DNA of 64,000 nt from the IMG/VR virus record IMGVR_UViG_3300044991_001407, positions 1 through 64,000 of that record. The stretch is one strand, 5' to 3'. A program made the position numbers and the translations under genes. Each line of letters starts with the position of its first letter. Positions within the stretch are counted from its first letter, which is position 1. The DNA is from a virus. The notes beneath the pieces are model-generated. The model was not told where the DNA came from. It made no database searches and saw nothing but the letters and a program-made list of their open reading frames with translations. Shown here piece after piece: positions 1-64,000 of this stretch.

Positions 1-1065
1 GCCTTCAATTGGTTCAAACATACTTATCCCAACACGCTTAATTAAAGACTTAAGCATCTTGTCACATTGAGACTGCCAGTTGTATTCTTTAATGACCTTA
101 GGAGCTTGCTTGTAATAGTAATCACATTGAGCATCAAAATTATCAACCGCATTCTTCATCAACTCAACGGTTGAGTCAAAGTCTGGAAGAATGACATCGC
201 CAGTATGATAACCAGAGTGTTGTGTTTTACCAAGCGTTGATTCAATAATATTGTCACCAAGATATTTTTCATACGAACACCATCTACTTGTTGAAATGGT
301 AGGCATACCTGTTGCTAATGCCTGGAGAGGTATTAGCCCGAACCCTTCACCCTCTGTTGGGTATACCAAGATGTCATGATCGTGATATAGCTGAACCATC
401 TCTTCTTGCGTAATCGTTTTAAATATCTTTTTAACATTGCTCTCAGCAGGTTGATCAAACAGTCTCATGACGCTGTAACCATCTGGACTTCCATCGCCGT
501 GATACTTTAATGTAAGCTCAACATCGTCATTACCCTTGAATAGTTTAAGAAAGGCTGCTTCAACAAGATCTGCTCTCTTGCGAGCACTATCGGAGTCAAC
601 ATGAAGGAATCTAATCTTTCCCCGATTCCCTCTTTTAAAAGGTGTCCACATATCATCAACGCCTAATTCAAAGATATATGTAGGAGTGTCAACACCAGAG
701 TTAGCAACTGCATCTGCAGAGAACTGATTACCTACCCAGATCTCATCAAATGTTTTCATGGTGGGAATCCACCATTCCCAAGCTTTGGTCGCTTCTAGGT
801 ATGTACCGTTAATCTTGTACTGATGGTCATGATGTTTTTTAAATCCAGGCTGACGGAAATCCTGACCAGTTATATGGTGATGCCATTCTGGTTCCATATA
901 AAACATCTGAACCTGTGCAGACGGATCGTTATCAACAACCTGCATCTGCTTGCCATAATAAGTGAACTGATTAAAGTGCTTTACAATGTTGTTGTATCCA
1001 TAAGAATAGCCAAATATACCGTTTGCATCTTTAATATGCTGATCAGTATGGATTGAAAATATCAT
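1..1065 (-). CDS. GT4-type glycosyltransferase, 3' end cut by window edge
   Basis: The reading frame is open from an ATG at 1065 to the left window edge: 355 codons, no stop, so the C-terminus lies outside. It reads as a GT-B fold group 1 glycosyltransferase that would move a sugar from a nucleotide-sugar to an unknown acceptor in the cytoplasm. Seen: FLHVDSDSARKRA near residue 160, LTLKYHGDG near 195, and the C-terminal nucleotide-binding signature YPTEGEGFGLIP around 234-245, followed by ALATGMPTIS. The same order of motifs occurs in the glycosyltransferase at 59583-60596, so the two are paralogues. It starts one base after the stop of a 50-residue gene. Acceptor (capsid, DNA or host wall) is not visible. 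Confidence 0.85.
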   Translation of the reverse strand, partial: MIFSIHTDQHIKDANGIFGYSYGYNNIVKHFNQFTYYGKQMQVVDNDPSAQVQMFYMEPEWHHHITGQDFRQPGFKKHHDHQYKINGTYLEATKAWEWWIPTMKTFDEIWVGNQFSADAVANSGVDTPTYIFELGVDDMWTPFKRGNRGKIRFLHVDSDSARKRADLVEAAFLKLFKGNDDVELTLKYHGDGSPDGYSVMRLFDQPAESNVKKIFKTITQEEMVQLYHDHDILVYPTEGEGFGLIPLQALATGMPTISTSRWCSYEKYLGDNIIESTLGKTQHSGYHTGDVILPDFDSTVELMKNAVDNFDAQCDYYYKQAPKVIKEYNWQSQCDKMLKSLIKRVGISMFEPIEG

Positions 1066-1066
1066 A

Positions 1067-1219
1067 TCAGACCGCCTCGTTTCGTAGCACTTTCCAAGCC
1101 TCATCTACCTTCTGTTTTAATTGAGAAGTATCAGTCTCTGGGTAAGCGTTTAGATATTCATCCTCAGCTTTTACATAGTTGCGGATAATCGCCCGCAACC
1201 GTTCAACTTCATTCGTCAT
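1067..1219 (-). CDS. Small hypothetical protein, 50 aa
   Basis: A 50-residue frame whose ATG overlaps the TGA of the upstream RecA-like gene in an ATGA junction, and whose TGA is followed one base later by the ATG of the glycosyltransferase. This tight fit on both sides is the main support. The protein starts MTNEVERLRAIIRNYVK and is highly charged and probably helical throughout, with no cysteines or membrane segment. I do not recognise it; it could be a small coiled-coil partner of a neighbour. Confidence 0.7.
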   Translation of the reverse strand: MTNEVERLRAIIRNYVKAEDEYLNAYPETDTSQLKQKVDEAWKVLRNEAV

Positions 1220-2130
1220 GAATTAATCCTTTTAAGGATATCCTTTGACTGTTTGGCAGTCAATTCAATTGAGCCCATGCCATTCCATTTGCTTTCTTCA
1301 TAGCTATACCAGGCACCCTTGCGTTGAATAATATCCATCTCAATGGCAATATCAATAATCTCACGCTCTTGGTCAATTCTTCCCTCTTGTGGCAGAACAT
1401 AATAATATCCCGTTGCCCCGATTGTCGGAATCTGTTTTGTCTTTTCAACAGTCCAAGTCGCTCGTTGCGAGGTGATCATGTTATTCTCCTCACGCTCCAT
1501 TTCGCCCTTTGACATTGACAAAAACAACTTCACAACATTATGCATGTTGTGGTGAACCGTATTGCCCATCTTGGCTTTCGTGATGGCAAACATTCCGCTC
1601 AAGTCAACCGTTTGGTGAGCAACAAACAACATGATGTTGCGTTCCTTATGGAGATAGTTCACCAGCTTCTGCAGCAGGTAGCCCTGCGAGCGTGACTGCA
1701 AACCCATTGCTTTACCACCTTCAGGCTTATCGTAGAACTCTTCCTTGATGATGTTAGACAGTGAGTCAAACAAGAAGATATGCTTCTCCTTATCATCCGT
1801 CAGATATCCGATCAGATTCTTCATGATGTCTTCCACAATCGTTGACTGAATGATTACAACATCTTCAATGTTAATCCCGCACTTGGCAGCATACTCATCA
1901 TTATAAGATGACTCCGAGTCAATGATGACGGGGCGATACCCAAGCTTTTGCGCTTCGGCAATAATCCGAAAACACATAGTCGTTTTACCCACCGATGGAG
2001 TACCCCAAAACAAGTGAGTCGCACCAGTATTAAGACCGCCACCCAAAGCCCGATTCAAACCGATGCTGGGAGTAGCAATAACATCATGAATGGGCATTGT
2101 GTGCCCTTTACGCTTATCTACAATTAACAT
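1216..2130 (-). CDS. recA: RecA/UvsX-like recombinase ATPase
   Basis: A 304-residue RecA-fold ATPase, expected to form filaments on single-stranded DNA for strand exchange in phage recombination and repair. Seen: Walker A GTPSVGKT at 43-50, DSESSYNDEY at 71-80 at the place of the RecA catalytic glutamate region, Walker B HIFLFDS at 117-123, and a C-terminal GAWYSYEESKWNG stretch that matches the GAWYSY motif of bacterial RecA. It is shorter than bacterial RecA (about 350) and lacks the long C-terminal tail. The start at 2130 has an upstream purine-rich site; an internal ATG at residue 12 (MPIHDV) is an alternative start. Confidence 0.88.
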   Translation of the reverse strand: MLIVDKRKGHTMPIHDVIATPSIGLNRALGGGLNTGATHLFWGTPSVGKTTMCFRIIAEAQKLGYRPVIIDSESSYNDEYAAKCGINIEDVVIIQSTIVEDIMKNLIGYLTDDKEKHIFLFDSLSNIIKEEFYDKPEGGKAMGLQSRSQGYLLQKLVNYLHKERNIMLFVAHQTVDLSGMFAITKAKMGNTVHHNMHNVVKLFLSMSKGEMEREENNMITSQRATWTVEKTKQIPTIGATGYYYVLPQEGRIDQEREIIDIAIEMDIIQRKGAWYSYEESKWNGMGSIELTAKQSKDILKRINS

Positions 2131-2139
2131 ATTTCTCCT

Positions 2140-2574
2140 TTATTGAAACATTCTATCTAGAATTCTTGATTTAATAATCGTTGTTGATATATGTTCACTA
2201 TAAGGAACAAAGATTACTTTAATGTTGTGTTCGTCAAGCCATTCTTGGGTAAAGTCCATTTGTTTAAAATAGTCTTTGGTTTCCCAATCCGAGCCGACAA
2301 CAATGACATCCGCTTTTGACTCTAGGATAGCAGGTTTTGAGTCAGCACCGCCCGTGTTGATGATAACTTTATCCACCCATTTACAGGAAGATACAACTTC
2401 CATTCTTTCAAATAATTCACAAATTGGTGGTTCTTTATACTGAGCGCAGAACTCACTTGGGTTAACTGACACCACTACTTGACCATCAACGCCAGCTATG
2501 TTCTTACATCTCTCTAGTAATCTACTATGACCCGAATGAAATAGATCAAATGTTCCACCTGTATATACAATCAT
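2140..2574 (-). CDS. Cytidylyltransferase-like nucleotidyltransferase (TagD/RfaE type)
   Basis: A 144-residue single-domain nucleotidyltransferase of the HxGH superfamily. Seen: FHSGH at 12-16 in the context TGGTFDLFHSGH, and the second signature ISTTIIKSRI at 129-138 near the C-terminus. The closest families are glycerol-3-phosphate cytidylyltransferase (TagD) and ADP-heptose synthase; both make activated donors for cell-wall or surface polysaccharide. The exact nucleotide and substrate cannot be told from sequence. It overlaps the GT2 gene start by 4 bases (ATGA), so donor synthesis and glycosyl transfer are probably linked. Confidence 0.85.
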   Translation of the reverse strand: MIVYTGGTFDLFHSGHSRLLERCKNIAGVDGQVVVSVNPSEFCAQYKEPPICELFERMEVVSSCKWVDKVIINTGGADSKPAILESKADVIVVGSDWETKDYFKQMDFTQEWLDEHNIKVIFVPYSEHISTTIIKSRILDRMFQ

Positions 2575-3293
2575 TTTTTCTCCAATGAAGCGCTAACGAA
2601 ATTCCATTTATTTGCATTATAAAAAGTAAATCTCTCAACACTATTAGCATCAGCTAGTGCATCTGAGTATTCAAACATAACCCGATCAAAATCCCTAAAT
2701 TCAAAATGATTAGTATCATTAACCAAAACTGTTGGAGTACTTGGAATACTAACTGTCTTGCAGTTGATACCAGCCCAAGCCAAAACATTTCTAGAATCCA
2801 AGTGCTTTACTCCTGTTCTAAAGTCCATAACATCCCTTCTCCACACATTCATACTTGCCAATGTCGCAGCAATTAAAAATGATTTGTCATTAAGTGTATC
2901 TATCAACCCAGACATTGTACCAGAAAACCCAGGTGTTACTTCACCAGAATATGGTGCAAATTGCATTATGCGGTCTGTTCCATCAAGCATTGATAAAATA
3001 GTATCTATAGCCCCTGGTAGGATAATGTCATCATCCCCAACGACCCATACATACTCTCCGTCACCAGCTGTAATTCCATATAAACAATTTCCATCACAGC
3101 CAATATTTTGTTTTCTAACTGAATACTCAGATACATAATCTTTATATTTATAAACGATATCCCCTGCAAATCCATCTTGATCATTGTCAGAAACAATAAT
3201 CTCAACACGATCATTATGCTGCATTGCAATACTATTTAAGCAAGCATCAAGTGATTCTCTTTTATATGTAGGAATGTATATCGTTAATTTCAT
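2571..3293 (-). CDS. GT2 family glycosyltransferase
   Basis: A 240-residue GT-A fold glycosyltransferase. Seen: the N-terminal strand IYIPTYKRESLDACLNSI, the nucleotide-binding IIVSDNDQDG near 33-42, and the metal-binding D-x-D region VVGDDDIILPGAID near 84-97. It lacks membrane segments, so it is probably soluble. Its ATG overlaps the stop of the polymerase gene by one base (TAATG). With the neighbouring cytidylyltransferase and the GT4 genes it suggests a phage-encoded glycosylation function. Confidence 0.88.
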   Translation of the reverse strand: MKLTIYIPTYKRESLDACLNSIAMQHNDRVEIIVSDNDQDGFAGDIVYKYKDYVSEYSVRKQNIGCDGNCLYGITAGDGEYVWVVGDDDIILPGAIDTILSMLDGTDRIMQFAPYSGEVTPGFSGTMSGLIDTLNDKSFLIAATLASMNVWRRDVMDFRTGVKHLDSRNVLAWAGINCKTVSIPSTPTVLVNDTNHFEFRDFDRVMFEYSDALADANSVERFTFYNANKWNFVSASLEKK

Positions 3294-6200
3294 TAGACAA
3301 CAGCTTTAACCAGATTTTTTCTCTCAATATAATTATCAATATTGATAATAGCAGTATCCGATTCTACCTTGTATGAGTCCATGCGAGTTAGAGTTTGCTT
3401 TTCTTCAATCTTTGAAAGCCTAGCCGCATACCACTGCCCTTGCTTTATGATTCCCTTAAGCTTGGTATATGGTCTAGGAAAAATAACAACCTTGAATATT
3501 TGCCTACCATCCCAGCAATACATATTAGCCATGATCTTATCTTTTGATGTTGTAAAGACTCTTGAGTGCATTACATACATTAGTGTCTTTTCTTCATCAA
3601 CATGACCAAGACCAGTATCGTATAGCCAATTATATTCGTGATTGTCACCCTTCTGTCTAAGAGTAATAAACTTATGCAAATCTGAGCCAATGAAATTATA
3701 GGCATCACAGAATGAATGGAGTGTTCTATCTCCAATCAAAGCATACACATAATCTCTATTTGCCATTTCAGTGTTTCTATCCGCAAATACGGTAGCCGAA
3801 CCTGAGTGATCTTCAAATTCAATTCTCAGATACTGCGGTGTTTTCTTTGTTGATCTAACAATTGCTTTGATAAGGGTTAATGGAGAATTGATTTCATGGA
3901 AGTCAGCAAGGTTGCCAACGAACTCATCCATCTCATTCTTTTCTTCACCTGACTGGATGGAGAATCCCAGGACTGGTAGATAGTATCTTTCGTGCTGATA
4001 TTGAGATACATGATTAAGTGACGCATAAGCACCAACCTTTTCTAAGTTTTCTCTAAGCGGAGCTTTAACAGCGGATTTAGAGCATTTATTATTAAATTCA
4101 TCTAGACAATTGAATGGTCTCTTAGATGTTATTTCTTTAATAGCTGATGTACCACAACCAGCAACATTGGACAGACCAAATCTAATTCCCTCTACTCCAT
4201 CTTTATCATATGTTGTAAAGTATTCTTCCGAATAGTTAACATCTGGTGGAAGGATATTAATCTTTAACCTTTGAGCTTCCATGAGGTAGGCAGTGATTTT
4301 CTCAGATGAGTCTTCGTTGTATAAAAGAGACCATATGAACTCAAGTGGATAGTTAACTTTCAACCACATTGTTTGATACGAAAGCATTGAATATGCTACA
4401 GCGTGTGATTTATTGAACATATATAGAGCAGACATTTCAAACTCAGACCACATTTGCTTCGCTTCTGCTTTTGGAATGATCGCATTATTGATAAACTTAT
4501 CTTTATACTGCTTGAATTCTGCAACATCTCTTTTCTTTCCGATAATCTTTCTTAGTTTGTCAGCATCTGACCAAGTGAATCCCGATATCCTTACTGACAT
4601 TTGCATCAATTGCTCTTGGAAAATTACAGTACCGTATGTTTCCTCAAGAATATCTTTTACTGATTTATCAGGATAGTAAGGTTCAGTAAAACCCTTCTTG
4701 CAATCAATATATTTCTGACCCTGCGAAAGCAAAGCTCCTGGTCTAACTAATGCGTTTGATACAACAAGGTCATTGAAGTTATCAATCCCCATTCTTTCAA
4801 TTAGATTTCTGTAGGCTGCAGCATCAGTTTGAAACACGCCTACGGTATTACCGTTATTAAAGTTATTAAATACCGCTTGATCGTCAAGTGCCAGTGATTG
4901 AGCTTCTACATCAACCCCCTTAAGCTCCTTAATCTTCGCTAAGCAGTCTTTAATCACAGATACGGTCTTTAGACCCAAGATGTCAATCTTAATAAGCCCA
5001 ACGGCTTCTGCATCTGTCATATCAAATGCTGTAACAGTTACACGCTCTCCACCATCTGTTTCTTTTCTTGTTTCAATTGGGCATACTTCATTTAATGGAA
5101 TAGAAGAAACCACCATGCCAGCCGCATGAACACCAGCGTTTCTAATTCTTCCCTCTAGTCTCTTCGCAACCTTTGGGACATCTGGATACTTATTACAAAA
5201 GATTTTTCCCTTAGGAGATTCCAAAAGCTCCTCAATCGTTTCAAAGAAAGGAGTGATGTTATTAGTTTCTTCATATGAAACCTGAAGAACTCTAGCAACA
5301 TCTTTAATAGCCGACTTAGGCTTAAAAGTACCGTAAGTAGTGATTGCAGCAACATTGTCATGTCCCCATCTTTCTCTTAAATAAGACTTAGCTTCATTTC
5401 TACGCTTGTCCTCAAAGTCCAAGTCAATGTCAGGATAGTCGTTACGATCAGGGTTGATAAATCGTGCAAACAACAAATTATATTTGATTGGATCTACTTT
5501 TGTAATGTTGAGAAGGAATGCCATTACGCTACCACCAACAGAACCACGACCAGTACCACGACCAATGCCATTCGCATCAGCCCAGGAAATCAAATCCCAT
5601 ACAATTAGGAAGTAATCAGAGAATCCAAGTTGCTTGATAATCCCAAGCTCTTCATCAAGCCTTGTCTTGTACTCATCACCAAGATTGAGTTCTTTCAATC
5701 TAAAGTTTGTAAGTTCGGATAAGTACTCGTCTGAGTTAAGTGACTTCATGTACTTTGGAAGAAGATTTCTTCTCTTTACAATCTCAGCACTACACTTACT
5801 TGCAACCTCAATTGTATTTTCTAGAATATCCTGCCTATCGTACCCAGCTTCTTTAAACCAAGAAAGCACAGTCGTAGCGTCAGCAATATATGGATTGATA
5901 TCATCAAACCGCAAATACCTATCAGGGTACAGGTGATTAACTCTGTCAATCAAATCTGGACCACAAGTATGTAGTGTTGCAAGATTTTCTTTTGCAGCAT
6001 TAATTGTTTGAGCACCAATACTTGGGTACTGGGATACAAGAAGGAGAACTTCTTCTACACCCTTATCTGCATGCGTTGGGAAATGGCAGTCAGCAGTTGC
6101 TACTGCCTTCTTTCCAAATGATGACGCTAAGTCAAGCAATCCATCATTAATCTCTTTTGGGTTCCAAGCTTGTAACTCAAAGTAGAAGTCATCTTTAAAT

Positions 6201-6691
6201 ATCTTGACAAACCGTTCAGACAATTGCTCTGCCCGCCCATATTCTCCAGCCTCAATTGCTTTTGAAATAGAACTCCCTCTACAGCCAGAGAGTGCAATGA
6301 TGTCATCATCAACCATGTCTTCTAGAAGATCAAAATCAATTCTTGGCTTGTAATAGAAATTATCCTGCCAGCCAATCTGTGACATTTTAAATAACTTATT
6401 AAGACCAGTATTATTCTTGGCAAGAAGGATTAGGTGAAACCTCTCATGCTTGCCATCACCATCGTTCTTTACTGATGGTACAAAATATGCCTCAACACCA
6501 AAAACTGGTCGTACAGCATTTTTCTGACACGCATCTTGAAATCTAAGCACTCCAGCCATTGTTCCGTGATCTGTAATCGCTGCAGCAAACTGCCCATTAG
6601 AGCTTGACATCTGCGCAATTTCTTCGGGTGTTGACATTCCGTCTAGTAGCGAGTGCTCGCTATGACAATGCAAGTGGACAAACTCTGTCAC
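3293..6691 (-). CDS. dnaE: DNA polymerase III alpha subunit (DnaE type)
   Basis: A 1132-residue family C replicative polymerase. The PHP domain is at about 1-290, with HLHCHSEHSLLDG at 6-18, ITDHGTM at 39-45 and ADCHFPTHADKG at 200-211, so the metal-ligand histidines look conserved. The palm carries GRGSVGGS at 381-388 and the two catalytic aspartates in YPDIDLDFE at 419-427; the third is in LIKIDILGLKT. Fingers, helix-hairpin-helix and a C-terminal OB-fold region follow. No DEDD exonuclease is inserted, so proofreading would have to come from PHP or another protein. It shares a TAATG with the GT2 gene. Confidence 0.96.
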   Translation of the reverse strand: MTEFVHLHCHSEHSLLDGMSTPEEIAQMSSSNGQFAAAITDHGTMAGVLRFQDACQKNAVRPVFGVEAYFVPSVKNDGDGKHERFHLILLAKNNTGLNKLFKMSQIGWQDNFYYKPRIDFDLLEDMVDDDIIALSGCRGSSISKAIEAGEYGRAEQLSERFVKIFKDDFYFELQAWNPKEINDGLLDLASSFGKKAVATADCHFPTHADKGVEEVLLLVSQYPSIGAQTINAAKENLATLHTCGPDLIDRVNHLYPDRYLRFDDINPYIADATTVLSWFKEAGYDRQDILENTIEVASKCSAEIVKRRNLLPKYMKSLNSDEYLSELTNFRLKELNLGDEYKTRLDEELGIIKQLGFSDYFLIVWDLISWADANGIGRGTGRGSVGGSVMAFLLNITKVDPIKYNLLFARFINPDRNDYPDIDLDFEDKRRNEAKSYLRERWGHDNVAAITTYGTFKPKSAIKDVARVLQVSYEETNNITPFFETIEELLESPKGKIFCNKYPDVPKVAKRLEGRIRNAGVHAAGMVVSSIPLNEVCPIETRKETDGGERVTVTAFDMTDAEAVGLIKIDILGLKTVSVIKDCLAKIKELKGVDVEAQSLALDDQAVFNNFNNGNTVGVFQTDAAAYRNLIERMGIDNFNDLVVSNALVRPGALLSQGQKYIDCKKGFTEPYYPDKSVKDILEETYGTVIFQEQLMQMSVRISGFTWSDADKLRKIIGKKRDVAEFKQYKDKFINNAIIPKAEAKQMWSEFEMSALYMFNKSHAVAYSMLSYQTMWLKVNYPLEFIWSLLYNEDSSEKITAYLMEAQRLKINILPPDVNYSEEYFTTYDKDGVEGIRFGLSNVAGCGTSAIKEITSKRPFNCLDEFNNKCSKSAVKAPLRENLEKVGAYASLNHVSQYQHERYYLPVLGFSIQSGEEKNEMDEFVGNLADFHEINSPLTLIKAIVRSTKKTPQYLRIEFEDHSGSATVFADRNTEMANRDYVYALIGDRTLHSFCDAYNFIGSDLHKFITLRQKGDNHEYNWLYDTGLGHVDEEKTLMYVMHSRVFTTSKDKIMANMYCWDGRQIFKVVIFPRPYTKLKGIIKQGQWYAARLSKIEEKQTLTRMDSYKVESDTAIINIDNYIERKNLVKAVV

Positions 6692-7216
6692 TTAAATCTC
6701 CAATTCGTAAAGGTTTTCAATACAAGGTAAATCATTCCAGAAAGGCTTATTGTACCATGCTTTTCGGAGATAGCAGTTTATACCGTGTTCTCTTAAAGAA
6801 ATAACTTCGTGAGGATTATCCTCAACCATAAATATAGGTTTAATTTCAGAAACAATTTCATGCTTCTTGTTTATTTTTGCAAACTTAGGTCTGAGAGTGT
6901 TTATTCTCCAAGCGTCAAGCCAGGGCTCTGTCATTCTTACAGAAGCCTCTCTCTTCCTTGCTGTTACAATATGAACATCAATATCATCTGAAAACCATTT
7001 ATTAATTTGGTACCAAGCATCCTCAAATGGAATAAGATTCTTCCAAAACAATTCATTGGAAAATAGCTTTAACGCTTCTTTATCTTTTGTATCAGAAATC
7101 AACCAGCTACTGTAGTCTTCATCAACACCAAAGTTGTAATGAAGATAATTAGATATTGCAGTATCAATATCGGCAATTACGCCATCAAGGTCAAGAACAA
7201 TTGACTTACGCTTCAC
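6692..7216 (-). CDS. HAD-family phosphatase, 5'(3')-deoxyribonucleotidase-like
   Basis: A 174-residue HAD hydrolase. Seen: motif I DLDGVIAD with the nucleophile and acid/base pair D9 and D11, motif II IVTAR near 87-91, and motif IV MVEDNPHEV near 131-139. Size and the small helical cap fit the 5'-nucleotidase C group, which dephosphorylates deoxynucleotides; a polynucleotide 3'-phosphatase is the alternative. The start is a GTG preceded by an AAAGGA site with a five-base spacer. It abuts the polymerase gene, so a role in nucleotide handling during replication is plausible. Confidence 0.82.
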   Translation of the reverse strand: MKRKSIVLDLDGVIADIDTAISNYLHYNFGVDEDYSSWLISDTKDKEALKLFSNELFWKNLIPFEDAWYQINKWFSDDIDVHIVTARKREASVRMTEPWLDAWRINTLRPKFAKINKKHEIVSEIKPIFMVEDNPHEVISLREHGINCYLRKAWYNKPFWNDLPCIENLYELEI

Positions 7217-7233
7217 AAAAATCCTTTGTTAAA

Positions 7234-7255
7234 GGGGAGGGGTTCCCCCCTCCCC
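7234..7255 (-). terminator. Strong GC hairpin between putative ssDNA-binding gene and HAD gene
   Basis: A perfect 9-base stem of the type G4-A-G4 / C4-T-C4 with a 4-base loop, starting 13 bases after the end of the 7268-7915 gene. On the minus strand it is followed by TTT and then, after an AACAAAGGA interruption, by TTTTT. The T-tract is imperfect, so it may attenuate rather than stop transcription, which would reduce expression of the polymerase and recombination genes relative to the gene before it. Confidence 0.6.
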
Positions 7256-7267
7256 AATGAATAACAA

Positions 7268-7915
7268 TCACCAACTATCTTTATTTAGCTCACCAGTTGT
7301 CAAGAAAATCTGTTGCTTTTCATATGGAAGAGTCATGTAAACACTTTCCAAATCATGCATTGGCAAATCCTTGATTACCTTTGTTGCTTCAGAAACATTC
7401 AAAGGGATAAGGCTATAGTTAGTATCGGAAGCTGAAGAACCAGTTCGTGAATACTTGTACTCACGGTCTGTAATTGTTCCAAACTCCTTAGCATACTCAA
7501 TCAGAGTAAGACCAACATGGCGCTGATTGAAGGTAGTGTCAAGAATTCGTGGTTCCCAAACTCCTGGCTCAACTTCAACTGCAATGTTGATCAATAGGTG
7601 CGGCTTAGGTCTCCAAGCCTTATCAGATACTGATTGCTCAGTAGCCCAGCAACGATAGTTAAACTTTTCAAATGAAGCGGTAGATGCAACTCTCCACTTC
7701 CAGTTGATTGGTGATGTAACTACTGGAACTGAAATACCAGTACCGATTTCCTCATCAAAAAACTTAGCGTCTTCTGTGAGTTCCTGTCTAAAGCGAATCT
7801 TGAATGAATCGCCTGATTGAAGAGTAAAGTATTTCTTTACCCCCTTTGCTGTGCCTTGAGTTGGCACAACGGCTTTCTCAAGGTCTTTTAGTGTTTTAAG
7901 TGATGTAAATGACAT
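7268..7915 (-). CDS. Hypothetical replication-module protein, possibly ssDNA-binding
   Basis: A 215-residue protein with an AGGAG site 5 bases before its ATG and a hairpin terminator after it, which suggests high expression. It sits between primase and polymerase. Sequence features are a lysine/threonine-rich N-terminus, a KIRFRQELTEDAKFF strand, and many aromatic residues in a predominantly beta middle part (NWKWRVAS, FNYRCWATEQ). These fit an OB-fold single-stranded DNA-binding protein, and many phages place theirs here, but I see no diagnostic motif. Function is inference from size, position and terminator. Confidence 0.6.
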   Translation of the reverse strand: MSFTSLKTLKDLEKAVVPTQGTAKGVKKYFTLQSGDSFKIRFRQELTEDAKFFDEEIGTGISVPVVTSPINWKWRVASTASFEKFNYRCWATEQSVSDKAWRPKPHLLINIAVEVEPGVWEPRILDTTFNQRHVGLTLIEYAKEFGTITDREYKYSRTGSSASDTNYSLIPLNVSEATKVIKDLPMHDLESVYMTLPYEKQQIFLTTGELNKDSW

Positions 7916-7923
7916 AATGTCTC

Positions 7924-8823
7924 CTATATGATTATTTGTTTGTTATTGATACTGTCTTGTATTTGCTTTATTGACATTTCCCCTGGATCTTTCAACCCAT
8001 CAGAAATGCTCGCTGTGTACAGTTCTTTACCACAGCAAGAATTAATTATAGCATCTCGCATCGCATTACCAGCTTCATCGTTATCAGAAAAGATAATAAT
8101 TTTGTCAAAGTATTTCTTTAACATAGATACTTGCTGTGCGGACACCTGTGCTCCGAGTGTTGCTACGACATTTGGAAATCCAGCTTCGTGGACCTTCATC
8201 GCATCAACACTCCCTTCTACTATTATAACATCAGGGTGATGCTTCGCATTCTGAATATTGAACAGAACAAGGGCTCTCTTAAAGCCAGTGTTATACAGAT
8301 ATCGGGGTTCCTGCTCTGACTCTATTGCACGACCAATCAACCCAACTAGCTTATATTGAGGGTTACGGACTGGCACTACAATACGATTCTTGTTTTCAGA
8401 AAACCCAATCTCAAAATGCTCAAGAGTATCTAGCGACAGACCCCTTTCAATAAACGGAGTCAATTTTGATGTTTTGCTACTGTCTTCGTAGTCAATAAGA
8501 ACATTATCAAGATTAAGCTCTTGCTCTGCAACTGGCGGTCTGAGCGCACGATCTAACTCGTTCTTCAAAGCGGTTGGGTCTAATACAGTTTGCCGACCAT
8601 ATGACTTACCAGTTATCTGACGATACAGTTTCTTGAAATTACCCTTTTCTCCACAAGATGGATTGAAACACTGCCATAACCCAGTCTTTTTATTCAGATA
8701 GAAAGATGGCGTGTTCCTGTTCTTATGGAACGGGCAATAGATAGTAACTTCATTACCAGACTCAGCATGGATTTGAATCCCATACTTACTGAAAAGTTCT
8801 TTTACTTCAATCTCTAGATTCAT
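7924..8823 (-). CDS. dnaG: DNA primase (DnaG type)
   Basis: A 299-residue primase that makes RNA primers at the fork. The CHC2 zinc finger is C30, H33, C52, C57 (YCPFHKNRNTPSF then CFNPSCGEKGN). The TOPRIM catalytic core has E203 in IIVEGSVDAM and D247/D249 in IFSDNDEAG. It lacks the long DnaG C-terminal helicase-binding domain, as is common in phages. I chose the ATG at 8823 because it places the zinc finger at the usual distance and overlaps the preceding 61-residue gene by only 17 bases; the frame is open further upstream to 8949. Confidence 0.92.
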   Translation of the reverse strand: MNLEIEVKELFSKYGIQIHAESGNEVTIYCPFHKNRNTPSFYLNKKTGLWQCFNPSCGEKGNFKKLYRQITGKSYGRQTVLDPTALKNELDRALRPPVAEQELNLDNVLIDYEDSSKTSKLTPFIERGLSLDTLEHFEIGFSENKNRIVVPVRNPQYKLVGLIGRAIESEQEPRYLYNTGFKRALVLFNIQNAKHHPDVIIVEGSVDAMKVHEAGFPNVVATLGAQVSAQQVSMLKKYFDKIIIFSDNDEAGNAMRDAIINSCCGKELYTASISDGLKDPGEMSIKQIQDSINNKQIII

Positions 8824-8992
8824 CGTCAAAAATGATTGAGAATGAAAATATTTCGGATTGTTTATCATAGTCCGTAAAAAGTCTTGTCTTCCCTGTGTAG
8901 CCATATTTAATTCTCGCTTCGTCTTCCATCCAAGGTCTAAGTTTAGCAATTGTCTCTATGTCTTTTGCAGTTCCCATGAGCATGCCTGGCAT
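8807..8992 (-). CDS. Small hypothetical protein between helicase and primase, 61 aa
   Basis: A 61-residue frame beginning MPGMLMGTAKDIETIAKL. Its ATG overlaps the TAA of the helicase gene (TAATG), and its stop lies inside the first codons of primase, so it is translationally coupled to both. It has an amphipathic N-terminal helix and an acidic C-terminus (FDDESRD). I do not recognise the family. Position suggests an adaptor or modulator of primase-helicase, but this is inference only. Confidence 0.7.
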   Translation of the reverse strand: MPGMLMGTAKDIETIAKLRPWMEDEARIKYGYTGKTRLFTDYDKQSEIFSFSIIFDDESRD

Positions 8993-10209
8993 TAAATGTC
9001 CCATTCTTCTGCCCACTTTCCAGTCTCTAGGTTCCATCTAAGGTAGAAACCAAAGTGATGTGCTCTTCTCACCTTTCGTGAAACAACCTGAAACACATCT
9101 GAGGATGGTTCTCTGTGAATTGCAAGAACGAGGTCGGCATCATAAGCTAACTGCTTACTCCATGCAACTTCCTCAAGCTCTGGTGGTCGCTCTGAGTGAC
9201 CCTCTGACATGGTTACTGCAGCGACATCTATAATTGGGACATTGTTTTTGACTGCCATTCGCTTAAAAGCCTTAGAGAGATTCTTAGCCTTCTCAGTTTC
9301 TGTTTTAGCACCACTGGAGTCATCAAACAGACCATGATAATCAAGAATAACAAGGTCAGGATGATATTGGTCAATCTTTGCCTGCACCATGTTTTGATCT
9401 GCTGTCTCAAGACCTTCTGATGTTACAAGATGGATTGCATGCTTACCCTCAAACATTTCCTCTGCCCACTTCTCATACTTATCTACAACAGCAGGGTTTG
9501 CTCTTACAAGGTCTGTATTAGTAAAGTTACCCTCTCCATTGTTAAGCAAAGTATCAAGTCGCTGACCTTCTTGAATCTTATTCATTTCAAGAGAAATAAT
9601 AAGCGGTCTATAACCAGCCCTCCATGCATTTACCGCAAACAATCGTGCAATAAATGATTTACCAACGCCAGTCCAGCCAAGCAAAACAACAAAGTCCCCT
9701 GGTTGCCAACCACCGAATGTTTTATCAATAACATTGATACCACTAGGTACCCCTTGAAGCTCGTTGTTATCTCGCAACGATCTCTCTTTAAGGCTTTGCG
9801 CTCTATCTCTCCATTCACCAGCCAAATCTGTATCCTTAAGACTGCTAGAGAATTTGTAGAGTCTTGAGGTTTCTTCCATCAGGTATGATAACGATTCTTT
9901 TGGACCAAGATCACTAAGAATTGCGTGAGCTTTGGAAACAATAGATCTAGTCTGATAGGAGAGCGATTCTCGCCTTGCTTCATCAACATAGTATTTAAGA
10001 GGCTCTGGGGTGAGTACGAAATCAAAATCAGCGTAGTGATGTTTGATCGTATCCTTTGACGGAACTTTCTTATGCTCGTCATAGTGAGAAACAATGAAGT
10101 TCCAAATATCTCTATTCTCTACAAAGACATTCTCCACACCTTGGTTAACAGCTTCTACATAACCATTGCTTTCAACAATTGAGTTAAGCAATCTTGTTTC
10201 ATAATTCAT
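8992..10209 (-). CDS. dnaB: Replicative DNA helicase (DnaB type)
   Basis: A 405-residue hexameric RecA-fold helicase that unwinds the fork 5' to 3'. Seen: a helical N-terminal domain of about 120 residues, linker, Walker A GWTGVGKS at 178-185, the SLEMN motif near 206-210, Walker B LVILD at 286-290, and the C-terminal KQLAYDADLVLAIHRE and SRKVRRAHHF strands with the arginine finger region. Length is a little under bacterial DnaB (about 450). It overlaps the upstream 101-residue gene by four bases and the downstream small gene by one. Confidence 0.93.
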   Translation of the reverse strand: MNYETRLLNSIVESNGYVEAVNQGVENVFVENRDIWNFIVSHYDEHKKVPSKDTIKHHYADFDFVLTPEPLKYYVDEARRESLSYQTRSIVSKAHAILSDLGPKESLSYLMEETSRLYKFSSSLKDTDLAGEWRDRAQSLKERSLRDNNELQGVPSGINVIDKTFGGWQPGDFVVLLGWTGVGKSFIARLFAVNAWRAGYRPLIISLEMNKIQEGQRLDTLLNNGEGNFTNTDLVRANPAVVDKYEKWAEEMFEGKHAIHLVTSEGLETADQNMVQAKIDQYHPDLVILDYHGLFDDSSGAKTETEKAKNLSKAFKRMAVKNNVPIIDVAAVTMSEGHSERPPELEEVAWSKQLAYDADLVLAIHREPSSDVFQVVSRKVRRAHHFGFYLRWNLETGKWAEEWDI

Positions 10210-10511
10210 TCAGAGACCATTCTCTTCCTTGTTTCTTCTACGATATTTTTAAACTTATCAGTTGACTTATTCTCAAATTTAACCCGATCAACATATGATC
10301 TTGATTCAACAGCGAAATCAAATATCAAAAAAGGTCCACTATTTGATTTGACGAACAATTGTATCGCATCAAAGAGCTCCTGTCTCTTATAGAAATCAGC
10401 AATTGCATCTGCAACGGATTCCTGTCTCGGAGAATCTGGAATAAATAACTTATTTGATTTTTTGCAAGATTCCTTGAAGAAGTTTATTAGTTCTTGACCA
10501 GTTGCTTCCAT
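10206..10511 (-). CDS. Hypothetical protein before helicase, 101 aa
   Basis: A 101-residue protein whose ATG lies inside the end of the WhiB gene (62-base overlap) and whose stop overlaps the helicase ATG. It is mixed alpha/beta and basic at the C-terminus (ENKSTDKFKNIVEETRKRM). There is no recognisable motif. Being immediately before a DnaB-type helicase it could be a helicase loader or accessory factor, as in other phages, but nothing in the sequence proves that. The long overlap is unusual; there is no later ATG that would avoid it. Confidence 0.62.
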   Translation of the reverse strand: MEATGQELINFFKESCKKSNKLFIPDSPRQESVADAIADFYKRQELFDAIQLFVKSNSGPFLIFDFAVESRSYVDRVKFENKSTDKFKNIVEETRKRMVSE

Positions 10512-10749
10512 TTACTTTCTTCGCCTCCTTCCATGTAAGAATTAGGAAATCATACTCTGATATGCCAGCATTTACACCGACATATGGATTATTTTGCCAT
10601 GCATTTAAAAAACATTCTTTTTTAACTTTGCACAATGAACAACCTTGCTTGGCATATTTTATGTCATCAATGTCATAAGATAGCCAAGCAATTGATCGTT
10701 CATCTTTTGCACAGACAGCTTTTTTTACCCAATCACTTTGGGCTTTCAT
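10450..10749 (-). CDS. whiB: WhiB-family iron-sulfur regulator
   Basis: A 99-residue protein with the WhiB cysteine pattern: C13, then C37-x2-C40-x5-C46 (GCSLCKVKKEC), expected to bind a 4Fe-4S cluster. The G-[VI]-W-G-G turn that follows the cluster in WhiB proteins appears in altered form as VGVNAG at 57-62, and a lysine-rich C-terminal part could contact DNA or sigma factor. WhiB proteins act with the host primary sigma factor in Actinobacteria, so this gene is the strongest host marker in the window. The phage copy may redirect host transcription or resist superinfection. Confidence 0.85.
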   Translation of the reverse strand: MKAQSDWVKKAVCAKDERSIAWLSYDIDDIKYAKQGCSLCKVKKECFLNAWQNNPYVGVNAGISEYDFLILTWKEAKKVNGSNWSRTNKLLQGILQKIK

Positions 10750-10945
10750 TGTCTAGCTCTTGCAACTTAGCTTCAATCTGAGCATCAATTGACTCCCAAA
10801 CCTTAGCCCAAGCTGCTGGGTCATCAGCGTCAGATGCCTGAACTCTTGCTCCAGCATCTAGTCTGAGCGACTCATAGTTACCAAGATTCTTGGTAATTCC
10901 GAGCGAAGCCCAAATTTCTGTTGTCTTTTCTTTTGATGTAGTCAT
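10733..10945 (-). CDS. Small hypothetical protein with NLGNYESLR motif, 70 aa
   Basis: A 70-residue acidic protein overlapping the WhiB start by 17 bases. It contains LGNYESLRLDAGARV near 21-35, a strand pattern I have seen in many small phage proteins of unknown function that sit beside replication genes. The C-terminal half is a charged helix (DPAAWAKVWESIDAQIEAKLQ, shown in part). No catalytic or metal motif is visible. Confidence 0.65.
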   Translation of the reverse strand: MTTSKEKTTEIWASLGITKNLGNYESLRLDAGARVQASDADDPAAWAKVWESIDAQIEAKLQELDNESPK

Positions 10946-10952
10946 GTGTTCC

Positions 10953-11387
10953 TCACTTGTGAAGTTTTACTTTTTGTTCCAATAATTTTATTGTATTACC
11001 AACCCTACTGCTTGATTGAACAATAGGGCGACCTTGTGTTCTTTGATTGAAAAATTCAATCATTTCATAGACTTCGCTCTCATCATAGTATCTCCAGTTT
11101 GAATATCCACTATATTCATCCCCAAATTTACTTGCTGATGGGATTAGATTTTTTCTTTCATACTTTCTAAGAGTATCGGGTCTACGCTCAACAATCTTAG
11201 CTACTTCCCCAACAGTATACAATCTAATAATCAATATTTCAGACTGTTCATATGGAATGTCAATAATATCTTTAGTATTCAACTGCTCAAGATAAATCTT
11301 GTTTTTACCCTTGGATATTTTTTTAATCTTTACAATATTCCCAGCGTATTTATAAAATTTATTTGCTATTGGCTTCTTTGAGATCAT
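10953..11387 (-). CDS. MerR-like winged-helix regulator
   Basis: A 144-residue protein with a MerR-type DNA-binding domain in its middle: YTVGEVAKIVERRPDTLRKYERKN region at about 57-80 is the helix-turn-helix, followed by a wing with WRYYDESEVYEM. Before it is a basic beta-rich segment of about 50 residues, and after it a short C-terminal helix but no effector domain or metal cysteines. It may be a phage repressor or activator of the divergent operons or a DNA-packaging-type HTH. It overlaps the zinc-ribbon gene by 29 bases. Confidence 0.75.
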   Translation of the reverse strand: MISKKPIANKFYKYAGNIVKIKKISKGKNKIYLEQLNTKDIIDIPYEQSEILIIRLYTVGEVAKIVERRPDTLRKYERKNLIPSASKFGDEYSGYSNWRYYDESEVYEMIEFFNQRTQGRPIVQSSSRVGNTIKLLEQKVKLHK

Positions 11388-11577
11388 GTCTCGCCTCTAC
11401 TGTCTTGAATCCAAGGTATGATAAAATTTTATTTAACTTTTTGACCTCAACATCAATAGATACAGAGCACCTAATGCAGGTAAGGTCAATATAGTTTTTT
11501 TGAAATGCATAATACTGCTGACCAGTAAACATTCTTCCAGTGCAATTCCTGCAATAGATACCAGTTGCTTTAGTCAT
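11359..11577 (-). CDS. Small zinc-ribbon protein, 72 aa
   Basis: A 72-residue protein with two CxxC knuckles, CRNC at 9-12 and CIRC at 34-37, separated by a beta-hairpin-like stretch. This is a typical zinc ribbon. The rest is a lysine-rich helix. Zinc ribbons in phage operons are often nucleic-acid-binding or RNA polymerase-interacting, but the target is unknown. It follows the phosphoesterase gene by one base. Confidence 0.72.
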   Translation of the reverse strand: MTKATGIYCRNCTGRMFTGQQYYAFQKNYIDLTCIRCSVSIDVEVKKLNKILSYLGFKTVEARHDLKEANSK

Positions 11578-11578
11578 G

Positions 11579-12745
11579 TTAGTCCAGCCAACAATTATAT
11601 TCTGCTGTTACAATACCCTTTCCTGGATGTACGAACATCAGCGCCTGTGAAGGTCTACCGACAGCTGCAAGGCTTTCTGCAGCATATGTATTTGTAGACT
11701 CAGGACTTCCTGAGATTCTTACCTGAACAGTATTGAATGTCATCTTTGTTGGAGTATGGAAGTGTCCTAGATAGATATCATCAAACGCTTCTTCAACCGC
11801 ACCAATCTTCCATCCGTATGCTTTCTTCTGGAAAGAGTAAAAGGTAGATAGGCTTCCGAACTGATCGCCATGACATAGCAAGCTCTTGTAGTTACCAATC
11901 TTGTCAACGGCATACCAATGTCGCTCTCCACGACCATCAGGAATCTTGAACTCAATTCTCTTTTCTTTTTCAAACATCAATTGCGTGATGCGATAAAGCA
12001 TTCTGTCACCATTCGTTTCAGGATCATGGTCTCTTCTTGCCCGACCACCGATTGAACCGTGATTACCAATCACTCCAACAAATGTTACTTTTTCAAAGTT
12101 CTCAAGAAGAATATTGATAAAGTTTTTCATAATTCTTGGACCATCAACAGTAATTTGTCTATACAAACCACCATCAATTAAGAATGACTGACCTGGAAAA
12201 ATCAGCTCCCCCTCAATAATGTCACCAAGAGCCCAGATTCTAATTTCTTTCACAGGGTGATCTTTTCTTTGAATTTCGGTGAGCTGAACAATCTTTTCAG
12301 CAAACTTATAAATTCTCTCTTCACACACCTGTGAGTTATAGTCTGGAGTAATCTTGGCAAGCTGCCAGTCAGCAATGATTGCTACTGCAACTTCCTCATC
12401 CTTCGTTGTTCTGTCAAACTTTGGTTTTGGCACTGGAACATACTTAACGGACTCAACATCTTCTTTAACAGCTCTATACAGAGCACCCGCTAAATCGTCA
12501 CTCTTTGTCTTAACCTTGTTGTACTCTGACAGCAGTTTATTGTAAGAAAGCCTCAACTCACTTTCTGTTACTGGAACTTGCCCAGTCTCTGGGTCAGGTA
12601 GTGTTTCAAACAGCCCATTTTCCCTTCTATATTTACAAAGACCATTGACATCAATGGTTTTCCTGCATGACTTATCGCCATACTTAGCGTTAGCTGTCTT
12701 TGGCTCAAATTGAATATCACAGCCTTCTGTTGCACAAACTTTCAT
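11579..12745 (-). CDS. Calcineurin-like metallophosphoesterase
   Basis: A 388-residue protein. The C-terminal part is a metallophosphoesterase domain with the expected series of metal ligands: IIADWQLAK, ALGDIIEGE, GVIGNHGS, LCHGDQFG and YLGHFHTP. The N-terminal 30 residues have a small cysteine cluster (CATEGCDIQF, then KSCRK) that may bind zinc. Phage members near replication genes are often thought to be nucleases or cyclic-nucleotide phosphodiesterases; substrate is unknown. I chose the ATG at 12745 because AGGAG lies six bases before it; the frame is open 24 bases further. Confidence 0.87.
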   Translation of the reverse strand: MKVCATEGCDIQFEPKTANAKYGDKSCRKTIDVNGLCKYRRENGLFETLPDPETGQVPVTESELRLSYNKLLSEYNKVKTKSDDLAGALYRAVKEDVESVKYVPVPKPKFDRTTKDEEVAVAIIADWQLAKITPDYNSQVCEERIYKFAEKIVQLTEIQRKDHPVKEIRIWALGDIIEGELIFPGQSFLIDGGLYRQITVDGPRIMKNFINILLENFEKVTFVGVIGNHGSIGGRARRDHDPETNGDRMLYRITQLMFEKEKRIEFKIPDGRGERHWYAVDKIGNYKSLLCHGDQFGSLSTFYSFQKKAYGWKIGAVEEAFDDIYLGHFHTPTKMTFNTVQVRISGSPESTNTYAAESLAAVGRPSQALMFVHPGKGIVTAEYNCWLD

Positions 12746-12797
12746 AAGGACTCCTTTGGTTCTCGTCAATCATATCATAAGGATATTCAAGAAGTTG

Positions 12798-13232
12798 CTA
12801 TGGAAGTCTTTTTTTTATTGCAATTATTTTTGAAGCATTTTTCTTTTTTGTATGAGGTTTATTCTTGTTAGCATTGTCCCTCATTTTCTTCCGATTCTCA
12901 TCTGACATCTTATTACCCTCTTTATGAAGGGCGCTATGTTCTTGCGATGAACACAAAAATAAATTATCTAACCTGTTATCAGCTTTAATCTCGTTAATAT
13001 GATGAACAGTTTCCCAGGCTTGAAGATATCTGCCTAGATATCTTTCAATAACAAGGCGATGCTCATAAGTATACCCACGAATATTTTTAGGATGATCTGG
13101 CTTTAAAACCCGAACATAACCTTTATCATCAATGTATTTACCACCGCTATAATTAGGACTATCTTCACCAGATGCAAACTTCGCAGACCAATCTATGTCC
13201 GTTCTCTGCGATGCGAGCTTTGGTTTAGCCAA
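12798..13232 (-). CDS. HNH homing endonuclease
   Basis: A 144-residue HNH nuclease. The core is ETVHHINEIKADNRLDNLFL near 75-94, with the doubled histidine and the N-x-x-x-N pattern, followed by EHSALH. A strand-rich N-terminal segment (GYVRVLKPDHP) and a basic C-terminal helix that begins MSDENRKKMRDN look like DNA-recognition modules of the NUMOD type. The start is a TTG immediately after the TAG of the tail gene. It lies exactly between the tail and replication modules, a typical insertion point for a free-standing homing endonuclease. Confidence 0.88.
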   Translation of the reverse strand: MAKPKLASQRTDIDWSAKFASGEDSPNYSGGKYIDDKGYVRVLKPDHPKNIRGYTYEHRLVIERYLGRYLQAWETVHHINEIKADNRLDNLFLCSSQEHSALHKEGNKMSDENRKKMRDNANKNKPHTKKKNASKIIAIKKRLP

Positions 13233-13910
13233 CTATGCTGCTCCACCTACATCTTCAACATACATCTGAAGGGGTTGCACAGTTGCTGACGCTGGCACAT
13301 AGTAAGCTGGGGCATTTGTTGCGCTTGCACCCTGAATACGATTGATAGCTGCAAAAAAAACTTCATTGCTAAATCCAGATATATTGCTTTGAAGAACAAC
13401 TGAATGAGATCCTGCTCCAAACCTAGAGTCATAAGAATTATTTCTTAATGCAATATTTGATATAGTAGCATTTGCTCCAAGCGTAGAGACATCAATATAA
13501 GCAAAAGGTGGTGGAGTGAATCTAGCTGAGTAAATCATTGTGTTAGCGGAACCATGAGTTCCAGTATGAAGGCTTAATATATATGTGCAGTCCTCAGCAC
13601 CTTTTGTATCAACAACAAATCCAGTAAAGTTAAGAGTTACTCTATAAAATCTATTTGCAGATATAGTAACACGATTGTCTCCACCGCCAGTTCCTGACTC
13701 ATCTGATAGGTTGATAATCTCGTGAGTGTTTGCAAAGTCTGTGTATGAAGCAGTATTACTTGTTACAGTTTTAAGCTTTTTAACACCTTCAGGGCTATCA
13801 GTTGTAGCCTCTTTGACCTGCTGGATGTTTGTAGACATCTGCTGAAGTCTGTCTCCAGTAATTGGGGTTCCATCAGTCCATGAAACTTGTGAATAGTTCT
13901 CGTAAGCCAT
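13233..13910 (-). CDS. Putative minor tail/fibre protein, 225 aa
   Basis: A 225-residue protein with an N-terminal helical segment (WTDGTPITGDRLQQMSTNIQ) of the kind that trimerises in tail fibres, then a beta-rich domain with an FYRVTLNFTG and TYILSLHTGTHG sandwich-like pattern. This resembles receptor-binding heads. It lies at the distal end of the tail module, after the S74 fibre. The start has TATAAT six bases upstream and no Shine-Dalgarno, so it is probably transcribed separately and leaderless. Confidence 0.72.
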   Translation of the reverse strand: MAYENYSQVSWTDGTPITGDRLQQMSTNIQQVKEATTDSPEGVKKLKTVTSNTASYTDFANTHEIINLSDESGTGGGDNRVTISANRFYRVTLNFTGFVVDTKGAEDCTYILSLHTGTHGSANTMIYSARFTPPPFAYIDVSTLGANATISNIALRNNSYDSRFGAGSHSVVLQSNISGFSNEVFFAAINRIQGASATNAPAYYVPASATVQPLQMYVEDVGGAA

Positions 13911-13922
13911 TTATCTATTATA
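13911..13922 (-). promoter_or_regulatory. Leaderless promoter -10 box before 13233-13910 gene
   Basis: TATAAT occupies 13922-13917 on the minus strand and the ATG begins six bases later at 13910. This places the expected transcription start at or next to the A of ATG. There is no Shine-Dalgarno. I see no good -35 hexamer at 16-18 bases. Confidence 0.55.
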
Positions 13923-13928
13923 CCTCAT

Positions 13929-15527
13929 TTACCCTTCTATCTCGGTAAGTCTTGCCTCTAGTGACTGTATTTTTTCACTTAATTCTTGCACTGCCTTCAC
14001 AAGTAGTGGAATCATATCCATTTCTTTCCACATTGCTGGTGTCCAAGCGCTTAAATCATAATAACCGCCAGGTTGGTCTTTTGGTAGGTCAAGACTGGGT
14101 GATTTGTAGACTGTTAGAGCAGGGCAATCTTCACCAATTTCCTGAGCAATAAATCCGTAACTAATACTTAAATCCGCAATCGCCCTAGCTTCATCTGACC
14201 ACGGCTTATTTGTTGTTGGGTCAAGTTTATCAATTCCATCAATATGCCAGTTATATTGGCGAGGTCTAATTTGATTGAGAATATCAAGCGCATTATTGAT
14301 GTCTTGAATATTATATTTTAGCTCACGCAGTGATGATGGTCCCCGAATAATCTCTCCACCGCTTCCAGGTGCATGAATACGAGCAGTTGTGCTGGAAGAT
14401 GTGGTTGAAAAATTGCCAAGACTTTTGATTCCAATATTATTCCCTAGTGCAAATTCGCCGTTAGCTATGATAATATCAGCCATTACGCCGTATACATTTA
14501 CTTGCCCAGGACCAAGCACTTGACCAGTGTTTGTCAAGGTTAGATCACCAGTTATACTTCCTGTAGTAATTGTACCTGAAATTGATGCATTTTGTGCAGA
14601 TAAATTACCAGATGCATCAACAGCGAAATTGCTTCCTATCTGAAGCTCAACGCCAGAAATTGTTCCACCGCTTACTAAATCACCACTGATGCTCCCCGAT
14701 GTTGCATTTATCTCTCCATAAATTACTGCATTTTCAGCATAAAGGTTTCCAGATGTGTCAACGCTAAAATTACCACTTGATGTAAATATAGCACCATTAG
14801 CATAAATACCAAAAGTACTAGCATTTGATGTTAGATTACCGTTTGCGTCAATATCAATACCTGGAGTTGCAACAGAGGTTGCCACTACTCCACCTTGTAT
14901 CGTTACATTCGCACCAAGAGTAATTCCCCCACCAGCACTTCTATAAATACCAGTGTTCCCGCCAAGAGCAAAAGCGCCGTTTGAATACCAATAATCGTTA
15001 GCACCAACAAAGAGGTTTCCTCTGAATTGTCCATTTGTAAACACAGCATCTCCTGAGCTTGTAATAGCCCAGCCAGTAGTCCCCGCATTACTAAACGCAA
15101 AAGTATTTGCATTATATGTACCATTAAAATTGTTACTGGCAATGATGGTATTTACAAGAACAAAGTTGGCTGTAAGCTCATTTGAAGTAATTGTGTTCGC
15201 AGCAATTTCATTTGCGGTCAATGCATTTGCCGCAATTGAATTAGCCTCAATTGATCTTGAAATAATATGAGCAGATCCGTTCACAATTCCAGGCTGAAGG
15301 ACAAGACCTGCTGGCTCAATCAGTGATGAGTTGACAGTCTCTACGACAAAGTTTTTAAAGCTATCGTAATTACGAGACTGTGTTGACCTTCTATCTGGAT
15401 CCCCAAGCAAACCCCATGAGAAATCAAACAAAGAATACTGAGAGGTATCAATTAGGCTTGAATTATTCCCATCATGAGAGTGCCCACCACGACCAGGGAA
15501 GAAGTATATCGTATTCTCACTAGGCAT
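13929..15527 (-). CDS. Tail fibre with C-terminal S74 intramolecular chaperone
   Basis: A 532-residue fibre. Residues 1-60 are an attachment domain, 70-395 are repetitive beta structure with alternating motifs such as ANEIAANTITSNELTAN and TSSGNFSVDTSGNLYAENA, and from about 398 the protein is a peptidase S74 chaperone domain: SSLRELKYNI with the Ser399/Lys404 dyad, GFIAQEIGED and a C-terminal coiled coil ending SLEARLTEIEG. In this family the chaperone trimerises the fibre and then cuts itself off before the conserved serine. It overlaps the stop/start of the large tail protein by one base. Confidence 0.9.
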   Translation of the reverse strand: MPSENTIYFFPGRGGHSHDGNNSSLIDTSQYSLFDFSWGLLGDPDRRSTQSRNYDSFKNFVVETVNSSLIEPAGLVLQPGIVNGSAHIISRSIEANSIAANALTANEIAANTITSNELTANFVLVNTIIASNNFNGTYNANTFAFSNAGTTGWAITSSGDAVFTNGQFRGNLFVGANDYWYSNGAFALGGNTGIYRSAGGGITLGANVTIQGGVVATSVATPGIDIDANGNLTSNASTFGIYANGAIFTSSGNFSVDTSGNLYAENAVIYGEINATSGSISGDLVSGGTISGVELQIGSNFAVDASGNLSAQNASISGTITTGSITGDLTLTNTGQVLGPGQVNVYGVMADIIIANGEFALGNNIGIKSLGNFSTTSSSTTARIHAPGSGGEIIRGPSSLRELKYNIQDINNALDILNQIRPRQYNWHIDGIDKLDPTTNKPWSDEARAIADLSISYGFIAQEIGEDCPALTVYKSPSLDLPKDQPGGYYDLSAWTPAMWKEMDMIPLLVKAVQELSEKIQSLEARLTEIEG

Positions 15528-18500
15528 TATGAAACCTTCCTTAACACCAGATTTTGAGATACATTATCCCCAATGGTTGTATTATGAGAAATAACCCAAT
15601 AATCAGTGTTTGTAATATCCAAAGCACTCAGATTTGTTACTCTAATTCTATCACCCAATTGGATTTTTGGCATTGCTGTTACATCAAGATTAATGATTGG
15701 AACAGGTATTTGTGTTTTTTCAATAATAAAATCAGCAAGTTTTTTAGCATGAACTGAATCCGTAATAAACGGGCTTTGAATTGTTACATCCTTAACACCG
15801 TACTTCTTAATACTGTCAGCCAAAGAAGCTGACTGTTCCTTAACCTGAACATTCTGCTCACTCATCATCACCGCTGTTCCGCTCAATACAGTTGCGTATG
15901 GATACTTTGTTAAAGGGTCAGTTCCTTGTAGAAATACGAGCCCGCCAACTTCAGAATCCTCACTTGCAGATAGAATCATCTCAGCACCGTATGGATATGG
16001 TAAATACTTTGTGATTTCAACCTTCTTTGGGTTTTCAAACAAAATCGCACTGATGAATGGTGCTTTTATGTTATAGGCTGGAGCCTTGTCAAACTTAATA
16101 TCATAGTAGCGAGACTCACGAACCTTATCATCAGCAACATGAGCGGCAGCAGTTGTTTGATACTGCGCTCTCTCTAAGCCGTTAAATGATGTAGCTGTTT
16201 TTGAAATATATTTAATAATCTCACTATTTATCTTGATATACCCAGTCTCTGCATAAACAGGATCCAGCGTTGTTGATACATATGCAACATTTGCATTTGA
16301 TGCCAGATTGGAAGTCAGCTTTGTTGTAGCCAAGCTTGAACCATCTGGTGCTATCCATAAAGACTGAACAGCATTTGTAGATGTCTGAATTGATGAGATA
16401 GGTATAACAACCTTATTACATTGAAGCGAAACATTATAATTGCTATTTGTAATATTAGTTGAGTCACTAAAATATGACTGAACATTTGCATGCTGATCAA
16501 TTGATGGTTCAAAGAATCTATAGAAGTGTTCATATTTAGCTTTATCATTTTCATCTATATAAATACGACCCATGTCCGCAAATGTAATGTCATTCATAAT
16601 TTCACGAATTGATGTTTCATTACCGTACAAAAATGCAAACTGAGTGAGTGGTTGCATTGCAGACTCAATGTATCTATTTTTAATTTCATCATCCGCAAGA
16701 GATTCGCCATAAATGGCAAACTCATCAGCATAAAAACTTCTAACTGAACTAGGCGCTATTTCTACACCAGTAACTGGTGTGTAAGATGCACCTCTTCCTC
16801 CGATAGTGATATCTTTTGATGCCGAAGAAATCACTGCTCCTTCAACAACCTCGGTATCTTTCAAATCACCATTTACAAAATACTTTAATGAAGAACCATC
16901 ATATGTTACGGCGATATGAGAAAAGGATGAGTTTGACAAAGCAACATTTGATGAAACAGTTTCTGTTACAACTGCACTATTACCCAAGACAGTTTTTATC
17001 TTAAACCCATTTGAAGTTGAATTATTAAAAAATTCAAAACCAGATGTTGAAGTTGAATTATTCCAGTTACTTATATACTCACCATCCGTAGCAAAACTAC
17101 CATTATGAAATTTCCCAAAAAACTCTATTGTCCACTTGTCTTTATAGGATAAATCATTCATTACAGTATATGGTATTCTTACATATGAATTAGATTCTAG
17201 GAGCACTGATTTATCGGATAAGTCAGATGTGAGACCAGTCGGTTGACTTAGCTTTGGATTGTTAATGTATACGCCATTGTTTCTGTGATTGTATGAATCC
17301 GCAGTTGACCATGTGGATGAGGAGTTCTTGCTTCCAATCGCATCCAATGGAACAATCGTGCAACATTCTGCTGCTGATACAATTGCATCCGAACCGCCGC
17401 TCAGCGCTTTGTATAGCGATATACTAAATGATGCTGAGCCAGAATTATTAAATGAGTGAAAGAACTCTATTCTTATTTTTCTTGGAACACCAGCTGATAG
17501 ATTTACCATGCTTGATTCATACCTAGTTGAACTAGTAGTTGTCTGGTATTTATCAAGGATTAGAATATCATCAAGATACAACCTAACACCACCATATGAA
17601 ATAAAAACAATTAGTTTCTGTAGACCAGAGTCGGTAGGGATGTAGTAACCATCAAACACCCCATTGAAATACTCAGAATATATAGCCGAATCATTACCCG
17701 TGAAAGAATAATTTGATAGGTTTAGAGAATTGGTGTTTGATGTTGATATATTTTTTGACAGTAATGTTAATGTTGGAGATACGAAACTTTTTTCGCCCAA
17801 GGCTTTATCCATTGGTGATAATTCTTTATCAATAGCATCAGCAACAATGTCTTTAACTGACTGGACATTTTTTTGATTCGTTGGCATTCCCCAAAAACGA
17901 GCTCTTAACCCAGTTGACGGAATAATGCTATTTCCACTTCTATCAATTGTTTGCTCATTGAACGAATATAGAGACACAGCCTCACGATCTTTTGCACCCT
18001 GTTTATAAGTATTTAACTTTTTAATATCAGCGCTTGGAAAATTTGCTCTCATCAAAAGATTCTTTACAGCATCACCAACATAGGCGTTCTGTAAAAAGAA
18101 ACCATAATTAATTGACCTTTCAGAAAGAAATTTGCTCCAGTCCTGGAGATTTGCACCAACAGTCATATCAGTTCCGACTGTCCATTCATCTACATAAAAA
18201 GTACCGTTCTTTACATATTCATAAATATCAAACGATATTGTCGCACCGACAGTATGTGATTTAGCGATAGTATCTCCGTAACCTCTTTCTAACACCGTCA
18301 CAACACTTGAAGAATCAACTGATGAGCACAAGATTACTTCCTCGGATTGTGTCCCTTCATCAATAACCACAGTAAAGTAATTACCAGCACCGCCAGACGG
18401 AAGGGATGATTTATCAAGCACAGAAAATGTTGAAGATGAGTTTGAAATATTTGCCTGGAGTTGTGTTGTTAATACAGAGCTATTTAGGTAATCACTACTA

Positions 18501-19438
18501 GGTTTCTTAATTCTCCACCCAGTGTATATTTCAACCTCAAGGTCTTTAGCCATGTATTTACCATATGTAGATGCACTATTAAAAATATTAAACAGTTTTC
18601 CAGTATTATCAAGTTTTAAATCAACTGATGCAGTTTCAGAACCACCGATTGGCAAGCTAGTTGAGTGTATATCCCTTGTTCTATTTACTGAATATGACAT
18701 TACATATTCACTGATATCTTCCTCGTAAATAGGAACAATTTCCTGAATCCTAGCATAGTCTCCTGGATTTTTAGTTGTATACACAGTAACTTTTATTTTT
18801 GAAATATTATTTGTAGACAATGCCTCTGAGAGAATGTGATCTCTATAGTAACCATCATCAGGGATAGTACCAGTCTCATTAAGAATAAGATTCAATGACC
18901 CGTCATATGCTTGCAGTAGGTATGTAGAGATTTGTCCATAAAACTCCGATGTAATTATACGAATCTTATTTACTTTTCTTGTTGTGAATGTAGCTTGTAT
19001 ATATGGACTTGTAACAAAACCATACCCGTCATATGTAGCATGAGTATTTGAATTACTTACACTATTAGACCACCATCCAAACTCTAAACTACTACCCATC
19101 TGGGTATTAGATAGATCATTTGTTGTTAACGAAGGCATTGCATACCAAGAACCATCCGCCCTTATCACATCGCCATCAGCATCCAGGGCTCCAGCAACAG
19201 CCCATGTAAATGACTGTCTCCTAATGCCATTAAAGGCTTCTGATGCAGGGAAGAAAAATCCTCTTGAAGGATACGAATTAACAGATGGCGCATCATTTGT
19301 TGTTACAACAAGATTATCTAAGTGACGACTGTCCAGCCATTTAATAATAACCTTAGGCTTAATTTTCTGAGCTGGCGCTACTATAGCTGAATTAAATGAA
19401 TTAGATAGATCTTTACCGTATAGTCCAGATGTTAACAT
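15527..19438 (-). CDS. Large minor tail protein with PA14-like and LamG-like domains
   Basis: A 1303-residue tail protein. Residues 1-310 are beta-rich with tail-hub character (EYVMSYSVNRTRDIHS). Residues 324-402 and about 1090-1150 are two copies of a small domain ending in LERGYGDT..H and LERAQYQT..H. Residues 585-680 look like PA14: YSEYFNGVFDGYYIPTDSG then SYGGVRLYLDDILIL. Residues 745-915 look like a LamG/concanavalin domain (DKWTIEFFGKF, SHIAVTYDGSSLKYFVNG). The C-terminus returns to tail-type beta structure with KVEITKYLPYPYGAEM. PA14 and LamG bind carbohydrate, so it is a candidate receptor- or wall-binding protein at the tail tip. Confidence 0.83.
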   Translation of the reverse strand: MLTSGLYGKDLSNSFNSAIVAPAQKIKPKVIIKWLDSRHLDNLVVTTNDAPSVNSYPSRGFFFPASEAFNGIRRQSFTWAVAGALDADGDVIRADGSWYAMPSLTTNDLSNTQMGSSLEFGWWSNSVSNSNTHATYDGYGFVTSPYIQATFTTRKVNKIRIITSEFYGQISTYLLQAYDGSLNLILNETGTIPDDGYYRDHILSEALSTNNISKIKVTVYTTKNPGDYARIQEIVPIYEEDISEYVMSYSVNRTRDIHSTSLPIGGSETASVDLKLDNTGKLFNIFNSASTYGKYMAKDLEVEIYTGWRIKKPSSDYLNSSVLTTQLQANISNSSSTFSVLDKSSLPSGGAGNYFTVVIDEGTQSEEVILCSSVDSSSVVTVLERGYGDTIAKSHTVGATISFDIYEYVKNGTFYVDEWTVGTDMTVGANLQDWSKFLSERSINYGFFLQNAYVGDAVKNLLMRANFPSADIKKLNTYKQGAKDREAVSLYSFNEQTIDRSGNSIIPSTGLRARFWGMPTNQKNVQSVKDIVADAIDKELSPMDKALGEKSFVSPTLTLLSKNISTSNTNSLNLSNYSFTGNDSAIYSEYFNGVFDGYYIPTDSGLQKLIVFISYGGVRLYLDDILILDKYQTTTSSTRYESSMVNLSAGVPRKIRIEFFHSFNNSGSASFSISLYKALSGGSDAIVSAAECCTIVPLDAIGSKNSSSTWSTADSYNHRNNGVYINNPKLSQPTGLTSDLSDKSVLLESNSYVRIPYTVMNDLSYKDKWTIEFFGKFHNGSFATDGEYISNWNNSTSTSGFEFFNNSTSNGFKIKTVLGNSAVVTETVSSNVALSNSSFSHIAVTYDGSSLKYFVNGDLKDTEVVEGAVISSASKDITIGGRGASYTPVTGVEIAPSSVRSFYADEFAIYGESLADDEIKNRYIESAMQPLTQFAFLYGNETSIREIMNDITFADMGRIYIDENDKAKYEHFYRFFEPSIDQHANVQSYFSDSTNITNSNYNVSLQCNKVVIPISSIQTSTNAVQSLWIAPDGSSLATTKLTSNLASNANVAYVSTTLDPVYAETGYIKINSEIIKYISKTATSFNGLERAQYQTTAAAHVADDKVRESRYYDIKFDKAPAYNIKAPFISAILFENPKKVEITKYLPYPYGAEMILSASEDSEVGGLVFLQGTDPLTKYPYATVLSGTAVMMSEQNVQVKEQSASLADSIKKYGVKDVTIQSPFITDSVHAKKLADFIIEKTQIPVPIINLDVTAMPKIQLGDRIRVTNLSALDITNTDYWVISHNTTIGDNVSQNLVLRKVS
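16694..17686 (-). other. PA14-like plus LamG-like adhesion segment in the tail protein
   Basis: PA14-like residues 585-680 cover 17686-17399 and LamG-like residues 745-915 cover 17206-16694. Key PA14 features are the G-x-Y-x-P-x-x-S-G-L run and the G-V-R-L-Y-L-D-D strand. Key LamG features are W-T-I-E-F-F, the H-I-A-V-T-Y-D-G strand and the F-V-N-G hairpin. Domain calls are from pattern recognition without a profile search. Confidence 0.65.
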
Positions 19439-20503
19439 TTATACCTCTTCCAGCGTCATTGCGCAGCTAAAATAGTATACATCATCTACAAGATCTCTTC
19501 TAATTAAGTTCTCAGAGAAGTTTGAAATAAATACAGTGATTTGCTCCTCTGTGTATGGAGTTACCCCGTCTTCATCTTGATTTATAATTGTAAGCGTATG
19601 AGTATCAGCATCCATTGATAATGACTTTATATAATTTCTTCCCTCTTTATAATCTACTGTTCTATCACTATAATTAGGGATAAAGCTCCAATTTATATTA
19701 AATGTCCTCTTCGCCGCACTACCAGCAGCATTGTTCTTGTAATAACGAGATGAATTTCCTGACCAATTTGTGTTCTCAATGTATAACGGAGCAACGGATG
19801 AATCAAGTGTGCGACTTTGGTTGGTTAATGGTTTTCCATCAAGTATGAGTAGCGCTCTGATTAATGAAGAGTCAGCAGTAATGTTATTGCTAAATCTAAT
19901 TGCTTCTGCTCGTATATTAGAGTTATTTAATATATTAATTCTAATTGTTGCAAGAACTATCTTTCCAGCTATGAATAGACTAACTTCGCCAGATAGATTT
20001 GCACGACCAAAGGTAATTCGTGTTCCGCTTGAAAGCATTGATGAAAGAATGCCTATCTGAGAAGCGCCATGTGATATTTTCATCATGGACACTGATACAG
20101 ACGAATCTATGCTCATTGAGCATGAAGATATTGAAATCTTTGTCCCGCTTATACTAGACTCAGAGCTGGCAGAGATTGATGCACTCGCATAGGCAATCTT
20201 TGTAATGTTTGTTTCAACAAGGACTTCTGCTGAAATTACAACATCGCCATCCTGTCTTTCTGTTGCGACAATAACAGTTGCACCATCAACTGCCAGATTA
20301 GCTGATGCGTGTGCAATTTTATATGAATTTGATACAAGATCAGAATTAGATGCAATCGTAATATTTGCAAGTCGTATTTGATACGATGTTACTGTTAGCG
20401 TTACACTACTGCTAAGATTGACTACAACATCAGCAGCATCTGCTTGATAAAAATCTATACCACGATTAAGTGGTTCACTAAATGAATAAAAACTATCAGA
20501 CAT
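19439..20503 (-). CDS. Tail protein with C-terminal domain shared with next gene
   Basis: A 354-residue protein. The first 230 residues are short beta repeats (for example VVNLSSSVTLTVTSYQIRLA) of the kind found in beta-solenoids or stacked Ig-like folds. The last 85 residues (IPNYSDRTVDYKEGRNYIKS through NLIRRDLVDDVYYFSCAMTL, shown in part) align with the C-terminus of the upstream 139-residue protein (LPDMSERTIDGRVARNFLYA ... LVRRDIPNQCAYYNVEISL). The two are therefore duplicates of one tail domain, probably distal tail or baseplate hub components. Confidence 0.75.
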   Translation of the reverse strand: MSDSFYSFSEPLNRGIDFYQADAADVVVNLSSSVTLTVTSYQIRLANITIASNSDLVSNSYKIAHASANLAVDGATVIVATERQDGDVVISAEVLVETNITKIAYASASISASSESSISGTKISISSCSMSIDSSVSVSMMKISHGASQIGILSSMLSSGTRITFGRANLSGEVSLFIAGKIVLATIRINILNNSNIRAEAIRFSNNITADSSLIRALLILDGKPLTNQSRTLDSSVAPLYIENTNWSGNSSRYYKNNAAGSAAKRTFNINWSFIPNYSDRTVDYKEGRNYIKSLSMDADTHTLTIINQDEDGVTPYTEEQITVFISNFSENLIRRDLVDDVYYFSCAMTLEEV

Positions 20504-20506
20504 CTC

Positions 20507-20926
20507 TTATTTCTCTTTAAGAGAAATCTCAACATTGTAGTATGCACACTGGTTGGGAATATCTCTTCTCACTAATGTTTCAGTATATGACTCAACATAA
20601 ACCACCGTATTGTAAGCAGGTTCTGCTGGATCAAGAATAATTGAAAAGGTTGCTGATGATGGTGTCTTTGCTAATGCATAAAGAAAGTTTCTTGCAACAC
20701 GACCATCAATGGTTCTTTCCGACATGTCTGGGAGGTATGTAAACGAAAGAGTATAGTTGTTCTTTGCATTCTTAATGAATCTTCGCTTATTCCCATTAAG
20801 CAACTCAACATTAGATGCCGATGTTGACATAGTGCTACTCATGGTCCGACCATGCTCCGTAATCTCTGTGCCATTAAGCACAACAAGATGGGTTGTATTA
20901 GGCTGTTGATTTTGAATTGTTGGCAT
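20507..20926 (-). CDS. Small tail protein, paralogue of next gene's C-terminus
   Basis: A 139-residue protein immediately after the tape measure gene, the usual place for the distal tail protein. Its sequence is a single beta domain: LVVLNGTEITEHGRTMS at the N-terminus and TYLPDMSERTIDGRVARNF in the centre. The YTETLVRRDIPNQCAYYNV strand near the end matches the neighbour. It contains no enzymatic motif. The name distal tail or tail-tip subunit is inference from order. Confidence 0.72.
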   Translation of the reverse strand: MPTIQNQQPNTTHLVVLNGTEITEHGRTMSSTMSTSASNVELLNGNKRRFIKNAKNNYTLSFTYLPDMSERTIDGRVARNFLYALAKTPSSATFSIILDPAEPAYNTVVYVESYTETLVRRDIPNQCAYYNVEISLKEK

Positions 20927-23900
20927 TTATAACCCCTGGTTTATTCCGTTGTAGCTTGTGAATGTTCTTGTCTCCACACCAGCGGCTTTCTGTTGTTTTG
21001 GAAGGACATTAACATTGTAACTCTTCATCATACTCTTAAACCATTCTTCTTCACCAACAAATGTGTCAACATTGATATTCACGGTGGATACGCTAGTTGA
21101 TCCACCACCGCTTGCGTATGATGGGGTTCCAGAAGGTGCTCTAAACTTTGATTGGTTAATGCTTTGCATTGTTCTTACACCCATGTTTCTTACAGCATCA
21201 GCGTTCACAACATATTCACCACCATGCAAGATTGCAGGAATTGCCATTGAAGGAGCGCCAGGAACATAACCACCTGTTTTAAAACGAGGAATATTTACAG
21301 CATTATAATCTCTCACACTAAGCATAGCTTTTAAGCCAGCAATATCGCCTGGGAGTAATGATCTATTTGCATAGGGGGTTTCATAAGACATAATTGATTG
21401 ATTTTGAACTCTTCCACTAATATCGTATGAATGTGGATGATCTAAATTAAACACATGACCCATTTCATGAATCAAAGTATCGGCTACTACACCAACTGGG
21501 TCTGTGAGTTTAGCAACCAGGAGACTAGCGTATTTGAACGGTGACATGTCTACAGATTCTCCTGAGTTAAGAGGATCCCCCTTAGTCCAATCAAGTATTT
21601 CTGGCGTTGGAATTCTTCTTACTAATTCTGCTGATTTTGCAAACACTGAATCAAATACACCTGGAAGAAGTGCAGCTGTGGAATTAGTAACCTCAGCTAA
21701 TTTACCCGCCCCATTCCAATTAACCCCCAACTCAGAAGTCATTCTTGGGCGAGGAACAGCATATCGCTCATTACTAGGGAAACTAAGGACACTCGCATGA
21801 GCCTCACTTCCATCATCTTCACTATATGGGTAAACACCTATCCCAAATCCATTTTGTTTTTTTGAATATTGATTTGTTATATATTCTAATCTAGCGTAGC
21901 TTGGACCTAGCTCAAATTCTGGTCCCTGCACGACATCTGCATTGATACCTAGGGCAGTTCCCCATGTATTAGCTGCTATCTTTAACGCCTTCTTTGCTGT
22001 GCGCATTGTATTTGGCAGTCCATCTACAAAAGTAGCTCTATGATTATGATATGCAATCATTTCAGATAGATTGTTTAAAACAATTTTTTTACCATCATTG
22101 CTATAGACTTCTGTCCAATCAGCACGATCTGATCTTGGATCACTGATAAGATTATATTCTTTACTATCAAAGTTAGATGACCCTGCATATTTATTTGGAC
22201 TCTTTATAAATGGAATGTGCTCAAGTATTTTACGAGTAGGCTCTCCTAGACCAGATAATGCCATTAATCTTTGTACATAATTAAGCCTCTTTGGCATTAT
22301 TTCATAATTTTCAACTTGTCTAGCAAGAGATGTATATTCCTTGCTCTTCAAGGTTTGAAGATACAACCCTTGCGCATCTTCCCAACCAGCACCAGCTCTT
22401 GGTACAGCATGCGTATTAGCCCAGTCAATAAACTCTTTTTGATAAGCCTTTCCTGCATTGTATGTCTCTTCGGTAGGTAGATATTTACGGAAAATATTCT
22501 TAGCTACACCAGGTGCTTTCCCAAGAAGTTTTGCAACACCATAACCTGCAAGAGACAGCCCTCCTGCCATAATAGATCCCTTCAGTGAAGTGTCGCCCTT
22601 AAATCCAGGAGCGGCTCCTGTGCTTGCAAGATAGTTTCCGAGTCTATTAGTTAAATTATATGTTGATCCAGTAGCAACAGCACCAGCAATAGGACCACCA
22701 AAACGAGTTGCAATCAAGTCAGCAGCAAGTGTAAGTCCACCCATTCCGAACTTAGTCATATTTGTCCAGTCATATTTTGGCTGAACATACCCAGCCTCTT
22801 CTCTCTCCAAACGAGCTTTACCTAGAGGAGTAGCCATTTGCATCTGACGCTTTGTAGCGGCAAAATATCTATCAATTGAGTCTGCAGACGGGGTGTTCAT
22901 TGAAGGATTTGTTACTGTTGGAACCCTGTCAGCAACAACTCTATTTCCAGACACACTTGGCTTAATTACAATCCTATCCGCACTTCCTCTTGTGCTTGAA
23001 GGATTTGCTCTTCCAACTCTATTTGCTTCCGACATATGGATAAGTTGTGCAGCCATTTCAGCAGTAGCATCATCTTTATAGACTCCTAAATTCTTACCGC
23101 TATTTATTGCAAACTTTATTGCTTGTTGATCACTTATAATTTTTCCATTAACAACTGTTGGAAGAAGCATTGTGCCACGATCTGTTCCAATACTGAGTGA
23201 CCTAACTGTGCTTACCCCGCCTTCACCTTTGATATTGTTTTTTACTACAGGTAGTTTATTAAGATTTATATTTCCTGGTACAACTGGCTTAACAACGGTT
23301 CCGTAGGGACCGTTTAATGTTCCGTCACCCTTCTTTGGAGCTATCGCCCCACTCCTCTTTGGTACTTGACCACCCTTAAGGAATCTTGGAAGAAGGTTGT
23401 TATTCATCTTATTCAAAGCGCCTATGCCAATTCTTGAAACCGCCTTCGCATTAAGAATGTATTCTCCACCATGAAGAAGTGCTGGTACACCTTCTTGTGT
23501 TGGTGCTGGGATGTATCCTTCTGGATACCCACTGTTTTGGTTCTGGGTTCTTGTCGGAATAATTCCACCCTTTGCTCTTGAAGTTGGCTTCAATGATGGG
23601 TTTGGAATAAAAGCTGGCTTAATTGGCTTTGCAGCAATAGCTGCCGTTGAAAGACCAGTTCCTACGGTGAATTGCTGATAGGTTAGTGGAGCGAGACCCT
23701 TAACCGTTCTTAGTGCGTTATTAGAAGTGAAAGCATCAGCCCTTCCAACATTAAGACCAGCTCCAGAAGCTGTGCTACCTGTTGTTCCACTACCGCCTCC
23801 ACCACCGCCAGCCGCAGCATCCTTTTGAGCCTCACCAGCAGCTTCTGCTGCTGCTTTAAGACCAAGCCATTTAAGAGTTGTTGCATCAATGTATCCACGC

Positions 23901-26900
23901 ATCTCTTCAAACAATTCTTTGTTAACAGAGACATCATTTCTTAGAGCATCTGTTATTGCTCTATTGCCATCAATAATTGCTTGCTTATAAACCTTTTCCC
24001 AGTTATCTTTGAACTTAGTTGTTGCTTCTGCGAACGGGGTGAGGAAGTCATCAGTTACAGATTTAACAATAGCTGTTGCTGATTCCGCAAAATTATCTTT
24101 GAGACCAGTTGTGACAAGACCAAATGAATCAATAACGGTTTGTTTCTTGTCTCCAAATACACCACCAATATCGGCAAGCATTCCAATTGTTACGCCAATA
24201 ACAGTATTCTCGCTAGTGTCTGAACCTAGACCATACTTTTCTTTTGCTACTAAGACTAGTTCATCAAGATTTGTACTAAATGCACCGACAACATCATTTG
24301 GCATCTTTGTATTAATAGTTGTAGCAAAGTTGGTAAACATCTTTTCAAACGCAGCACTGTTATCAGTTGCTGTTTGATTTGTGATGTTATAAAGCTCTCC
24401 AATTTGGGTCTTGTAATCTTCAATCGTTACTGGTGGGAACTTAGTGATAGTCTCAATAGATTCTTGGAACTTAACAATTGATTCATCAAAGAATTTCTGA
24501 GCCGCATCTTTTGCTTCATTAATAGCATCTTTAAGCGCATCAAGATTTTCTTTTGCAAGGTCTTTTGCACGACCTGATTCAAGCGAATTGAGATCTTGAT
24601 TAAACGATTTTGTTTGAGAAACCTGCTCAAGCTGGAGCATTCTTGCATCATCTGTGCGACCTTCATAAACAGCCAATGCATAGTTCCTACGGAACTGCTC
24701 ATCACTAAGGGCTTTGTCATCAAGCATCTTGCGCTTGTTGGCTTCAAACTCTTTTGTCTTTGTTAGTGACTCTTCGGCTTTTTCAAGCTTACCAAGCGTC
24801 TTAATCTGTACATCGTAAATCTTTAGAGCAGCATCTCTCTGCTTCTCAAGAGCCTTGGTTGATGCATCAACATACTTATCAATTGCATTCTTTAATTCAC
24901 CAGCAATGTAATTCTGCAGATCCTGAACTGCGCTCTTAATACCTTCCTTGAGCTTCTCACCAATCTTTCCAGATGGATCATTCTCTTCAAAGCCATCACC
25001 AGTAGCATTGGCAATAGCTTCACCAGTTTCTTCACCAATCTCTTCACCAGTATCTACAATCTTTTTCTTTCCGTTTTGAAGTGAGTGAGTGCTTTCTTTA
25101 ACACCAAGATCTGCGCCTTTCTTCAAACCACTCTTGATAGTATTTGCTATTCCATCAATTGCCTTGCCATAAAGATTTACTCCGCCATCAACCAATCCCT
25201 TAGCGCCATCAGCAAGAGCGTCAATAGCACCACTAGCAGCATCGGCTCCAGCATCAACCATCCCATACATTCCGTCAATAGTGTCATTCATGCCATCACT
25301 TATTGCACTGAACCATCCCATACCTGGGATCTTGCTAAGCCAACTAAAACCCTTTGCAACTGCTTTTGGTATTGCTGTGAGTGATGTAAGCATCAATTTA
25401 ACGCCTAGGGCAATAACTTTTACAAGACCCTTCATTAAACCAGCAAATATGGTGATAACTGCTTTTACTATAAAGCCAGCAACCTTGATAAGAACTTTCA
25501 TTACTGCTTGCCATATACTTACAAGCACTTCTGCGACTCTGGCAAAGGCTGCTGTTAAGAACTTGAGTGCGTCACCCCAATTTCCCTTGAACATGGAAAC
25601 AACAGCCATAACAATATTGACCACTGCGTACAGATATGGTTTGATAATATTTTCAACAAGCGATTTAAACGCTTGTGCAACCATTTGCACAACCTTAACG
25701 AATTGTCTAAATATTGTAACAAGTCCATTAACAGAGCCCTCTGTTCCCTTTGCTCCACCACCAAACTGAGCAAACAAGTCTTGAATTGGTCTTGTTATTT
25801 CCATCAATGCTTTTTTAATAACACCGAAAGCAAATGCAAGACCTCTCAGTGGTCCAGCCGCTTTTTCTTTGAACATTCCAAAGTTTTTAACAACAAGCAT
25901 TACTGCTACACCGATACCGAGAACAATTGCTCCAATACCAGTAGCAAGCATTGTCATTCTGAATATCTTCATTGCAAGATCTGCAAGTTTTACATTTGTA
26001 ACAAATCCCTTAATAGCAACACCCAGTTTTCTGAATGCGCCTGGACCTGCTAGACCAAGTGTTGCTTGCTGAGCTTCAAGAGCCGCTATAGCACCCTTAG
26101 CACCACTAACACCAGCTTTAAATTGTTTAATCGGTCTTAGAGCTTCTACAAAACCTTTGCCAAGATTTGCTGTCTTGCTCGTTGTTGCAAAATCTTTAAT
26201 ACCACCGACAGCTCTTTGAGCACGAAGTTGTGTTTGCAATCTTGCACCTTGCATACCACCACCAGCAAGGATATTTGCTTGATCTTCTGCTGTTCCGAGG
26301 AGTCTTCTTGTTGCTGATACTCTTCCACCAGTAAGTCGTGACAGCACCCCTCTTGTGCGAGTTGGTCGTGTTGGACCAACATCATCAAGAAGCTCATTAC
26401 CGCCTTGGAAAAAACGGCTTCCTAATTTATCTGTAACAATACCTTTAGCCTGATAGAATGGATCTCTATCAGCTACAAGATTTTGTCTTGCTGCTCTTGC
26501 AAGTCTTGCAGCAGAATTTGCTCTTCCAGCAGCAAGAGCATTTGGAACACTTGCAACTTTTGCAGAGTTTGTGAGTTGATATGCATACTGAGCTGGGGTT
26601 AGTGCTCTACCAGCAGCAATTTTATTAGAAATAGTTCTACTCTTGAAAAAATCAGTTTTTGTTGCACCAGTATTTCTTGACAAAAATTCTTTTAGCTGAT
26701 CTTTTTGAGTAAGCTTGCCTTTTATTGAAGGAGATAGAAGTGCTGGATCATAAGTTTTTCTTGGTGCTTGGAAATTACTCATTGCTGCTTGAGCAGTTGC
26801 TTGTGCTTCACCAAGATCTGGTACTAATTTTTTAGCCAATGATGACTGAACAATGGTGCTATAGAGGGATTTTACTTTTCCATTAGCTAATGCAGCAGCT

Positions 26901-29047
26901 TCTCCTAAACCAGCAAAACCACCAGATGCTGATGTGAGTTTAGGGAATAGACCAGTAAGTGCTCTACCCAAAACACCCATTGATGCCTGAATCGTACCAA
27001 TACCAAGAACTATTGGACCAAGAACTGCCAGAAACGCAAGGAAGCCAAGAATCACTTTGGATATATTTTGTCTAGTAGCCTCGGACAGTGATTGCCATTT
27101 TTCATAAAACACCTGAATTTTGTCAGCCAAACTTTTCAATGTTGGACCAATCGTCTTCATCAAATCCGCAGCAAAAAGCTTAAAGGAGTTTTTAATTTTC
27201 TGAACAGCTACTTCAAGCGAACCGAGTGACTGCTCCAATTCCATATCAGCAACTTGTTGAGCATTTGATGCACCAGCAAGCTCAACGAGCATTGCACGAG
27301 CAGACTCTGTTTTTGCTGTACCGATAATATCAATTCCTTCATTTTGTTTCTTCTGAACGACAACATCGGCAACTGCCTTTCTTACTTCTTTAGCTGTTTT
27401 GATTTCAGCAGCAGATACTTTTCTAAAACCCTCAACCATCTGTCCAGATTGAGCAGTTGCAATTCTTGCAATAATTCCAATATCTTTAAAGTTATTTATC
27501 GTTACTGGAAGCGCTGTGCCATTTAATTGGTTAAATTTACTTAACGCACCCTCTGCGGTGCTTGCAAGAATTGCTTCTGATGTACCAGCACTTCTTGTAG
27601 CCCTGTTGAGTTCTTTATTGAATTGCGCCATCTGCTGAATGGCGATGTACATTCTTGGTCCTTGACGCTTCTCAAAGATTTCAGACATAAGTTTAAGAGC
27701 ACCCTCTGCTCCAGCAGAAGTTGACTGAACCTTGTCAAACACATCAACGATAGCCTGAAGACCAGTCAGACCAGTTTTTGTTGTTTGATTAAAAATATTT
27801 TGTGTGTCTGATGCAACTCCATATTGCTTAGCAAGACTTGCTAACAATTCTGTGTTTTGCTTAGTTGGACTAATTGCTCTTTGTAATGAAACTTTAATTG
27901 AGTTTGCAGAAGCACCAACATCAAGACCAGCAGCTTTCATAGGAGCAAGCAATGCTGCTGCTTCTGTCATTGACAAACCAAAACTCACTGCCATTGAACC
28001 TAGTTCTGGAAGTGACTCAGACAAATCTTTTAGAGTTAGCGCCGTGACATTTTCAATATTGTTAAACATATTGAGCTGTGTTTTAGCAGCACCAATAGCT
28101 CTTGCTTCACGCTCTCTTGCATCGGTTAACTTATCAAAAGCACCAGATGCCTCAAGGGCTCTAACTGAGTTGAAGTACAAAGCTTGAGACAGATCTTGTG
28201 CGCCAGCGGCATCCATGTTACCGAGTTTTTCAGTAACAAGTGTTAACTCCGTGAGTGCTACAATGTTTTCATTAGCGCTAATTCCCAATTCAGCAAAATC
28301 TGTTGCAAGACCAATTACAAGATCTTTTGATACACCAAATTTATTACTTAAACTAGTTAATCCCGATTCAAGAGCCTTGAATGAATTAACCATTTTGTTA
28401 ATAGCAGCCTGACGATCTGCACCACCAAGACCCTTGCCAAGCTTTTGATCAGCTTGTTCAGCTGTCATTGCAACGCCTTCAAGAACCTTTGTTAACCTTA
28501 CAAGAGCAGCATCAACTTTAATTAAACTTTGCAGACCAGTTCTGCCAAACAGCAATAGTGGTGCTGTAAGGTTAATCATCAAGCTTCTACCAACGAACTG
28601 GGCATCCTTACCCATCTTCTGGAGTTTCAGTGAGATGTTAGAAAGGTCTGATCCAAATGATCTAATTCTTAAACCACGAAGTGTTGTTGAAAACGCCTTG
28701 AGTTGATTTTGAGTAAAAGTTAGCTCTTTACCAAGTTTTGTTGTAGGACCACCAGCCTTTAATATTGCTAGGTTATAGTTCTGAATATTAGAACGGAGCC
28801 GCTTACTTTCTTCAGAAAGAGCAGCCTGGTTTGCCTTTAGTTCTTTTAAGCTATTAGCGTGTTGATTAACACCTTTGCTCGTGATGCCTAATGCTTTATT
28901 GACAGCTTTAGCATGGCTATCCAGTGCCCTCATTGGCACTGTTACACCCTTTAGGTTAAGAGCAAGATTTCGTACAGATGCGCTTAAATTAGCGACATCC
29001 TTAACACCCGTAGTATGTACGCTAATTATTAGATCTACATCAGACAT
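20927..29047 (-). CDS. Tape measure protein with metzincin-like protease domain
   Basis: A 2706-residue tape measure. The N-terminal 650 residues match phage TP901-type tape measures (LTAPLLLFGRTGLQSLIKVD, GLATDFAELGISANEN, PMKAAGLDVGASANSIKVSL). Hydrophobic segments lie near 655-690 and 1035-1065 and between 1110 and 1240. A long charged coiled coil covers about 1380-1560. A Gly/Ser linker is near 1770, then two LHGGEY motifs, and from about 2340 to 2580 a zinc-protease-like domain with HEMGHVFNLDH (H2527, E2528, H2531, H2537) and a Met-turn SIMSY at 2551-2555. The start has no Shine-Dalgarno; TATATT lies nine bases upstream. Confidence 0.93.
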   Translation of the reverse strand: MSDVDLIISVHTTGVKDVANLSASVRNLALNLKGVTVPMRALDSHAKAVNKALGITSKGVNQHANSLKELKANQAALSEESKRLRSNIQNYNLAILKAGGPTTKLGKELTFTQNQLKAFSTTLRGLRIRSFGSDLSNISLKLQKMGKDAQFVGRSLMINLTAPLLLFGRTGLQSLIKVDAALVRLTKVLEGVAMTAEQADQKLGKGLGGADRQAAINKMVNSFKALESGLTSLSNKFGVSKDLVIGLATDFAELGISANENIVALTELTLVTEKLGNMDAAGAQDLSQALYFNSVRALEASGAFDKLTDAREREARAIGAAKTQLNMFNNIENVTALTLKDLSESLPELGSMAVSFGLSMTEAAALLAPMKAAGLDVGASANSIKVSLQRAISPTKQNTELLASLAKQYGVASDTQNIFNQTTKTGLTGLQAIVDVFDKVQSTSAGAEGALKLMSEIFEKRQGPRMYIAIQQMAQFNKELNRATRSAGTSEAILASTAEGALSKFNQLNGTALPVTINNFKDIGIIARIATAQSGQMVEGFRKVSAAEIKTAKEVRKAVADVVVQKKQNEGIDIIGTAKTESARAMLVELAGASNAQQVADMELEQSLGSLEVAVQKIKNSFKLFAADLMKTIGPTLKSLADKIQVFYEKWQSLSEATRQNISKVILGFLAFLAVLGPIVLGIGTIQASMGVLGRALTGLFPKLTSASGGFAGLGEAAALANGKVKSLYSTIVQSSLAKKLVPDLGEAQATAQAAMSNFQAPRKTYDPALLSPSIKGKLTQKDQLKEFLSRNTGATKTDFFKSRTISNKIAAGRALTPAQYAYQLTNSAKVASVPNALAAGRANSAARLARAARQNLVADRDPFYQAKGIVTDKLGSRFFQGGNELLDDVGPTRPTRTRGVLSRLTGGRVSATRRLLGTAEDQANILAGGGMQGARLQTQLRAQRAVGGIKDFATTSKTANLGKGFVEALRPIKQFKAGVSGAKGAIAALEAQQATLGLAGPGAFRKLGVAIKGFVTNVKLADLAMKIFRMTMLATGIGAIVLGIGVAVMLVVKNFGMFKEKAAGPLRGLAFAFGVIKKALMEITRPIQDLFAQFGGGAKGTEGSVNGLVTIFRQFVKVVQMVAQAFKSLVENIIKPYLYAVVNIVMAVVSMFKGNWGDALKFLTAAFARVAEVLVSIWQAVMKVLIKVAGFIVKAVITIFAGLMKGLVKVIALGVKLMLTSLTAIPKAVAKGFSWLSKIPGMGWFSAISDGMNDTIDGMYGMVDAGADAASGAIDALADGAKGLVDGGVNLYGKAIDGIANTIKSGLKKGADLGVKESTHSLQNGKKKIVDTGEEIGEETGEAIANATGDGFEENDPSGKIGEKLKEGIKSAVQDLQNYIAGELKNAIDKYVDASTKALEKQRDAALKIYDVQIKTLGKLEKAEESLTKTKEFEANKRKMLDDKALSDEQFRRNYALAVYEGRTDDARMLQLEQVSQTKSFNQDLNSLESGRAKDLAKENLDALKDAINEAKDAAQKFFDESIVKFQESIETITKFPPVTIEDYKTQIGELYNITNQTATDNSAAFEKMFTNFATTINTKMPNDVVGAFSTNLDELVLVAKEKYGLGSDTSENTVIGVTIGMLADIGGVFGDKKQTVIDSFGLVTTGLKDNFAESATAIVKSVTDDFLTPFAEATTKFKDNWEKVYKQAIIDGNRAITDALRNDVSVNKELFEEMRGYIDATTLKWLGLKAAAEAAGEAQKDAAAGGGGGGSGTTGSTASGAGLNVGRADAFTSNNALRTVKGLAPLTYQQFTVGTGLSTAAIAAKPIKPAFIPNPSLKPTSRAKGGIIPTRTQNQNSGYPEGYIPAPTQEGVPALLHGGEYILNAKAVSRIGIGALNKMNNNLLPRFLKGGQVPKRSGAIAPKKGDGTLNGPYGTVVKPVVPGNINLNKLPVVKNNIKGEGGVSTVRSLSIGTDRGTMLLPTVVNGKIISDQQAIKFAINSGKNLGVYKDDATAEMAAQLIHMSEANRVGRANPSSTRGSADRIVIKPSVSGNRVVADRVPTVTNPSMNTPSADSIDRYFAATKRQMQMATPLGKARLEREEAGYVQPKYDWTNMTKFGMGGLTLAADLIATRFGGPIAGAVATGSTYNLTNRLGNYLASTGAAPGFKGDTSLKGSIMAGGLSLAGYGVAKLLGKAPGVAKNIFRKYLPTEETYNAGKAYQKEFIDWANTHAVPRAGAGWEDAQGLYLQTLKSKEYTSLARQVENYEIMPKRLNYVQRLMALSGLGEPTRKILEHIPFIKSPNKYAGSSNFDSKEYNLISDPRSDRADWTEVYSNDGKKIVLNNLSEMIAYHNHRATFVDGLPNTMRTAKKALKIAANTWGTALGINADVVQGPEFELGPSYARLEYITNQYSKKQNGFGIGVYPYSEDDGSEAHASVLSFPSNERYAVPRPRMTSELGVNWNGAGKLAEVTNSTAALLPGVFDSVFAKSAELVRRIPTPEILDWTKGDPLNSGESVDMSPFKYASLLVAKLTDPVGVVADTLIHEMGHVFNLDHPHSYDISGRVQNQSIMSYETPYANRSLLPGDIAGLKAMLSVRDYNAVNIPRFKTGGYVPGAPSMAIPAILHGGEYVVNADAVRNMGVRTMQSINQSKFRAPSGTPSYASGGGSTSVSTVNINVDTFVGEEEWFKSMMKSYNVNVLPKQQKAAGVETRTFTSYNGINQGL
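21308..22030 (-). other. Metzincin-like protease domain in the tape measure
   Basis: Encodes roughly residues 2340-2580. The zinc motif is H-E-x-x-H-x-x-N-x-x-H at 21469-21437, with asparagine where metzincins usually have glycine, and the Met-turn S-I-M-S-Y about 15 residues further on, as in matrixins and pappalysins. The stretch from 2340 has a possible active-site edge strand (YARLEYITN). Boundaries are approximate. Confidence 0.75.
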
Positions 29048-29095
29048 ATTTGTACCAATATAGATTATCCCATTTTATACAGTAAATAGCAATCA

Positions 29096-29727
29096 TTATT
29101 CCTGCGTGTAGCCTAATGGAATACCGAAGCTCATGACCTCAAACGGTCTCATCGGCTCATCTGGAACTTTATCTTCTGGCGAATACCAGTCTTCATCAAA
29201 GTCAACATCTGCTCCTTGGGAAAGAGCTAGGGCTTTGATTTCTTTACTATATTCATTTGAACAAGCTCGGTACAGAAGAAACATTTCGTGAAGAATCAAA
29301 GACTCCTCTAACTCTTCTAAACTTCTCCATGCACCGACCTGAACAAATATTTCTGACTCGTACTTCAGAAGGGGGATCTCATTCCATGATAGAGGCTGAC
29401 CGCCTCCACCTTCCCCGTTTATTGGTTTGGGTCGTTACCCATTGCGGCAGCCATTACTTCACCGAATGTTCTGAGGTCAAGAATATCCTCAAGAGCATCA
29501 CGGTCAGATGCCAACTCTGGATCTGCCTTACGCAAAGCAATAGAAGCTGCTGCGATCATCTTATCAATATCATCATCAGTCATACCCGCTTCGTTATCAG
29601 TCTTCATTTCGTTTGCAACCTTCATGAACTCACGGAGGTGCTTAATCGTCAAAGGCTTAACTACTCTCTTTTTTCCATCAGAAAATGTAATCTCAGTACC
29701 CTTGAACAAATCGTTATTTGTTGTCAT
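29096..29727 (-). CDS. Tail assembly chaperone, long form via -1 frameshift
   Basis: The short chaperone frame (29419-29727) passes into a second frame by a predicted -1 slip. The 0 frame reads GAC CCA AAC CAA TAA; the heptamer C-CCA-AAC at 29431-29425 is a canonical slippery site two codons before the stop. After slippage the frame continues PINGEGGGGQPLSW and stays open to the TAA at 29096, adding 109 residues for a total of about 210. This is the gpG/gpGT arrangement known from lambda and many siphoviruses; the long form contacts the tape measure during tail assembly. The extension has no start of its own with a ribosome site. Confidence 0.88.
29419..29727 (-). CDS. Tail assembly chaperone, short form
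   Basis: A 102-residue acidic helical protein (MTTNNDLFKGTEITFSDG start) ending AMGNDPNQ. Position between the major tail protein and the tape measure, size and the overlapping frameshift extension identify it as the G-type chaperone. An AAGGAG lies 12 bases before the ATG, rather far, and a weak TATAAC lies just before that. The terminator upstream isolates it from the major tail gene, so it may need its own promoter or readthrough. Confidence 0.87.
   Translation of the reverse strand: MTTNNDLFKGTEITFSDGKKRVVKPLTIKHLREFMKVANEMKTDNEAGMTDDDIDKMIAAASIALRKADPELASDRDALEDILDLRTFGEVMAAAMGNDPNQ
29425..29431 (-). promoter_or_regulatory. -1 programmed frameshift slippery heptamer
   Basis: C CCA AAC on the minus strand, of the X-XXY-YYZ form with X=C, Y=A and Z=C. 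It lies in frame 0 of the short chaperone, with a TAA one codon after it. I did not identify a clear downstream pseudoknot; a G-rich GGGGAAGGTGGAGGCGG stretch follows and could pair or stall. Confidence 0.85.
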
Positions 29728-29768
29728 GTTTAAATATTGCTCCTTGTTATAATCGTAGGGAATATAAG

Positions 29769-29815
29769 AAAAACTCCCAGGTTTCAGTATATCATACCGA
29801 TTCCCAGGAGTTTTT
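29769..29815 (-). terminator. Hairpin terminator after major tail protein gene
   Basis: The arms AAAAACTCC and GGAGTTTTT pair perfectly and extend by further G-T and G-C pairs to about 13 base pairs, with a loop of about 21. The ending T5 run makes it intrinsic on the minus strand, and the A5 run at the other side makes it bidirectional. It follows the 29841-30419 gene. Confidence 0.8.
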
Positions 29816-29840
29816 ACTTAGTACAAATTTTTGGTGTTAA

Positions 29841-30419
29841 TTATTGCTGATCAATAATCTTGCCGTATTCGTAGCCTGTATCACCAGTTACTGGCAAAAC
29901 ACGGAACGATACTTCAAACACGGTTGCTTCAGCTCTCTTCATTGAAATCATTGAAGTGGTCATTGACACTGCACGCTTAGTATTAAACTTGCGGGTCTTT
30001 GTTACCGATGCTGTTGAACCAGGGGCATTACCAGTTACCTGGAGTGCGTACTCAAATGGGTACACGCCCTGTGAACCAAACAACAATGTCTTTGTGTTTG
30101 CGCCATCATTATTTGCTTTGATTGACTCTCCACCAGTTACATTGTCATAGCTCCATGCTGTTGCAAGGTTGTTAAGAGTTCCTTCTGCGAGGGTTGTCTT
30201 AACCATTACTTTCACCTTTGACTGAATGACCTTTGCTGCGTCACCGTACTGGTCAATTTCAATGTCAACCATGTCTGGTTCCCACGAAATTTCAAGACCA
30301 CCTTGGGTTGCGCCCACATCTGTCAAGCTATCAAAATCTGAGTTTGTCATCGTGATGTTGGAAACACCAGTTTTTACTGTTGCTTCACCAACTACGATAT
30401 TGGAAGTTGTTACTGCCAT
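29841..30419 (-). CDS. Major tail protein
   Basis: A 192-residue beta-rich protein that begins MAVTTSNIVVGEATVKTGV. Features of tail tube proteins are the strand with ATQGGLEISWEPDMVDIEID and the following QSKVKVMVKTTLAEGTL, and the position immediately before the frameshifted chaperone and after head-tail genes. It has a GGAGG site before the start and is followed by a strong terminator, consistent with very high expression. Confidence 0.88.
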   Translation of the reverse strand: MAVTTSNIVVGEATVKTGVSNITMTNSDFDSLTDVGATQGGLEISWEPDMVDIEIDQYGDAAKVIQSKVKVMVKTTLAEGTLNNLATAWSYDNVTGGESIKANNDGANTKTLLFGSQGVYPFEYALQVTGNAPGSTASVTKTRKFNTKRAVSMTTSMISMKRAEATVFEVSFRVLPVTGDTGYEYGKIIDQQ

Positions 30420-30434
30420 TTTACTATCCTCCTG

Positions 30435-30629
30435 TTATTCAAGGACAAATATTTTCTTGCCCTTGCGATCTCGCCATTTAGAAATCTTAATGGCATGATC
30501 AGTTTTTATTTCATCAGAGCGGTTTCCGATCCCACGACCTTTCTGCCACTCAAAATCATAAACATCTTTTCCTAGTTTCACGGAAAACCCTGGGGTCTTG
30601 CCGATGTATGTAATTACATTATACTTCAT
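30435..30629 (-). CDS. Small hypothetical protein, 64 aa
   Basis: A 64-residue basic protein (MKYNVITYIGKTPGFSVKLG start) between tail terminator and major tail protein genes. The pattern FEWQKGRGIGNRSDE and a lysine-rich end suggest a small beta domain, possibly a head-tail or tail-tube accessory. No Shine-Dalgarno is visible; TATCAT lies eight bases before the ATG, so it may be leaderless. Confidence 0.65.
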   Translation of the reverse strand: MKYNVITYIGKTPGFSVKLGKDVYDFEWQKGRGIGNRSDEIKTDHAIKISKWRDRKGKKIFVLE

Positions 30630-30654
30630 ATACTTTTATGATACCACAAACTAT

Positions 30655-31065
30655 CTATAGACTTACTGAAAACAGGGAGAAATCAAGGTCCATTTGATAC
30701 CAACCTTCTTTCTCAATCGGTTCTGATACAGATGTTGAAACCAATTGAGAGCTTAATATACGAACATTTGAGCTAGACACAGTTCCTTGTATTTCATCAC
30801 CATGACCGAGTAATTCAATTAACCTTTCCCCAATTTTAAACATCCTATCAACATCAGAATCGTAAACTGAATAGCGAATAGCATCATATCTATTCCAATA
30901 TGCTTCAACTGATGGGATATAAGGGTTGTAGAAATAGACGACAAAAGGGGCTGTTTCTGTACCATAACCAATCACTGGAAAGAAGTTCATTGTTTTCCCA
31001 GCAATATTTGCCAAAGTTGTATCAGCTTTTAAAAATGTATTTACATCATAGACACTAATTGGCAT
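30655..31065 (-). CDS. Putative tail terminator protein
   Basis: A 136-residue protein starting MPISVYDVNTFLKADTTLAN. Size, a two-layer alpha/beta pattern, the motif RYSVYDSDVDRMFKIGERLIE (shown in part) and the position two genes before the major tail protein match tail terminator proteins of the gpU/gp17 class, which cap the tail tube before joining to the head. The final strand (MDLDFSLFSVSL) is typical. The call is mainly by order and size. Confidence 0.7.
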   Translation of the reverse strand: MPISVYDVNTFLKADTTLANIAGKTMNFFPVIGYGTETAPFVVYFYNPYIPSVEAYWNRYDAIRYSVYDSDVDRMFKIGERLIELLGHGDEIQGTVSSSNVRILSSQLVSTSVSEPIEKEGWYQMDLDFSLFSVSL

Positions 31066-31068
31066 AAA

Positions 31069-31605
31069 TTACCTCAGGATATCCTTTGTAGGAGCTTTAA
31101 TATTACCACCAGATGTAAAGCCCTGACCTGAAAAGGATCTTTTAATTTCAGCTTTGATAACCTTTGCAGCCGCTTCCTTTATCTTGTCTCTCTTAGATGC
31201 AATTGCTACCTGTCTAACTTCTTTATAAAATCTTGCATATCCCTGAGCAACAGAAGCTTGTCTAGTCTTCATGAGACCATCGCCAGCAGAGATCGTTCCC
31301 CCGCCCTTCCTGCCAGTCAACAAAATTGCTGATGCAATCTGGATGTTTCTACCATTCTTTCCAGTTTGTGATTTTGGATATGGTTTAATTTTTAATTTAA
31401 TACCACCAGCACCAAATGGTATTAGTTCATATTGAAGGTACTTAGCAGCCTTTGCGATTGGAGAAACAGCATCTTTTAACTTCATTTTAGCCATCATCAT
31501 AGCTTCTGCTTGAGCGTACTGAATTCTGTTTGGCAATGTATCATAATAAATCTGTGCAGCAATCAATTGCGTCATTGAACGACTATCCACCTGAACATTA
31601 AGCAT
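31069..31605 (-). CDS. Putative neck/tail-completion protein
   Basis: A 178-residue basic protein, helical at the N-terminus (PNRIQYAQAEAMMMAKMKL) with lysine-rich central and C-terminal parts. It occupies the place of the HK97 gp10-like gene that lies between the head-tail stopper and the tail terminator in many siphoviruses. It overlaps the stopper gene by eight bases. No motif specific enough to prove function. Confidence 0.65.
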   Translation of the reverse strand: MLNVQVDSRSMTQLIAAQIYYDTLPNRIQYAQAEAMMMAKMKLKDAVSPIAKAAKYLQYELIPFGAGGIKLKIKPYPKSQTGKNGRNIQIASAILLTGRKGGGTISAGDGLMKTRQASVAQGYARFYKEVRQVAIASKRDKIKEAAAKVIKAEIKRSFSGQGFTSGGNIKAPTKDILR

Positions 31606-31972
31606 TTTCTACCACCTTACGACATGTAAGAAGTATTTGACGCACCTTCCCGTTAAGACCAGTTTGTTTATGTATATTTACAATCTCAACTGGTCCAGCC
31701 TCAATGATATTCCCAAATCTATCTATAACATTTTGAATTCTGTTATTGTAAATAGCATAAGCCTGATCTTTATGAGAAATATAAAATTCAATTTCATCAA
31801 TGTTATCTATGTACGGATAAGTCCTTCTCTCTGACGACATTGATTGAAAGAAAGCCTTTATTGTTCCAGCCTTAGTGTATGTCATTGTTTTCTGACCAGC
31901 ATCATTCACAGAAGTGGTGCGTGTATAAACATCAATGCTATGCGGAAGTGGTAGAAATGTTCCTTGTGACAT
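31598..31972 (-). CDS. Putative head-tail stopper/joining protein
   Basis: A 124-residue beta-barrel-like protein. The IDVYTRTTSVNDAGQKTMTY start and the following FFQSMSSERRTYPYIDNIDE are typical of the SPP1 gp16 / HK97 gp9 family of head-tail joining proteins (R-x-x-x-x-x-D-x-x-G-x-x pattern then strands). The gene lies right after the connector. It closes the DNA exit channel in known relatives. Confidence 0.78.
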   Translation of the reverse strand: MSQGTFLPLPHSIDVYTRTTSVNDAGQKTMTYTKAGTIKAFFQSMSSERRTYPYIDNIDEIEFYISHKDQAYAIYNNRIQNVIDRFGNIIEAGPVEIVNIHKQTGLNGKVRQILLTCRKVVENA

Positions 31973-31974
31973 GA

Positions 31975-32907
31975 TTATACAATATAGTCCATAACGAAAA
32001 GTGTATAATCCATCAACAGGACATCTGCATCAATATTGCCAGTTGACTCGTAGAACGAAGAATCTCTTCTCATTTCGTACTCAATAGTATCCATATCCAC
32101 TCTTGCTATACCATGCCTTCTAAACTCAGAATCATCATTCATCATGTCAACCAACAAAAGATCTGCTGCTTGCTCAATATTGTTCGGAACAAACTGCCAT
32201 CCAAAATCACCCTCAATCCGATACACACTTTGAGGATTAAACTTATTAACAATTAAAAGAACATTTACGCTATCAAGAACTGATTTCCTGAACTGAACAT
32301 AATATGAGCTACCAAAACTATGAGGTTCTTTTATTTTTTCTATATGATTCATTGTTGCATCTGAGTAATCATGAAGAACTATCTCATCATTGGTTCCTGG
32401 ATCGGCTGTGACCTTTCTCAGAGTAGTTATTGGATTTGGAAGATGGATTGATTTCTTTCCAGAACCCATAACCTCAAGTTGTTTATTTGGATAGTACTCA
32501 AAAGACTGTCCACAGAAAGTGTTGATAATATTTCGCACCTTCTTTTCCATCTTCTCAAACTTGTCATACCAATCAGTTTCAAGCTCTGGGTGATCTTCAA
32601 AGAAGGTGTCAATGTCAATGTACGGCGTATAGACATTAAAGTATTGTGACTGTGTATATGATGTTGAACTTATCGTATATGTAAAATCAGCACGATATCT
32701 TCCCGCAGCATTTAGTATATAGATACCAGAAGCCGCTTGACCGTAAGTGATAGTGTAAACACCAGCACTTGATCTTGTTGCGTTTGTTGGACCAGAAACA
32801 AGTGAGCCAAACTCATGATACAAACTAACTGACACCACATTAGATGTAGGGTCGCTTGGAAGCGTTAGAGTTAGCGTTTTACTTGTTTCAATCTTTACAT
32901 CATCCAT
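31975..32907 (-). CDS. Head-tail connector protein with N-terminal Ig-like domain
   Basis: A 310-residue protein. Residues 1-95 form a beta-sandwich-like domain (TLTLTLPSDPTSNVVSVSL, ending YTQSQYFNVYTP). From about 96 there is a helical connector domain (YIDIDTFFEDHPELETDWYD, FCGQSFEYYPNKQLEV) as in gp15/gp6-type adaptor proteins. The fusion of a surface-type domain to an adaptor is less usual. The start is a leaderless-type ATG: TATAAT ends six bases before it and there is no Shine-Dalgarno. Confidence 0.77.
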   Translation of the reverse strand: MDDVKIETSKTLTLTLPSDPTSNVVSVSLYHEFGSLVSGPTNATRSSAGVYTITYGQAASGIYILNAAGRYRADFTYTISSTSYTQSQYFNVYTPYIDIDTFFEDHPELETDWYDKFEKMEKKVRNIINTFCGQSFEYYPNKQLEVMGSGKKSIHLPNPITTLRKVTADPGTNDEIVLHDYSDATMNHIEKIKEPHSFGSSYYVQFRKSVLDSVNVLLIVNKFNPQSVYRIEGDFGWQFVPNNIEQAADLLLVDMMNDDSEFRRHGIARVDMDTIEYEMRRDSSFYESTGNIDADVLLMDYTLFVMDYIV

Positions 32908-32919
32908 AGTTCAATTATA
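32908..32919 (-). promoter_or_regulatory. Leaderless promoter -10 box before connector gene
   Basis: TATAAT at 32919-32914 with a six-base spacer to the ATG at 32907. No -35 element is evident upstream. Same geometry as the boxes at 13917, 40070, 42781 and 57535. Confidence 0.55.
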
Positions 32920-32940
32920 ACAGAATAAGGGTTTTATACC

Positions 32941-33147
32941 CTAGAATGTTGACATTGCTACATCAACAGCTAAATCAGAAATATCAACTTTAAACAGACC
33001 TTTTATGTCAAAAGAAATAATTGCATTACTTGAGTCTTTGAAAAATAAAATACCGTCAGCATAATTAATAGCTAATTCACCATATTCTAAAGATGTTGGG
33101 GCAGCATTGGCTGTACCAGAATTTTTAATTTTTATTACATTAGCCAT
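32941..33147 (-). CDS. Small structural protein with Mtd-N-like start, 68 aa
   Basis: A 68-residue protein whose N-terminus (MANVIKIKNSGTANAAPTSL then ELAINYADGILFF) matches the N-terminus of the adjacent 396-residue fibre (MANTLRIKRRATGNAGAPAS then ELAFNEVDNILYY). It looks like a duplicated attachment domain of the major tropism determinant type without the rest of a fibre. A GAGGGG site precedes it. Confidence 0.72.
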   Translation of the reverse strand: MANVIKIKNSGTANAAPTSLEYGELAINYADGILFFKDSSNAIISFDIKGLFKVDISDLAVDVAMSTF

Positions 33148-33160
33148 TAGCCCCTCTTAA

Positions 33161-34351
33161 TTAGAATGTACCACCATCAATTGTAGCAGTGTTAGCGGCA
33201 AGTGCTGCGAGCTGAGCGCTGTAGGCTTGAACATTTGAACCAATTGCAAGACCTAATGCAGTTCTTGCATCAGAAGCATTTGCAGAGCCAGTACCACCGT
33301 AAGCAATTGCTACAGCAGTTCCTTGCCATACACCAGTCCCGATAGTTCCTACGGTTGTAAGACTTGAGGTAACAACACTTGAAGCCAAAGTTGTATTTGA
33401 AAGTACTGCTGAGCCCCCGATGTAGAATGACTTACCAGTAAGAATATTGAAGTGCTCAGAAGATGTCCAAGCATCGGTAGCATCTACCCAGTTCAATGTC
33501 TTATCTGTTGCACCAAGAATTGTGATACCAGCGCCATCGGCAGTTGTATCTGTTGGTGTTGCAACATTGGCAAGAACAATATTCTTATCCTCAACAACGA
33601 GTGTTGCTGTGTTAAGAGTTGTTGTATTACCATTAACAATCAAATCTCCAGAAACTGTGAGGTTATTACTGATCGTAACATTAGCTGGAAGGCTAAGTGT
33701 TACTGCACCAACACCAGAGTTTGATACTGCAATTTCATTAGCGGTTCCTGTCAAACCCGTTACAAGGTTTGTTGCTCTATCACTAACTTGTGAAGCAGTG
33801 ATTGAAATTGATGTAGATGCAGCATTGGTCAAACGACCCTGAGCATCAACTGTGAATGAGCCAACAGCAGATGCGTTACCATATGTAGCAGCTGTAACGG
33901 CGGTATTGTCAAGGTTAATGGTAATTGTATCGGTTGCCCCAGCAGTTGCTGTAAGACCTGTACCACCTGAAATTGTCAGGGTGTCACCAGATGTAATTGT
34001 CTGACTCGTACCACCATCGCCAGCAAGGGTGAATGTTGTTGTAGCATTAGATACGGCACTATCAACATAAAGCTTAGTAGCTGCGTGACCGTTTGCAGTT
34101 GGAGTTGCGACAATCGTTGCACCGCTAAATGTTTTGTTACCAGTGATTGTTTGCTCACTAGACAGGGTGATAAAAGCACCAAGACCAGCGATTGCTTCAA
34201 CAGTGGTTGCAGATCCACCTGCACCACCAGTTCCTTTACCGTAGTAAAGAATATTATCTACTTCGTTAAATGCTAATTCTGCATTTTCCAAACTTGCAGG
34301 TGCGCCAGCATTGCCAGTCGCCCTTCTTTTGATTCTCAGCGTATTCGCCAT
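33161..34351 (-). CDS. Fibre-like structural protein with repeat domain
   Basis: A 396-residue protein with a Mtd-N-like first 40 residues and a repetitive beta part rich in Thr/Ala/Gly. It carries VTISNNLTVSGDLIVNGNTT and NTATLVVEDKNIVLANV, a pair also found in the 49543-50886 fibre. This repeat is common in phage appendage proteins that project from the virion. The C-terminus (ALAANTATIDGGTF) is short and has no receptor-binding head. It shares a TAATG with the upstream 99-residue gene. Confidence 0.78.
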   Translation of the reverse strand: MANTLRIKRRATGNAGAPASLENAELAFNEVDNILYYGKGTGGAGGSATTVEAIAGLGAFITLSSEQTITGNKTFSGATIVATPTANGHAATKLYVDSAVSNATTTFTLAGDGGTSQTITSGDTLTISGGTGLTATAGATDTITINLDNTAVTAATYGNASAVGSFTVDAQGRLTNAASTSISITASQVSDRATNLVTGLTGTANEIAVSNSGVGAVTLSLPANVTISNNLTVSGDLIVNGNTTTLNTATLVVEDKNIVLANVATPTDTTADGAGITILGATDKTLNWVDATDAWTSSEHFNILTGKSFYIGGSAVLSNTTLASSVVTSSLTTVGTIGTGVWQGTAVAIAYGGTGSANASDARTALGLAIGSNVQAYSAQLAALAANTATIDGGTF

Positions 34352-34650
34352 TAGTAATTCCCTCCATCCATTAATAGATTTGCTGCACTATGAACATGAT
34401 CTGCCCTAGCCGCTAAATTGCTTACTCCAACACTTGCAGCTCTAGTGACATCGGCTGGATCTGATGTAGCAAAAGAAAGTGATGCTAAATTAATTGTTCC
34501 AGAAGATTGAGTTAGGACTGTTGTATCATTCGTTTGTACGGTTACTGCTGTAATCTCAGAAGCAACCGTAATATTTGAGACATCTGTAGATACAGACAGG
34601 GATGTTATGTCACCGCTAGATACCTGAACGGTTGTGATGTCCCCAGCCAT
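34351..34650 (-). CDS. Small structural protein, 99 aa
   Basis: A 99-residue Thr/Ser/Val-rich beta protein with repeating TxVxVSSGDITSLSV-like strands and a C-terminal ADHVHSAANLLMDGG, a pattern I know from virion proteins next to fibre attachment proteins (the R-A-D-H-V-H box). Overlapping starts link it to its neighbours. Function is unknown; likely a virion surface component. Confidence 0.68.
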   Translation of the reverse strand: MAGDITTVQVSSGDITSLSVSTDVSNITVASEITAVTVQTNDTTVLTQSSGTINLASLSFATSDPADVTRAASVGVSNLAARADHVHSAANLLMDGGNY

Positions 34651-34982
34651 TACCTACTTACCTCACCAGTTACTGTTACTGTTCCAGTAATCAGCGTGGT
34701 GACAACAGCGCCATTAGTTTCTTGAAAATCATAAACATATGTCCCTGCAGCAATATTTGCTGTAGCCGCAGCAGTCAAAGACATAACAACAATGCCATTA
34801 GCACCGTTTGTAATTTCAGATGTAAATGTCGCTGCAGCCGTGTCAGAGTTTCTTTTCTTTCTAATCTGACCAGAGTAAGTTCTAGATGTAATAGTTACAT
34901 TAGCATTAGCACTATTTCTAATGCGTAGCTCATGAGCATAAGTATCGCCTTGATAAATAGTAATATTTCTAGTTGCAGCCAT
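34650..34982 (-). CDS. Ig-like/baseplate-upper-type structural protein, 110 aa
   Basis: A 110-residue beta-sandwich-like protein with the start MAATRNITIYQGDTYAHELR, which matches the N-terminal strand pattern of phage baseplate upper proteins and related Ig-like virion domains (I-x-x-G-D-T-x-x-x-x-L-R-I). It continues with TYSGQIRKKRNSD and ends ITGTVTVTGEVSR. A GGAGATATT site precedes the ATG. Confidence 0.7.
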   Translation of the reverse strand: MAATRNITIYQGDTYAHELRIRNSANANVTITSRTYSGQIRKKRNSDTAAATFTSEITNGANGIVVMSLTAAATANIAAGTYVYDFQETNGAVVTTLITGTVTVTGEVSR

Positions 34983-35014
34983 AATATCTCCTATAAGATA
35001 TTATCAAAGATTGG

Positions 35015-35857
35015 TTATGCCAGCAACGCAGCCCAAGTGTTTTGATCAACATCTCCAGTAACAGCAAGACCTTTTGCTTTCTGGAAATCTTTAATTAGTC
35101 CTTGAGTTTTTGGTCCAAAATCACCATCTGGCTTACAAGCAAAACCATGCTTTGCTAGAAGTGTTTGAGCTTCTTTAACAGCAACACCTTTGTTATCTTT
35201 TGTAAGATTTGGTTTGGCAGCAGCAGCGACAATGTTTGGCTTAGGCGTTGCTGCCTTTGCTTCAGCAGCAGCCTTTTGCTCAGCTACTGTCCCAAATGGA
35301 CCGCCTTCTTTTGGATTACGAGCAACATAATCTTTTACTGCTTGAGGAACTGCATCACCACATACATAACGGATATGCCAAGGCTCTGAAGGAACTACTT
35401 CCCAACTCCACCCGAACTTTTCAACATTAGCAATCAACCAATTAATTCTTTTCTTATCACTTGCATTGGCAATATCAACTGCCAAGCCGAGGTTATGCTG
35501 TGACTTACCAGGTGTGGCAAGCATAGCCATACCTTTCTTCAAGTACCAAGTCTTACCTTCAAAAGTTTTTGTTGATCCAGTTCCTGTATTCTCAAGAGTG
35601 TAGCGAGTAAGAAATCCTGCCTTTTGGCTCTCATAACTGCGATATAGATCGCCGCTGCTCGTGGGCTTAAGCTCAACACCATCAGCTTTTGCAGCCTCAA
35701 CCATTGCAAGCCATGCATCAGCCGCAAGGTAAAACAATTTTCCACCGCCTGGAATATCCCTAAGCAAGCTTGCATGCAACTTACCTGGCTCAACACCTTT
35801 AAGCGCAACAGGCATCTTTACTTCAACAATATAATCCCATTCTGTTCTCTTAGCCAT
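35015..35857 (-). CDS. Endolysin: VanY-type peptidase with peptidoglycan-binding domain
   Basis: A 280-residue cytoplasmic lysis enzyme. Residues about 25-170 are a D-Ala-D-Ala carboxypeptidase-like M15 domain with zinc ligands H121 and D128 in SQHNLGLAVDIAN, H161 and the catalytic E158 in EPWHIRY. A linker rich in Ala/Lys follows, then a peptidoglycan-binding type 1 domain at about 222-280 (AQTLLAKHGFACKPDGDFGP, GDVDQNTWAALL). There is no signal peptide, so export needs a holin. It shares TAATG with the preceding membrane protein gene. Confidence 0.92.
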   Translation of the reverse strand: MAKRTEWDYIVEVKMPVALKGVEPGKLHASLLRDIPGGGKLFYLAADAWLAMVEAAKADGVELKPTSSGDLYRSYESQKAGFLTRYTLENTGTGSTKTFEGKTWYLKKGMAMLATPGKSQHNLGLAVDIANASDKKRINWLIANVEKFGWSWEVVPSEPWHIRYVCGDAVPQAVKDYVARNPKEGGPFGTVAEQKAAAEAKAATPKPNIVAAAAKPNLTKDNKGVAVKEAQTLLAKHGFACKPDGDFGPKTQGLIKDFQKAKGLAVTGDVDQNTWAALLA

Positions 35858-36105
35858 TACTTAATCTCCTCTTTTCTCTTTTCAGTTTTTGAAAAGACAC
35901 GATCAATTTCGTCTAGACTAAGTTTACCATCATCCAGGAATGCTCTTGACAACCCTTCAATAACAGTTGCTACGCCTGCGATGCCCGCCATGAAAATTGC
36001 TTTCCATAGCGGGACACCAGCAATCGTGCCAGCACCGACAACACCCAAGCCAGAAGCAGCAAATGTTGCAATAATTCTAAGGAGGATGTTTTGTATCTGT
36101 GCCAT
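35857..36105 (-). CDS. Small membrane protein, holin candidate, 82 aa
   Basis: An 82-residue protein with two hydrophobic segments (IIATFAASGLGVVGAGTIAG and AIFMAGIAGVATVIEGLS) separated by a short turn, then a charged C-terminal tail ending KTEKRKEEIK. Topology, size and position immediately before the endolysin fit a class II or III holin. An AAGG site lies about 10 bases upstream of its start. Confidence 0.72.
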   Translation of the reverse strand: MAQIQNILLRIIATFAASGLGVVGAGTIAGVPLWKAIFMAGIAGVATVIEGLSRAFLDDGKLSLDEIDRVFSKTEKRKEEIK

Positions 36106-36117
36106 TTTAAATTAACC

Positions 36118-36315
36118 TTACTTCTTTCTTCCGAAAGCTGCATCGTTTGGATTCAACCAACGAAGAATTACTGGCGCAATAGCCGCAACTCCTGCAGTAG
36201 CAATCGCTTTTGGATCATGATTGCCTGTCATATAGACAGCCAAAGCAGCTCCAAAGAACGATCTCGCCCAAGACGAAAGCATTTTTTTATTAGCATCATT
36301 CAATAAAGTAGACAA
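36118..36315 (-). CDS. Small membrane protein, holin candidate, 65 aa, TTG start
   Basis: A 65-residue protein starting at TTG 36315 with an excellent AAGGAGG site six bases before. A first weak hydrophobic segment (SWARSFFGAALAVYMTG) and a second (AIATAGVAAIAPVILRWL) are separated by a short loop. It may be a second holin or an antiholin to the 82-residue neighbour. It is the first gene after the TATAAT promoter at 36349-36377. Confidence 0.7.
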   Translation of the reverse strand: MSTLLNDANKKMLSSWARSFFGAALAVYMTGNHDPKAIATAGVAAIAPVILRWLNPNDAAFGRKK

Positions 36316-36348
36316 AAACCACCTCCTTACCCCAACGGGTCAATACTA

Positions 36349-36377
36349 ATTATATCTCAGAGTTATTTATTCGTCAT
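36349..36377 (-). promoter_or_regulatory. Promoter before holin-endolysin genes
   Basis: TATAAT at 36354-36349, with ATGACG as a four-of-six -35 at 36377-36372 and a spacer of exactly 17. It overlaps the stop codon region of the 1073-residue gene and would start a leadered transcript covering the holin candidates and endolysin. Confidence 0.5.
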
Positions 36378-36558
36378 TCTTTAGAATTTCATGAACATAA
36401 TGCACAAGAATAGCAATTAAAGTTGATACTCCAGCTATTTTTTGGGTTGTGCCAGACAATGTAACATAAACAACAAGGCTTCCAGCAAGAGTAAAGATAA
36501 TTCCAGCTGTTATGTCCCACATTTTTTTACTAAACCCAAATAGATTAAATTTCTTCAT
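36367..36558 (-). CDS. Nested in-frame holin-like protein, 63 aa (internal start)
   Basis: Inside the C-terminal end of the 1073-residue gene and in the same frame, an ATG at 36558 is preceded by GGGAGGG with a seven-base spacer, the best ribosome site in the region. Translation there gives a 63-residue protein with two membrane segments (ITAGIIFTLAGSLVVYVTL, IAGVSTLIAILVHYVHEIL), like the small holin candidates downstream. It could be made independently of the large protein. Independent use is inference from the ribosome site. Confidence 0.55.
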   Translation of the reverse strand: MKKFNLFGFSKKMWDITAGIIFTLAGSLVVYVTLSGTTQKIAGVSTLIAILVHYVHEILKNDE

Positions 36559-39500
36559 TTCTTTACCCTCCCTTATATAATACCTGTAAATACTATTTTT
36601 TGTAAACTCTTCTCCGTCATCTTCTTCTGGACCAGCTATTTCACCTGCCATCTCTCCTGACTCTTCTTCCTTTCTAGAACGACCTTCGGTTCCCCCAGAA
36701 CTTCCAGAACCACCAGATCCTCCCGAACCACCGCCAGATGAACCACCAGTGCTTCCTCCAGTAGATGCAGAGCCAACAGCTATTGCAGCTACTGCGGCTG
36801 TTGCAGCCAAGATTGATTTACGGGTTCCAACATCAATTGATGAACCTGTCGGGGTGTAGTCATCAAACCCATCTCCATAGATGTCAACTTCCTCTTCAAA
36901 CGATTCCTTAATTTCAGCAGGAGCGTCAGTAAGTGCTGTTGCTAATTCTGTTTTCTGCTCTTCGGTAAACTGATCTGGCTCAATTGCAGCGAACACTGCT
37001 GCAACTTGCTCAAGAGGAAGTTCTTCAAAGTTTCCATTCTCAATAACTGCAATTGCAGAATCTGGATCAATTGTCTCTTCACTGATTGCATCAATCACAT
37101 TTGCTAATGCGTCAACTGATTCAATATTTTCAATAACACCCAAAACCTCTTCTGCCGAAAGGCTGTCTAGGATTTCTGTCAACTGCTCCACAGATACTTC
37201 TTCAAAAACCTGGTCTAGTTGCTCAACAGAAAGTGTGTCAATTAAATATATGACATCTTCCACAGAAGCGTTCATAATCTCGTCAATGACCTGACCAACC
37301 TGCTCTTCTGTTAATATCTCCTCAGTTATAACAACTTCAAACTCTGGGATAAAAGTATCCACAATTTCAGGTTCTATAATTTCGGTCTCTATAATTTCAA
37401 AGTCTGGCAGACTGGTGTCCACTTCAACTTCTTCTAAAATTGAGTCTATGGGTTCAAACTCAGGTACCGTAATTGCTGGTTCCTCAATTACCGTTTCAAT
37501 CTCAGGAAGGGGCTCAGAGGGCTCTGGGAGCTCCACTGTTGTATTTATAGGTGGATACTCAATGACAGGGGGCTCTGGTATATTTATAAAAACTGTAGTC
37601 GTTGTGGTCGTAGTAGTAGTTGTGGTAGTTACCACGGTATTGCCATCTTCAACAAAATTAAGACCAGCGTAAATTACACCATTTTCTTCAAATGTATTAT
37701 TGCGAGAAGTTGACCAAGAGTTTGCATCAACACCATTGTTGAGCGATTGTCCATTGTTAAATCTATTTGCAAATTCAATTGCATATGCATTACCCGTAAA
37801 TGTATTTCCCTCTATCAGTTGATTATCAACACCAGGTGTCCACGATGTAGGTATCCATGATGCAAGACGAATACCAACGCCATTATCTGTAAATGTAGAA
37901 CTATAAACCTGTTGACGGTTAAGACCTTGTAGTTGAGCTGCGGCTGCTGTATTGCCAGAGAATACTGAGTTTTCAATTCTTACAAAGCGCTCAGTTGCAA
38001 GACCATATGAGTTGTTTAAGAATTGAGAATTATTAATATAAATTCTATTTTGATAGTCAGTGTCTGTAAGACTCTTTGCTGCTGGGGTGCTTCCATAGTC
38101 AGAACGAATGCCAGCGTAGTTGTTTATAAATATACATCCATAAAAAGTTGTTACAGTTTGATTTTGCTGATACCATGCGTAGTTCTGAGTGTTAGAGAAT
38201 TTAACATTTGTAATTGTAAATGTTCCTTGATTTGTCCATACAAGTCCACCTGCAGCATTTTTACCATTCTTCAGTGTCATATCATTGATAAGAACATTTC
38301 TTTGACCATTATTGTAAATAGCACGATATAGACCGCTTCCGTCAACAATAGTCTCGTTCATCCCCAAGCCAGTAATTGTCAAACCCGCAGTGATTGCTGG
38401 AAGATCCGCAGTGAGTGTTACCGTTCCTGCAATATCAAAAGTAATTGAATCGTATATCCCACCAGAGTTTGCATTTGCCTGATTAATAGCCCAACGCAAT
38501 GTCCCCGAAGAACCATCGTCTAAAAGACTTGTGACTTCTAAAGAATTTGCTGGAGGAAGGGTTGTTGTAGTAGTCGGTGGAGTTGTAGTAGTGGTCGTTG
38601 TAGTAGTGGTGGTTGTAGTAGTTTCTTCCACAGTAGTTGTTGGAGCAACTGTTGGTGCTGTTTCATTATTTGGAGCAACCCCGCCAAATGTTGTGCAGGA
38701 TCCTGCTTGGGTGCAACTTTGAGTTGTACCTACTTCATCATCAACCATCAGGACTGGAGAGAGAGCTGTGTCATCAAGATTGAATGCAGTGAAGCCCATC
38801 TTGTAAGTTCCGTCAACAGAAACCTCGTATGTTGAAGTTTGCCAGCCAGTTGAGCCATATGAGTTAGTTGAGTAATCACCAGTTCCTGGATTTGTAAACC
38901 CAAGAAGTGCATATGATTGTACAAAATTGTTTACAGTTATAACTGGAGTTGATGCAACGGTGACAGGGACAAGTGAGGTGATTGAGCCATCATTAAATGG
39001 AACATAATCAGTTGCCATATAATTCCAAGACATCGTGTAAACTACCCCCGCAGTTAATTCAACTTCACGAGTAATCCATGCCGCATCGGTTGGATTGCCA
39101 TTGCCAAACCCAGCAGCAGAAGCCTGCCCTGCGAGCATGCTTCTAATATCAGATGTTTGAGTTGTGGTAAGACCAAGAGCGGCGGTTGCTTGATTAAATG
39201 TTTGTTCATTTCTTGGCTGCAGAGCAACAGCATATGTTCCACCCTTTGGAGAGAATGTCCAGTTGCCTGCTGCAACCGCAGGAGCGTAATATGGGTTTGG
39301 TGCACCATTAACTGTTGGGCTTCCCATTGCTCCATTTGCACCATGACTAAACAACCTAGAACCGTTGAATATGGTTACTCCAGTTCCACCTCCGTTAATT
39401 GATGCCCCAAGGGTTCCTGTTTGTGATCCTCTTGACCAACCAGTAAAGGTATTATCTTCAAACCCCGCATTCGGAATAGAAACAGAAGTTGCATCTGCGT

Positions 39501-39588
39501 ATGACGATGGAATAAAAATTGATACGAGAGATATAACCAGTGCAGGGACTATTACCCAGGAGCCTTTGCTGAAAGATATCTTTCTCAT
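36367..39588 (-). CDS. Large secreted beta-helix surface protein with Thr linkers and C-terminal membrane anchor
   Basis: A 1073-residue protein. A signal peptide of about 32 residues (hydrophobic VIVPALVISLVSIFIP) starts it. A beta-sandwich-type domain covers about 34-315, a Thr run about 320-338, a right-handed beta-helix about 348-646 (VLINDMTLKNGKN, NSYGLATERF), a second Thr run about 651-663, an acidic Pro/Glu region, then helical repeats of the form L-S-x-E-x-L-x-x-V at about 757-900. A membrane segment (SILAATAAVAAIAVG) is near 920-940, a Gly/Ser spacer follows, and the last 63 residues hold two more membrane segments. Such a protein in a lysis region suggests a surface-displayed phage product, perhaps an adhesin or exclusion factor. 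The ATG at 39588 overlaps the upstream stop; a GTG one codon earlier is possible. Confidence 0.82.
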   Translation of the reverse strand: MRKISFSKGSWVIVPALVISLVSIFIPSSYADATSVSIPNAGFEDNTFTGWSRGSQTGTLGASINGGGTGVTIFNGSRLFSHGANGAMGSPTVNGAPNPYYAPAVAAGNWTFSPKGGTYAVALQPRNEQTFNQATAALGLTTTQTSDIRSMLAGQASAAGFGNGNPTDAAWITREVELTAGVVYTMSWNYMATDYVPFNDGSITSLVPVTVASTPVITVNNFVQSYALLGFTNPGTGDYSTNSYGSTGWQTSTYEVSVDGTYKMGFTAFNLDDTALSPVLMVDDEVGTTQSCTQAGSCTTFGGVAPNNETAPTVAPTTTVEETTTTTTTTTTTTTTPPTTTTTLPPANSLEVTSLLDDGSSGTLRWAINQANANSGGIYDSITFDIAGTVTLTADLPAITAGLTITGLGMNETIVDGSGLYRAIYNNGQRNVLINDMTLKNGKNAAGGLVWTNQGTFTITNVKFSNTQNYAWYQQNQTVTTFYGCIFINNYAGIRSDYGSTPAAKSLTDTDYQNRIYINNSQFLNNSYGLATERFVRIENSVFSGNTAAAAQLQGLNRQQVYSSTFTDNGVGIRLASWIPTSWTPGVDNQLIEGNTFTGNAYAIEFANRFNNGQSLNNGVDANSWSTSRNNTFEENGVIYAGLNFVEDGNTVVTTTTTTTTTTTTVFINIPEPPVIEYPPINTTVELPEPSEPLPEIETVIEEPAITVPEFEPIDSILEEVEVDTSLPDFEIIETEIIEPEIVDTFIPEFEVVITEEILTEEQVGQVIDEIMNASVEDVIYLIDTLSVEQLDQVFEEVSVEQLTEILDSLSAEEVLGVIENIESVDALANVIDAISEETIDPDSAIAVIENGNFEELPLEQVAAVFAAIEPDQFTEEQKTELATALTDAPAEIKESFEEEVDIYGDGFDDYTPTGSSIDVGTRKSILAATAAVAAIAVGSASTGGSTGGSSGGGSGGSGGSGSSGGTEGRSRKEEESGEMAGEIAGPEEDDGEEFTKNSIYRYYIREGKEMKKFNLFGFSKKMWDITAGIIFTLAGSLVVYVTLSGTTQKIAGVSTLIAILVHYVHEILKNDE
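37596..37635 (-). repeat. Threonine-codon low-complexity tract 2
   Basis: A run of ACN codons encoding about a dozen threonines between the beta-helix and the acidic Pro/Glu segment. It is a coding linker of a surface protein, not a separate element. Confidence 0.8.
38565..38630 (-). repeat. Threonine-codon low-complexity tract 1
   Basis: A run of ACN codons giving about 14 threonines, then PP and five more threonines. Such tracts are slippage-prone and may vary in length between isolates. In the protein it separates the N-terminal sandwich domain from the beta-helix. Confidence 0.8.
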
Positions 39589-39848
39589 CACTCCTCTGAT
39601 GAACTGTCTTTATTCCTTCCCGTAGAGATCATTAGACCAGCTAATGTTCCTGTAATAAATGTTGCGACAGAGGAAAGAACGCCGAAGAACATTTTGTCGT
39701 TTTCGGCTTGAGCGCCAATTGGCTGTGTTACGAATACAAGAGCGTAGAGGATAAAAACAGTAGTGACAAGTAGAACTGTTCCGAGCATACAGCCAATAAC
39801 GAATTTCAAACGAGCGTCTAGTTCTTCTGGAGTTAGTCTTTTTTTCAT
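39588..39848 (-). CDS. Two-segment membrane protein, 86 aa
   Basis: An 86-residue protein starting MKKRLTPEELDARLKF with two membrane segments (VIGCMLGTVLLVTTVFILYA and GVLSSVATFITGTLAGLMIS) and short charged ends. The frame is open to 39986, but the ATG at 39848 overlaps the stop of the lipoprotein gene in ATGA, which decides the start. Topology suits a holin or an inner-membrane spanin-like partner; it precedes the surface protein gene. Confidence 0.72.
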   Translation of the reverse strand: MKKRLTPEELDARLKFVIGCMLGTVLLVTTVFILYALVFVTQPIGAQAENDKMFFGVLSSVATFITGTLAGLMISTGRNKDSSSEE

Positions 39849-40063
39849 GGTACGGTTGTCTCCTCTACGAGGATGCTTGTCTCCGAAGCTGGATCGTATC
39901 CGAGCAAGCTTTCTGTGCAAGCCCCATCTACCTTGCATATTGGTGGATTGCATTCTTCCTTCTCCCAATTTTCTGGGTCTTGACATGGGTAGCGATAACC
40001 ACCGTCATATCCGCAAGAAAGCAAGCCTATTGAAAGGCATAACACAGAAAATAATCTTTTCAC
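39845..40063 (-). CDS. Small lipoprotein, 72 aa
   Basis: A 72-residue protein with a GTG start, a signal peptide (FSVLCLSIGLLSC) and a lipobox LLSC with C17. The mature part is Tyr/Cys/Pro-rich: GYRYPCQDPENWEKEECNPP, then CKVDGAC, giving likely disulfides. I have seen closely similar small lipoproteins in aquatic phages, but their function is unknown. It could be spanin-like or a surface exclusion lipoprotein. TATAAT lies six bases before the GTG and there is no Shine-Dalgarno. Confidence 0.78.
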   Translation of the reverse strand: MKRLFSVLCLSIGLLSCGYDGGYRYPCQDPENWEKEECNPPICKVDGACTESLLGYDPASETSILVEETTVP

Positions 40064-40075
40064 CTAAACATTATA
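40064..40075 (-). promoter_or_regulatory. Leaderless promoter -10 box before lipoprotein gene
   Basis: TATAAT at 40075-40070, six-base spacer to the GTG at 40063. A perfect 8-base inverted repeat (ATCTTAAT/ATTAAGAT) at 40081-40097 sits just upstream and could be an operator or a weak terminator of the sulfotransferase gene. Confidence 0.55.
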
Positions 40076-40080
40076 ACTTA

Positions 40081-40097
40081 ATCTTAATTATTAAGAT
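40081..40097. repeat. 8-base inverted repeat upstream of lipoprotein promoter
   Basis: Perfect palindromic arms ATCTTAAT and ATTAAGAT around a single central base, in the 37-base gap after the sulfotransferase gene. All A/T, so weak as a terminator; it overlaps the position of the -35 region for the lipoprotein promoter. Confidence 0.5.
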
Positions 40098-40100
40098 AAA

Positions 40101-40625
40101 TTATATAGATATAAGTAATGCTGCTGTGTATAAATCCTGAACTTTACCAAAGAGGGTTGAGTTTTTTATCTCGTCATAATAAATATTTTTATTAGTTGGT
40201 CTTGGGAAATTATCTGGATGGTTTGTTTTCATATCCAGATTTATATCATTAATATCTAATTGAAATATCTTATCTAAACCAAATTTATTTGATATATTAT
40301 CCATGCATATCTGTGGACTATTTACTAATGAATCAAAACTTATGCAGATAGATGTCTCAGTATTTTCAATAGAAGCCTGTAAGAATCTGCAGTACCAATC
40401 TATCAACCCCTCTGTGGTAGAGGGTATCTCCTCGGACATTTTCATCCATGATGAAATACATTCCAGTGGATCTCTAATGATAGTTACTACAGAATCTCCA
40501 TCCCTGAGAGGCTGTATTCTATGCTGAGTATAATCAACATTGTCTATGCCAAAAGAATTTCTACAACAAACATAAAGATATGTTGTTCCGCATCTGGGGA
40601 AGCCAACAATTTTTAATCTTGCCAT
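40101..40625 (-). CDS. Sulfotransferase-like protein
   Basis: A 174-residue P-loop protein. It has the 5'-phosphosulfate-binding loop IVGFPRCGTTYL at 6-17 and the 3'-phosphate-binding TIIRDPLECISSW at 48-60, the two signatures of PAPS-dependent sulfotransferases. It is short for the family (usually 250-300), with about 100 residues after the second motif, so it may be a minimal or degenerate version. I chose the ATG at 40625 because the P-loop must be close to the N-terminus; the frame extends to 40652. It overlaps the fibre gene before it by 13 bases. It might modify a host or phage surface glycan. Confidence 0.75.
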   Translation of the reverse strand: MARLKIVGFPRCGTTYLYVCCRNSFGIDNVDYTQHRIQPLRDGDSVVTIIRDPLECISSWMKMSEEIPSTTEGLIDWYCRFLQASIENTETSICISFDSLVNSPQICMDNISNKFGLDKIFQLDINDINLDMKTNHPDNFPRPTNKNIYYDEIKNSTLFGKVQDLYTAALLISI

Positions 40626-40960
40626 TCTCCGACTTCTTCGTTCCAAACCCAATGCCCTTCAGAGCCAGGTTTTGCTACAGGAGGTTGCCAATCATAATTA
40701 GAATCTAACGACCATGAATCATATGGTTTTGGTGTAATAAAAACATCAGCTTCTTGATTGTATGTATAACCTACTCCCGCATATTGTTTTCTAAAATTAT
40801 TATTATATGAAGTCTGAATCCATGTCCCGCCCAACAAGTTGTGACAAAATTCAGCACCTTTTGCTTCATTTTCAACACCGTCAATTAATAGTTCACTGTT
40901 GTTAACAACAACTCCTTGAACAACAATATTGTTTTCATCAATTCTTACAAAATGTGCCAT
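40613..40960 (-). CDS. Virion-type protein of the MAHF family, 115 aa
   Basis: A 115-residue protein with MAHFVRIDENNIVVQGVVV, a central NFRKQYAGVGYTYNQEADVF and a C-terminal WSLDSNYDWQPPVAKPGSEG (shown in part). Two further copies are at 43561-43899 and 46526-46762. I know this family from aquatic phages, always beside fibre or glycine-rich genes and without known function. Here each copy lies directly downstream of, and coupled to, an adhesin-like gene, so it may be an adhesin chaperone or accessory. Confidence 0.75.
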   Translation of the reverse strand: MAHFVRIDENNIVVQGVVVNNSELLIDGVENEAKGAEFCHNLLGGTWIQTSYNNNFRKQYAGVGYTYNQEADVFITPKPYDSWSLDSNYDWQPPVAKPGSEGHWVWNEEVGEWQD

Positions 40961-41814
40961 TAGAAAGTTATACTCCCTGTTCCTGTGAATGTGTAGACAT
41001 GAAATCCACTTCTTGATACTGCGCTATAAGTTGGGGAACCAGTTGTTGCTAATGCAACTGGGAATGTACTTGGGTAAGCGATAATTACAACTCCAGAACC
41101 ACCATTACCGCCAGTTCCGTTATAGAAGCTATACGAGCCTCCACCTCCACCACCACCAGTATTAGTTCCACCATTACCTCCGCCAAATGGTCCACCAACA
41201 ACTCCGCCAGCACCGCCTCCACCGCCTCCACCTGCACCACCAGCGCCGTAAGAGCCAGTTCCAGAACCTCCACCGCCTCCTCCACGCTGTACAGATGTTC
41301 CTGTTATGGAAGAAGCACGACCTGCACCACCATTTCCGCTAGAGCCAGCAGCATTAGTTCCACCGCCTCCACCACCACGACCGCCAAGGTTTGGGTCTCC
41401 ACCAGCGGATCCTCCGTAACCCTCAACTGGAGTATAACCACCAGAGTTTCCTGCACCACCAGCGGTGTTTACACCACCACCTCCACCGCAACCACCAGAG
41501 CCATTAACTATTGCACCACCGCTTGCGGCAAATGTGTTAAACGATGATGCTTGACCTACTGTTCCACCAGCGTTTGTTTGACCACTACCACCATTACCAA
41601 CAGTTACGGTATATTGAACACCAGGTGTTACTGCCAATGCAGCATTTTCACGCTGTCCACCTGCACCACCTGAGCCAGCAAGAAATGGTGATCCATGACC
41701 AGCACCACCACCTGCTTGAACAAGCACTTGAATAGTAGGTGTTACAGATCTTGACAGAACACGCTGACCGAAATTTTTAACACTTCCACCACCAAATTTA
41801 GAATAAAATGGCAT
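40960..41814 (-). CDS. Glycine-rich adhesin, 284 aa
   Basis: A 284-residue protein, about one third glycine. A short N-terminal segment (MPFYSKFGGGSVKNFGQRVL) is followed by GG-rich strands (QVLVQAGGGAGHG, VQYTVTVGNGGSG) and a core with many GGGGG runs, then SGVVIIAYPS and a C-terminal non-glycine domain (GSPTYSAVSRSGFHVYTFTG). The pattern is that of the glycine-rich fold seen in phage tail adhesins such as S16 gp38, where polyglycine II helices form a sandwich with variable loops at the tip. AGGAG lies five bases before the ATG. Confidence 0.8.
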   Translation of the reverse strand: MPFYSKFGGGSVKNFGQRVLSRSVTPTIQVLVQAGGGAGHGSPFLAGSGGAGGQRENAALAVTPGVQYTVTVGNGGSGQTNAGGTVGQASSFNTFAASGGAIVNGSGGCGGGGGVNTAGGAGNSGGYTPVEGYGGSAGGDPNLGGRGGGGGGTNAAGSSGNGGAGRASSITGTSVQRGGGGGGSGTGSYGAGGAGGGGGGGAGGVVGGPFGGGNGGTNTGGGGGGGSYSFYNGTGGNGGSGVVIIAYPSTFPVALATTGSPTYSAVSRSGFHVYTFTGTGSITF

Positions 41815-41822
41815 ATTAACTC

Positions 41823-42773
41823 CTAAGCGAATTTAGTTTGACTAGCAAGTACGGTGTATGTATTCGCTGCTGTTTTAAGAATACTTAATGCATAGCTATC
41901 AATTGAAGATGCATTTCCACCTGTCGGTGCTGTTCCGCCCTGCCATTTTGGAGTAATTGTTGTCCCATCTACTTGAACAACATTGGCAAAATATGCCGTA
42001 GTGCCTTGCTGAGCCATAAACACGACTGTAGCAACATCACCGACAGCAATGCTGCTATTCATTGTTACCGTTGAATTACCACGCACATTTAATGTCCAGT
42101 TTGCAGATGCGTTTGTTGTATAAAAAACAGAAGGGTTTGATAAATAATTAATTGTAACCGTTCCAGTCGCAGCTGTTGCAGAAACAAGCATTGGTTCACT
42201 AACACTAGTTACAGAAAGTTTTGTTGAAACATTTGCATTTGCAGATGTAATACTTGTAAGACCATCAATCGTAGTGTTGCTTGAACCCAACGAGATTGCT
42301 GTTGAACCAATTGTTACTGATGCGTTAGCAAGTTTGCTATTTGTAATAGTAGTGTTTGCAATATCTGCATCAACGATTACCCCAGAGCTAATTGCTGTTA
42401 CTCCGCTATCAGAGATAACAACATCACCCGTTTCTGCAACTGAAGTTGGTACGCCTGATGAGTTGTACACAATAATATTTCCAGCCGTACTAGTTGCTAA
42501 TTTTGATAGCGCAATAGCAGCAGATGAACTGATATCTGAGTTTACAACAGAGTTGCTTAATGAAAGCTTTCCATATGTAATCGCTGCTGAAGCATTCACA
42601 TCGGCATTAACAATTGTTCCATCAACAATTGATGCACTCGTAACAGAGTTAGATGGAATAACATTTTGTGTTAATGTAATCAAATTCCAGCTTGTACCGT
42701 TATACAACCAGGTTTTTCCACCTGATGTAAAGGTGTCGTTGTTTGCGGGGGAGTCTGGAAAGTTAATTGCCAT
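41823..42773 (-). CDS. Fibre protein with decapeptide-type repeats, 316 aa
   Basis: A 316-residue fibre. The first 30 residues (MAINFPDSPANNDTFTSGGK) are shared with the 45176-45640 gene and form a common attachment domain in phage appendages. Residues about 40-170 contain strand repeats (IVDADIANTTITNSKLANAS), and the C-terminal part is beta-rich (VTINYLSNPSVFYTTNASAN). The start is leaderless-type, with TATAAT seven bases upstream and a TTGTTT -35. Confidence 0.78.
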   Translation of the reverse strand: MAINFPDSPANNDTFTSGGKTWLYNGTSWNLITLTQNVIPSNSVTSASIVDGTIVNADVNASAAITYGKLSLSNSVVNSDISSSAAIALSKLATSTAGNIIVYNSSGVPTSVAETGDVVISDSGVTAISSGVIVDADIANTTITNSKLANASVTIGSTAISLGSSNTTIDGLTSITSANANVSTKLSVTSVSEPMLVSATAATGTVTINYLSNPSVFYTTNASANWTLNVRGNSTVTMNSSIAVGDVATVVFMAQQGTTAYFANVVQVDGTTITPKWQGGTAPTGGNASSIDSYALSILKTAANTYTVLASQTKFA

Positions 42774-42809
42774 GTTTTCTATTATATCCTAAATAGATAT
42801 ATTAAACAA
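42774..42809 (-). promoter_or_regulatory. Leaderless promoter before fibre gene 41823-42773
   Basis: TTGTTT at 42809-42804, 17-base spacer, TATAAT at 42786-42781, then seven bases to the ATG at 42773. The best-formed of the leaderless promoters, with both hexamers. Confidence 0.65.
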
Positions 42810-42840
42810 TACATAGAATTACCCCTCAAGCCAAAAAGAA

Positions 42841-43548
42841 CTATTTATATTCTTTTTTATGCCAGAAGTTGTCCCGATAACCGCCATAGAATTTCCTTTG
42901 AACAGCATGTTTTTGTTTTGTTACTTCTTCTTCATCATACAAAGACACTTCCGTATCCCATGATTCCCTTTTGATTGGAATTATCTGAAACATGGGGGTT
43001 CCAGCTGGAATCACTCCTTCAAAATCACTGTGGATTAAAAATGGAAGATTATTTGGGAACGGGTACATTCCGTAGCTATCAAGATCCACTATTCCAGTCG
43101 TTGTTTCAAATGGGAGATCGTTTCTATTTAATGGATGTGTTATTAATGCAGAGTACCCTTTAGGTAGTTTTGGGGACCAAGGCATTCTCCATGTAAATTC
43201 TTGATTTACAAATCCACTTGGTATTTCCATCACACTGTCTGGATGATTGGTCCTCATTGCCATAATTTCTGGCTCACACGAGTAGTGCCATTCAAGCTCT
43301 CCATTTTCAGTAGATATATATATGTCTGTCCAAGTTTCTTGTATATAACCCGTCATGAATGTGTCGCTAAATGGCATACATAATTTCACAGTTTTATTAG
43401 ACATCTCACCATTATTAAATTTTTTTTTCCCGTCAAGAAAAAGAGGCATTTTTTTATAGCGTTCTGGAATATAGTCACGAGCTGGTTTTGGATAAGGTAC
43501 TCTTATTCCAATTTCTTTTGTCATTGGGGTAAATTTTATTGTTGGCAT
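42841..43548 (-). CDS. Uncharacterised phage protein resembling DUF6065, 235 aa
   Basis: A 235-residue protein with conserved-looking blocks: VKLCMPFSDTFMTGYIQETW near 56-75, WSPKLPKGYSALITHPLN near 132-149, TGIVDLDSYGMYPFPNN near 157-175 and IPAGTPMFQIIPIKRESW near 186-203. I associate this order with the DUF6065 family, which is of unknown function, often found beside glycosyltransferase or adhesin genes. The ATG at 43548 has AGGAG eight bases before it; the frame is open a few codons further. It lies within the adhesin block but has no fibre features itself. Confidence 0.7.
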   Translation of the reverse strand: MPTIKFTPMTKEIGIRVPYPKPARDYIPERYKKMPLFLDGKKKFNNGEMSNKTVKLCMPFSDTFMTGYIQETWTDIYISTENGELEWHYSCEPEIMAMRTNHPDSVMEIPSGFVNQEFTWRMPWSPKLPKGYSALITHPLNRNDLPFETTTGIVDLDSYGMYPFPNNLPFLIHSDFEGVIPAGTPMFQIIPIKRESWDTEVSLYDEEEVTKQKHAVQRKFYGGYRDNFWHKKEYK

Positions 43549-43560
43549 ACAGCGCACTCC

Positions 43561-43899
43561 TTAGTTGGTTATTTGCTCCCAACTAAGTATATCTTCATTC
43601 CAGTCAAAAAACCCTTCAGGTTTTGGTACAGGTGGTTGCCAATCATGGTTGCTATCTAAAGTCCAGGATGGGAATGGCTGTGGTTGTATAAAAACATCCG
43701 CTATAGGATCATATGTGTAGCCAATGCCAGCAAATTGTTTTCGGATATTGTGATTATAGCTTGTTCTTACACAAGTTTGATTACGGAAATTACTATACCA
43801 TTCTTCTGGGGTTACCCCATCAAGTATTTCGTGCTCATCCTTGCCAGTAATTACTTCCGTTACAATGTTATTATCGTCAAGAAATGCATAGTGTGCCAT
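43561..43899 (-). CDS. MAHF-family virion-type protein, copy 2, 112 aa
   Basis: A 112-residue paralogue of 40613-40960: MAHYAFLDDNNIVTEVITGK, NIRKQFAGIGYTYDPIADVF and SWTLDSNHDWQPPVPKPEGF. The ATG overlaps the TAA of the glycine-rich gene upstream (TAATG). Same pairing with a glycine-rich adhesin as copy 1. Confidence 0.75.
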   Translation of the reverse strand: MAHYAFLDDNNIVTEVITGKDEHEILDGVTPEEWYSNFRNQTCVRTSYNHNIRKQFAGIGYTYDPIADVFIQPQPFPSWTLDSNHDWQPPVPKPEGFFDWNEDILSWEQITN

Positions 43900-44819
43900 T
43901 ACCAACTCACCGTTCCCGTACCAAGTGTAAACTCATACACCTTGTTTGCCCCAACTATTGTCTTGGTATAAGTAAGACCAGCGCTAATTGTCGTTATATC
44001 TGCGTATTGCGTACCGTATCTAATATATACAACGCCAGATCCACCAAGACCACCCTGATGTCCACCACCACCACGGTTAGCAGTGCTTCCAGAGCCAGCG
44101 CCAGCTCCACCACTTGATGGTACATAACCTCCGTCAACATAAATGGCTTTACCACCTCCACCACCTGCACGAGTTATAGATGTTCCTGTTACACTGGATG
44201 CAATTCCGCTTCCTCCATTTGGAGTTGAACCTGATGCACCACTTCCTCCACCACCTGCAGCACCACCACCGCCTCCACCATTAGCCCATTGGTAAGCCGC
44301 TACACCTCCAACTCCACCACTATTTCCCTGTCCAGTTGTTCCAGAACCACCACTATACCCACCAACAAAACCAGACGAACCACCACCAGCGCCAGAACCA
44401 CCAGACTGCCCAGCTGCTGCCTCACCGTTTGTTCCACCACCACCATTTGATGTAATACTCCCAAAAACAGAATTAACACCATTTGTGTTGTACGCACCAG
44501 CAGCACCAACTGTAACTGTGTACGATGTTCCAGAAGTAATGCTTAGCGGAGTTAGAGCACTCCCGTTTTGACCTGTTAATTCGCCAGAAATTGAAGAGCG
44601 ATAACCACCTCCGCCACCTCCGCCTGAAATATTCCAGTATCCAGCGTTTGTTCCGCTACCGCCGCCTGCAACAACAAGGAATTCAACAGAGGGAGGAGGT
44701 ATTGAGCCCCAATTACTTGCCCCTCTTTCTATCTGAACAGTGCGGTTATCCCATATACCAGAAGCGGAGCTAGGACTTACTGCTTGTTTAGCACCAAGAA
44801 TACTTCCGTTGGGTCGCAC
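43899..44819 (-). CDS. Glycine-rich adhesin, 306 aa
   Basis: A 306-residue protein with an N-terminal attachment-like segment (MRPNGSILGAKQAVSPSSAS), then VEFLVVAGGGSGTNAGYWN, a GGGGGGYRSSI core, several GG-rich loops, and a closing SGVVYIRYGTQYADITTISA. It belongs to the same family as 40960-41814, 46782-48383 and 48380-49201. The varied loops between glycine runs are where receptor specificity would lie, by analogy with S16 gp38. Confidence 0.8.
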   Translation of the reverse strand: MRPNGSILGAKQAVSPSSASGIWDNRTVQIERGASNWGSIPPPSVEFLVVAGGGSGTNAGYWNISGGGGGGGYRSSISGELTGQNGSALTPLSITSGTSYTVTVGAAGAYNTNGVNSVFGSITSNGGGGTNGEAAAGQSGGSGAGGGSSGFVGGYSGGSGTTGQGNSGGVGGVAAYQWANGGGGGGAAGGGGSGASGSTPNGGSGIASSVTGTSITRAGGGGGKAIYVDGGYVPSSGGAGAGSGSTANRGGGGHQGGLGGSGVVYIRYGTQYADITTISAGLTYTKTIVGANKVYEFTLGTGTVSW

Positions 44820-45172
44820 TAACTAATTTCCTCATAACTGCACACAGCCTCAAGATCGGAGTTCGCTGATGCTGTTAAACGCAAAGTATCACCTTCTTCT
44901 AAATAAATTGATTTACTAATAACATCAAGAGTAGCATCTGATGGGACAGCTACGGTCTTAGCGATATGATAGGCGGTAGATGATCTAAATATGTCAACAT
45001 TGATATCAGCAGCACTTGTACCGTCAATATTGGATATATAAAGAGCGTTAACCTTAAGTACCTTTCCGCTTCCTCCGCTATTTGTAACGATTGCTGTTGC
45101 AGATGTTGTAACCGCAAGCACCGCTGTCTTTCCTGTAATTGTTGTTACACCTACAATATTTGGTGCTGCCAT
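44819..45172 (-). CDS. Small beta structural protein, 117 aa
   Basis: A 117-residue beta-sandwich-like protein (MAAPNIVGVTTITGKTAVLA start). The patterns LKVNALYISNIDGTSAADIN and LEEGDTLRLTASANSD match the proteins at 49204-49539 and 50879-51211, so there are three copies of this domain. They resemble virion surface decorations or fibre-tip domains of phages. No catalytic residues. Confidence 0.7.
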   Translation of the reverse strand: MAAPNIVGVTTITGKTAVLAVTTSATAIVTNSGGSGKVLKVNALYISNIDGTSAADINVDIFRSSTAYHIAKTVAVPSDATLDVISKSIYLEEGDTLRLTASANSDLEAVCSYEEIS

Positions 45173-45175
45173 AAT

Positions 45176-45640
45176 CTATCCTCCAAAAACAATTGACATT
45201 GCAATTGCCTTACCTGTTGATGCAGGTGTAAAACCTAAGTTTGTTACAGCAACATTGGCTGCCAATTGTGTATTCGTAATCGTTGCATTTGCGATCTGTG
45301 TAGCTGTGATTGTCGCATTTGCAATGTGCGCACTTGTGATAGTTGTATTTGCAATATGCGCACTTGTAATAGTTGCGTTTGCAATTTTTGCGGATGTAAC
45401 CGCAGCATTTGCGATCTGTGTATCTGTAATGGTAGTGTTTGCAATTTGTGTAGCGGTGATTGTAGCGTTTGCAATTTTTGCGGATGTAATTGTTGTATTT
45501 GCAATCAAATCATTGGTGATTGAACCATTTGACATCGCTTGCACAAAAGCTTGCCAGGTATCACCTGTCCATGTCCAGCTTCTTCCGCCAGATGTAAAGA
45601 TATCATTTGTTGATGGGGAATCTGGGAAGTTAATTGCCAT
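45176..45640 (-). CDS. Short fibre with perfect 10-residue repeats, 154 aa
   Basis: A 154-residue protein: the shared attachment domain (MAINFPDSPSTNDIFTSGGR) to about residue 40, then about nine copies of a decapeptide of the form TIT-x-x-x-IAN-[AT] at 41-128, then a short C-terminus. Such T/I/A/N decapeptides form beta-helical or trimeric shafts in phage fibres. Lack of a large tip suggests a spacer or a fibre partner protein. Confidence 0.78.
   Translation of the reverse strand: MAINFPDSPSTNDIFTSGGRSWTWTGDTWQAFVQAMSNGSITNDLIANTTITSAKIANATITATQIANTTITDTQIANAAVTSAKIANATITSAHIANTTITSAHIANATITATQIANATITNTQLAANVAVTNLGFTPASTGKAIAMSIVFGG
45257..45520 (-). repeat. About nine tandem 30-base repeats in fibre gene
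   Basis: The period is exactly 30 bases (10 codons) over residues 41-128 of the 45176-45640 product. Units are similar but not identical, with fixed I-A-N and T-I-T codons. They have no spacers, so this is not a CRISPR array. Confidence 0.85.
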
Positions 45641-45840
45641 TAAATACCTCCTAACAATAGTTGTGCTTCTTCTTCTGTAATACCCAATTTTTCTAACAAA
45701 GCCTGTCTTGCGATTGTTTTAGCAGCGAGAGCAGCGGCTTGCGCTTCGGCTTCGGCTTTGTCGGCTTCAATTTGTGCAGGGTCGTATTCTTCAATGAAAA
45801 CTGGGCAGGCACTTCCGTTTGGTGTTATTTCATTTGTCAT
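45640..45840 (-). CDS. Small acidic helical protein, 66 aa
   Basis: A 66-residue protein. After a short beta start (MTNEITPNGSACPVFIEEYD) comes an alanine-rich coiled coil (EADKAEAEAQAAALAAKTIA) and a C-terminal helix ending LLLGGI. Similar Ala-rich proteins with a KLGITEEEAQ end accompany fibre genes in other phages. It overlaps the preceding gene by four bases and shares one base with the next one. Confidence 0.68.
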   Translation of the reverse strand: MTNEITPNGSACPVFIEEYDPAQIEADKAEAEAQAAALAAKTIARQALLEKLGITEEEAQLLLGGI

Positions 45841-46526
45841 TTGGTGTACCCATAAATGCTTACTGTTCCTGTTTGTGCTTGGTCGTTTAAAAGTGTTATT
45901 CCGTCAAAACTTGTGCTGTCAATTTGTGCGTGACCGTAACTAATTATTCCGTAATTCGCTCCAGCGTTTTGTTCACGACCAATACCAATAAATCCTGTAC
46001 TCGTTGCGATAAATGGTGAAATAATATCTGCCACGACATTACGGGTTGTCGTGCTAGAAATTGATAAACCAAAACTTGTTGTTGTTGTTGATCCACCTCC
46101 AGGAGTACCTGTGTTTGTGTATAAGCTGACAAAAGTATAGTTTGTTGCGGTGTCCGTAGTTGCAATACGAAGTCTTGCTGAAACTGAAGCCGCACTTGCA
46201 TAAGTTGCCCTATACACAATTCGGTAATTATCGTATGCAGAACTAAAAACACCGTTCAGACTTAGTGAAGTTGTAGCGGAAGTAAAAGTTACCTGCCCGT
46301 TAGTTCCAACTGTTGCAGTACCACCACCAACCGAAACTGATGTAGGTATAATTGGAACAAGACCACCGTTCTGTGTGATCCAAGCAGATCCATTATAGGC
46401 TACCAAACGAGCTGTGTCAGTCTCATAAATAAGTTGACCAACAAACGGAGAAGAAGGGCGAGTAGAACTCGTTACCACTCCTGGCTTAATTACCGATGAA
46501 GCTCCGATAACCGAAGAGAATGCCAT
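45837..46526 (-). CDS. Beta-rich virion/fibre protein, 229 aa
   Basis: A 229-residue protein. The attachment-like beginning (VTSSTRPSSPFVGQLIYETD, then VAYNGSAWITQNG) is a motif common in phage fibre and tail proteins. The following domain is a beta-sandwich (YRIVYRATYASAASVSARLR) that resembles fibre head domains. It starts at a TAATG shared with the MAHF-like gene upstream. Confidence 0.72.
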   Translation of the reverse strand: MAFSSVIGASSVIKPGVVTSSTRPSSPFVGQLIYETDTARLVAYNGSAWITQNGGLVPIIPTSVSVGGGTATVGTNGQVTFTSATTSLSLNGVFSSAYDNYRIVYRATYASAASVSARLRIATTDTATNYTFVSLYTNTGTPGGGSTTTTSFGLSISSTTTRNVVADIISPFIATSTGFIGIGREQNAGANYGIISYGHAQIDSTSFDGITLLNDQAQTGTVSIYGYTK

Positions 46527-46762
46527 TATTCACCTTCTGGCATTACTGTTGGCTCTGGTGTAGGAGGAGCAGTAAAGTCCTGTGTTTCTGAGTCATAGGT
46601 GAATCCCTGACCCGCATATGTTTTACCTTCTGTATCAAAAAAGGTTTCAACCCAACGACCAGGATATCTGTCGGGGTTTGATTCTAAAAAATCACGCATA
46701 ACAACAGCTACATGTGTAACCACATTGTTATCGTCTAATTGTGCAAAATATTGTGCGCTCAT
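46526..46762 (-). CDS. MAHF-family-like protein, short copy, 78 aa
   Basis: A 78-residue protein with SAQYFAQLDDNNVVTHVAVV and YAGQGFTYDSETQDF, recognisably a shortened relative of the 115-residue protein at 40613 and the 112-residue one at 43561. The C-terminal tryptophan-rich block is missing. AGGAG lies four bases before the ATG. It again follows a glycine-rich gene (46782-48383). Confidence 0.72.
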   Translation of the reverse strand: MSAQYFAQLDDNNVVTHVAVVMRDFLESNPDRYPGRWVETFFDTEGKTYAGQGFTYDSETQDFTAPPTPEPTVMPEGE

Positions 46763-46781
46763 ATATCTCCTATTCTACCAC

Positions 46782-48383
46782 TTATGCTGTTCTAAATCTA
46801 ACATAGACAATACCAGATCCGCCAGCACCCGCTGCTGCACCAGAACCACCACCACCACCACCGTTTCCAGTGTTAGCAGCACCAGCCGAGCCAGCAGTTG
46901 ACGCTGTACCGCCATTACCGCCAACACCAATAGTGGAACTACTACCACCAATGAATAGCGACCTATCGTAACCTGCACCACCCGTGGCACCAACAGCGTT
47001 AGCCGTAACGCCAGCACCAGCACCTCCATCACCACTACTCACGCCAGCAGAGCCATTGAAACCAAATCCTGTTACACCTGTTCCGCCTGGTTGAGATCCC
47101 CATAGACCACCACCACCACCACCACCATTTACACCTGGTGCGCCAAGACCGCTGGTTGCGGCTATATCCCCACCTCTAGTACCGCCTGTAGCATAAACCA
47201 ACGGAACAATTCCCCCAACAGAACCACCTGTATTCACAGCTCCACCTGCCCCGACATCAACATTGTAAGTAGCAGCACTAGCAAACACAGTTGTAAGAAT
47301 TCTTCCACCAGCAGAACCACCGCCACCACGATAACCTCCGCCAGCACCATCAGCGCCACCGCCTCCGCCACCGACAATTAACACATCAAACAAACCTGGG
47401 GTTGTAACCGTTAATGTTCCATCCGATGTAAATGTAAGAAGGTTATAAGTTACACCATCAACCGTAATTGATGTTGGAGAACTTGCTCCTGTTGCAACTC
47501 CATAACCTTGGGTTGTTGCTAATGCATCACCTTCAATTCTTCTACGGATATAAACGATTCCTGAACCGCCCGCACCGCCCGCATATGTGTATGTGCCACC
47601 ACCACCACCTGAGCCAGTGCTTGCTAAGCCGCTACCACCAACAGCGGTATCATTAGAACCAGCACCACCTACTCCAGAGCCACCTGCGCCAGCAGTACCG
47701 CCAGACTCACCACGACCTCCGCCTCCACCGCCAGCAAGGAATTGTGCAGAGCCGAGGAACCCGCTTGCATCATAACCAGTTCCGCCTGCACCAGATGCGG
47801 TGCCGCTTGCGTTAGAGCCAACGCTCCCCCATCCACCACCACCACCTGATGGGTAAACACCTGTGCCCAAGCCATTCCCGCCAGTTTTTCCTTGCGTCAA
47901 AGCAAGCGCAGCACCGCCAGTTGTTACGGCGTTAGTTCCGTTTCCACCACCTCCAGAACCGCCTGGTGCACCATTGTTGGGTCCATTACTGTCGGTTCCA
48001 CCACCACCACCACCAATGGCGACAATATTGTTAAAGCGTGAAGGTAAACCATCTCCACCCCGATTTCCTGCTCCAGTCGTTGTTGCTGCCGCACCACCTG
48101 CGCCAATAACTACAGAATATGTTCCAGGTGAAAGATATTTTTGAACAGGGGCAACAAGCCCGCCTGCTCCGCCTCCACCACCACGACCTCTTCCTCCACC
48201 AGCACCACCGCCGACAACCAAAACATCAAACCAACCACCTGTAGAAACAACAAAGTTTCCATCGGAAGTAAAGGTATGTAACTTATATGAAACACCTGAT
48301 ACGGTAATGTCTGTAGCTGTACCACCCGACCCAATTCCATATTGTGTTGCTATTCTTTTTTGACGGGCACTTGAAACACTCAT
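46782..48383 (-). CDS. Double glycine-rich adhesin, 533 aa
   Basis: A 533-residue protein made of two tandem modules, at about 1-280 and 285-533. Each has a strand of the type VSGVSYKLHTFTSDGNFVVS or VDGVTYNLLTFTSDGTLTVT, then FDVLVVGGG or FDVLIVGGG, a long glycine core, and a closing SGIVYIRRR or SGIVYVRFR. This is an internal duplication of the module also found singly in 48380-49201. ATGA links it to the upstream gene. Likely a tail-tip or spike adhesin. Confidence 0.8.
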   Translation of the reverse strand: MSVSSARQKRIATQYGIGSGGTATDITVSGVSYKLHTFTSDGNFVVSTGGWFDVLVVGGGAGGGRGRGGGGGAGGLVAPVQKYLSPGTYSVVIGAGGAAATTTGAGNRGGDGLPSRFNNIVAIGGGGGGTDSNGPNNGAPGGSGGGGNGTNAVTTGGAALALTQGKTGGNGLGTGVYPSGGGGGWGSVGSNASGTASGAGGTGYDASGFLGSAQFLAGGGGGGRGESGGTAGAGGSGVGGAGSNDTAVGGSGLASTGSGGGGGTYTYAGGAGGSGIVYIRRRIEGDALATTQGYGVATGASSPTSITVDGVTYNLLTFTSDGTLTVTTPGLFDVLIVGGGGGGADGAGGGYRGGGGSAGGRILTTVFASAATYNVDVGAGGAVNTGGSVGGIVPLVYATGGTRGGDIAATSGLGAPGVNGGGGGGGLWGSQPGGTGVTGFGFNGSAGVSSGDGGAGAGVTANAVGATGGAGYDRSLFIGGSSSTIGVGGNGGTASTAGSAGAANTGNGGGGGGSGAAAGAGGSGIVYVRFRTA

Positions 48384-49201
48384 ACTTTAAACCTAACATA
48401 AATAATACCACTACCGCCTGAGCCTGACGATGAACCGCCTCCACCACCACCTGAACCTGTGTTTGCGGCAGCCGAACCACCAGCACCACCGCCTGTAGCA
48501 CCAGCACCGCCGATACCGCTACCACCTGCACCACCCGTAGTGCTAGAACCACCACCGCCTGCTGCCTTAAACAAACTACTGCCACCTATAAAAGTATTTA
48601 CTTCTACACCAGCACCGCCAGCACCGCCATTTCCAGCACTACCTGTGCCACCAACTGCGCCTGCACCGCCTCCTCCACCGCCTGGAAATGGACTAGTAAA
48701 ACCAGGACCACCGTTATTACCACCAAAACCCATAGCAAAACCAATATTTGATGCGTAACTACCGCCACCGCTTCCACCCGAACCACCCCTGGACAAACTG
48801 TAAGCCAAATTACCGTTTCCACCACCTGCAGCGGTCACACCATTAGTCGCTGTTCCGATTTGTGAACTGAAACCAGCAAGCCCTCCAGCACCACCAGCGC
48901 CAACATCAACAGCTAAAGAACCAGCCTGAAAATAAGCAGTGCTAATAACATATTGACCAGCACCACCACCACCGCCCTGTCCACCATCATAATTAACACC
49001 ACCACCGCCTCCACCACCGACTAACAAAATATCAAACAAACCTGCTGTTGTAACAGTCAAAGTGCTGTCGCTCGTAAATGTCAAATAGTTGTATGCAACA
49101 CCATTAACAGTTGTTGAAACAGGAGAGCCTATTCCACCTGATGCAGTTCCATAGCCAACCTTACCAAGATTGGAATAACCATAGGCTGTTGACAAGCCCA
49201 T
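48380..49201 (-). CDS. Glycine-rich adhesin, single module, 273 aa
   Basis: A 273-residue protein with one module: VNGVAYNYLTFTSDSTLTVT, FDILLVGGGGGG, a glycine-rich core with alanine and serine loops, and SGIIYVRFKV at the end. N-terminal 30 residues (MGLSTAYGYSNLGKVGYGTA) are specific. It is closest to the second half of 46782-48383. Confidence 0.8.
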   Translation of the reverse strand: MGLSTAYGYSNLGKVGYGTASGGIGSPVSTTVNGVAYNYLTFTSDSTLTVTTAGLFDILLVGGGGGGGVNYDGGQGGGGGAGQYVISTAYFQAGSLAVDVGAGGAGGLAGFSSQIGTATNGVTAAGGGNGNLAYSLSRGGSGGSGGGSYASNIGFAMGFGGNNGGPGFTSPFPGGGGGGAGAVGGTGSAGNGGAGGAGVEVNTFIGGSSLFKAAGGGGSSTTGGAGGSGIGGAGATGGGAGGSAAANTGSGGGGGGSSSGSGGSGIIYVRFKV

Positions 49202-49203
49202 AA

Positions 49204-49539
49204 TTAATTCGTCTTTTCCCAGCCAACCACCGTGACATTAACCTTGGCGGCAGTGTCTGATAAACCCTGGAGGGTTTCTGTGGTTAGGAGAACAAGAGCT
49301 GTATCCCAAACCATAACATCGTTTGCACCAATTGGTATAGCCGATAAAATTCTGTTAGAAGCTACAGCAGCATTACCGATAGCCAAAGTGACAGTGCGAT
49401 CAGCAGTATCAGTGTTTGTGATAATAATTTGCTTAATCACCTCCGTGATGCCTGTACCAGCAGTACAAATTGTTGTTGTTGAAGTTCCCAATTGAACTGG
49501 TCCACCCAGCCTAGATTCTACTCTATCTCCTGATGCCAT
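49204..49539 (-). CDS. Small beta structural protein, copy 2, 111 aa
   Basis: A 111-residue paralogue of 44819-45172 and 50879-51211: TEVIKQIIITNTDTADRTVT (ligand-like beta-sandwich), then GANDVMVWDTALVLLTTETL. It lies between a fibre gene and a glycine-rich gene. This family resembles phage virion decoration proteins; function not proven. Confidence 0.7.
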   Translation of the reverse strand: MASGDRVESRLGGPVQLGTSTTTICTAGTGITEVIKQIIITNTDTADRTVTLAIGNAAVASNRILSAIPIGANDVMVWDTALVLLTTETLQGLSDTAAKVNVTVVGWEKTN

Positions 49540-49542
49540 ACT

Positions 49543-50886
49543 TTACGCTCCTATATCCATAATAATCAAAGCCGCATTTTTTGCGTCTGTCATAACATCT
49601 GAACTGACTGTTGCATTAATCCATGCGCTACCATTCCATTGTAGCACTTGACCCGAACTTGCGCTAGTGATTGTTACATCACCAACATCATCAAGGGCGT
49701 TGATAGTTGGGATTGTTGCATTTACCCAAGCTGAACCATCCCACTTCAAAAATTGTCCTGTAGAAATAGTTGTGATAGTTACATCGCCAATGTCGTCAAG
49801 GGCGTTAATAGTTGGGATTGAAGCCCATTCAAGACCCGTTGTTGCAGATGAATTTGCTTTTAGAAAATAACCATTAGTTCCAACTGCCAATCTATTTAGA
49901 GTATTATCAGCTGTTCCTACGAGCAAATCACCTTTTGCATTAATAATTGACAAAAGGCTATTTATTGCTAATGCACCAACTTCAACCCAAACTGAGTCGT
50001 AGTAAACATAGGTACCGCCATCTGATGAGTCATACCAGAATTGACCAGGAATTGGGTTAGAAGGAGCAGTATCTCCTACATAGGCAGCTGTACCGCTTGC
50101 TCCAATTTCAATCCAATGAGAATCATAATAAACATAAGTAGCGGCAGTATCTGACTCAAACCAAACTTGACCAGCAACTGGGCTTGTTGGAGCAGTGTCA
50201 GAGATTGTTGCACCACCAGCCCCTAGGTCTGTGTAGTTTGTTCCATCATTTGTGAACTGCCATTTATCTGTGGATTCATCCCAGCGAATAAAGACATTCG
50301 TAGAAGTGCCTCGTTCAATCTCAATACCCGAATTTAATGTCGGAGAACTAGTCTCGCCAGAATTAAGAAGGATAAAACTATCTTCAACATTAAGATTAGC
50401 GGTATTTATAGTTGTTGTATTTCCACTAACAGTTAGATCACCAGTAACGATAAGATTATTAGGTATAGTAACATTGGCTGGCAAGCTTATCGTAACAGCT
50501 GCGCTTTCAGAACCCGAACCAGATACGGTTATTTCATTTGCAGTTCCAGCAATCGTAGCAACATAGTTGCCTGTTGTGTCTGATCCTAGAGCGATAGAGC
50601 CAGATATAGCAAGCGTACCGCTTGCATCGGGGAGGCTTACAGTTCTATCAGCGGTTGGGTTTACAACCGTTAAAATTGTTTCAAAATCATCAGCTGTGCT
50701 ACCTTCAAAATAAATTACATGGGGTTCTGGAAGATAGATGCCATGAATAACTGGAGTTTGACCAGTTGCAGTAATGGTTGGTCCATTAATAATCGGGGTC
50801 GTAAGTGTTTTATTAGAAAGCGTTTGAGTGCTATCTAAATCAACAGAGAGTGCATCGTTAATTAAATCTTTATTAAGATTAGGCAT
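49543..50886 (-). CDS. Fibre protein with duplicated repeats, 447 aa
   Basis: A 447-residue fibre starting MPNLNKDLINDALSVDLD. It has the LSNKTLTTPIINGPTI motif, the VTIPNNLIVTGDLTVSGNTT block also in 33161-34351, a duplicated TAATYVYYDSHWIEIGA / GGTYVYYDSVWVEVGA segment, and a 105-base tandem duplication near the end. The ATG at 50886 lies inside the end of the upstream gene. Beta-structured, probably a trimeric shaft. Confidence 0.78.
   Translation of the reverse strand: MPNLNKDLINDALSVDLDSTQTLSNKTLTTPIINGPTITATGQTPVIHGIYLPEPHVIYFEGSTADDFETILTVVNPTADRTVSLPDASGTLAISGSIALGSDTTGNYVATIAGTANEITVSGSGSESAAVTISLPANVTIPNNLIVTGDLTVSGNTTTINTANLNVEDSFILLNSGETSSPTLNSGIEIERGTSTNVFIRWDESTDKWQFTNDGTNYTDLGAGGATISDTAPTSPVAGQVWFESDTAATYVYYDSHWIEIGASGTAAYVGDTAPSNPIPGQFWYDSSDGGTYVYYDSVWVEVGALAINSLLSIINAKGDLLVGTADNTLNRLAVGTNGYFLKANSSATTGLEWASIPTINALDDIGDVTITTISTGQFLKWDGSAWVNATIPTINALDDVGDVTITSASSGQVLQWNGSAWINATVSSDVMTDAKNAALIIMDIGA
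49611..49820 (-). repeat. Tandem duplication of a 105-base unit in fibre gene
   Basis: Two adjacent 105-base (35-codon) units, each encoding INALDD-[IV]-GDVTIT, then GQ-x-L-x-W-x-GSAW. DNA differs at many third positions, so the duplication is not recent or has been diversified. Confidence 0.75.
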
Positions 50887-51211
50887 ATTCCACACCGCTA
50901 ATTGTAAATGTCACAGCGTTAGCTGTTACTTGATCAACATAGATTTTACTATTAGCAGGTACGACTATGGATGTATTGTAGTACACAACATTGTTTGCCA
51001 AAACATTCACATTACTTATAATTTTATTATTCGCCGCCGCCGTTGCTGCTCCAACAAGAATATGAATGCTGCATACAGCATTAGATGCAGTTGCATTGCA
51101 AAGATTGATGTTTTTGATAATTGAATAATTACCAGCAACATTAGCTGTTGTATAGGCATCAGTAGTAGAACCACTGCCAATATAAAAACTTTTTGGCGTT
51201 AAATTAGCCAT
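50879..51211 (-). CDS. Small beta structural protein, copy 3, 110 aa
   Basis: A 110-residue protein: MANLTPKSFYIGSGSTTDAY, then IIKNINLCNATASNAVCSIH and LANNVVYYNTSIVVPANSKI. The fold pattern is the same as in 44819 and 49204. Decorating or fibre-associated virion protein, function unknown. Confidence 0.7.
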   Translation of the reverse strand: MANLTPKSFYIGSGSTTDAYTTANVAGNYSIIKNINLCNATASNAVCSIHILVGAATAAANNKIISNVNVLANNVVYYNTSIVVPANSKIYVDQVTANAVTFTISGVEYA

Positions 51212-51212
51212 A

Positions 51213-51554
51213 TTATACCCCCATCCACATTAATACTTCATTGTCATATGTTGTTGTATTCATATCTTGAATAACAGCGGCATCAAGAACATGGTCAACA
51301 TAAGCGCCAGAAGTATGGGCTACTGCTGTAGTACCATCATAACCTCTCTGCTCAACAGCAAGAGTGTTTGATGACCTTGAAGAAATCAAGATTTTTTCCT
51401 CAGCGGCATAACCACGGTCAATAACAACAACAAATGGATTATTTCCACTAGGGTATGTTGAACCATCTAGGACAGAAATAGATGAAGCTGAGTTTGAAAT
51501 ATTTGCTGTAATAGTTGTTCTAAGGACAGCACCACTAAATTCTCTTCTTAGCAC
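51213..51554 (-). CDS. Small structural protein with domain shared by tail protein, 113 aa
   Basis: A 113-residue protein. ISNSASSISVLDGSTYPSG, FVVVIDRGYAAEEKILISS and VEQRGYDGTTAVAHTSGA match residues 324-402 of the 1303-residue tail protein (ISNSSSTFSVLDKSSLPSGG, FTVVIDEGTQSEEVILCSS, LERGYGDTIAKSHTVGA). A third copy of the same domain lies near residue 1110 of that protein. The domain is a small beta-fold found across phage structural proteins. In this gene it stands alone with a short helical C-terminus. Confidence 0.75.
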   Translation of the reverse strand: MLRREFSGAVLRTTITANISNSASSISVLDGSTYPSGNNPFVVVIDRGYAAEEKILISSRSSNTLAVEQRGYDGTTAVAHTSGAYVDHVLDAAVIQDMNTTTYDNEVLMWMGV

Positions 51555-51563
51555 CTGCCCTCC

Positions 51564-51947
51564 TTAGTCAATACTGATATCAAGATCGCCTGTTGCAATT
51601 CTTAGAGTATCCCCAGCATCCGTTGTTTTATTTGTTGTGAGTGAACCGTACAGCAACATGTTGCCGCTAGTTGAAGCATCAAAAACACCAATTGCTACAG
51701 TGGTAGCGGCTGGCATTCCTGTGAAATCAATATTGGTGTCGTTTGATGTTGCACCACTTGCAGCACCAGTAAATGTCGCTACTTGACGAGCGTATGAACC
51801 ACCAGTAACTTCTGTTCCACCACCAGCTTCACCAGGTGTAACGGTAAACAATCCTACATAAACAGCCGCTGGTTTTGTATAAGTGGTTGTACCAAGAAAG
51901 TGGTCAATCAACTTATTTTCAAGATAGTTTGTAAGATTGCCTGCCAT
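51564..51947 (-). CDS. Virion structural protein, 127 aa
   Basis: A 127-residue protein: NYLENKLIDHFLGTTTYTKP then VYVGLFTVTPGEAGGGTEV. This belongs to a widespread phage family with the L-x-[NK]-x-L-x-D-H-x-x-G start, a tail-fibre-associated or capsid-decorating protein in other phages. C-terminal half is beta-rich (IGVFDASTSGNMLLYGSLTT). Coupled to the 51951-52250 gene by close spacing. Confidence 0.75.
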   Translation of the reverse strand: MAGNLTNYLENKLIDHFLGTTTYTKPAAVYVGLFTVTPGEAGGGTEVTGGSYARQVATFTGAASGATSNDTNIDFTGMPAATTVAIGVFDASTSGNMLLYGSLTTNKTTDAGDTLRIATGDLDISID

Positions 51948-51950
51948 TAT

Positions 51951-52250
51951 TTAATCCTCCTGATTAGTATAATACAATTCCTTTTCTTCATCACTAGGCA
52001 ATCTAAAATTATCTAATGTAAGAAGCAAGTTGGCTTCTTCTACTGGAAGCAAGCCCATTTTATTTCTTTGTGAAAAACGGAATCCAGATGCAGTTGAATA
52101 CCCAGATCCGCTTTCAAATACAATTAAAACCTTTCCTTCTTCAGAAATGTTTTCTTCAATGATTTCTTTTTTAACCGCAACTTTCTTTGCTACAGCTTTT
52201 TTAGGTTTATTAATTTTTTCGGATGTTACGCTTGTTTCGTTGTTAGTCAT
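51951..52250 (-). CDS. Hypothetical protein after major capsid gene, 99 aa
   Basis: A 99-residue protein with a lysine-rich first 35 residues (NKPKKAVAKKVAVKKEIIEE) and a small domain (GKVLIVFESGSGYSTASGFR). Position right after the capsid gene would suit a capsid decoration or head completion protein; the basic tail could contact DNA or capsid. It has its own leaderless promoter after the capsid terminator. Confidence 0.7.
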   Translation of the reverse strand: MTNNETSVTSEKINKPKKAVAKKVAVKKEIIEENISEEGKVLIVFESGSGYSTASGFRFSQRNKMGLLPVEEANLLLTLDNFRLPSDEEKELYYTNQED

Positions 52251-52286
52251 ATGATCAATCTTACCACTTATGTTAATTTAAATCAA
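52251..52286 (-). promoter_or_regulatory. Leaderless promoter after capsid terminator
   Basis: TTGATT at 52286-52281, 17-base spacer, TAAGAT at 52263-52258, seven bases to the ATG at 52250. It restarts transcription of the fibre block after the terminator at 52303-52326. Confidence 0.6.
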
Positions 52287-52302
52287 TTTAAATATGATAA
52301 AA

Positions 52303-52326
52303 GGCGGGGTTCTTGTGAACCCCGCC
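52303..52326 (-). terminator. Intrinsic terminator after major capsid gene
   Basis: A perfect 10-base stem, GGCGGGGTTC / GAACCCCGCC, with a 4-base loop, followed by TTTT on the minus strand. It starts 25 bases after the capsid stop. The same arm order also reads as a hairpin on the other strand, followed there by no T tract. Confidence 0.88.
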
Positions 52327-52350
52327 CAATACCTACTTTAATTGTTTAAA

Positions 52351-53397
52351 TTAGAGTGAACGCAACTTAACATTCTTACCGATTACATATGAATCAGCAT
52401 TTTCAATGTTGTTTGCAACTCTCATGTACTGTGTGTACTCAATTGTGTCAGTCTTTGGCTTGAACTGGCGATACACTGTGATGTCACGGTGGATACCAAT
52501 TACACGGTTGTTAGGGAATGTAAGTTCCACAAAACCATGACTGCCTGCAGCTGCTGAGTAATCACCAGTTGCGGTTTCTGGCATCAAAGGTACTTCAACA
52601 AGAGGAATACCGAATGGTGAAAGACCAGTTGCACCTGGACCACCATTTGCTCTCATTGAACCTTGCAAGAACGCCATTTCACCAGCTGTTGACATTGGAG
52701 CAGGTGCGCCTGCTGTTGCCTCAGTTGCCGAGTTTGGATTACCCAAGCTATAAATTGAATCCTGAACAAGTCCTGGACCTGTGAAGAATCGCAATTCATT
52801 GCGGCGCTGCAAGTACTTGCTTGGCAAGGTGCGAAGAACTTTGTCAAAGACCGAACGGGAAATGTTATTTCCTCCGAAGTCTACAACATCTCCGCTTGTT
52901 CTTGCAAGCTTATTGAAGCCATCCAAAGCCTTAAGAAGACCGTTGTTTGACGATGTGTTGCCGTTGATAAACAAGTCATCAAGGTCGTTTGCTGTCTGAC
53001 GAGCCATAATCTGTGCGATATGGTCTTCCAGTGAAGCGCCCTCAATGTTGTCTTCCAACGATTCTGTTGAAATATTCCAGTCAAGACGAAGCTTTACAGT
53101 TGAAAGCGATACCTTGCTGAATGTGACAGCTGCGTTTGTGCCATCATCTGTTGCTTCGGTTGCCTTTGCAAGCAAACGAGTGCCGACAGACACCTTGTCA
53201 ATGTCCATCTGTGGAGTACGCATACGAATTACTCGTGCGTTCTTCATCAATACTGACTGATCAACAACGAAGTCAAGGAAGCGGTTAGCTTGCTCTGGGT
53301 AGAGAAGTCCACCACCACCACTGACTGGGCTGCTGTTTGAAACCACCGATGTGGTGACTTCGTTGGCTTTTGCCAAAATTTCTTCTTGTGTTGCCAT
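52351..53397 (-). CDS. Major capsid protein, HK97 fold
   Basis: A 348-residue protein. The region SPVSGGGGLLYPEQANRFLD near 23-42, a helix-strand arrangement (VKLRLDWNISTESLEDNIEG) and the C-terminal YTQYMRVANNIENADSYVIG strand are typical of HK97-like major capsid proteins, here without a long N-terminal delta domain. The scaffold function is probably supplied by the C-terminus of the upstream protease gene. GGAGG precedes the ATG and a strong terminator follows the stop. Confidence 0.93.
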   Translation of the reverse strand: MATQEEILAKANEVTTSVVSNSSPVSGGGGLLYPEQANRFLDFVVDQSVLMKNARVIRMRTPQMDIDKVSVGTRLLAKATEATDDGTNAAVTFSKVSLSTVKLRLDWNISTESLEDNIEGASLEDHIAQIMARQTANDLDDLFINGNTSSNNGLLKALDGFNKLARTSGDVVDFGGNNISRSVFDKVLRTLPSKYLQRRNELRFFTGPGLVQDSIYSLGNPNSATEATAGAPAPMSTAGEMAFLQGSMRANGGPGATGLSPFGIPLVEVPLMPETATGDYSAAAGSHGFVELTFPNNRVIGIHRDITVYRQFKPKTDTIEYTQYMRVANNIENADSYVIGKNVKLRSL

Positions 53398-53417
53398 AGT
53401 AGTTATTCCTCCTTACC

Positions 53418-55241
53418 TTATGACCTATAACCTAGGGAGCTAATTAACTCCTGTGGCAAATATGTATTCTTCCAGAATGAAGTAGGTGCAGACTTGGCAA
53501 TTGCCTCTTCTGCTACTTCTTCATCATCTTCTGGATCTACGCTCTTTTTAACAGCTCCAGCTGAAGCAAATGCCTCAACCTTTTCTGTTTGCTCAGCGAG
53601 AGCCAACTCTGCTGTTTCCAGCTTTTGTTGAAGTTCAGTACTCTGAACTTCAAAACCCTTAGCAACTGCTTCAATTTTTTCCTGAACAGAGGCTTCAACT
53701 TCTTCCTTGATTGAAGTAGCAAAACTAGCCAGTTTTTCATCAACAACAGCACTCAGAGCATCTTTAAGAACATTAATGTCCATTTCTTCCTCCTGTGTGT
53801 CTCCACTTACTTCAACGGAAGTTGAAGTTGTTTCTTCTGCGACATCTGGAACAAGCCATCCAATAAACTTTTTCAATAGACTAAGTTTACTAATTTCTTG
53901 TTCATTCATGTCAGAGATCTTATCATAAGTATTATTTAATTGCAATTCAGAGTCTTGCTGAATAATAGAATCCATTTTCTCAATCATCTCCTTAATTGTA
54001 CCAAAAAGTTCATCGTCTTGTGAGAACATTTCGCTTTTTGTTGTCTTTTCAGTAGGGTTATTTGGAACACAGTTTGGAACCATGCTTCCATCCTTACCCT
54101 TCTTTTCACCTTCTTGGTGATAACCTTCCCCACAGGAAAGGTCTTCTTTCTTAACTTTCTTTTTTGGCTTAAACTTCGGAGAGCCAGATGGAAAAGGAGG
54201 AACAGTTGGTGATATGATACCATTTCTTGCTGGATACTTAGACTCTGCATTTTCTGTTGTTACAGATGCATCTTTCTCAACATCTTCACAAGAATTGCAA
54301 CCACAATCACAACCCTGATCTTTTATTAATTCCAAAACGACATCCAACAATTCTTCGTCAAAATCATTTTCTAAGAAACCTTTTTTCTTTGAGTTCGCAT
54401 AACGCTCAAGCATTCTGCGACCTTTTGCAGCAAGCTTTGCTGCATCAGCCATGTCTTGCGGCACTGGCTCACCCCACGCTGCTGCTGAGAGCGCAAGCCG
54501 TGTTGGCTCACCATTTGGCTTCTTCATTGGTCCAGATGGATTGGTAAAAAATCTAGTTAGGAATGAACCCTTGCGGCGCATTTTTTCTGGGGTATTAGCA
54601 GCACCACGAACACCTGGCTTCAGGTTAGCACCTTCAGTTTCTTTAAAATGTCTTCTTCCAGCGGCAGTAAGACCACCCTTTGGATCTTTAAGAGGTTGTT
54701 TTGCTTTTGCTAATTGGCAATCAAGGTCACAATCAAGAGCATACTTAAGCAAACCCTCATCATTCATTTTAATAATATCAATAATAGCTAAAGCATTTGC
54801 TGGGTTATCTACAAGGCTAAGCTCGCCAAGAACATACTTCTTAATAATATTTACTGGTTTACCACGAAAAAATTTATCTGCCGATGCAGATTTCTCAATT
54901 ACTTTACCACCAATTGAAAAAGAACGAAGTGTTCCATCAAGAACTTTTTGCCAAGTATCCTCGGCACCTTTTGAGATGTAAGCTTCTACTTTAACAGCAT
55001 TGTATGATGTTCCGTCAGCGCCAGTAATAACAACTGGTTCATAACTGACAGCTTTGCCTACGGCAATAGGGGCATGCATCTCTCTAATATTCCCACCCCA
55101 GTTTGCAAAAGCTTCCTTGGATGCCTCAAAGTCAACAATATCACCAGCTTTATCAATATTGTCTGCAGTGGCAATACCTACCACAATTCTTTGTTCCCGC
55201 TTAATCATATCAATTGGGAATGAAATATTAAAATCCGACAT
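53418..55241 (-). CDS. Prohead serine protease with inserted domains and scaffold-like C-terminus
   Basis: A 607-residue protein. Residues 1-160 are a U9/S78-type prohead protease: catalytic H56 in NIREMHAPIAVGKA, S107 or S109 in RSFSIGG, and E140 in GELSLVDNPAN. Residues 183-285 hold an extra basic domain beginning PLKDPKGGLTAAGRRHFKET, which I associate with the DUF6321 family. A cysteine cluster CDCGCNSC is at 311-318 and a second small Cys block is near 370-391. Residues 490-565 are an acidic coiled coil that fits a scaffold. The protein probably directs capsid assembly and then cleaves itself. Confidence 0.88.
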   Translation of the reverse strand: MSDFNISFPIDMIKREQRIVVGIATADNIDKAGDIVDFEASKEAFANWGGNIREMHAPIAVGKAVSYEPVVITGADGTSYNAVKVEAYISKGAEDTWQKVLDGTLRSFSIGGKVIEKSASADKFFRGKPVNIIKKYVLGELSLVDNPANALAIIDIIKMNDEGLLKYALDCDLDCQLAKAKQPLKDPKGGLTAAGRRHFKETEGANLKPGVRGAANTPEKMRRKGSFLTRFFTNPSGPMKKPNGEPTRLALSAAAWGEPVPQDMADAAKLAAKGRRMLERYANSKKKGFLENDFDEELLDVVLELIKDQGCDCGCNSCEDVEKDASVTTENAESKYPARNGIISPTVPPFPSGSPKFKPKKKVKKEDLSCGEGYHQEGEKKGKDGSMVPNCVPNNPTEKTTKSEMFSQDDELFGTIKEMIEKMDSIIQQDSELQLNNTYDKISDMNEQEISKLSLLKKFIGWLVPDVAEETTSTSVEVSGDTQEEEMDINVLKDALSAVVDEKLASFATSIKEEVEASVQEKIEAVAKGFEVQSTELQQKLETAELALAEQTEKVEAFASAGAVKKSVDPEDDEEVAEEAIAKSAPTSFWKNTYLPQELISSLGYRS

Positions 55242-55290
55242 TTAGCCCTCGTAGCCTACCAGCATATATTGTTTTTAACAATATTGCAAA

Positions 55291-55542
55291 TCAGCCTAGT
55301 GCAAAAACTGCTACAGCAGAAGAGGCGGTGACTACCTCAATGGTTGTATAATCGCCATCAATTTCTATGTATTCCGTAGACTCTGCTGGAAGAAGGATTG
55401 TGTATTGTCCATTAAGCTTAATGTCAACATCACTAGCACCTTTATTATAAACATACAGCTCACTTGTGTGTTGTCCAATATTTACAACACCATCAGCTGT
55501 CACTAAATTCTTATTTGAATATACCAAACTACTTTCACTCAT
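55291..55542 (-). CDS. Small beta protein next to portal, 83 aa
   Basis: An 83-residue protein (MSESSLVYSNKNLVTADGVV) with strands HTSELYVYNKGASDVDIKLN and TILLPAESTEYIEIDGDYTT, a compact beta-sandwich. Overlaps the portal stop by eight bases. Candidate decoration or portal-associated protein; family not recognised. Confidence 0.7.
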   Translation of the reverse strand: MSESSLVYSNKNLVTADGVVNIGQHTSELYVYNKGASDVDIKLNGQYTILLPAESTEYIEIDGDYTTIEVVTASSAVAVFALG

Positions 55543-57193
55543 CGTATTCTCCTTGAATAAATTTACTGGTTGAATCGTTGTTCACTCCAGAATCTTGATT
55601 TTGACCACGCTCTGCTTGAGCTCCATCTGCTACTGGATCACTTGTTGCTCCATCACCAGTTGGTGACTTGGGGGGATTGGCAGCAGAATTATTATCATTT
55701 CCTGGAGGTGCGCCAGGACCAGGATTACCAGCAGCATTTTGTTCTTTTTTAACATTTGTTGGGAAAGGCAAAACGCTATCTCCGTCATATCTTTCTGGCA
55801 AACCAATTTGACCTCTAACCTCGTTAGGGGTGATGACCTCTGTGCGTAGATATCTATCATTAATTCTTGATTGAATATCTTCATCAACAAGATCAATCTT
55901 CTTCAGCCGAATTGCCATCAGGTCAGTAAACTCGGCAATAAGTCTGTTTAGTTTCTTTTCAATAATTGATTGATCTGGACCAATCACCTGCATCTTAAAA
56001 CTCTTGTCAGCATCTCTTGATACAGCCAGGTTGGCATTGTCATAAACACCAACTTTTGGTGCAGGAACCCTATTTGCAACAAGAATTTCATCACGATTTG
56101 ATTTACGATATTTATCAAAAGAAGAATCTTGAATTCCAGCTTCAAGTTTTTCAAATTTAATATCAGTGTCTGTTCCAAGACTTGCAGGAATTGGAATAAC
56201 TAGCGTACCGTGATTGCGACCCTTAACTTCGTTTCTAAAATAATTAATCAACTCCTGCTTTGACTTATTGCTAAGTTTTGCACCTTTAATAAGAATTGCA
56301 TAACGGGGGATTGCTTTATTTTCAAAATAATCAATATTATATTCTTTTGCAAACTTATCACCAACAATTGCTGCAGCAGCAGAAACTGCTGATGGAATTC
56401 CATAGTATGTATTATTTGGTGAGTAGATTTTGAAATGAATCAGCTCGTTTGGCTTTGGATCATTATTAATTGGATCGGGAGTTTCTTTATCTTGAAACTG
56501 CCTAAAAAATACTGCTTGAATTTTATTTGTTTTTGCAATCTGAACATAACCATCACGCTTCCTGCGAACACGAACAAGTGTTGCTGGAACATGACCAATG
56601 TAACCAATCTGACCAGAGTTATTACGACCAATTTCAAGATAGCCATTGCCAACAGTTAAGACATCCTGCCATACACGAACCAAGGTTTCAATCAAAGTTT
56701 CTTCAATGTTTAAATTCTCAAATGTTTCATCAAGGTTTTCTTTAAGATCCTGATACTGCTGTCTTAGTCTTGTAATCTTTTCCTCACTTCCGTGAGCTTT
56801 TTCAATTTTTCTTTTAGCCTTAAGTGTCTCTACAAATTCATATCCAAGACCAACCGTGTTCATAACACGAGCATTGATTGCTGCGTAATGAATCGCACTC
56901 TGGTCATACAGACCAGCAAGCGTATCTAGATCATATGGAGGGTTTACAATATCGTAAAGTGAATATCCACTTACAACTTCTGGGTCAACATATTTTGACT
57001 TAGTACCATCTTCTCCTTCATGCTTCTTTTGCAGACGCATTGCTTTGCGTTTCATTTTTGGAGAAAGAGATGAAATTTTTACAAAAGAAAAAGGATCGGT
57101 ATCTTCGGTTTTTGATGTAAACCCCATGTATGAAACATCATCTATTTCAGTTTCAACATAATCATCCTGCACGAGCTCCATCTTCTTATCCAT
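55535..57193 (-). CDS. Portal protein
   Basis: A 552-residue portal. Typical features are the N-terminal helix region, YSLYDIVNPPYDLDTLAGLY near 95-114, VLTVGNGYLEIGRNNSG, the clip and stem helices around YGIPSAVSAAAAIVGDKFAK, LIKGAKLSNKSKQELINYFR, and a Pro/Gly/Asn-rich C-terminal tail. It forms the 12-mer at the capsid vertex that passes DNA. I chose the ATG at 57193 because AGGAG lies five bases before it; the frame is open to 57235. It overlaps the stop of the upstream gene. Confidence 0.9.
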   Translation of the reverse strand: MDKKMELVQDDYVETEIDDVSYMGFTSKTEDTDPFSFVKISSLSPKMKRKAMRLQKKHEGEDGTKSKYVDPEVVSGYSLYDIVNPPYDLDTLAGLYDQSAIHYAAINARVMNTVGLGYEFVETLKAKRKIEKAHGSEEKITRLRQQYQDLKENLDETFENLNIEETLIETLVRVWQDVLTVGNGYLEIGRNNSGQIGYIGHVPATLVRVRRKRDGYVQIAKTNKIQAVFFRQFQDKETPDPINNDPKPNELIHFKIYSPNNTYYGIPSAVSAAAAIVGDKFAKEYNIDYFENKAIPRYAILIKGAKLSNKSKQELINYFRNEVKGRNHGTLVIPIPASLGTDTDIKFEKLEAGIQDSSFDKYRKSNRDEILVANRVPAPKVGVYDNANLAVSRDADKSFKMQVIGPDQSIIEKKLNRLIAEFTDLMAIRLKKIDLVDEDIQSRINDRYLRTEVITPNEVRGQIGLPERYDGDSVLPFPTNVKKEQNAAGNPGPGAPPGNDNNSAANPPKSPTGDGATSDPVADGAQAERGQNQDSGVNNDSTSKFIQGEYDE

Positions 57194-57527
57194 TCTGTCT
57201 CCTATTGTCAAAGTGTTCATCAAACATATCTTCAAACGGGTCAGCTACAAATCCGTTAGCTAACCTCTCTGTTTGATCATCTCTTTCTGCGGCAGAAATT
57301 TTTCTACCTCCAGCAATCCATCTAACATGCCCATCGTCATCGCCAGACCAGTACTTACCAGCATCAAGAACTCTTTTCTCAATGCTTAAATCATACATAA
57401 TACCCTCTGCTGAAAGGACACCATCGCCATCCGACAACGCTTCACCTTCAGCTGTAAAGTATACGCACACCCCATAGGAGCGCTCTGGAACCCAAATATT
57501 TTTATCTTTGATCATATCTGACGACAT
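57186..57527 (-). CDS. Hypothetical protein before portal, 113 aa
   Basis: A 113-residue acidic protein. It begins MSSDMIKDKNIWVPERSYGV and has a compact domain with a YWSGDDDGHVRWIAGGRKIS block, then a charged C-terminus. Overlaps the portal ATG by eight bases. Similar small genes lie before portal genes in other actinobacterial phages, function unknown. TATAAT is seven bases before its ATG with no Shine-Dalgarno. Confidence 0.7.
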   Translation of the reverse strand: MSSDMIKDKNIWVPERSYGVCVYFTAEGEALSDGDGVLSAEGIMYDLSIEKRVLDAGKYWSGDDDGHVRWIAGGRKISAAERDDQTERLANGFVADPFEDMFDEHFDNRRQNG

Positions 57528-57540
57528 AGGTTTAATTATA
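57528..57540 (-). promoter_or_regulatory. Leaderless promoter -10 box before head operon
   Basis: TATAAT at 57540-57535 followed by seven bases and the ATG at 57527. It separates the RNR gene from the head genes and probably drives the late head operon. No convincing -35. Confidence 0.6.
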
Positions 57541-57580
57541 CACTAGTTTTAATCAAAAACAGTACAAGTATGTTCGGATA

Positions 57581-59509
57581 TCAGCGTATTGGGCATGCAC
57601 CTGTTGCGCAATCATCCATGTCAATCATTAGATCACTAGAGTTTTGCTGAAGTGGGATTGAAAAGTCTAATTTTGCAACAGACTTGTTGTACTCTTCCTC
57701 GGTGATTTCTTCATACGGAGGAAGGGGAAAGTTATGATCAACATGAAGTAGGAAAGAAACGCTCTTCACTGATGAGTCGTAGTTGGAGGCAAGCCACTCT
57801 TTAATTGATGACAACTCCTCTTTGCGATAATACACCGTTACAGAAACAGCATTATCAGCCCATTCAGTTTGCATCTTCTTTACCCACTCAAGCTGATCTA
57901 TTGCAGTCATGTTTGCGGCTAACACAGCACCCTCTGGTGATTTGCATGGGAACTCAACAACATAGCGAGTATGATCTTCACGACCATCTAGCCCAATATC
58001 CCAAACAACCTTGTACCCACGCTTACGACAGGCATCAACTAGTGGATCAACGGAGCTAAACCGAACTCTTCTTGTATAGAAATTAGCAAATGCTGGGTGG
58101 ATACCTGGTGTCACACCTGGTAGCAACGAAAGAGTTCCAGATGGCTGAACAGTAGTGAGTCTCACCGAAGGGTTCCAGCCATGATCTTCACTATAAGACT
58201 TATCAAAACTCTTAAGATATGCATAGGTCTCATCAAGCCATGCAACTTGTTTCTCCGTTGCCTGAAGAATACCCGTCACAGACTGACCAAGGCGACCATT
58301 TTTATGAACAATAGTGTTCGTCTTTTCATATGGATACGAAAGCCTTGTAATCTGTTTCTGAACCATGTACAGAAGTCTTGATACCTCAAGCATTTGAGCC
58401 AATGACTCAATGTTTGGCAAAAAGATTGTAGATAGGTTACAAGATTCACCATCTGATAGTGCAATTTCTGCACATGGATTAAATCCCTCTACTGTTGGGT
58501 CTGGTGACTTCTCACCAAGTCTGCCATATGTTCTTGCCATTCTTCTGTTTAATAAACCGTATGGCTCACCAGTTCCGTCATACCCCTTCCAGAATTCTGG
58601 AACAATCTCATCATAGGAGTCTGCATAAATACTATTATTGCTGTTTGATCTCCAGGCTGGTACATTACCGCTTCCCCAGTTTTTTGCACGAAGGAATAAC
58701 ATATCGTCAGGATCGCCAATAGCAATCTGTGCTGAACGGCGTGAAGAGCCAGAAATTACAATACGACCAATGATGTTGCAAATATCCAACACATCAACTG
58801 AGCGAAGTTTTTTCCCAACACGATTATCAAGAACTTTACCAATATCAACAAGACCTTCTACAAGAGCTCCTGGACCAGAAGCAATGCCACCAAATGTCTT
58901 TAGTGGTGCCCCATATTCACGAATGAGAATTGTTGAATATGTAAAGGATTTTCCAGTAATAAAATAAGATTCAAGAACCTTATGAAGAAGCTCTCTCCAA
59001 CCCTGTCTTGAGTCTGGAACAATGAAGTCAGCGTCTGCGGTTCTTTCTGCTGTGATGTAATTAACTTTTTTAATCTTTGGCAGGTCGTGAATCTTTGAAC
59101 GCTCAACAGAAAAGCCAACACCACCACCAAGCATCAAGTAATCAAACAAAAGCTCAAAGTCTTCAATCTTCTCAATATTTGTATAAAAACAATTATTAAG
59201 GGAAGTTCCAGAAAACTTACTTACAAGAGGTGTACCGAGCTGCCAGAGGGCTCTGCCAGAGACTGAGCACCTAAGGTTAAACATATGATCAAACAATTTC
59301 TCCGCTTCTTCCTGGGAAAAAGGAACTCCGATTTCAACAGCGCCATTAATAATTCTTTTTATGGTTTGAACCCAAGACTCTGTTGAGTCAGTTCCTTCAA
59401 TCTTGCGACTATATGTCCTAAGGAACACAACTTCTCCAAGCCCACCAAAACCCCAAGGCGGGGTCTTTGAACCATAACTAGCAATAAAATCATTTGACAA
59501 CAGTGACAT
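57581..59509 (-). CDS. nrdJ: Class II (B12-dependent) ribonucleotide reductase
   Basis: A 642-residue reductase that makes deoxynucleotides using adenosylcobalamin. Seen: NNCFY with C107, LMLGGGVGFSVERS near 125-137, VISGSSRRSAQIAIGDPDD near 251-269, the radical-site block FNPCAEIALSDGESCNLS with C346, E348 and C357, and a C-terminal redox pair CATGACPIR (C634, C639). No small-subunit (NrdB) or activase gene is present in the window, consistent with class II. It is shorter than the monomeric RTPR (about 740). A TTGACT-17-TAAACT promoter and a GGAGGT site six bases before the ATG precede it. Confidence 0.9.
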   Translation of the reverse strand: MSLLSNDFIASYGSKTPPWGFGGLGEVVFLRTYSRKIEGTDSTESWVQTIKRIINGAVEIGVPFSQEEAEKLFDHMFNLRCSVSGRALWQLGTPLVSKFSGTSLNNCFYTNIEKIEDFELLFDYLMLGGGVGFSVERSKIHDLPKIKKVNYITAERTADADFIVPDSRQGWRELLHKVLESYFITGKSFTYSTILIREYGAPLKTFGGIASGPGALVEGLVDIGKVLDNRVGKKLRSVDVLDICNIIGRIVISGSSRRSAQIAIGDPDDMLFLRAKNWGSGNVPAWRSNSNNSIYADSYDEIVPEFWKGYDGTGEPYGLLNRRMARTYGRLGEKSPDPTVEGFNPCAEIALSDGESCNLSTIFLPNIESLAQMLEVSRLLYMVQKQITRLSYPYEKTNTIVHKNGRLGQSVTGILQATEKQVAWLDETYAYLKSFDKSYSEDHGWNPSVRLTTVQPSGTLSLLPGVTPGIHPAFANFYTRRVRFSSVDPLVDACRKRGYKVVWDIGLDGREDHTRYVVEFPCKSPEGAVLAANMTAIDQLEWVKKMQTEWADNAVSVTVYYRKEELSSIKEWLASNYDSSVKSVSFLLHVDHNFPLPPYEEITEEEYNKSVAKLDFSIPLQQNSSDLMIDMDDCATGACPIR

Positions 59510-59537
59510 CTATATACCTCCAAAAGTAAGAACAACT

Positions 59538-59566
59538 AGTTTAGACGCTGAGCATAGCAGAGTCAA
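59538..59566 (-). promoter_or_regulatory. Promoter before RNR gene
   Basis: TTGACT at 59566-59561, a 17-base spacer, and TAAACT at 59543-59538, about 28 bases before the ATG at 59509. A leadered transcript with a normal Shine-Dalgarno, in contrast to the structural genes. Confidence 0.6.
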
Positions 59567-59582
59567 AGATTAGTACTTAGGA

Positions 59583-60596
59583 CTACGACAAAGATTTTTG
59601 ATAAAAATCAAGACGGTTTAAAATTTTATCTGCGACAGATGACCAAGACCACTCGGAGTGAATAATCCTTGCTGATTTAAACGCATACTTTTTAAAATCA
59701 TCATACTCATTTACAACATTTTCCATTAAGTCAAGGAGTTGTTGAAAATTTGGACTTGCCCAATCCCCAGTATCACAATCGTAGAGATGATCTTGCCAAT
59801 CAGCTTTTACAAAACTAGCCTCAAGAGGAATGCCATATTTTGCAAAATCAGCACAACCAGTTAAGTTTGTGACAATTGTTGGTAGACCAGTTGCAATTGC
59901 CTCAAAAGGAATCATTCCAAAACCTTCACCCATTGTTGGATAAACCATACAATGGCATTTGTGATACAAAGATACTAAATCTTCTGTGCTAAAGTTATCT
60001 GGAATCCCAAGAATCTGAGGGTGATTATGAGCTGGCACAAGTTGATCATTAACATAACACTCTGCATAGCAGAACTTGTTATACTTTAAAACTAGTTGAA
60101 AATCTTCATTGCCATCGTATAACTCAAGAAAAGCGTCAACAACCATTTGTGCATTTTTTCTTTTTGAATCTCCGCCGACATGTAAGAAGTTAAACTTCCC
60201 AGTTAGTTCTCTTTCAAGTATAGAAAATTCTGGAGAGATACCGTGAGGGATGGTAAATACATTTGCATTCACATTGTGTTTAATATAAATATCTCTGATG
60301 AAATCAGATGTAGCCCAAACCTCATCACACTTACGCATGTTATCAATCCAGTGTGGAGGGATCTTGGTTGACTCCCAAGGAGTATAACCAATATTGTATT
60401 TTGACTTTAGCTGATAGTAAGTTGGGGGGCAGAAGTTGATGTGATACGGAATGTCTTCTCGTGTATAAAACACCGCACACTCTTTTTCCTGCAAGGCTCT
60501 GATTGTAGACAGGGCAGCATTATAGTAACCCTGGCTATACCAAGTGTCACCAGATGCATCTACATGATTTAGACTAAACCAGCTAATTTTTTTCAT
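59583..60596 (-). CDS. GT4-type glycosyltransferase
   Basis: A 337-residue GT-B glycosyltransferase with FNFLHVGGDSKRKNAQM near 133-149, LVLKYNKFC near 169, and the nucleotide-binding YPTMGEGFGMIP near 217-228 followed by AIATGLPTIV. It is a paralogue of the enzyme at 1-1065. The N-terminal acceptor half (WFSLNHVDASGDTWYSQGYY) differs from the other copy, so substrates probably differ. It follows a 79-residue gene by eight bases and has no good ribosome site. Confidence 0.88.
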   Translation of the reverse strand: MKKISWFSLNHVDASGDTWYSQGYYNAALSTIRALQEKECAVFYTREDIPYHINFCPPTYYQLKSKYNIGYTPWESTKIPPHWIDNMRKCDEVWATSDFIRDIYIKHNVNANVFTIPHGISPEFSILERELTGKFNFLHVGGDSKRKNAQMVVDAFLELYDGNEDFQLVLKYNKFCYAECYVNDQLVPAHNHPQILGIPDNFSTEDLVSLYHKCHCMVYPTMGEGFGMIPFEAIATGLPTIVTNLTGCADFAKYGIPLEASFVKADWQDHLYDCDTGDWASPNFQQLLDLMENVVNEYDDFKKYAFKSARIIHSEWSWSSVADKILNRLDFYQKSLS

Positions 60597-60604
60597 TAAA
60601 GGTG

Positions 60605-60844
60605 TTACTCTTTTTCATTCTCCAGAACGATTTTGTCTGACGACATAGACAAACATTTTACACCTTTTTGCATCAGCTCGTTGGCTGTTTCTTCAGATAT
60701 TTCTACGCTGATTGGCATGTTGGTAAAAACACACCTTGTAGCCGCAAGATAAAAATCATCAAATTTGACAACACTGATTTGTTCGGGGTCAACAATTGCA
60801 GCAGGACCATAATCATCTGATTCTACAACAGCAATAATCTGCAT
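60605..60844 (-). CDS. Hypothetical protein, first gene of minus operon, 79 aa
   Basis: A 79-residue acidic protein (MQIIAVVESDDYGPAAIVDP) with mixed alpha/beta pattern (SVVKFDDFYLAATRCVFTNM). GGTAAGGTAG lies before the ATG. It is the first minus-strand gene next to the control region, so it may be expressed early. No family recognised. Confidence 0.68.
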   Translation of the reverse strand: MQIIAVVESDDYGPAAIVDPEQISVVKFDDFYLAATRCVFTNMPISVEISEETANELMQKGVKCLSMSSDKIVLENEKE

Positions 60845-61032
60845 GCTTCTACCTTACCATCTTTTCCGTTCGGAACATAGTGCTGGTATGCTTAGTATAC
60901 TAAGTATATAAGTATATATAGTTTATAAGTATGCTAGGTTTTCCCGCATGCCCGCATGCGAAGCATACCATGAAATCTGAAAAAATTCCTGAGTAAATGA
61001 TTTTTTTTTAATTTCTCTGATATCCTGTCTAC
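60845..61032. promoter_or_regulatory. Divergent control region with inverted and direct repeats
   Basis: This 188-base gap separates the two transcription units. It contains a 14-base perfect palindrome CTTAGTATACTAAG at 60891-60904, an inverted repeat GGTATGCTT (60885-60893) / AAGCATACC (60961-60969), two tandem CCCGCATG copies at 60943-60958 and an AT-rich stretch of TATA repeats in between. It is a likely operator and promoter region, and could hold a replication origin, but neither is shown. Confidence 0.6.
61021..61032 (+). promoter_or_regulatory. Leaderless promoter -10 box for plus-strand operon
   Basis: TATCCT at 61021-61026 with six bases (GTCTAC) to the ATG at 61033. No Shine-Dalgarno. 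A poor TGATTT is at about the -35 distance. Confidence 0.45.
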
Positions 61033-61269
61033 ATGTCAAATTTTTTCTTTTGGATAGTCTGGTTTACTGTATCTGCTTTTGGTCTGAAGTACTCTACAAA
61101 TCAATTACTGGATAAGGATCTTAGCATACAGGCAAGCTTTGTTATTATGTTTATTTATCAATGGATTAGATTTGTTAAACCAACAGATAAAGTTAATACT
61201 AATACAAATAAAACTTTACCTCCACCAAATACTAATACTAAAAATAAGCGTAAATATGAGAATAACTAG
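61033..61269 (+). CDS. Small membrane protein, 78 aa
   Basis: A 78-residue protein with two hydrophobic segments (FFFWIVWFTVSAFGLKYS, FVIMFIYQWIRFV) and a polar Asn/Thr/Lys-rich tail. First gene of the plus-strand unit. It overlaps the next gene by 14 bases. Possibly a superinfection exclusion or membrane-associated early protein; this is inference from size and position only. Confidence 0.68.
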   Translation: MSNFFFWIVWFTVSAFGLKYSTNQLLDKDLSIQASFVIMFIYQWIRFVKPTDKVNTNTNKTLPPPNTNTKNKRKYENN

Positions 61270-61534
61270 TTTTAACTCTGACATTAATCTAGAGGATATT
61301 GAGTCTCTCCAGATTATAATTAAGGCTGTGCCTTTTGAGGATAGTTATGTTCCAGCTTTTATTATTATGTCTCCAGAAGATAAGTATGAAATGACAATTG
61401 ACGAACTTAATTCTTTGATGGATGGAATAGAGATAGCAAGAAACAAAGTTGATGAAATCATTACATATATTTTAAGAAAAAAAATATTTAATGAAAACGG
61501 AGAAGATAGATATGATTTTGGGACAGGTAATTAA
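61256..61534 (+). CDS. Hypothetical acidic protein, 92 aa
   Basis: A 92-residue protein starting MRITSFNSDINLEDIESLQI at the ATG inside the end of the membrane protein gene. The frame extends upstream, but that part is low-complexity Leu/Ile antisense-like sequence, so I use the ATG at 61256. Helical, acidic, ending FNENGEDRYDFGTGN. No family recognised. Confidence 0.65.
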   Translation: MRITSFNSDINLEDIESLQIIIKAVPFEDSYVPAFIIMSPEDKYEMTIDELNSLMDGIEIARNKVDEIITYILRKKIFNENGEDRYDFGTGN

Positions 61535-61799
61535 AGACTTTCCATATCCGACAAGAACATGTCCATATTGCAATAGAAATCTTGTTGTTGTTAATGCAGT
61601 TCACTGGCATGAGGACAGGTATCAATACAAAGCACTTTATTTCTGTTCATATGGGGAATGCCCTGTTTATGACGAAGGTGCTAAGAAAGCTTATGCAAGA
61701 ATCGTATACTCATCCGAAGACGCTGCCGCATATTTTTGGCGTGTACAAATCCCAGTTCAACGCTGGGAGCAGGCTGATGTTGTGAGTATTTATGAATAA
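61512..61799 (+). CDS. Zinc-binding small protein, 95 aa
   Basis: A 95-residue protein with CPYCNRNLVVV near 14-24 and FCSYGECPVYDEG near 46-58, a C-x2-C / C-x4-C pair that would bind zinc. GGAG lies nine bases before the ATG at 61512; a start at 61491 is possible. It overlaps the previous gene by 23 bases. Confidence 0.7.
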   Translation: MILGQVIKDFPYPTRTCPYCNRNLVVVNAVHWHEDRYQYKALYFCSYGECPVYDEGAKKAYARIVYSSEDAAAYFWRVQIPVQRWEQADVVSIYE

Positions 61800-61818
61800 T
61801 ATGATAAAATAATAGATT

Positions 61819-62796
61819 ATGCCAGTGAATAAATGTTCAGAAGATGGAAAACCAGGTTTTAAATGGGGAGACTCAGGTGCTTGTTATATCTACACCCCAG
61901 GCAATGAAGCATCAATAAAATCTGCAAGGAAAAAAGTTCTTGCTCAAGCCCTTGCTATTGGTGATATTGGTAAAGATGATGATCTTCTATCGGAAGAGAA
62001 TATTGAATATGCAATCAAGTCTTTGAAAGAATGGTTTAAAGAAAAATGGGTTGATATTTCAAGACCAAAGCCTGGTGGTGGATTTGAACCGTGTGGTCGT
62101 GCAGATGCAGATTCTGGTAAATATCCAAAATGCGTTCCTGCTTCAAGAGCAGCGAGAATGACACCAGAACAAATCGCCTCAGCCGTCAGAAGAAAAAGAA
62201 CTGCTGAATCTACTCAACAAAGAGAAGATAAAAAGCCAATAAATGTTTCAACAGAAAAAGCAGAAACAAAAAATGTTCCAACAAATCCAGCTTTATATGC
62301 TAGGGTTAAAGCAGAAGCTAAGGCTAAATTTGATGTTTATCCATCTGCATATGCAAATGCATGGCTTGTTCGTGAATATAAAAAAAGAGGTGGAGGTTAT
62401 AGAACAGTGAATAAAAGTTTTGATGTTTATAAAGTCGCAGAAGACTTAGCAGAGGAAGAGGCAGCTCTTGCCGATGCACTTGTAACAATTGCTCGGACTT
62501 ATGGAAAGTTCAATGAAGATGAAACTGGCATTTGGGCTGGTTACGAGAGCGCTGAAGAAAACGAAGTTAAGGATATCGGCGTTAAATGCTCTAATTGTGT
62601 TCTCTATGAAGGTAATGGTGTATGTATGGTTATTGCTCAAGAAGTTGAGGATGACGGAATGTGCAGATTTGCCATCATTCCAGATGGAGTCGTAACCCCA
62701 GAAGGGGATGACGATATGGAAGACGATATGGAAGAAGAAATGGATAAAAGTGTTGGAATCAGCATTGCTGATGAGGTTATAAAAAATTTACTATGA
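61819..62796 (+). CDS. Cys-rich head-accessory-like protein, 325 aa
   Basis: A 325-residue protein of four parts: residues 1-50 with KCSEDGKPGFKWGDSGACYI and a basic helix; 75-115 with WVDISRPKPGGGFEPCGRAD and YPKCVPASRAARM; 155-195 with NPALYARVKAEAKAKFDVYP and YKKRGGGYR, a basic block I associate with DUF5872-type proteins; and 250-285 with a C-x2-C-x8-C-x12-C cluster at 257-282. The acidic end (DDDMEDDMEEEMDK) resembles portal or protease tails. Its Cys motifs echo those inserted in the prohead protease at 53418-55241, which suggests a capsid-related role. TAAAAT is eight bases before the ATG and there is no Shine-Dalgarno. Confidence 0.75.
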   Translation: MPVNKCSEDGKPGFKWGDSGACYIYTPGNEASIKSARKKVLAQALAIGDIGKDDDLLSEENIEYAIKSLKEWFKEKWVDISRPKPGGGFEPCGRADADSGKYPKCVPASRAARMTPEQIASAVRRKRTAESTQQREDKKPINVSTEKAETKNVPTNPALYARVKAEAKAKFDVYPSAYANAWLVREYKKRGGGYRTVNKSFDVYKVAEDLAEEEAALADALVTIARTYGKFNEDETGIWAGYESAEENEVKDIGVKCSNCVLYEGNGVCMVIAQEVEDDGMCRFAIIPDGVVTPEGDDDMEDDMEEEMDKSVGISIADEVIKNLL

Positions 62797-62833
62797 TATG
62801 CTAGTAAGCATATCTTTAATACAAGGAGAATAT

Positions 62834-63214
62834 ATGAAAGACAATATGAAAAAAATGGTCTCTGACCACAACTCAATGAAGTCTTGGCACGAAACTGCTG
62901 CAAAAACTGCCGCAGAACAAATGCAAGATCACATTAAGGCTGCCGCATGGCATAGTTCGCAAGTTGATATTATCAAGGGAATGATTAATGAAGTTCCTCT
63001 TGATCCAGAAAAGAAGGTAAGTTCAGTCCCAACAGCTGGTTCTGCATCAACACCAACATCTGGTGCTGGAAAGACATCGGCTACAAACGAAGTCCCGCTT
63101 GACCCAAAAACAGTTAAGAAGAGCGATCTTGTTACGGCACTCTCTTCTTTTGAAGAAGAGTTCGGTAAGTTTGATATGTCAGTAGAGGATATTGCAAGCT
63201 TTCTGCTTGCATAA
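62834..63214 (+). CDS. Hypothetical protein with NEVPLDP repeat, 126 aa
   Basis: A 126-residue protein. An N-terminal helical His/Met/Ala part (HETAAKTAAEQMQDHIKAAA), then two copies of NEVPLDP separated by a Ser/Thr/Pro spacer, and an acidic C-terminal helix (ALSSFEEEFGKFDMSVEDIA). The ATG at 62834 has AGGAG five bases upstream. The repeat may be a short protein-binding motif. Unknown function; head-accessory neighbours. Confidence 0.72.
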   Translation: MKDNMKKMVSDHNSMKSWHETAAKTAAEQMQDHIKAAAWHSSQVDIIKGMINEVPLDPEKKVSSVPTAGSASTPTSGAGKTSATNEVPLDPKTVKKSDLVTALSSFEEEFGKFDMSVEDIASFLLA

Positions 63215-63226
63215 TAGTGAGGGCTG

Positions 63227-63469
63227 ATGGAAGCTGTAACTGTTGCTCTAATTGCTGCTGTCGGGGGAATCCTGGTAGCTTTGGTACAAAAGGGAAGAAT
63301 AGAAAACAAAAACGATCATGGCGTAGTCGCTTCTTTGCTAAGAGATCTTCATAGTGATGTTGAGGTTGTAGAAAGCAAACTTGACAAACACATTGAATCA
63401 CACAACCCAAAACAAGAAACAAAGCCAGTAACAACTAAAGTCGTTAAAAAAGTATCAACTAAAAAATAA
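63227..63469 (+). CDS. Small membrane-anchored protein, 80 aa
   Basis: An 80-residue protein with one N-terminal hydrophobic segment (VTVALIAAVGGILVALVQKG), then a conserved-looking ENKNDHGVVASLLRDLHSDV stretch and a basic end (TTKVVKKVSTKK). This type is frequent in actinobacterial phages and is sometimes labelled holin. A GAGGG site lies three bases before the ATG. It ends the plus-strand unit before a terminator. Confidence 0.72.
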   Translation: MEAVTVALIAAVGGILVALVQKGRIENKNDHGVVASLLRDLHSDVEVVESKLDKHIESHNPKQETKPVTTKVVKKVSTKK

Positions 63470-63473
63470 ATTT

Positions 63474-63545
63474 AAACAGGCATCTTCAGGTTTGTAGTAT
63501 TCCGAAAGGTTATTATAAATGTGTGAGGATGCCTGTTTTTTATTT
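63474..63545 (+). terminator. Long-loop hairpin terminator after plus-strand unit
   Basis: The arms AAACAGGCATC (63474-63484) and GATGCCTGTTT (63528-63538) form a perfect 11-base stem, followed by TTT and then ATTTTT. The 43-base loop is larger than usual and contains CCGAAAGG, a possible GNRA-type inner hairpin. Confidence 0.78.
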
Positions 63546-63620
63546 TTAAAATAATCACTTATCCCGTTGATTTCCTTTTCTAATAATGATACGCTCTTCT
63601 CACCTAGAGAAAGGCTATAT

Positions 63621-64000
63621 ATGTCAGAAGAAAACATCAACGAAGAAGATTCTGGATTTACTGCAACAAAAGAGTTCAGTATAATTTTTGACAAGCTTAT
63701 TGGCTTGATCCCAGTCTCAGACCACAGAGAAGCTGCTTCTGTTATTTACGGTCATTACAAAGGTTGGTCTCCATCAAAGACCATTAAATATTACAACATT
63801 GATGAAAAATCATATTCAAAATACGCTGAGCTTTTCAAGTTCAAAGAAAAGGTGGTAAATCAAATGAGTGGAAGAAAGTCAAAACAAGATAATATTGTTA
63901 GTTTCCTTAGTGGAAATGTTGGTAAGGTCATTACACCTGTGCAGCTTGCAACGGATGTAGAAATTTCACTACCAACTTTTTACAACTTCTATAATGCAAA
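63621..64000 (+). CDS. Helix-turn-helix protein, cut by window edge
   Basis: The frame is open from the ATG at 63621 (AAAGG six bases before) to the window end, 126 codons. It starts MSEENINEEDSGFTATKEFS and ends with a winged-helix-like VITPVQLATDVEISLPTFYN segment, preceded by a basic linker (SGRKSKQDNIVSFLSGNVG). This resembles DNA-binding proteins before terminase genes in other phages; a terminase small subunit is the guess I would test first. The terminase large subunit must lie outside the window. Confidence 0.7.
   Translation, partial: MSEENINEEDSGFTATKEFSIIFDKLIGLIPVSDHREAASVIYGHYKGWSPSKTIKYYNIDEKSYSKYAELFKFKEKVVNQMSGRKSKQDNIVSFLSGNVGKVITPVQLATDVEISLPTFYNFYNA

Follow-up and report, generated by a model that had tools for sequence, protein, structure and literature searches.

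A predicted metzincin-type protease in an exchangeable cassette of a phage tape measure protein

The window analysed here, which comprises positions 1 to 64,000 (64,000 nucleotides) of the 95,037-base IMG/VR virus record IMGVR_UViG_3300044991_001407, carries on its minus strand a long ORF (20927..29047) that matched PhageMin_Tail (E 1.5e-8) and 13 PHROG tape-measure families (best 2e-36) in profile searches. Further tail proteins come after this ORF, and portal and prohead-protease-like genes lie farther upstream within the window, so that both profiles and tail-gene context identify its product as a phage tape measure protein. Because the N-terminal part of this protein resembles the tape measure proteins of Gordonia, Streptomyces, Tsukamurella and Rhodococcus phages, the phage likely has an actinobacterial host. 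Cysteine was absent from all 14 related tape measure proteins checked, at sizes of up to 3764 residues, which would suit an extended, refoldable chain. The features of the gene are listed below, in the order in which they are translated after the ORF itself.

20927..29047, minus strand: tape measure protein, 2706 aa, no cysteine
23438..23476, minus strand: first HGGEYxxNAxAV repeat, residues 1858-1870
23360..23383, minus strand: left boundary motif FLKGGQVP, a copy of FxxGGxVP, residues 1889-1896
21284..23346, minus strand: exchangeable cassette, residues ~1901-2588 (688 residues), from DNA comparison of the window with locus L011
21308..22495, minus strand: conserved metzincin module, residues 2185-2580, common to L017 and L046 (42%) and L033 (46%)
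21314..22069, minus strand: predicted catalytic domain, residues 2327-2578, from the AlphaFold element order
21437..21469, minus strand: HEMGHVFNLDH, residues 2527-2537, with presumed zinc ligands H2527, H2531 and H2537 and presumed catalytic E2528
21383..21397, minus strand: SIMSY Met-turn, residues 2551-2555 (M2553 codon at 21389-21391), SIM-x-Y-E being invariant in homologues
21320..21358, minus strand: helix after the Met-turn, LLPGDIAGLKAML, residues 2564-2576, LLPGDIAG being invariant
20930..21289, minus strand: conserved C-terminal tail, residues 2587-2706, kept whatever the cassette
21260..21283, minus strand: right boundary motif FKTGGYVP, a copy of FxxGGxVP, residues 2589-2596
21191..21229, minus strand: second HGGEYxxNAxAV repeat, residues 2607-2619

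The initial annotation had pointed out HEMGHVFNLDH and, shortly after it, SIMSY in this 2706-residue protein, and both were found as described. The former agrees with the metzincin clan pattern HExxHxx(G/N)xxH/D, as do its counterparts in the homologues, and M2553 sits 16 residues past the third histidine (H2537), on the side expected of a Met-turn, and is invariant in the homologues. Y2555 presumably takes the position of the tyrosine zinc ligand of serralysins and astacins. HEMGHVFNLDH is the sole HExxHxxxxxH among window ORFs of at least 100 aa; with only 16 histidines in the tape measure protein, composition predicts about 2.6e-5 occurrences, and none of 20,000 shuffles of the protein contained one. 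Homologues in IMG/VR were found in L001 and L002 (about 100% identical), in L017 and L046 (42% over the module) and in L033 (46%). The core of the diverged homologues is 41-51% identical, yet HE, HxFNLDHPHxY, SIMxYE and LLPGDIAG are invariant. The limits first drawn for the domain, 21308-22030 (residues 2340-2580), proved too narrow, as the conserved unit spans residues ~2185-2580 and the cassette residues ~1901-2588. Nor is the asparagine that replaces the usual motif glycine an anomaly, as had been supposed, since four viral-contig proteins with HExGHxFNLxH and the same replacement (L032, L034, L037 and L039) match Peptidase_M43 above cut-off and are thus pappalysin-type metzincins by Pfam.

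In profile searches the domain reached the curated cut-off of no family. In Pfam, the motif received only sub-threshold Reprolysin matches (best Reprolysin_5, 13.8 bits against a cut-off of 27), and the best NCBIfam match was to serralysin (E 0.0099, score 15.1 against a cut-off of 500), covering only model positions 163-192 of 462. Above-cut-off matches of this kind test for named families and form no part of the structural definition of the metzincin clan. When the 63-residue core was compared with the PDB by sequence, all 20 matches were metzincins (serralysins, ADAM8 and ADAMTS-1, the last of which we take to have asparagine at the motif glycine position as well), each of them weak at E 0.24 or worse. 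A profile built from four homologues yielded 28 PDB matches, every one a named protease and nearly all known metzincins, although again weak (best E 0.07), and the whole module gave no relevant PDB match by sequence, metzincins being found with the core only. Comparison with a profile of true M43 proteins reached a probability of 90% across just 20 columns, so that this likeness is confined to the motif. A tblastn search of the domain against 50,697 cultured-phage records returned no match, and a few exact peptide patterns, which diverged relatives could escape, gave no confirmed match in bacterial genomes.

The AlphaFold model of the core, behind which stood an alignment of only four sequences, reached a pLDDT of 60 and a pTM of 0.63, with pLDDT mostly 65-90 for residues ~2327-2425, 60-73 at the HExxH helix and below 50 in an insertion and at the Met-turn. 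From the HExxH helix to the Met-turn, most residues score below 70. In this modest model, the elements run strand, helix A, four strands, HExxH helix, Met-turn and helix, as in metzincins, except that a segment is inserted ahead of the HExxH helix. In fold searches with this and with a longer model, all E-values stayed above 1e-3. For the longer model, karilysin (0.021) headed the ranking before archaemetzincin (0.026), MMP-13 ranked near the top and MMPs made up many of the top 50; with the core model, hexosaminidases, which are not metzincins, came first and MMPs appeared within the top ten; and in a viral fold library a phage M10-domain protein ranked first (0.012), none of these matches being significant. 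The domain fits no named metzincin family, since the tape measure protein has no cysteine for the switch of the MMP (M10A) prodomain or for the disulfides that stabilise ADAM/ADAMTS (M12B) domains, and its alignment to the serralysin (M10B) family model extends over just 30 positions. The original assignment as a metzincin-like protease is supported by motif, homologue conservation and the element order of a modest model, and it lacks a family profile at cut-off and a significant fold match; on this balance we consider it very probable that the domain is metzincin-type.

The domain might also be a relic that kept its zinc site and now acts as a structural spacer or binding module, in a cassette whose main effect would be to vary the length of the tail or the contact with the host. 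We regard this as quite improbable, because the motifs named above are invariant amid 41-51% identity and dN/dS is about 0.3-0.5 over longer distances, even if the fold is weakly supported, tail length is set by tape measure length (PMC1796659), and the L017 and L046 cassettes differ by few changes with about equal dN (0.025) and dS (0.023). The latter equality may reflect either recent exchange or relaxed selection.

The borders of the cassette became apparent from DNA comparison of the window with L011, in which identity was 95.7% up to codon 1901, absent from there to codon 2588, and 97.4% from codon 2589 onwards for 3.5 kb. The right border (codons 2586-2590) was the same in L013, L021, L018, L020, L048 and L052, and the left border lay at ~1889-1901 in these relatives, or later (~2027, ~2157) where sub-blocks are common. 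Both junctions fall at FxxGGxVP, of which the cassette-free L028 has a single copy (FAKGGYVP) between its two HGGEY/QGGDY motifs. The C-terminal tail is 68-100% identical among relatives and 47% identical in L033. A block running from VRSLSIGTDRG to LLPTVVNGK (window residues ~1940-2010, 23018-23230) is common to L013 and missing from L017 and L011, which makes the cassettes seem assembled from sub-blocks.

Among the related loci, at least four cassette types were distinguished besides the metzincin type, next to an empty slot:

Metzincin cassette: window, L001, L002, L017, L046, L033
Type B: L011, L013, L021 and identical copies, L055
Type C: L018, L020
Type D: L048 and identical copies, L053
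Type E: L052, and L047 in part
No cassette: L024, L025, L027, L028, L029

Near-identical phages thus differ by replacement of the cassette, and an empty-slot form, with tape measure proteins of 1994 residues, occurs naturally. For example, L048 and L052 are 95.6% identical across 1,874 residues and carry different cassettes of ~1,700 residues each. The window's cassette is present in three assemblies (window, L001 and L002), and those of L021 and L048 each recur in several contigs, for which reason an assembly chimera was rejected. The protease has a history of its own, since it is 46% identical on the dissimilar scaffold of L033 (no significant blastp similarity up to window residue 1361 and 29% identity beyond it, L033 being 5′-truncated and its scaffold only partly seen) and 42% identical in L017, where the scaffold is 67% identical to that of the window. 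These values show that the predicted protease has moved between tape measure proteins. In L019, a scaffold 96-98% identical to those of L018 and L020 is joined to a cassette start 98% identical to that of L017, the contig stopping before the catalytic region. The cassettes of L017 and L046 are 95% identical, and the first 1,000 residues of their scaffolds 81%.

The same comparison bears on the initial suggestion that the protease serves self-processing during DNA injection. A protease that cleaves the tape measure or a neighbouring tail protein, at assembly or injection, would agree with its location in cis and with the frequent processing of tape measure proteins (PMC1796659). However, relatives with nearly the same scaffold exist without the domain, and the tail genes downstream are 97% identical in L011, whose cassette is without the protease motif. 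Self-processing is thereby disfavoured, and we consider a virion-maturation role highly improbable.

Type D cassettes contain a HipA-kinase-like domain (L048 residues 2170-2345, L053 residues 2288-2463) related (E 2e-23 to 2e-27) to gp78 of Gordonia phage Forza, as well as to giant proteins from further phages, among them a 3289-residue protein of lake actinophage DSL-LC01. The Forza homologue, which is encoded beside the portal gene and near an annotated ADP-ribosyltransferase, matches HipA_2 weakly (E 0.0075). Gordonia phages also have head-region proteins related to the type D domain. Profile searches gave no confident match for the enzymatic part of cassettes B, C and E, and the pieces of these cassettes that were searched had no phage match; because no function is assigned to them, the slot could serve another purpose. 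The cassettes of L018, L020, L055 and L011 have Gly-rich segments in their early part; glycine-zipper segments at the cassette start of the first three match DUF6861, above cut-off in L055.

That this slot holds a protease-like domain here, and quite different domains or nothing in near-identical phages, suggests a second role for the tape measure protein, as a carrier of exchangeable payloads that are set free at DNA injection. A constant scaffold (residues 1 to ~1896 and 2589-2706) would then frame a payload slot flanked by FxxGGxVP, which in this phage holds the predicted metzincin-type zinc metalloprotease. Tape measure proteins exit the tail at injection. Packed in extended form inside the tail tube, whose lumen is presumably too narrow for a folded protease, the protein would leave at DNA injection, and the cassette would fold once released. 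A similar course has been proposed for bacterial contractile injection systems (CISs), in which C-terminal domains of the tape-measure-like kind would adapt to the tube and take up their fold when they have been ejected (PMC13277306). The released protease would cleave a host protein and thereby favour infection, its target presumably being located in the cytoplasm or at the membrane and not in the wall. As a kinase needs ATP, the type D cassette points to the cytoplasm, and by analogy, admittedly a weak step, the protease may act there too. The predicted metzincin-type protease is probably active as one of several interchangeable payloads, likely on host proteins; the full course from scaffold and slot to folding after release and cleavage at infection is one that we somewhat favour.

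Digestion of a host surface protein, as initially proposed, is possible as well. The metzincin would in that case act in envelope penetration, like the muralytic domains of tape measures: it would digest a protein that lies at the surface, is anchored in the wall or is of the S-layer type (or would cut a peptide cross-link) and so open the tail's way to the membrane. Most characterised metzincins are extracellular, which fits such a role, and the tape measure protein of L033 has, ahead of the protease, a segment (L033:5300-6011) that matches PF06737, Transglycosylase-like (Rpf-type), weakly and below cut-off (E 7.6e-4). There is also precedent in the tape measure of TM4, the peptidoglycan-hydrolase motif of which aids the infection of stationary cells (PMC1796659). 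We nevertheless consider envelope penetration unlikely, given that the other cassettes have no wall-hydrolase profile above cut-off, that one of them is kinase-like, and that phages with nearly the same scaffold manage without the domain.

In its broadest form, the payload reading would make the tape measure of this phage group a dedicated polymorphic effector-delivery protein, in which a constant ruler of the tail has a slot for host-targeting enzymes (metzincin, HipA-like kinase and others), and the viral equivalent of those bacterial CIS effectors that derive from tape measures; we hold this to be evenly balanced. As in polymorphic toxins, a constant delivery part is combined with a variable payload, which is here internal and not terminal. 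An immunity gene swapped together with the payload was not found in the window and L011, which remain near-identical over the 3.5 kb from the right border despite their different cassettes. Little is known of what tape measure proteins do once they have left the tail, and near-identical phages that differ in the cassette, together with the natural cassette-free form, make a role after exit testable. The cassette series also suggests an origin for the payload logic of injection machines that derive from phage tails.

In the open-access literature, we found no paper on a metzincin within a tape measure protein and no metzincin payload among effectors of the tape-measure type. Serralysins (M10B) share HExGHxxxLxHPxxY and the MxY Met-turn and gave the best NCBIfam match, whereas the window domain has asparagine for glycine, scores 15 against a cut-off of 500 and sits in a tape measure protein. 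Motif 3 and the Rpf-like motif 1 of TM4 are likewise enzyme domains embedded in a mycobacteriophage tape measure, motif 3 being dispensable for viability; unlike the present domain, it is a peptidoglycan hydrolase and no zinc protease, and we have not seen swapping inside one scaffold described (PMC1796659). The MuF polymorphic toxins of temperate phages (PMC5576092) also combine a phage structural protein with polymorphic effector domains and proposed host delivery, but MuF belongs to the DNA packaging module, whereas here the slot is internal to a tail protein, and the flanks that were compared with L011 contain no gene linked to the cassette. The T6SS effector Tde1 and prophage tape measure C-termini (PMC10240207) carry a glycine-zipper translocation segment comparable to the Gly-rich cassette starts of L018, L020, L055 and L011, in contrast to the window's own cassette with its few GxxxG. 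Sle1-type CIS effectors of Actinobacteria (PMC13277306) similarly join a tape-measure-related coiled-coil N-terminus to divergent, exchangeable functional C-terminal domains, and Sle1 is ejected from a phage-tail-like particle; those systems are bacterial CISs, however, whereas the carrier here is the tape measure of a phage with head genes, and its payload is internal, with a conserved tail after it. The closest prior idea is thus that of reconfigurable tape-measure-like effectors, put forward for bacterial CISs (PMC13277306).
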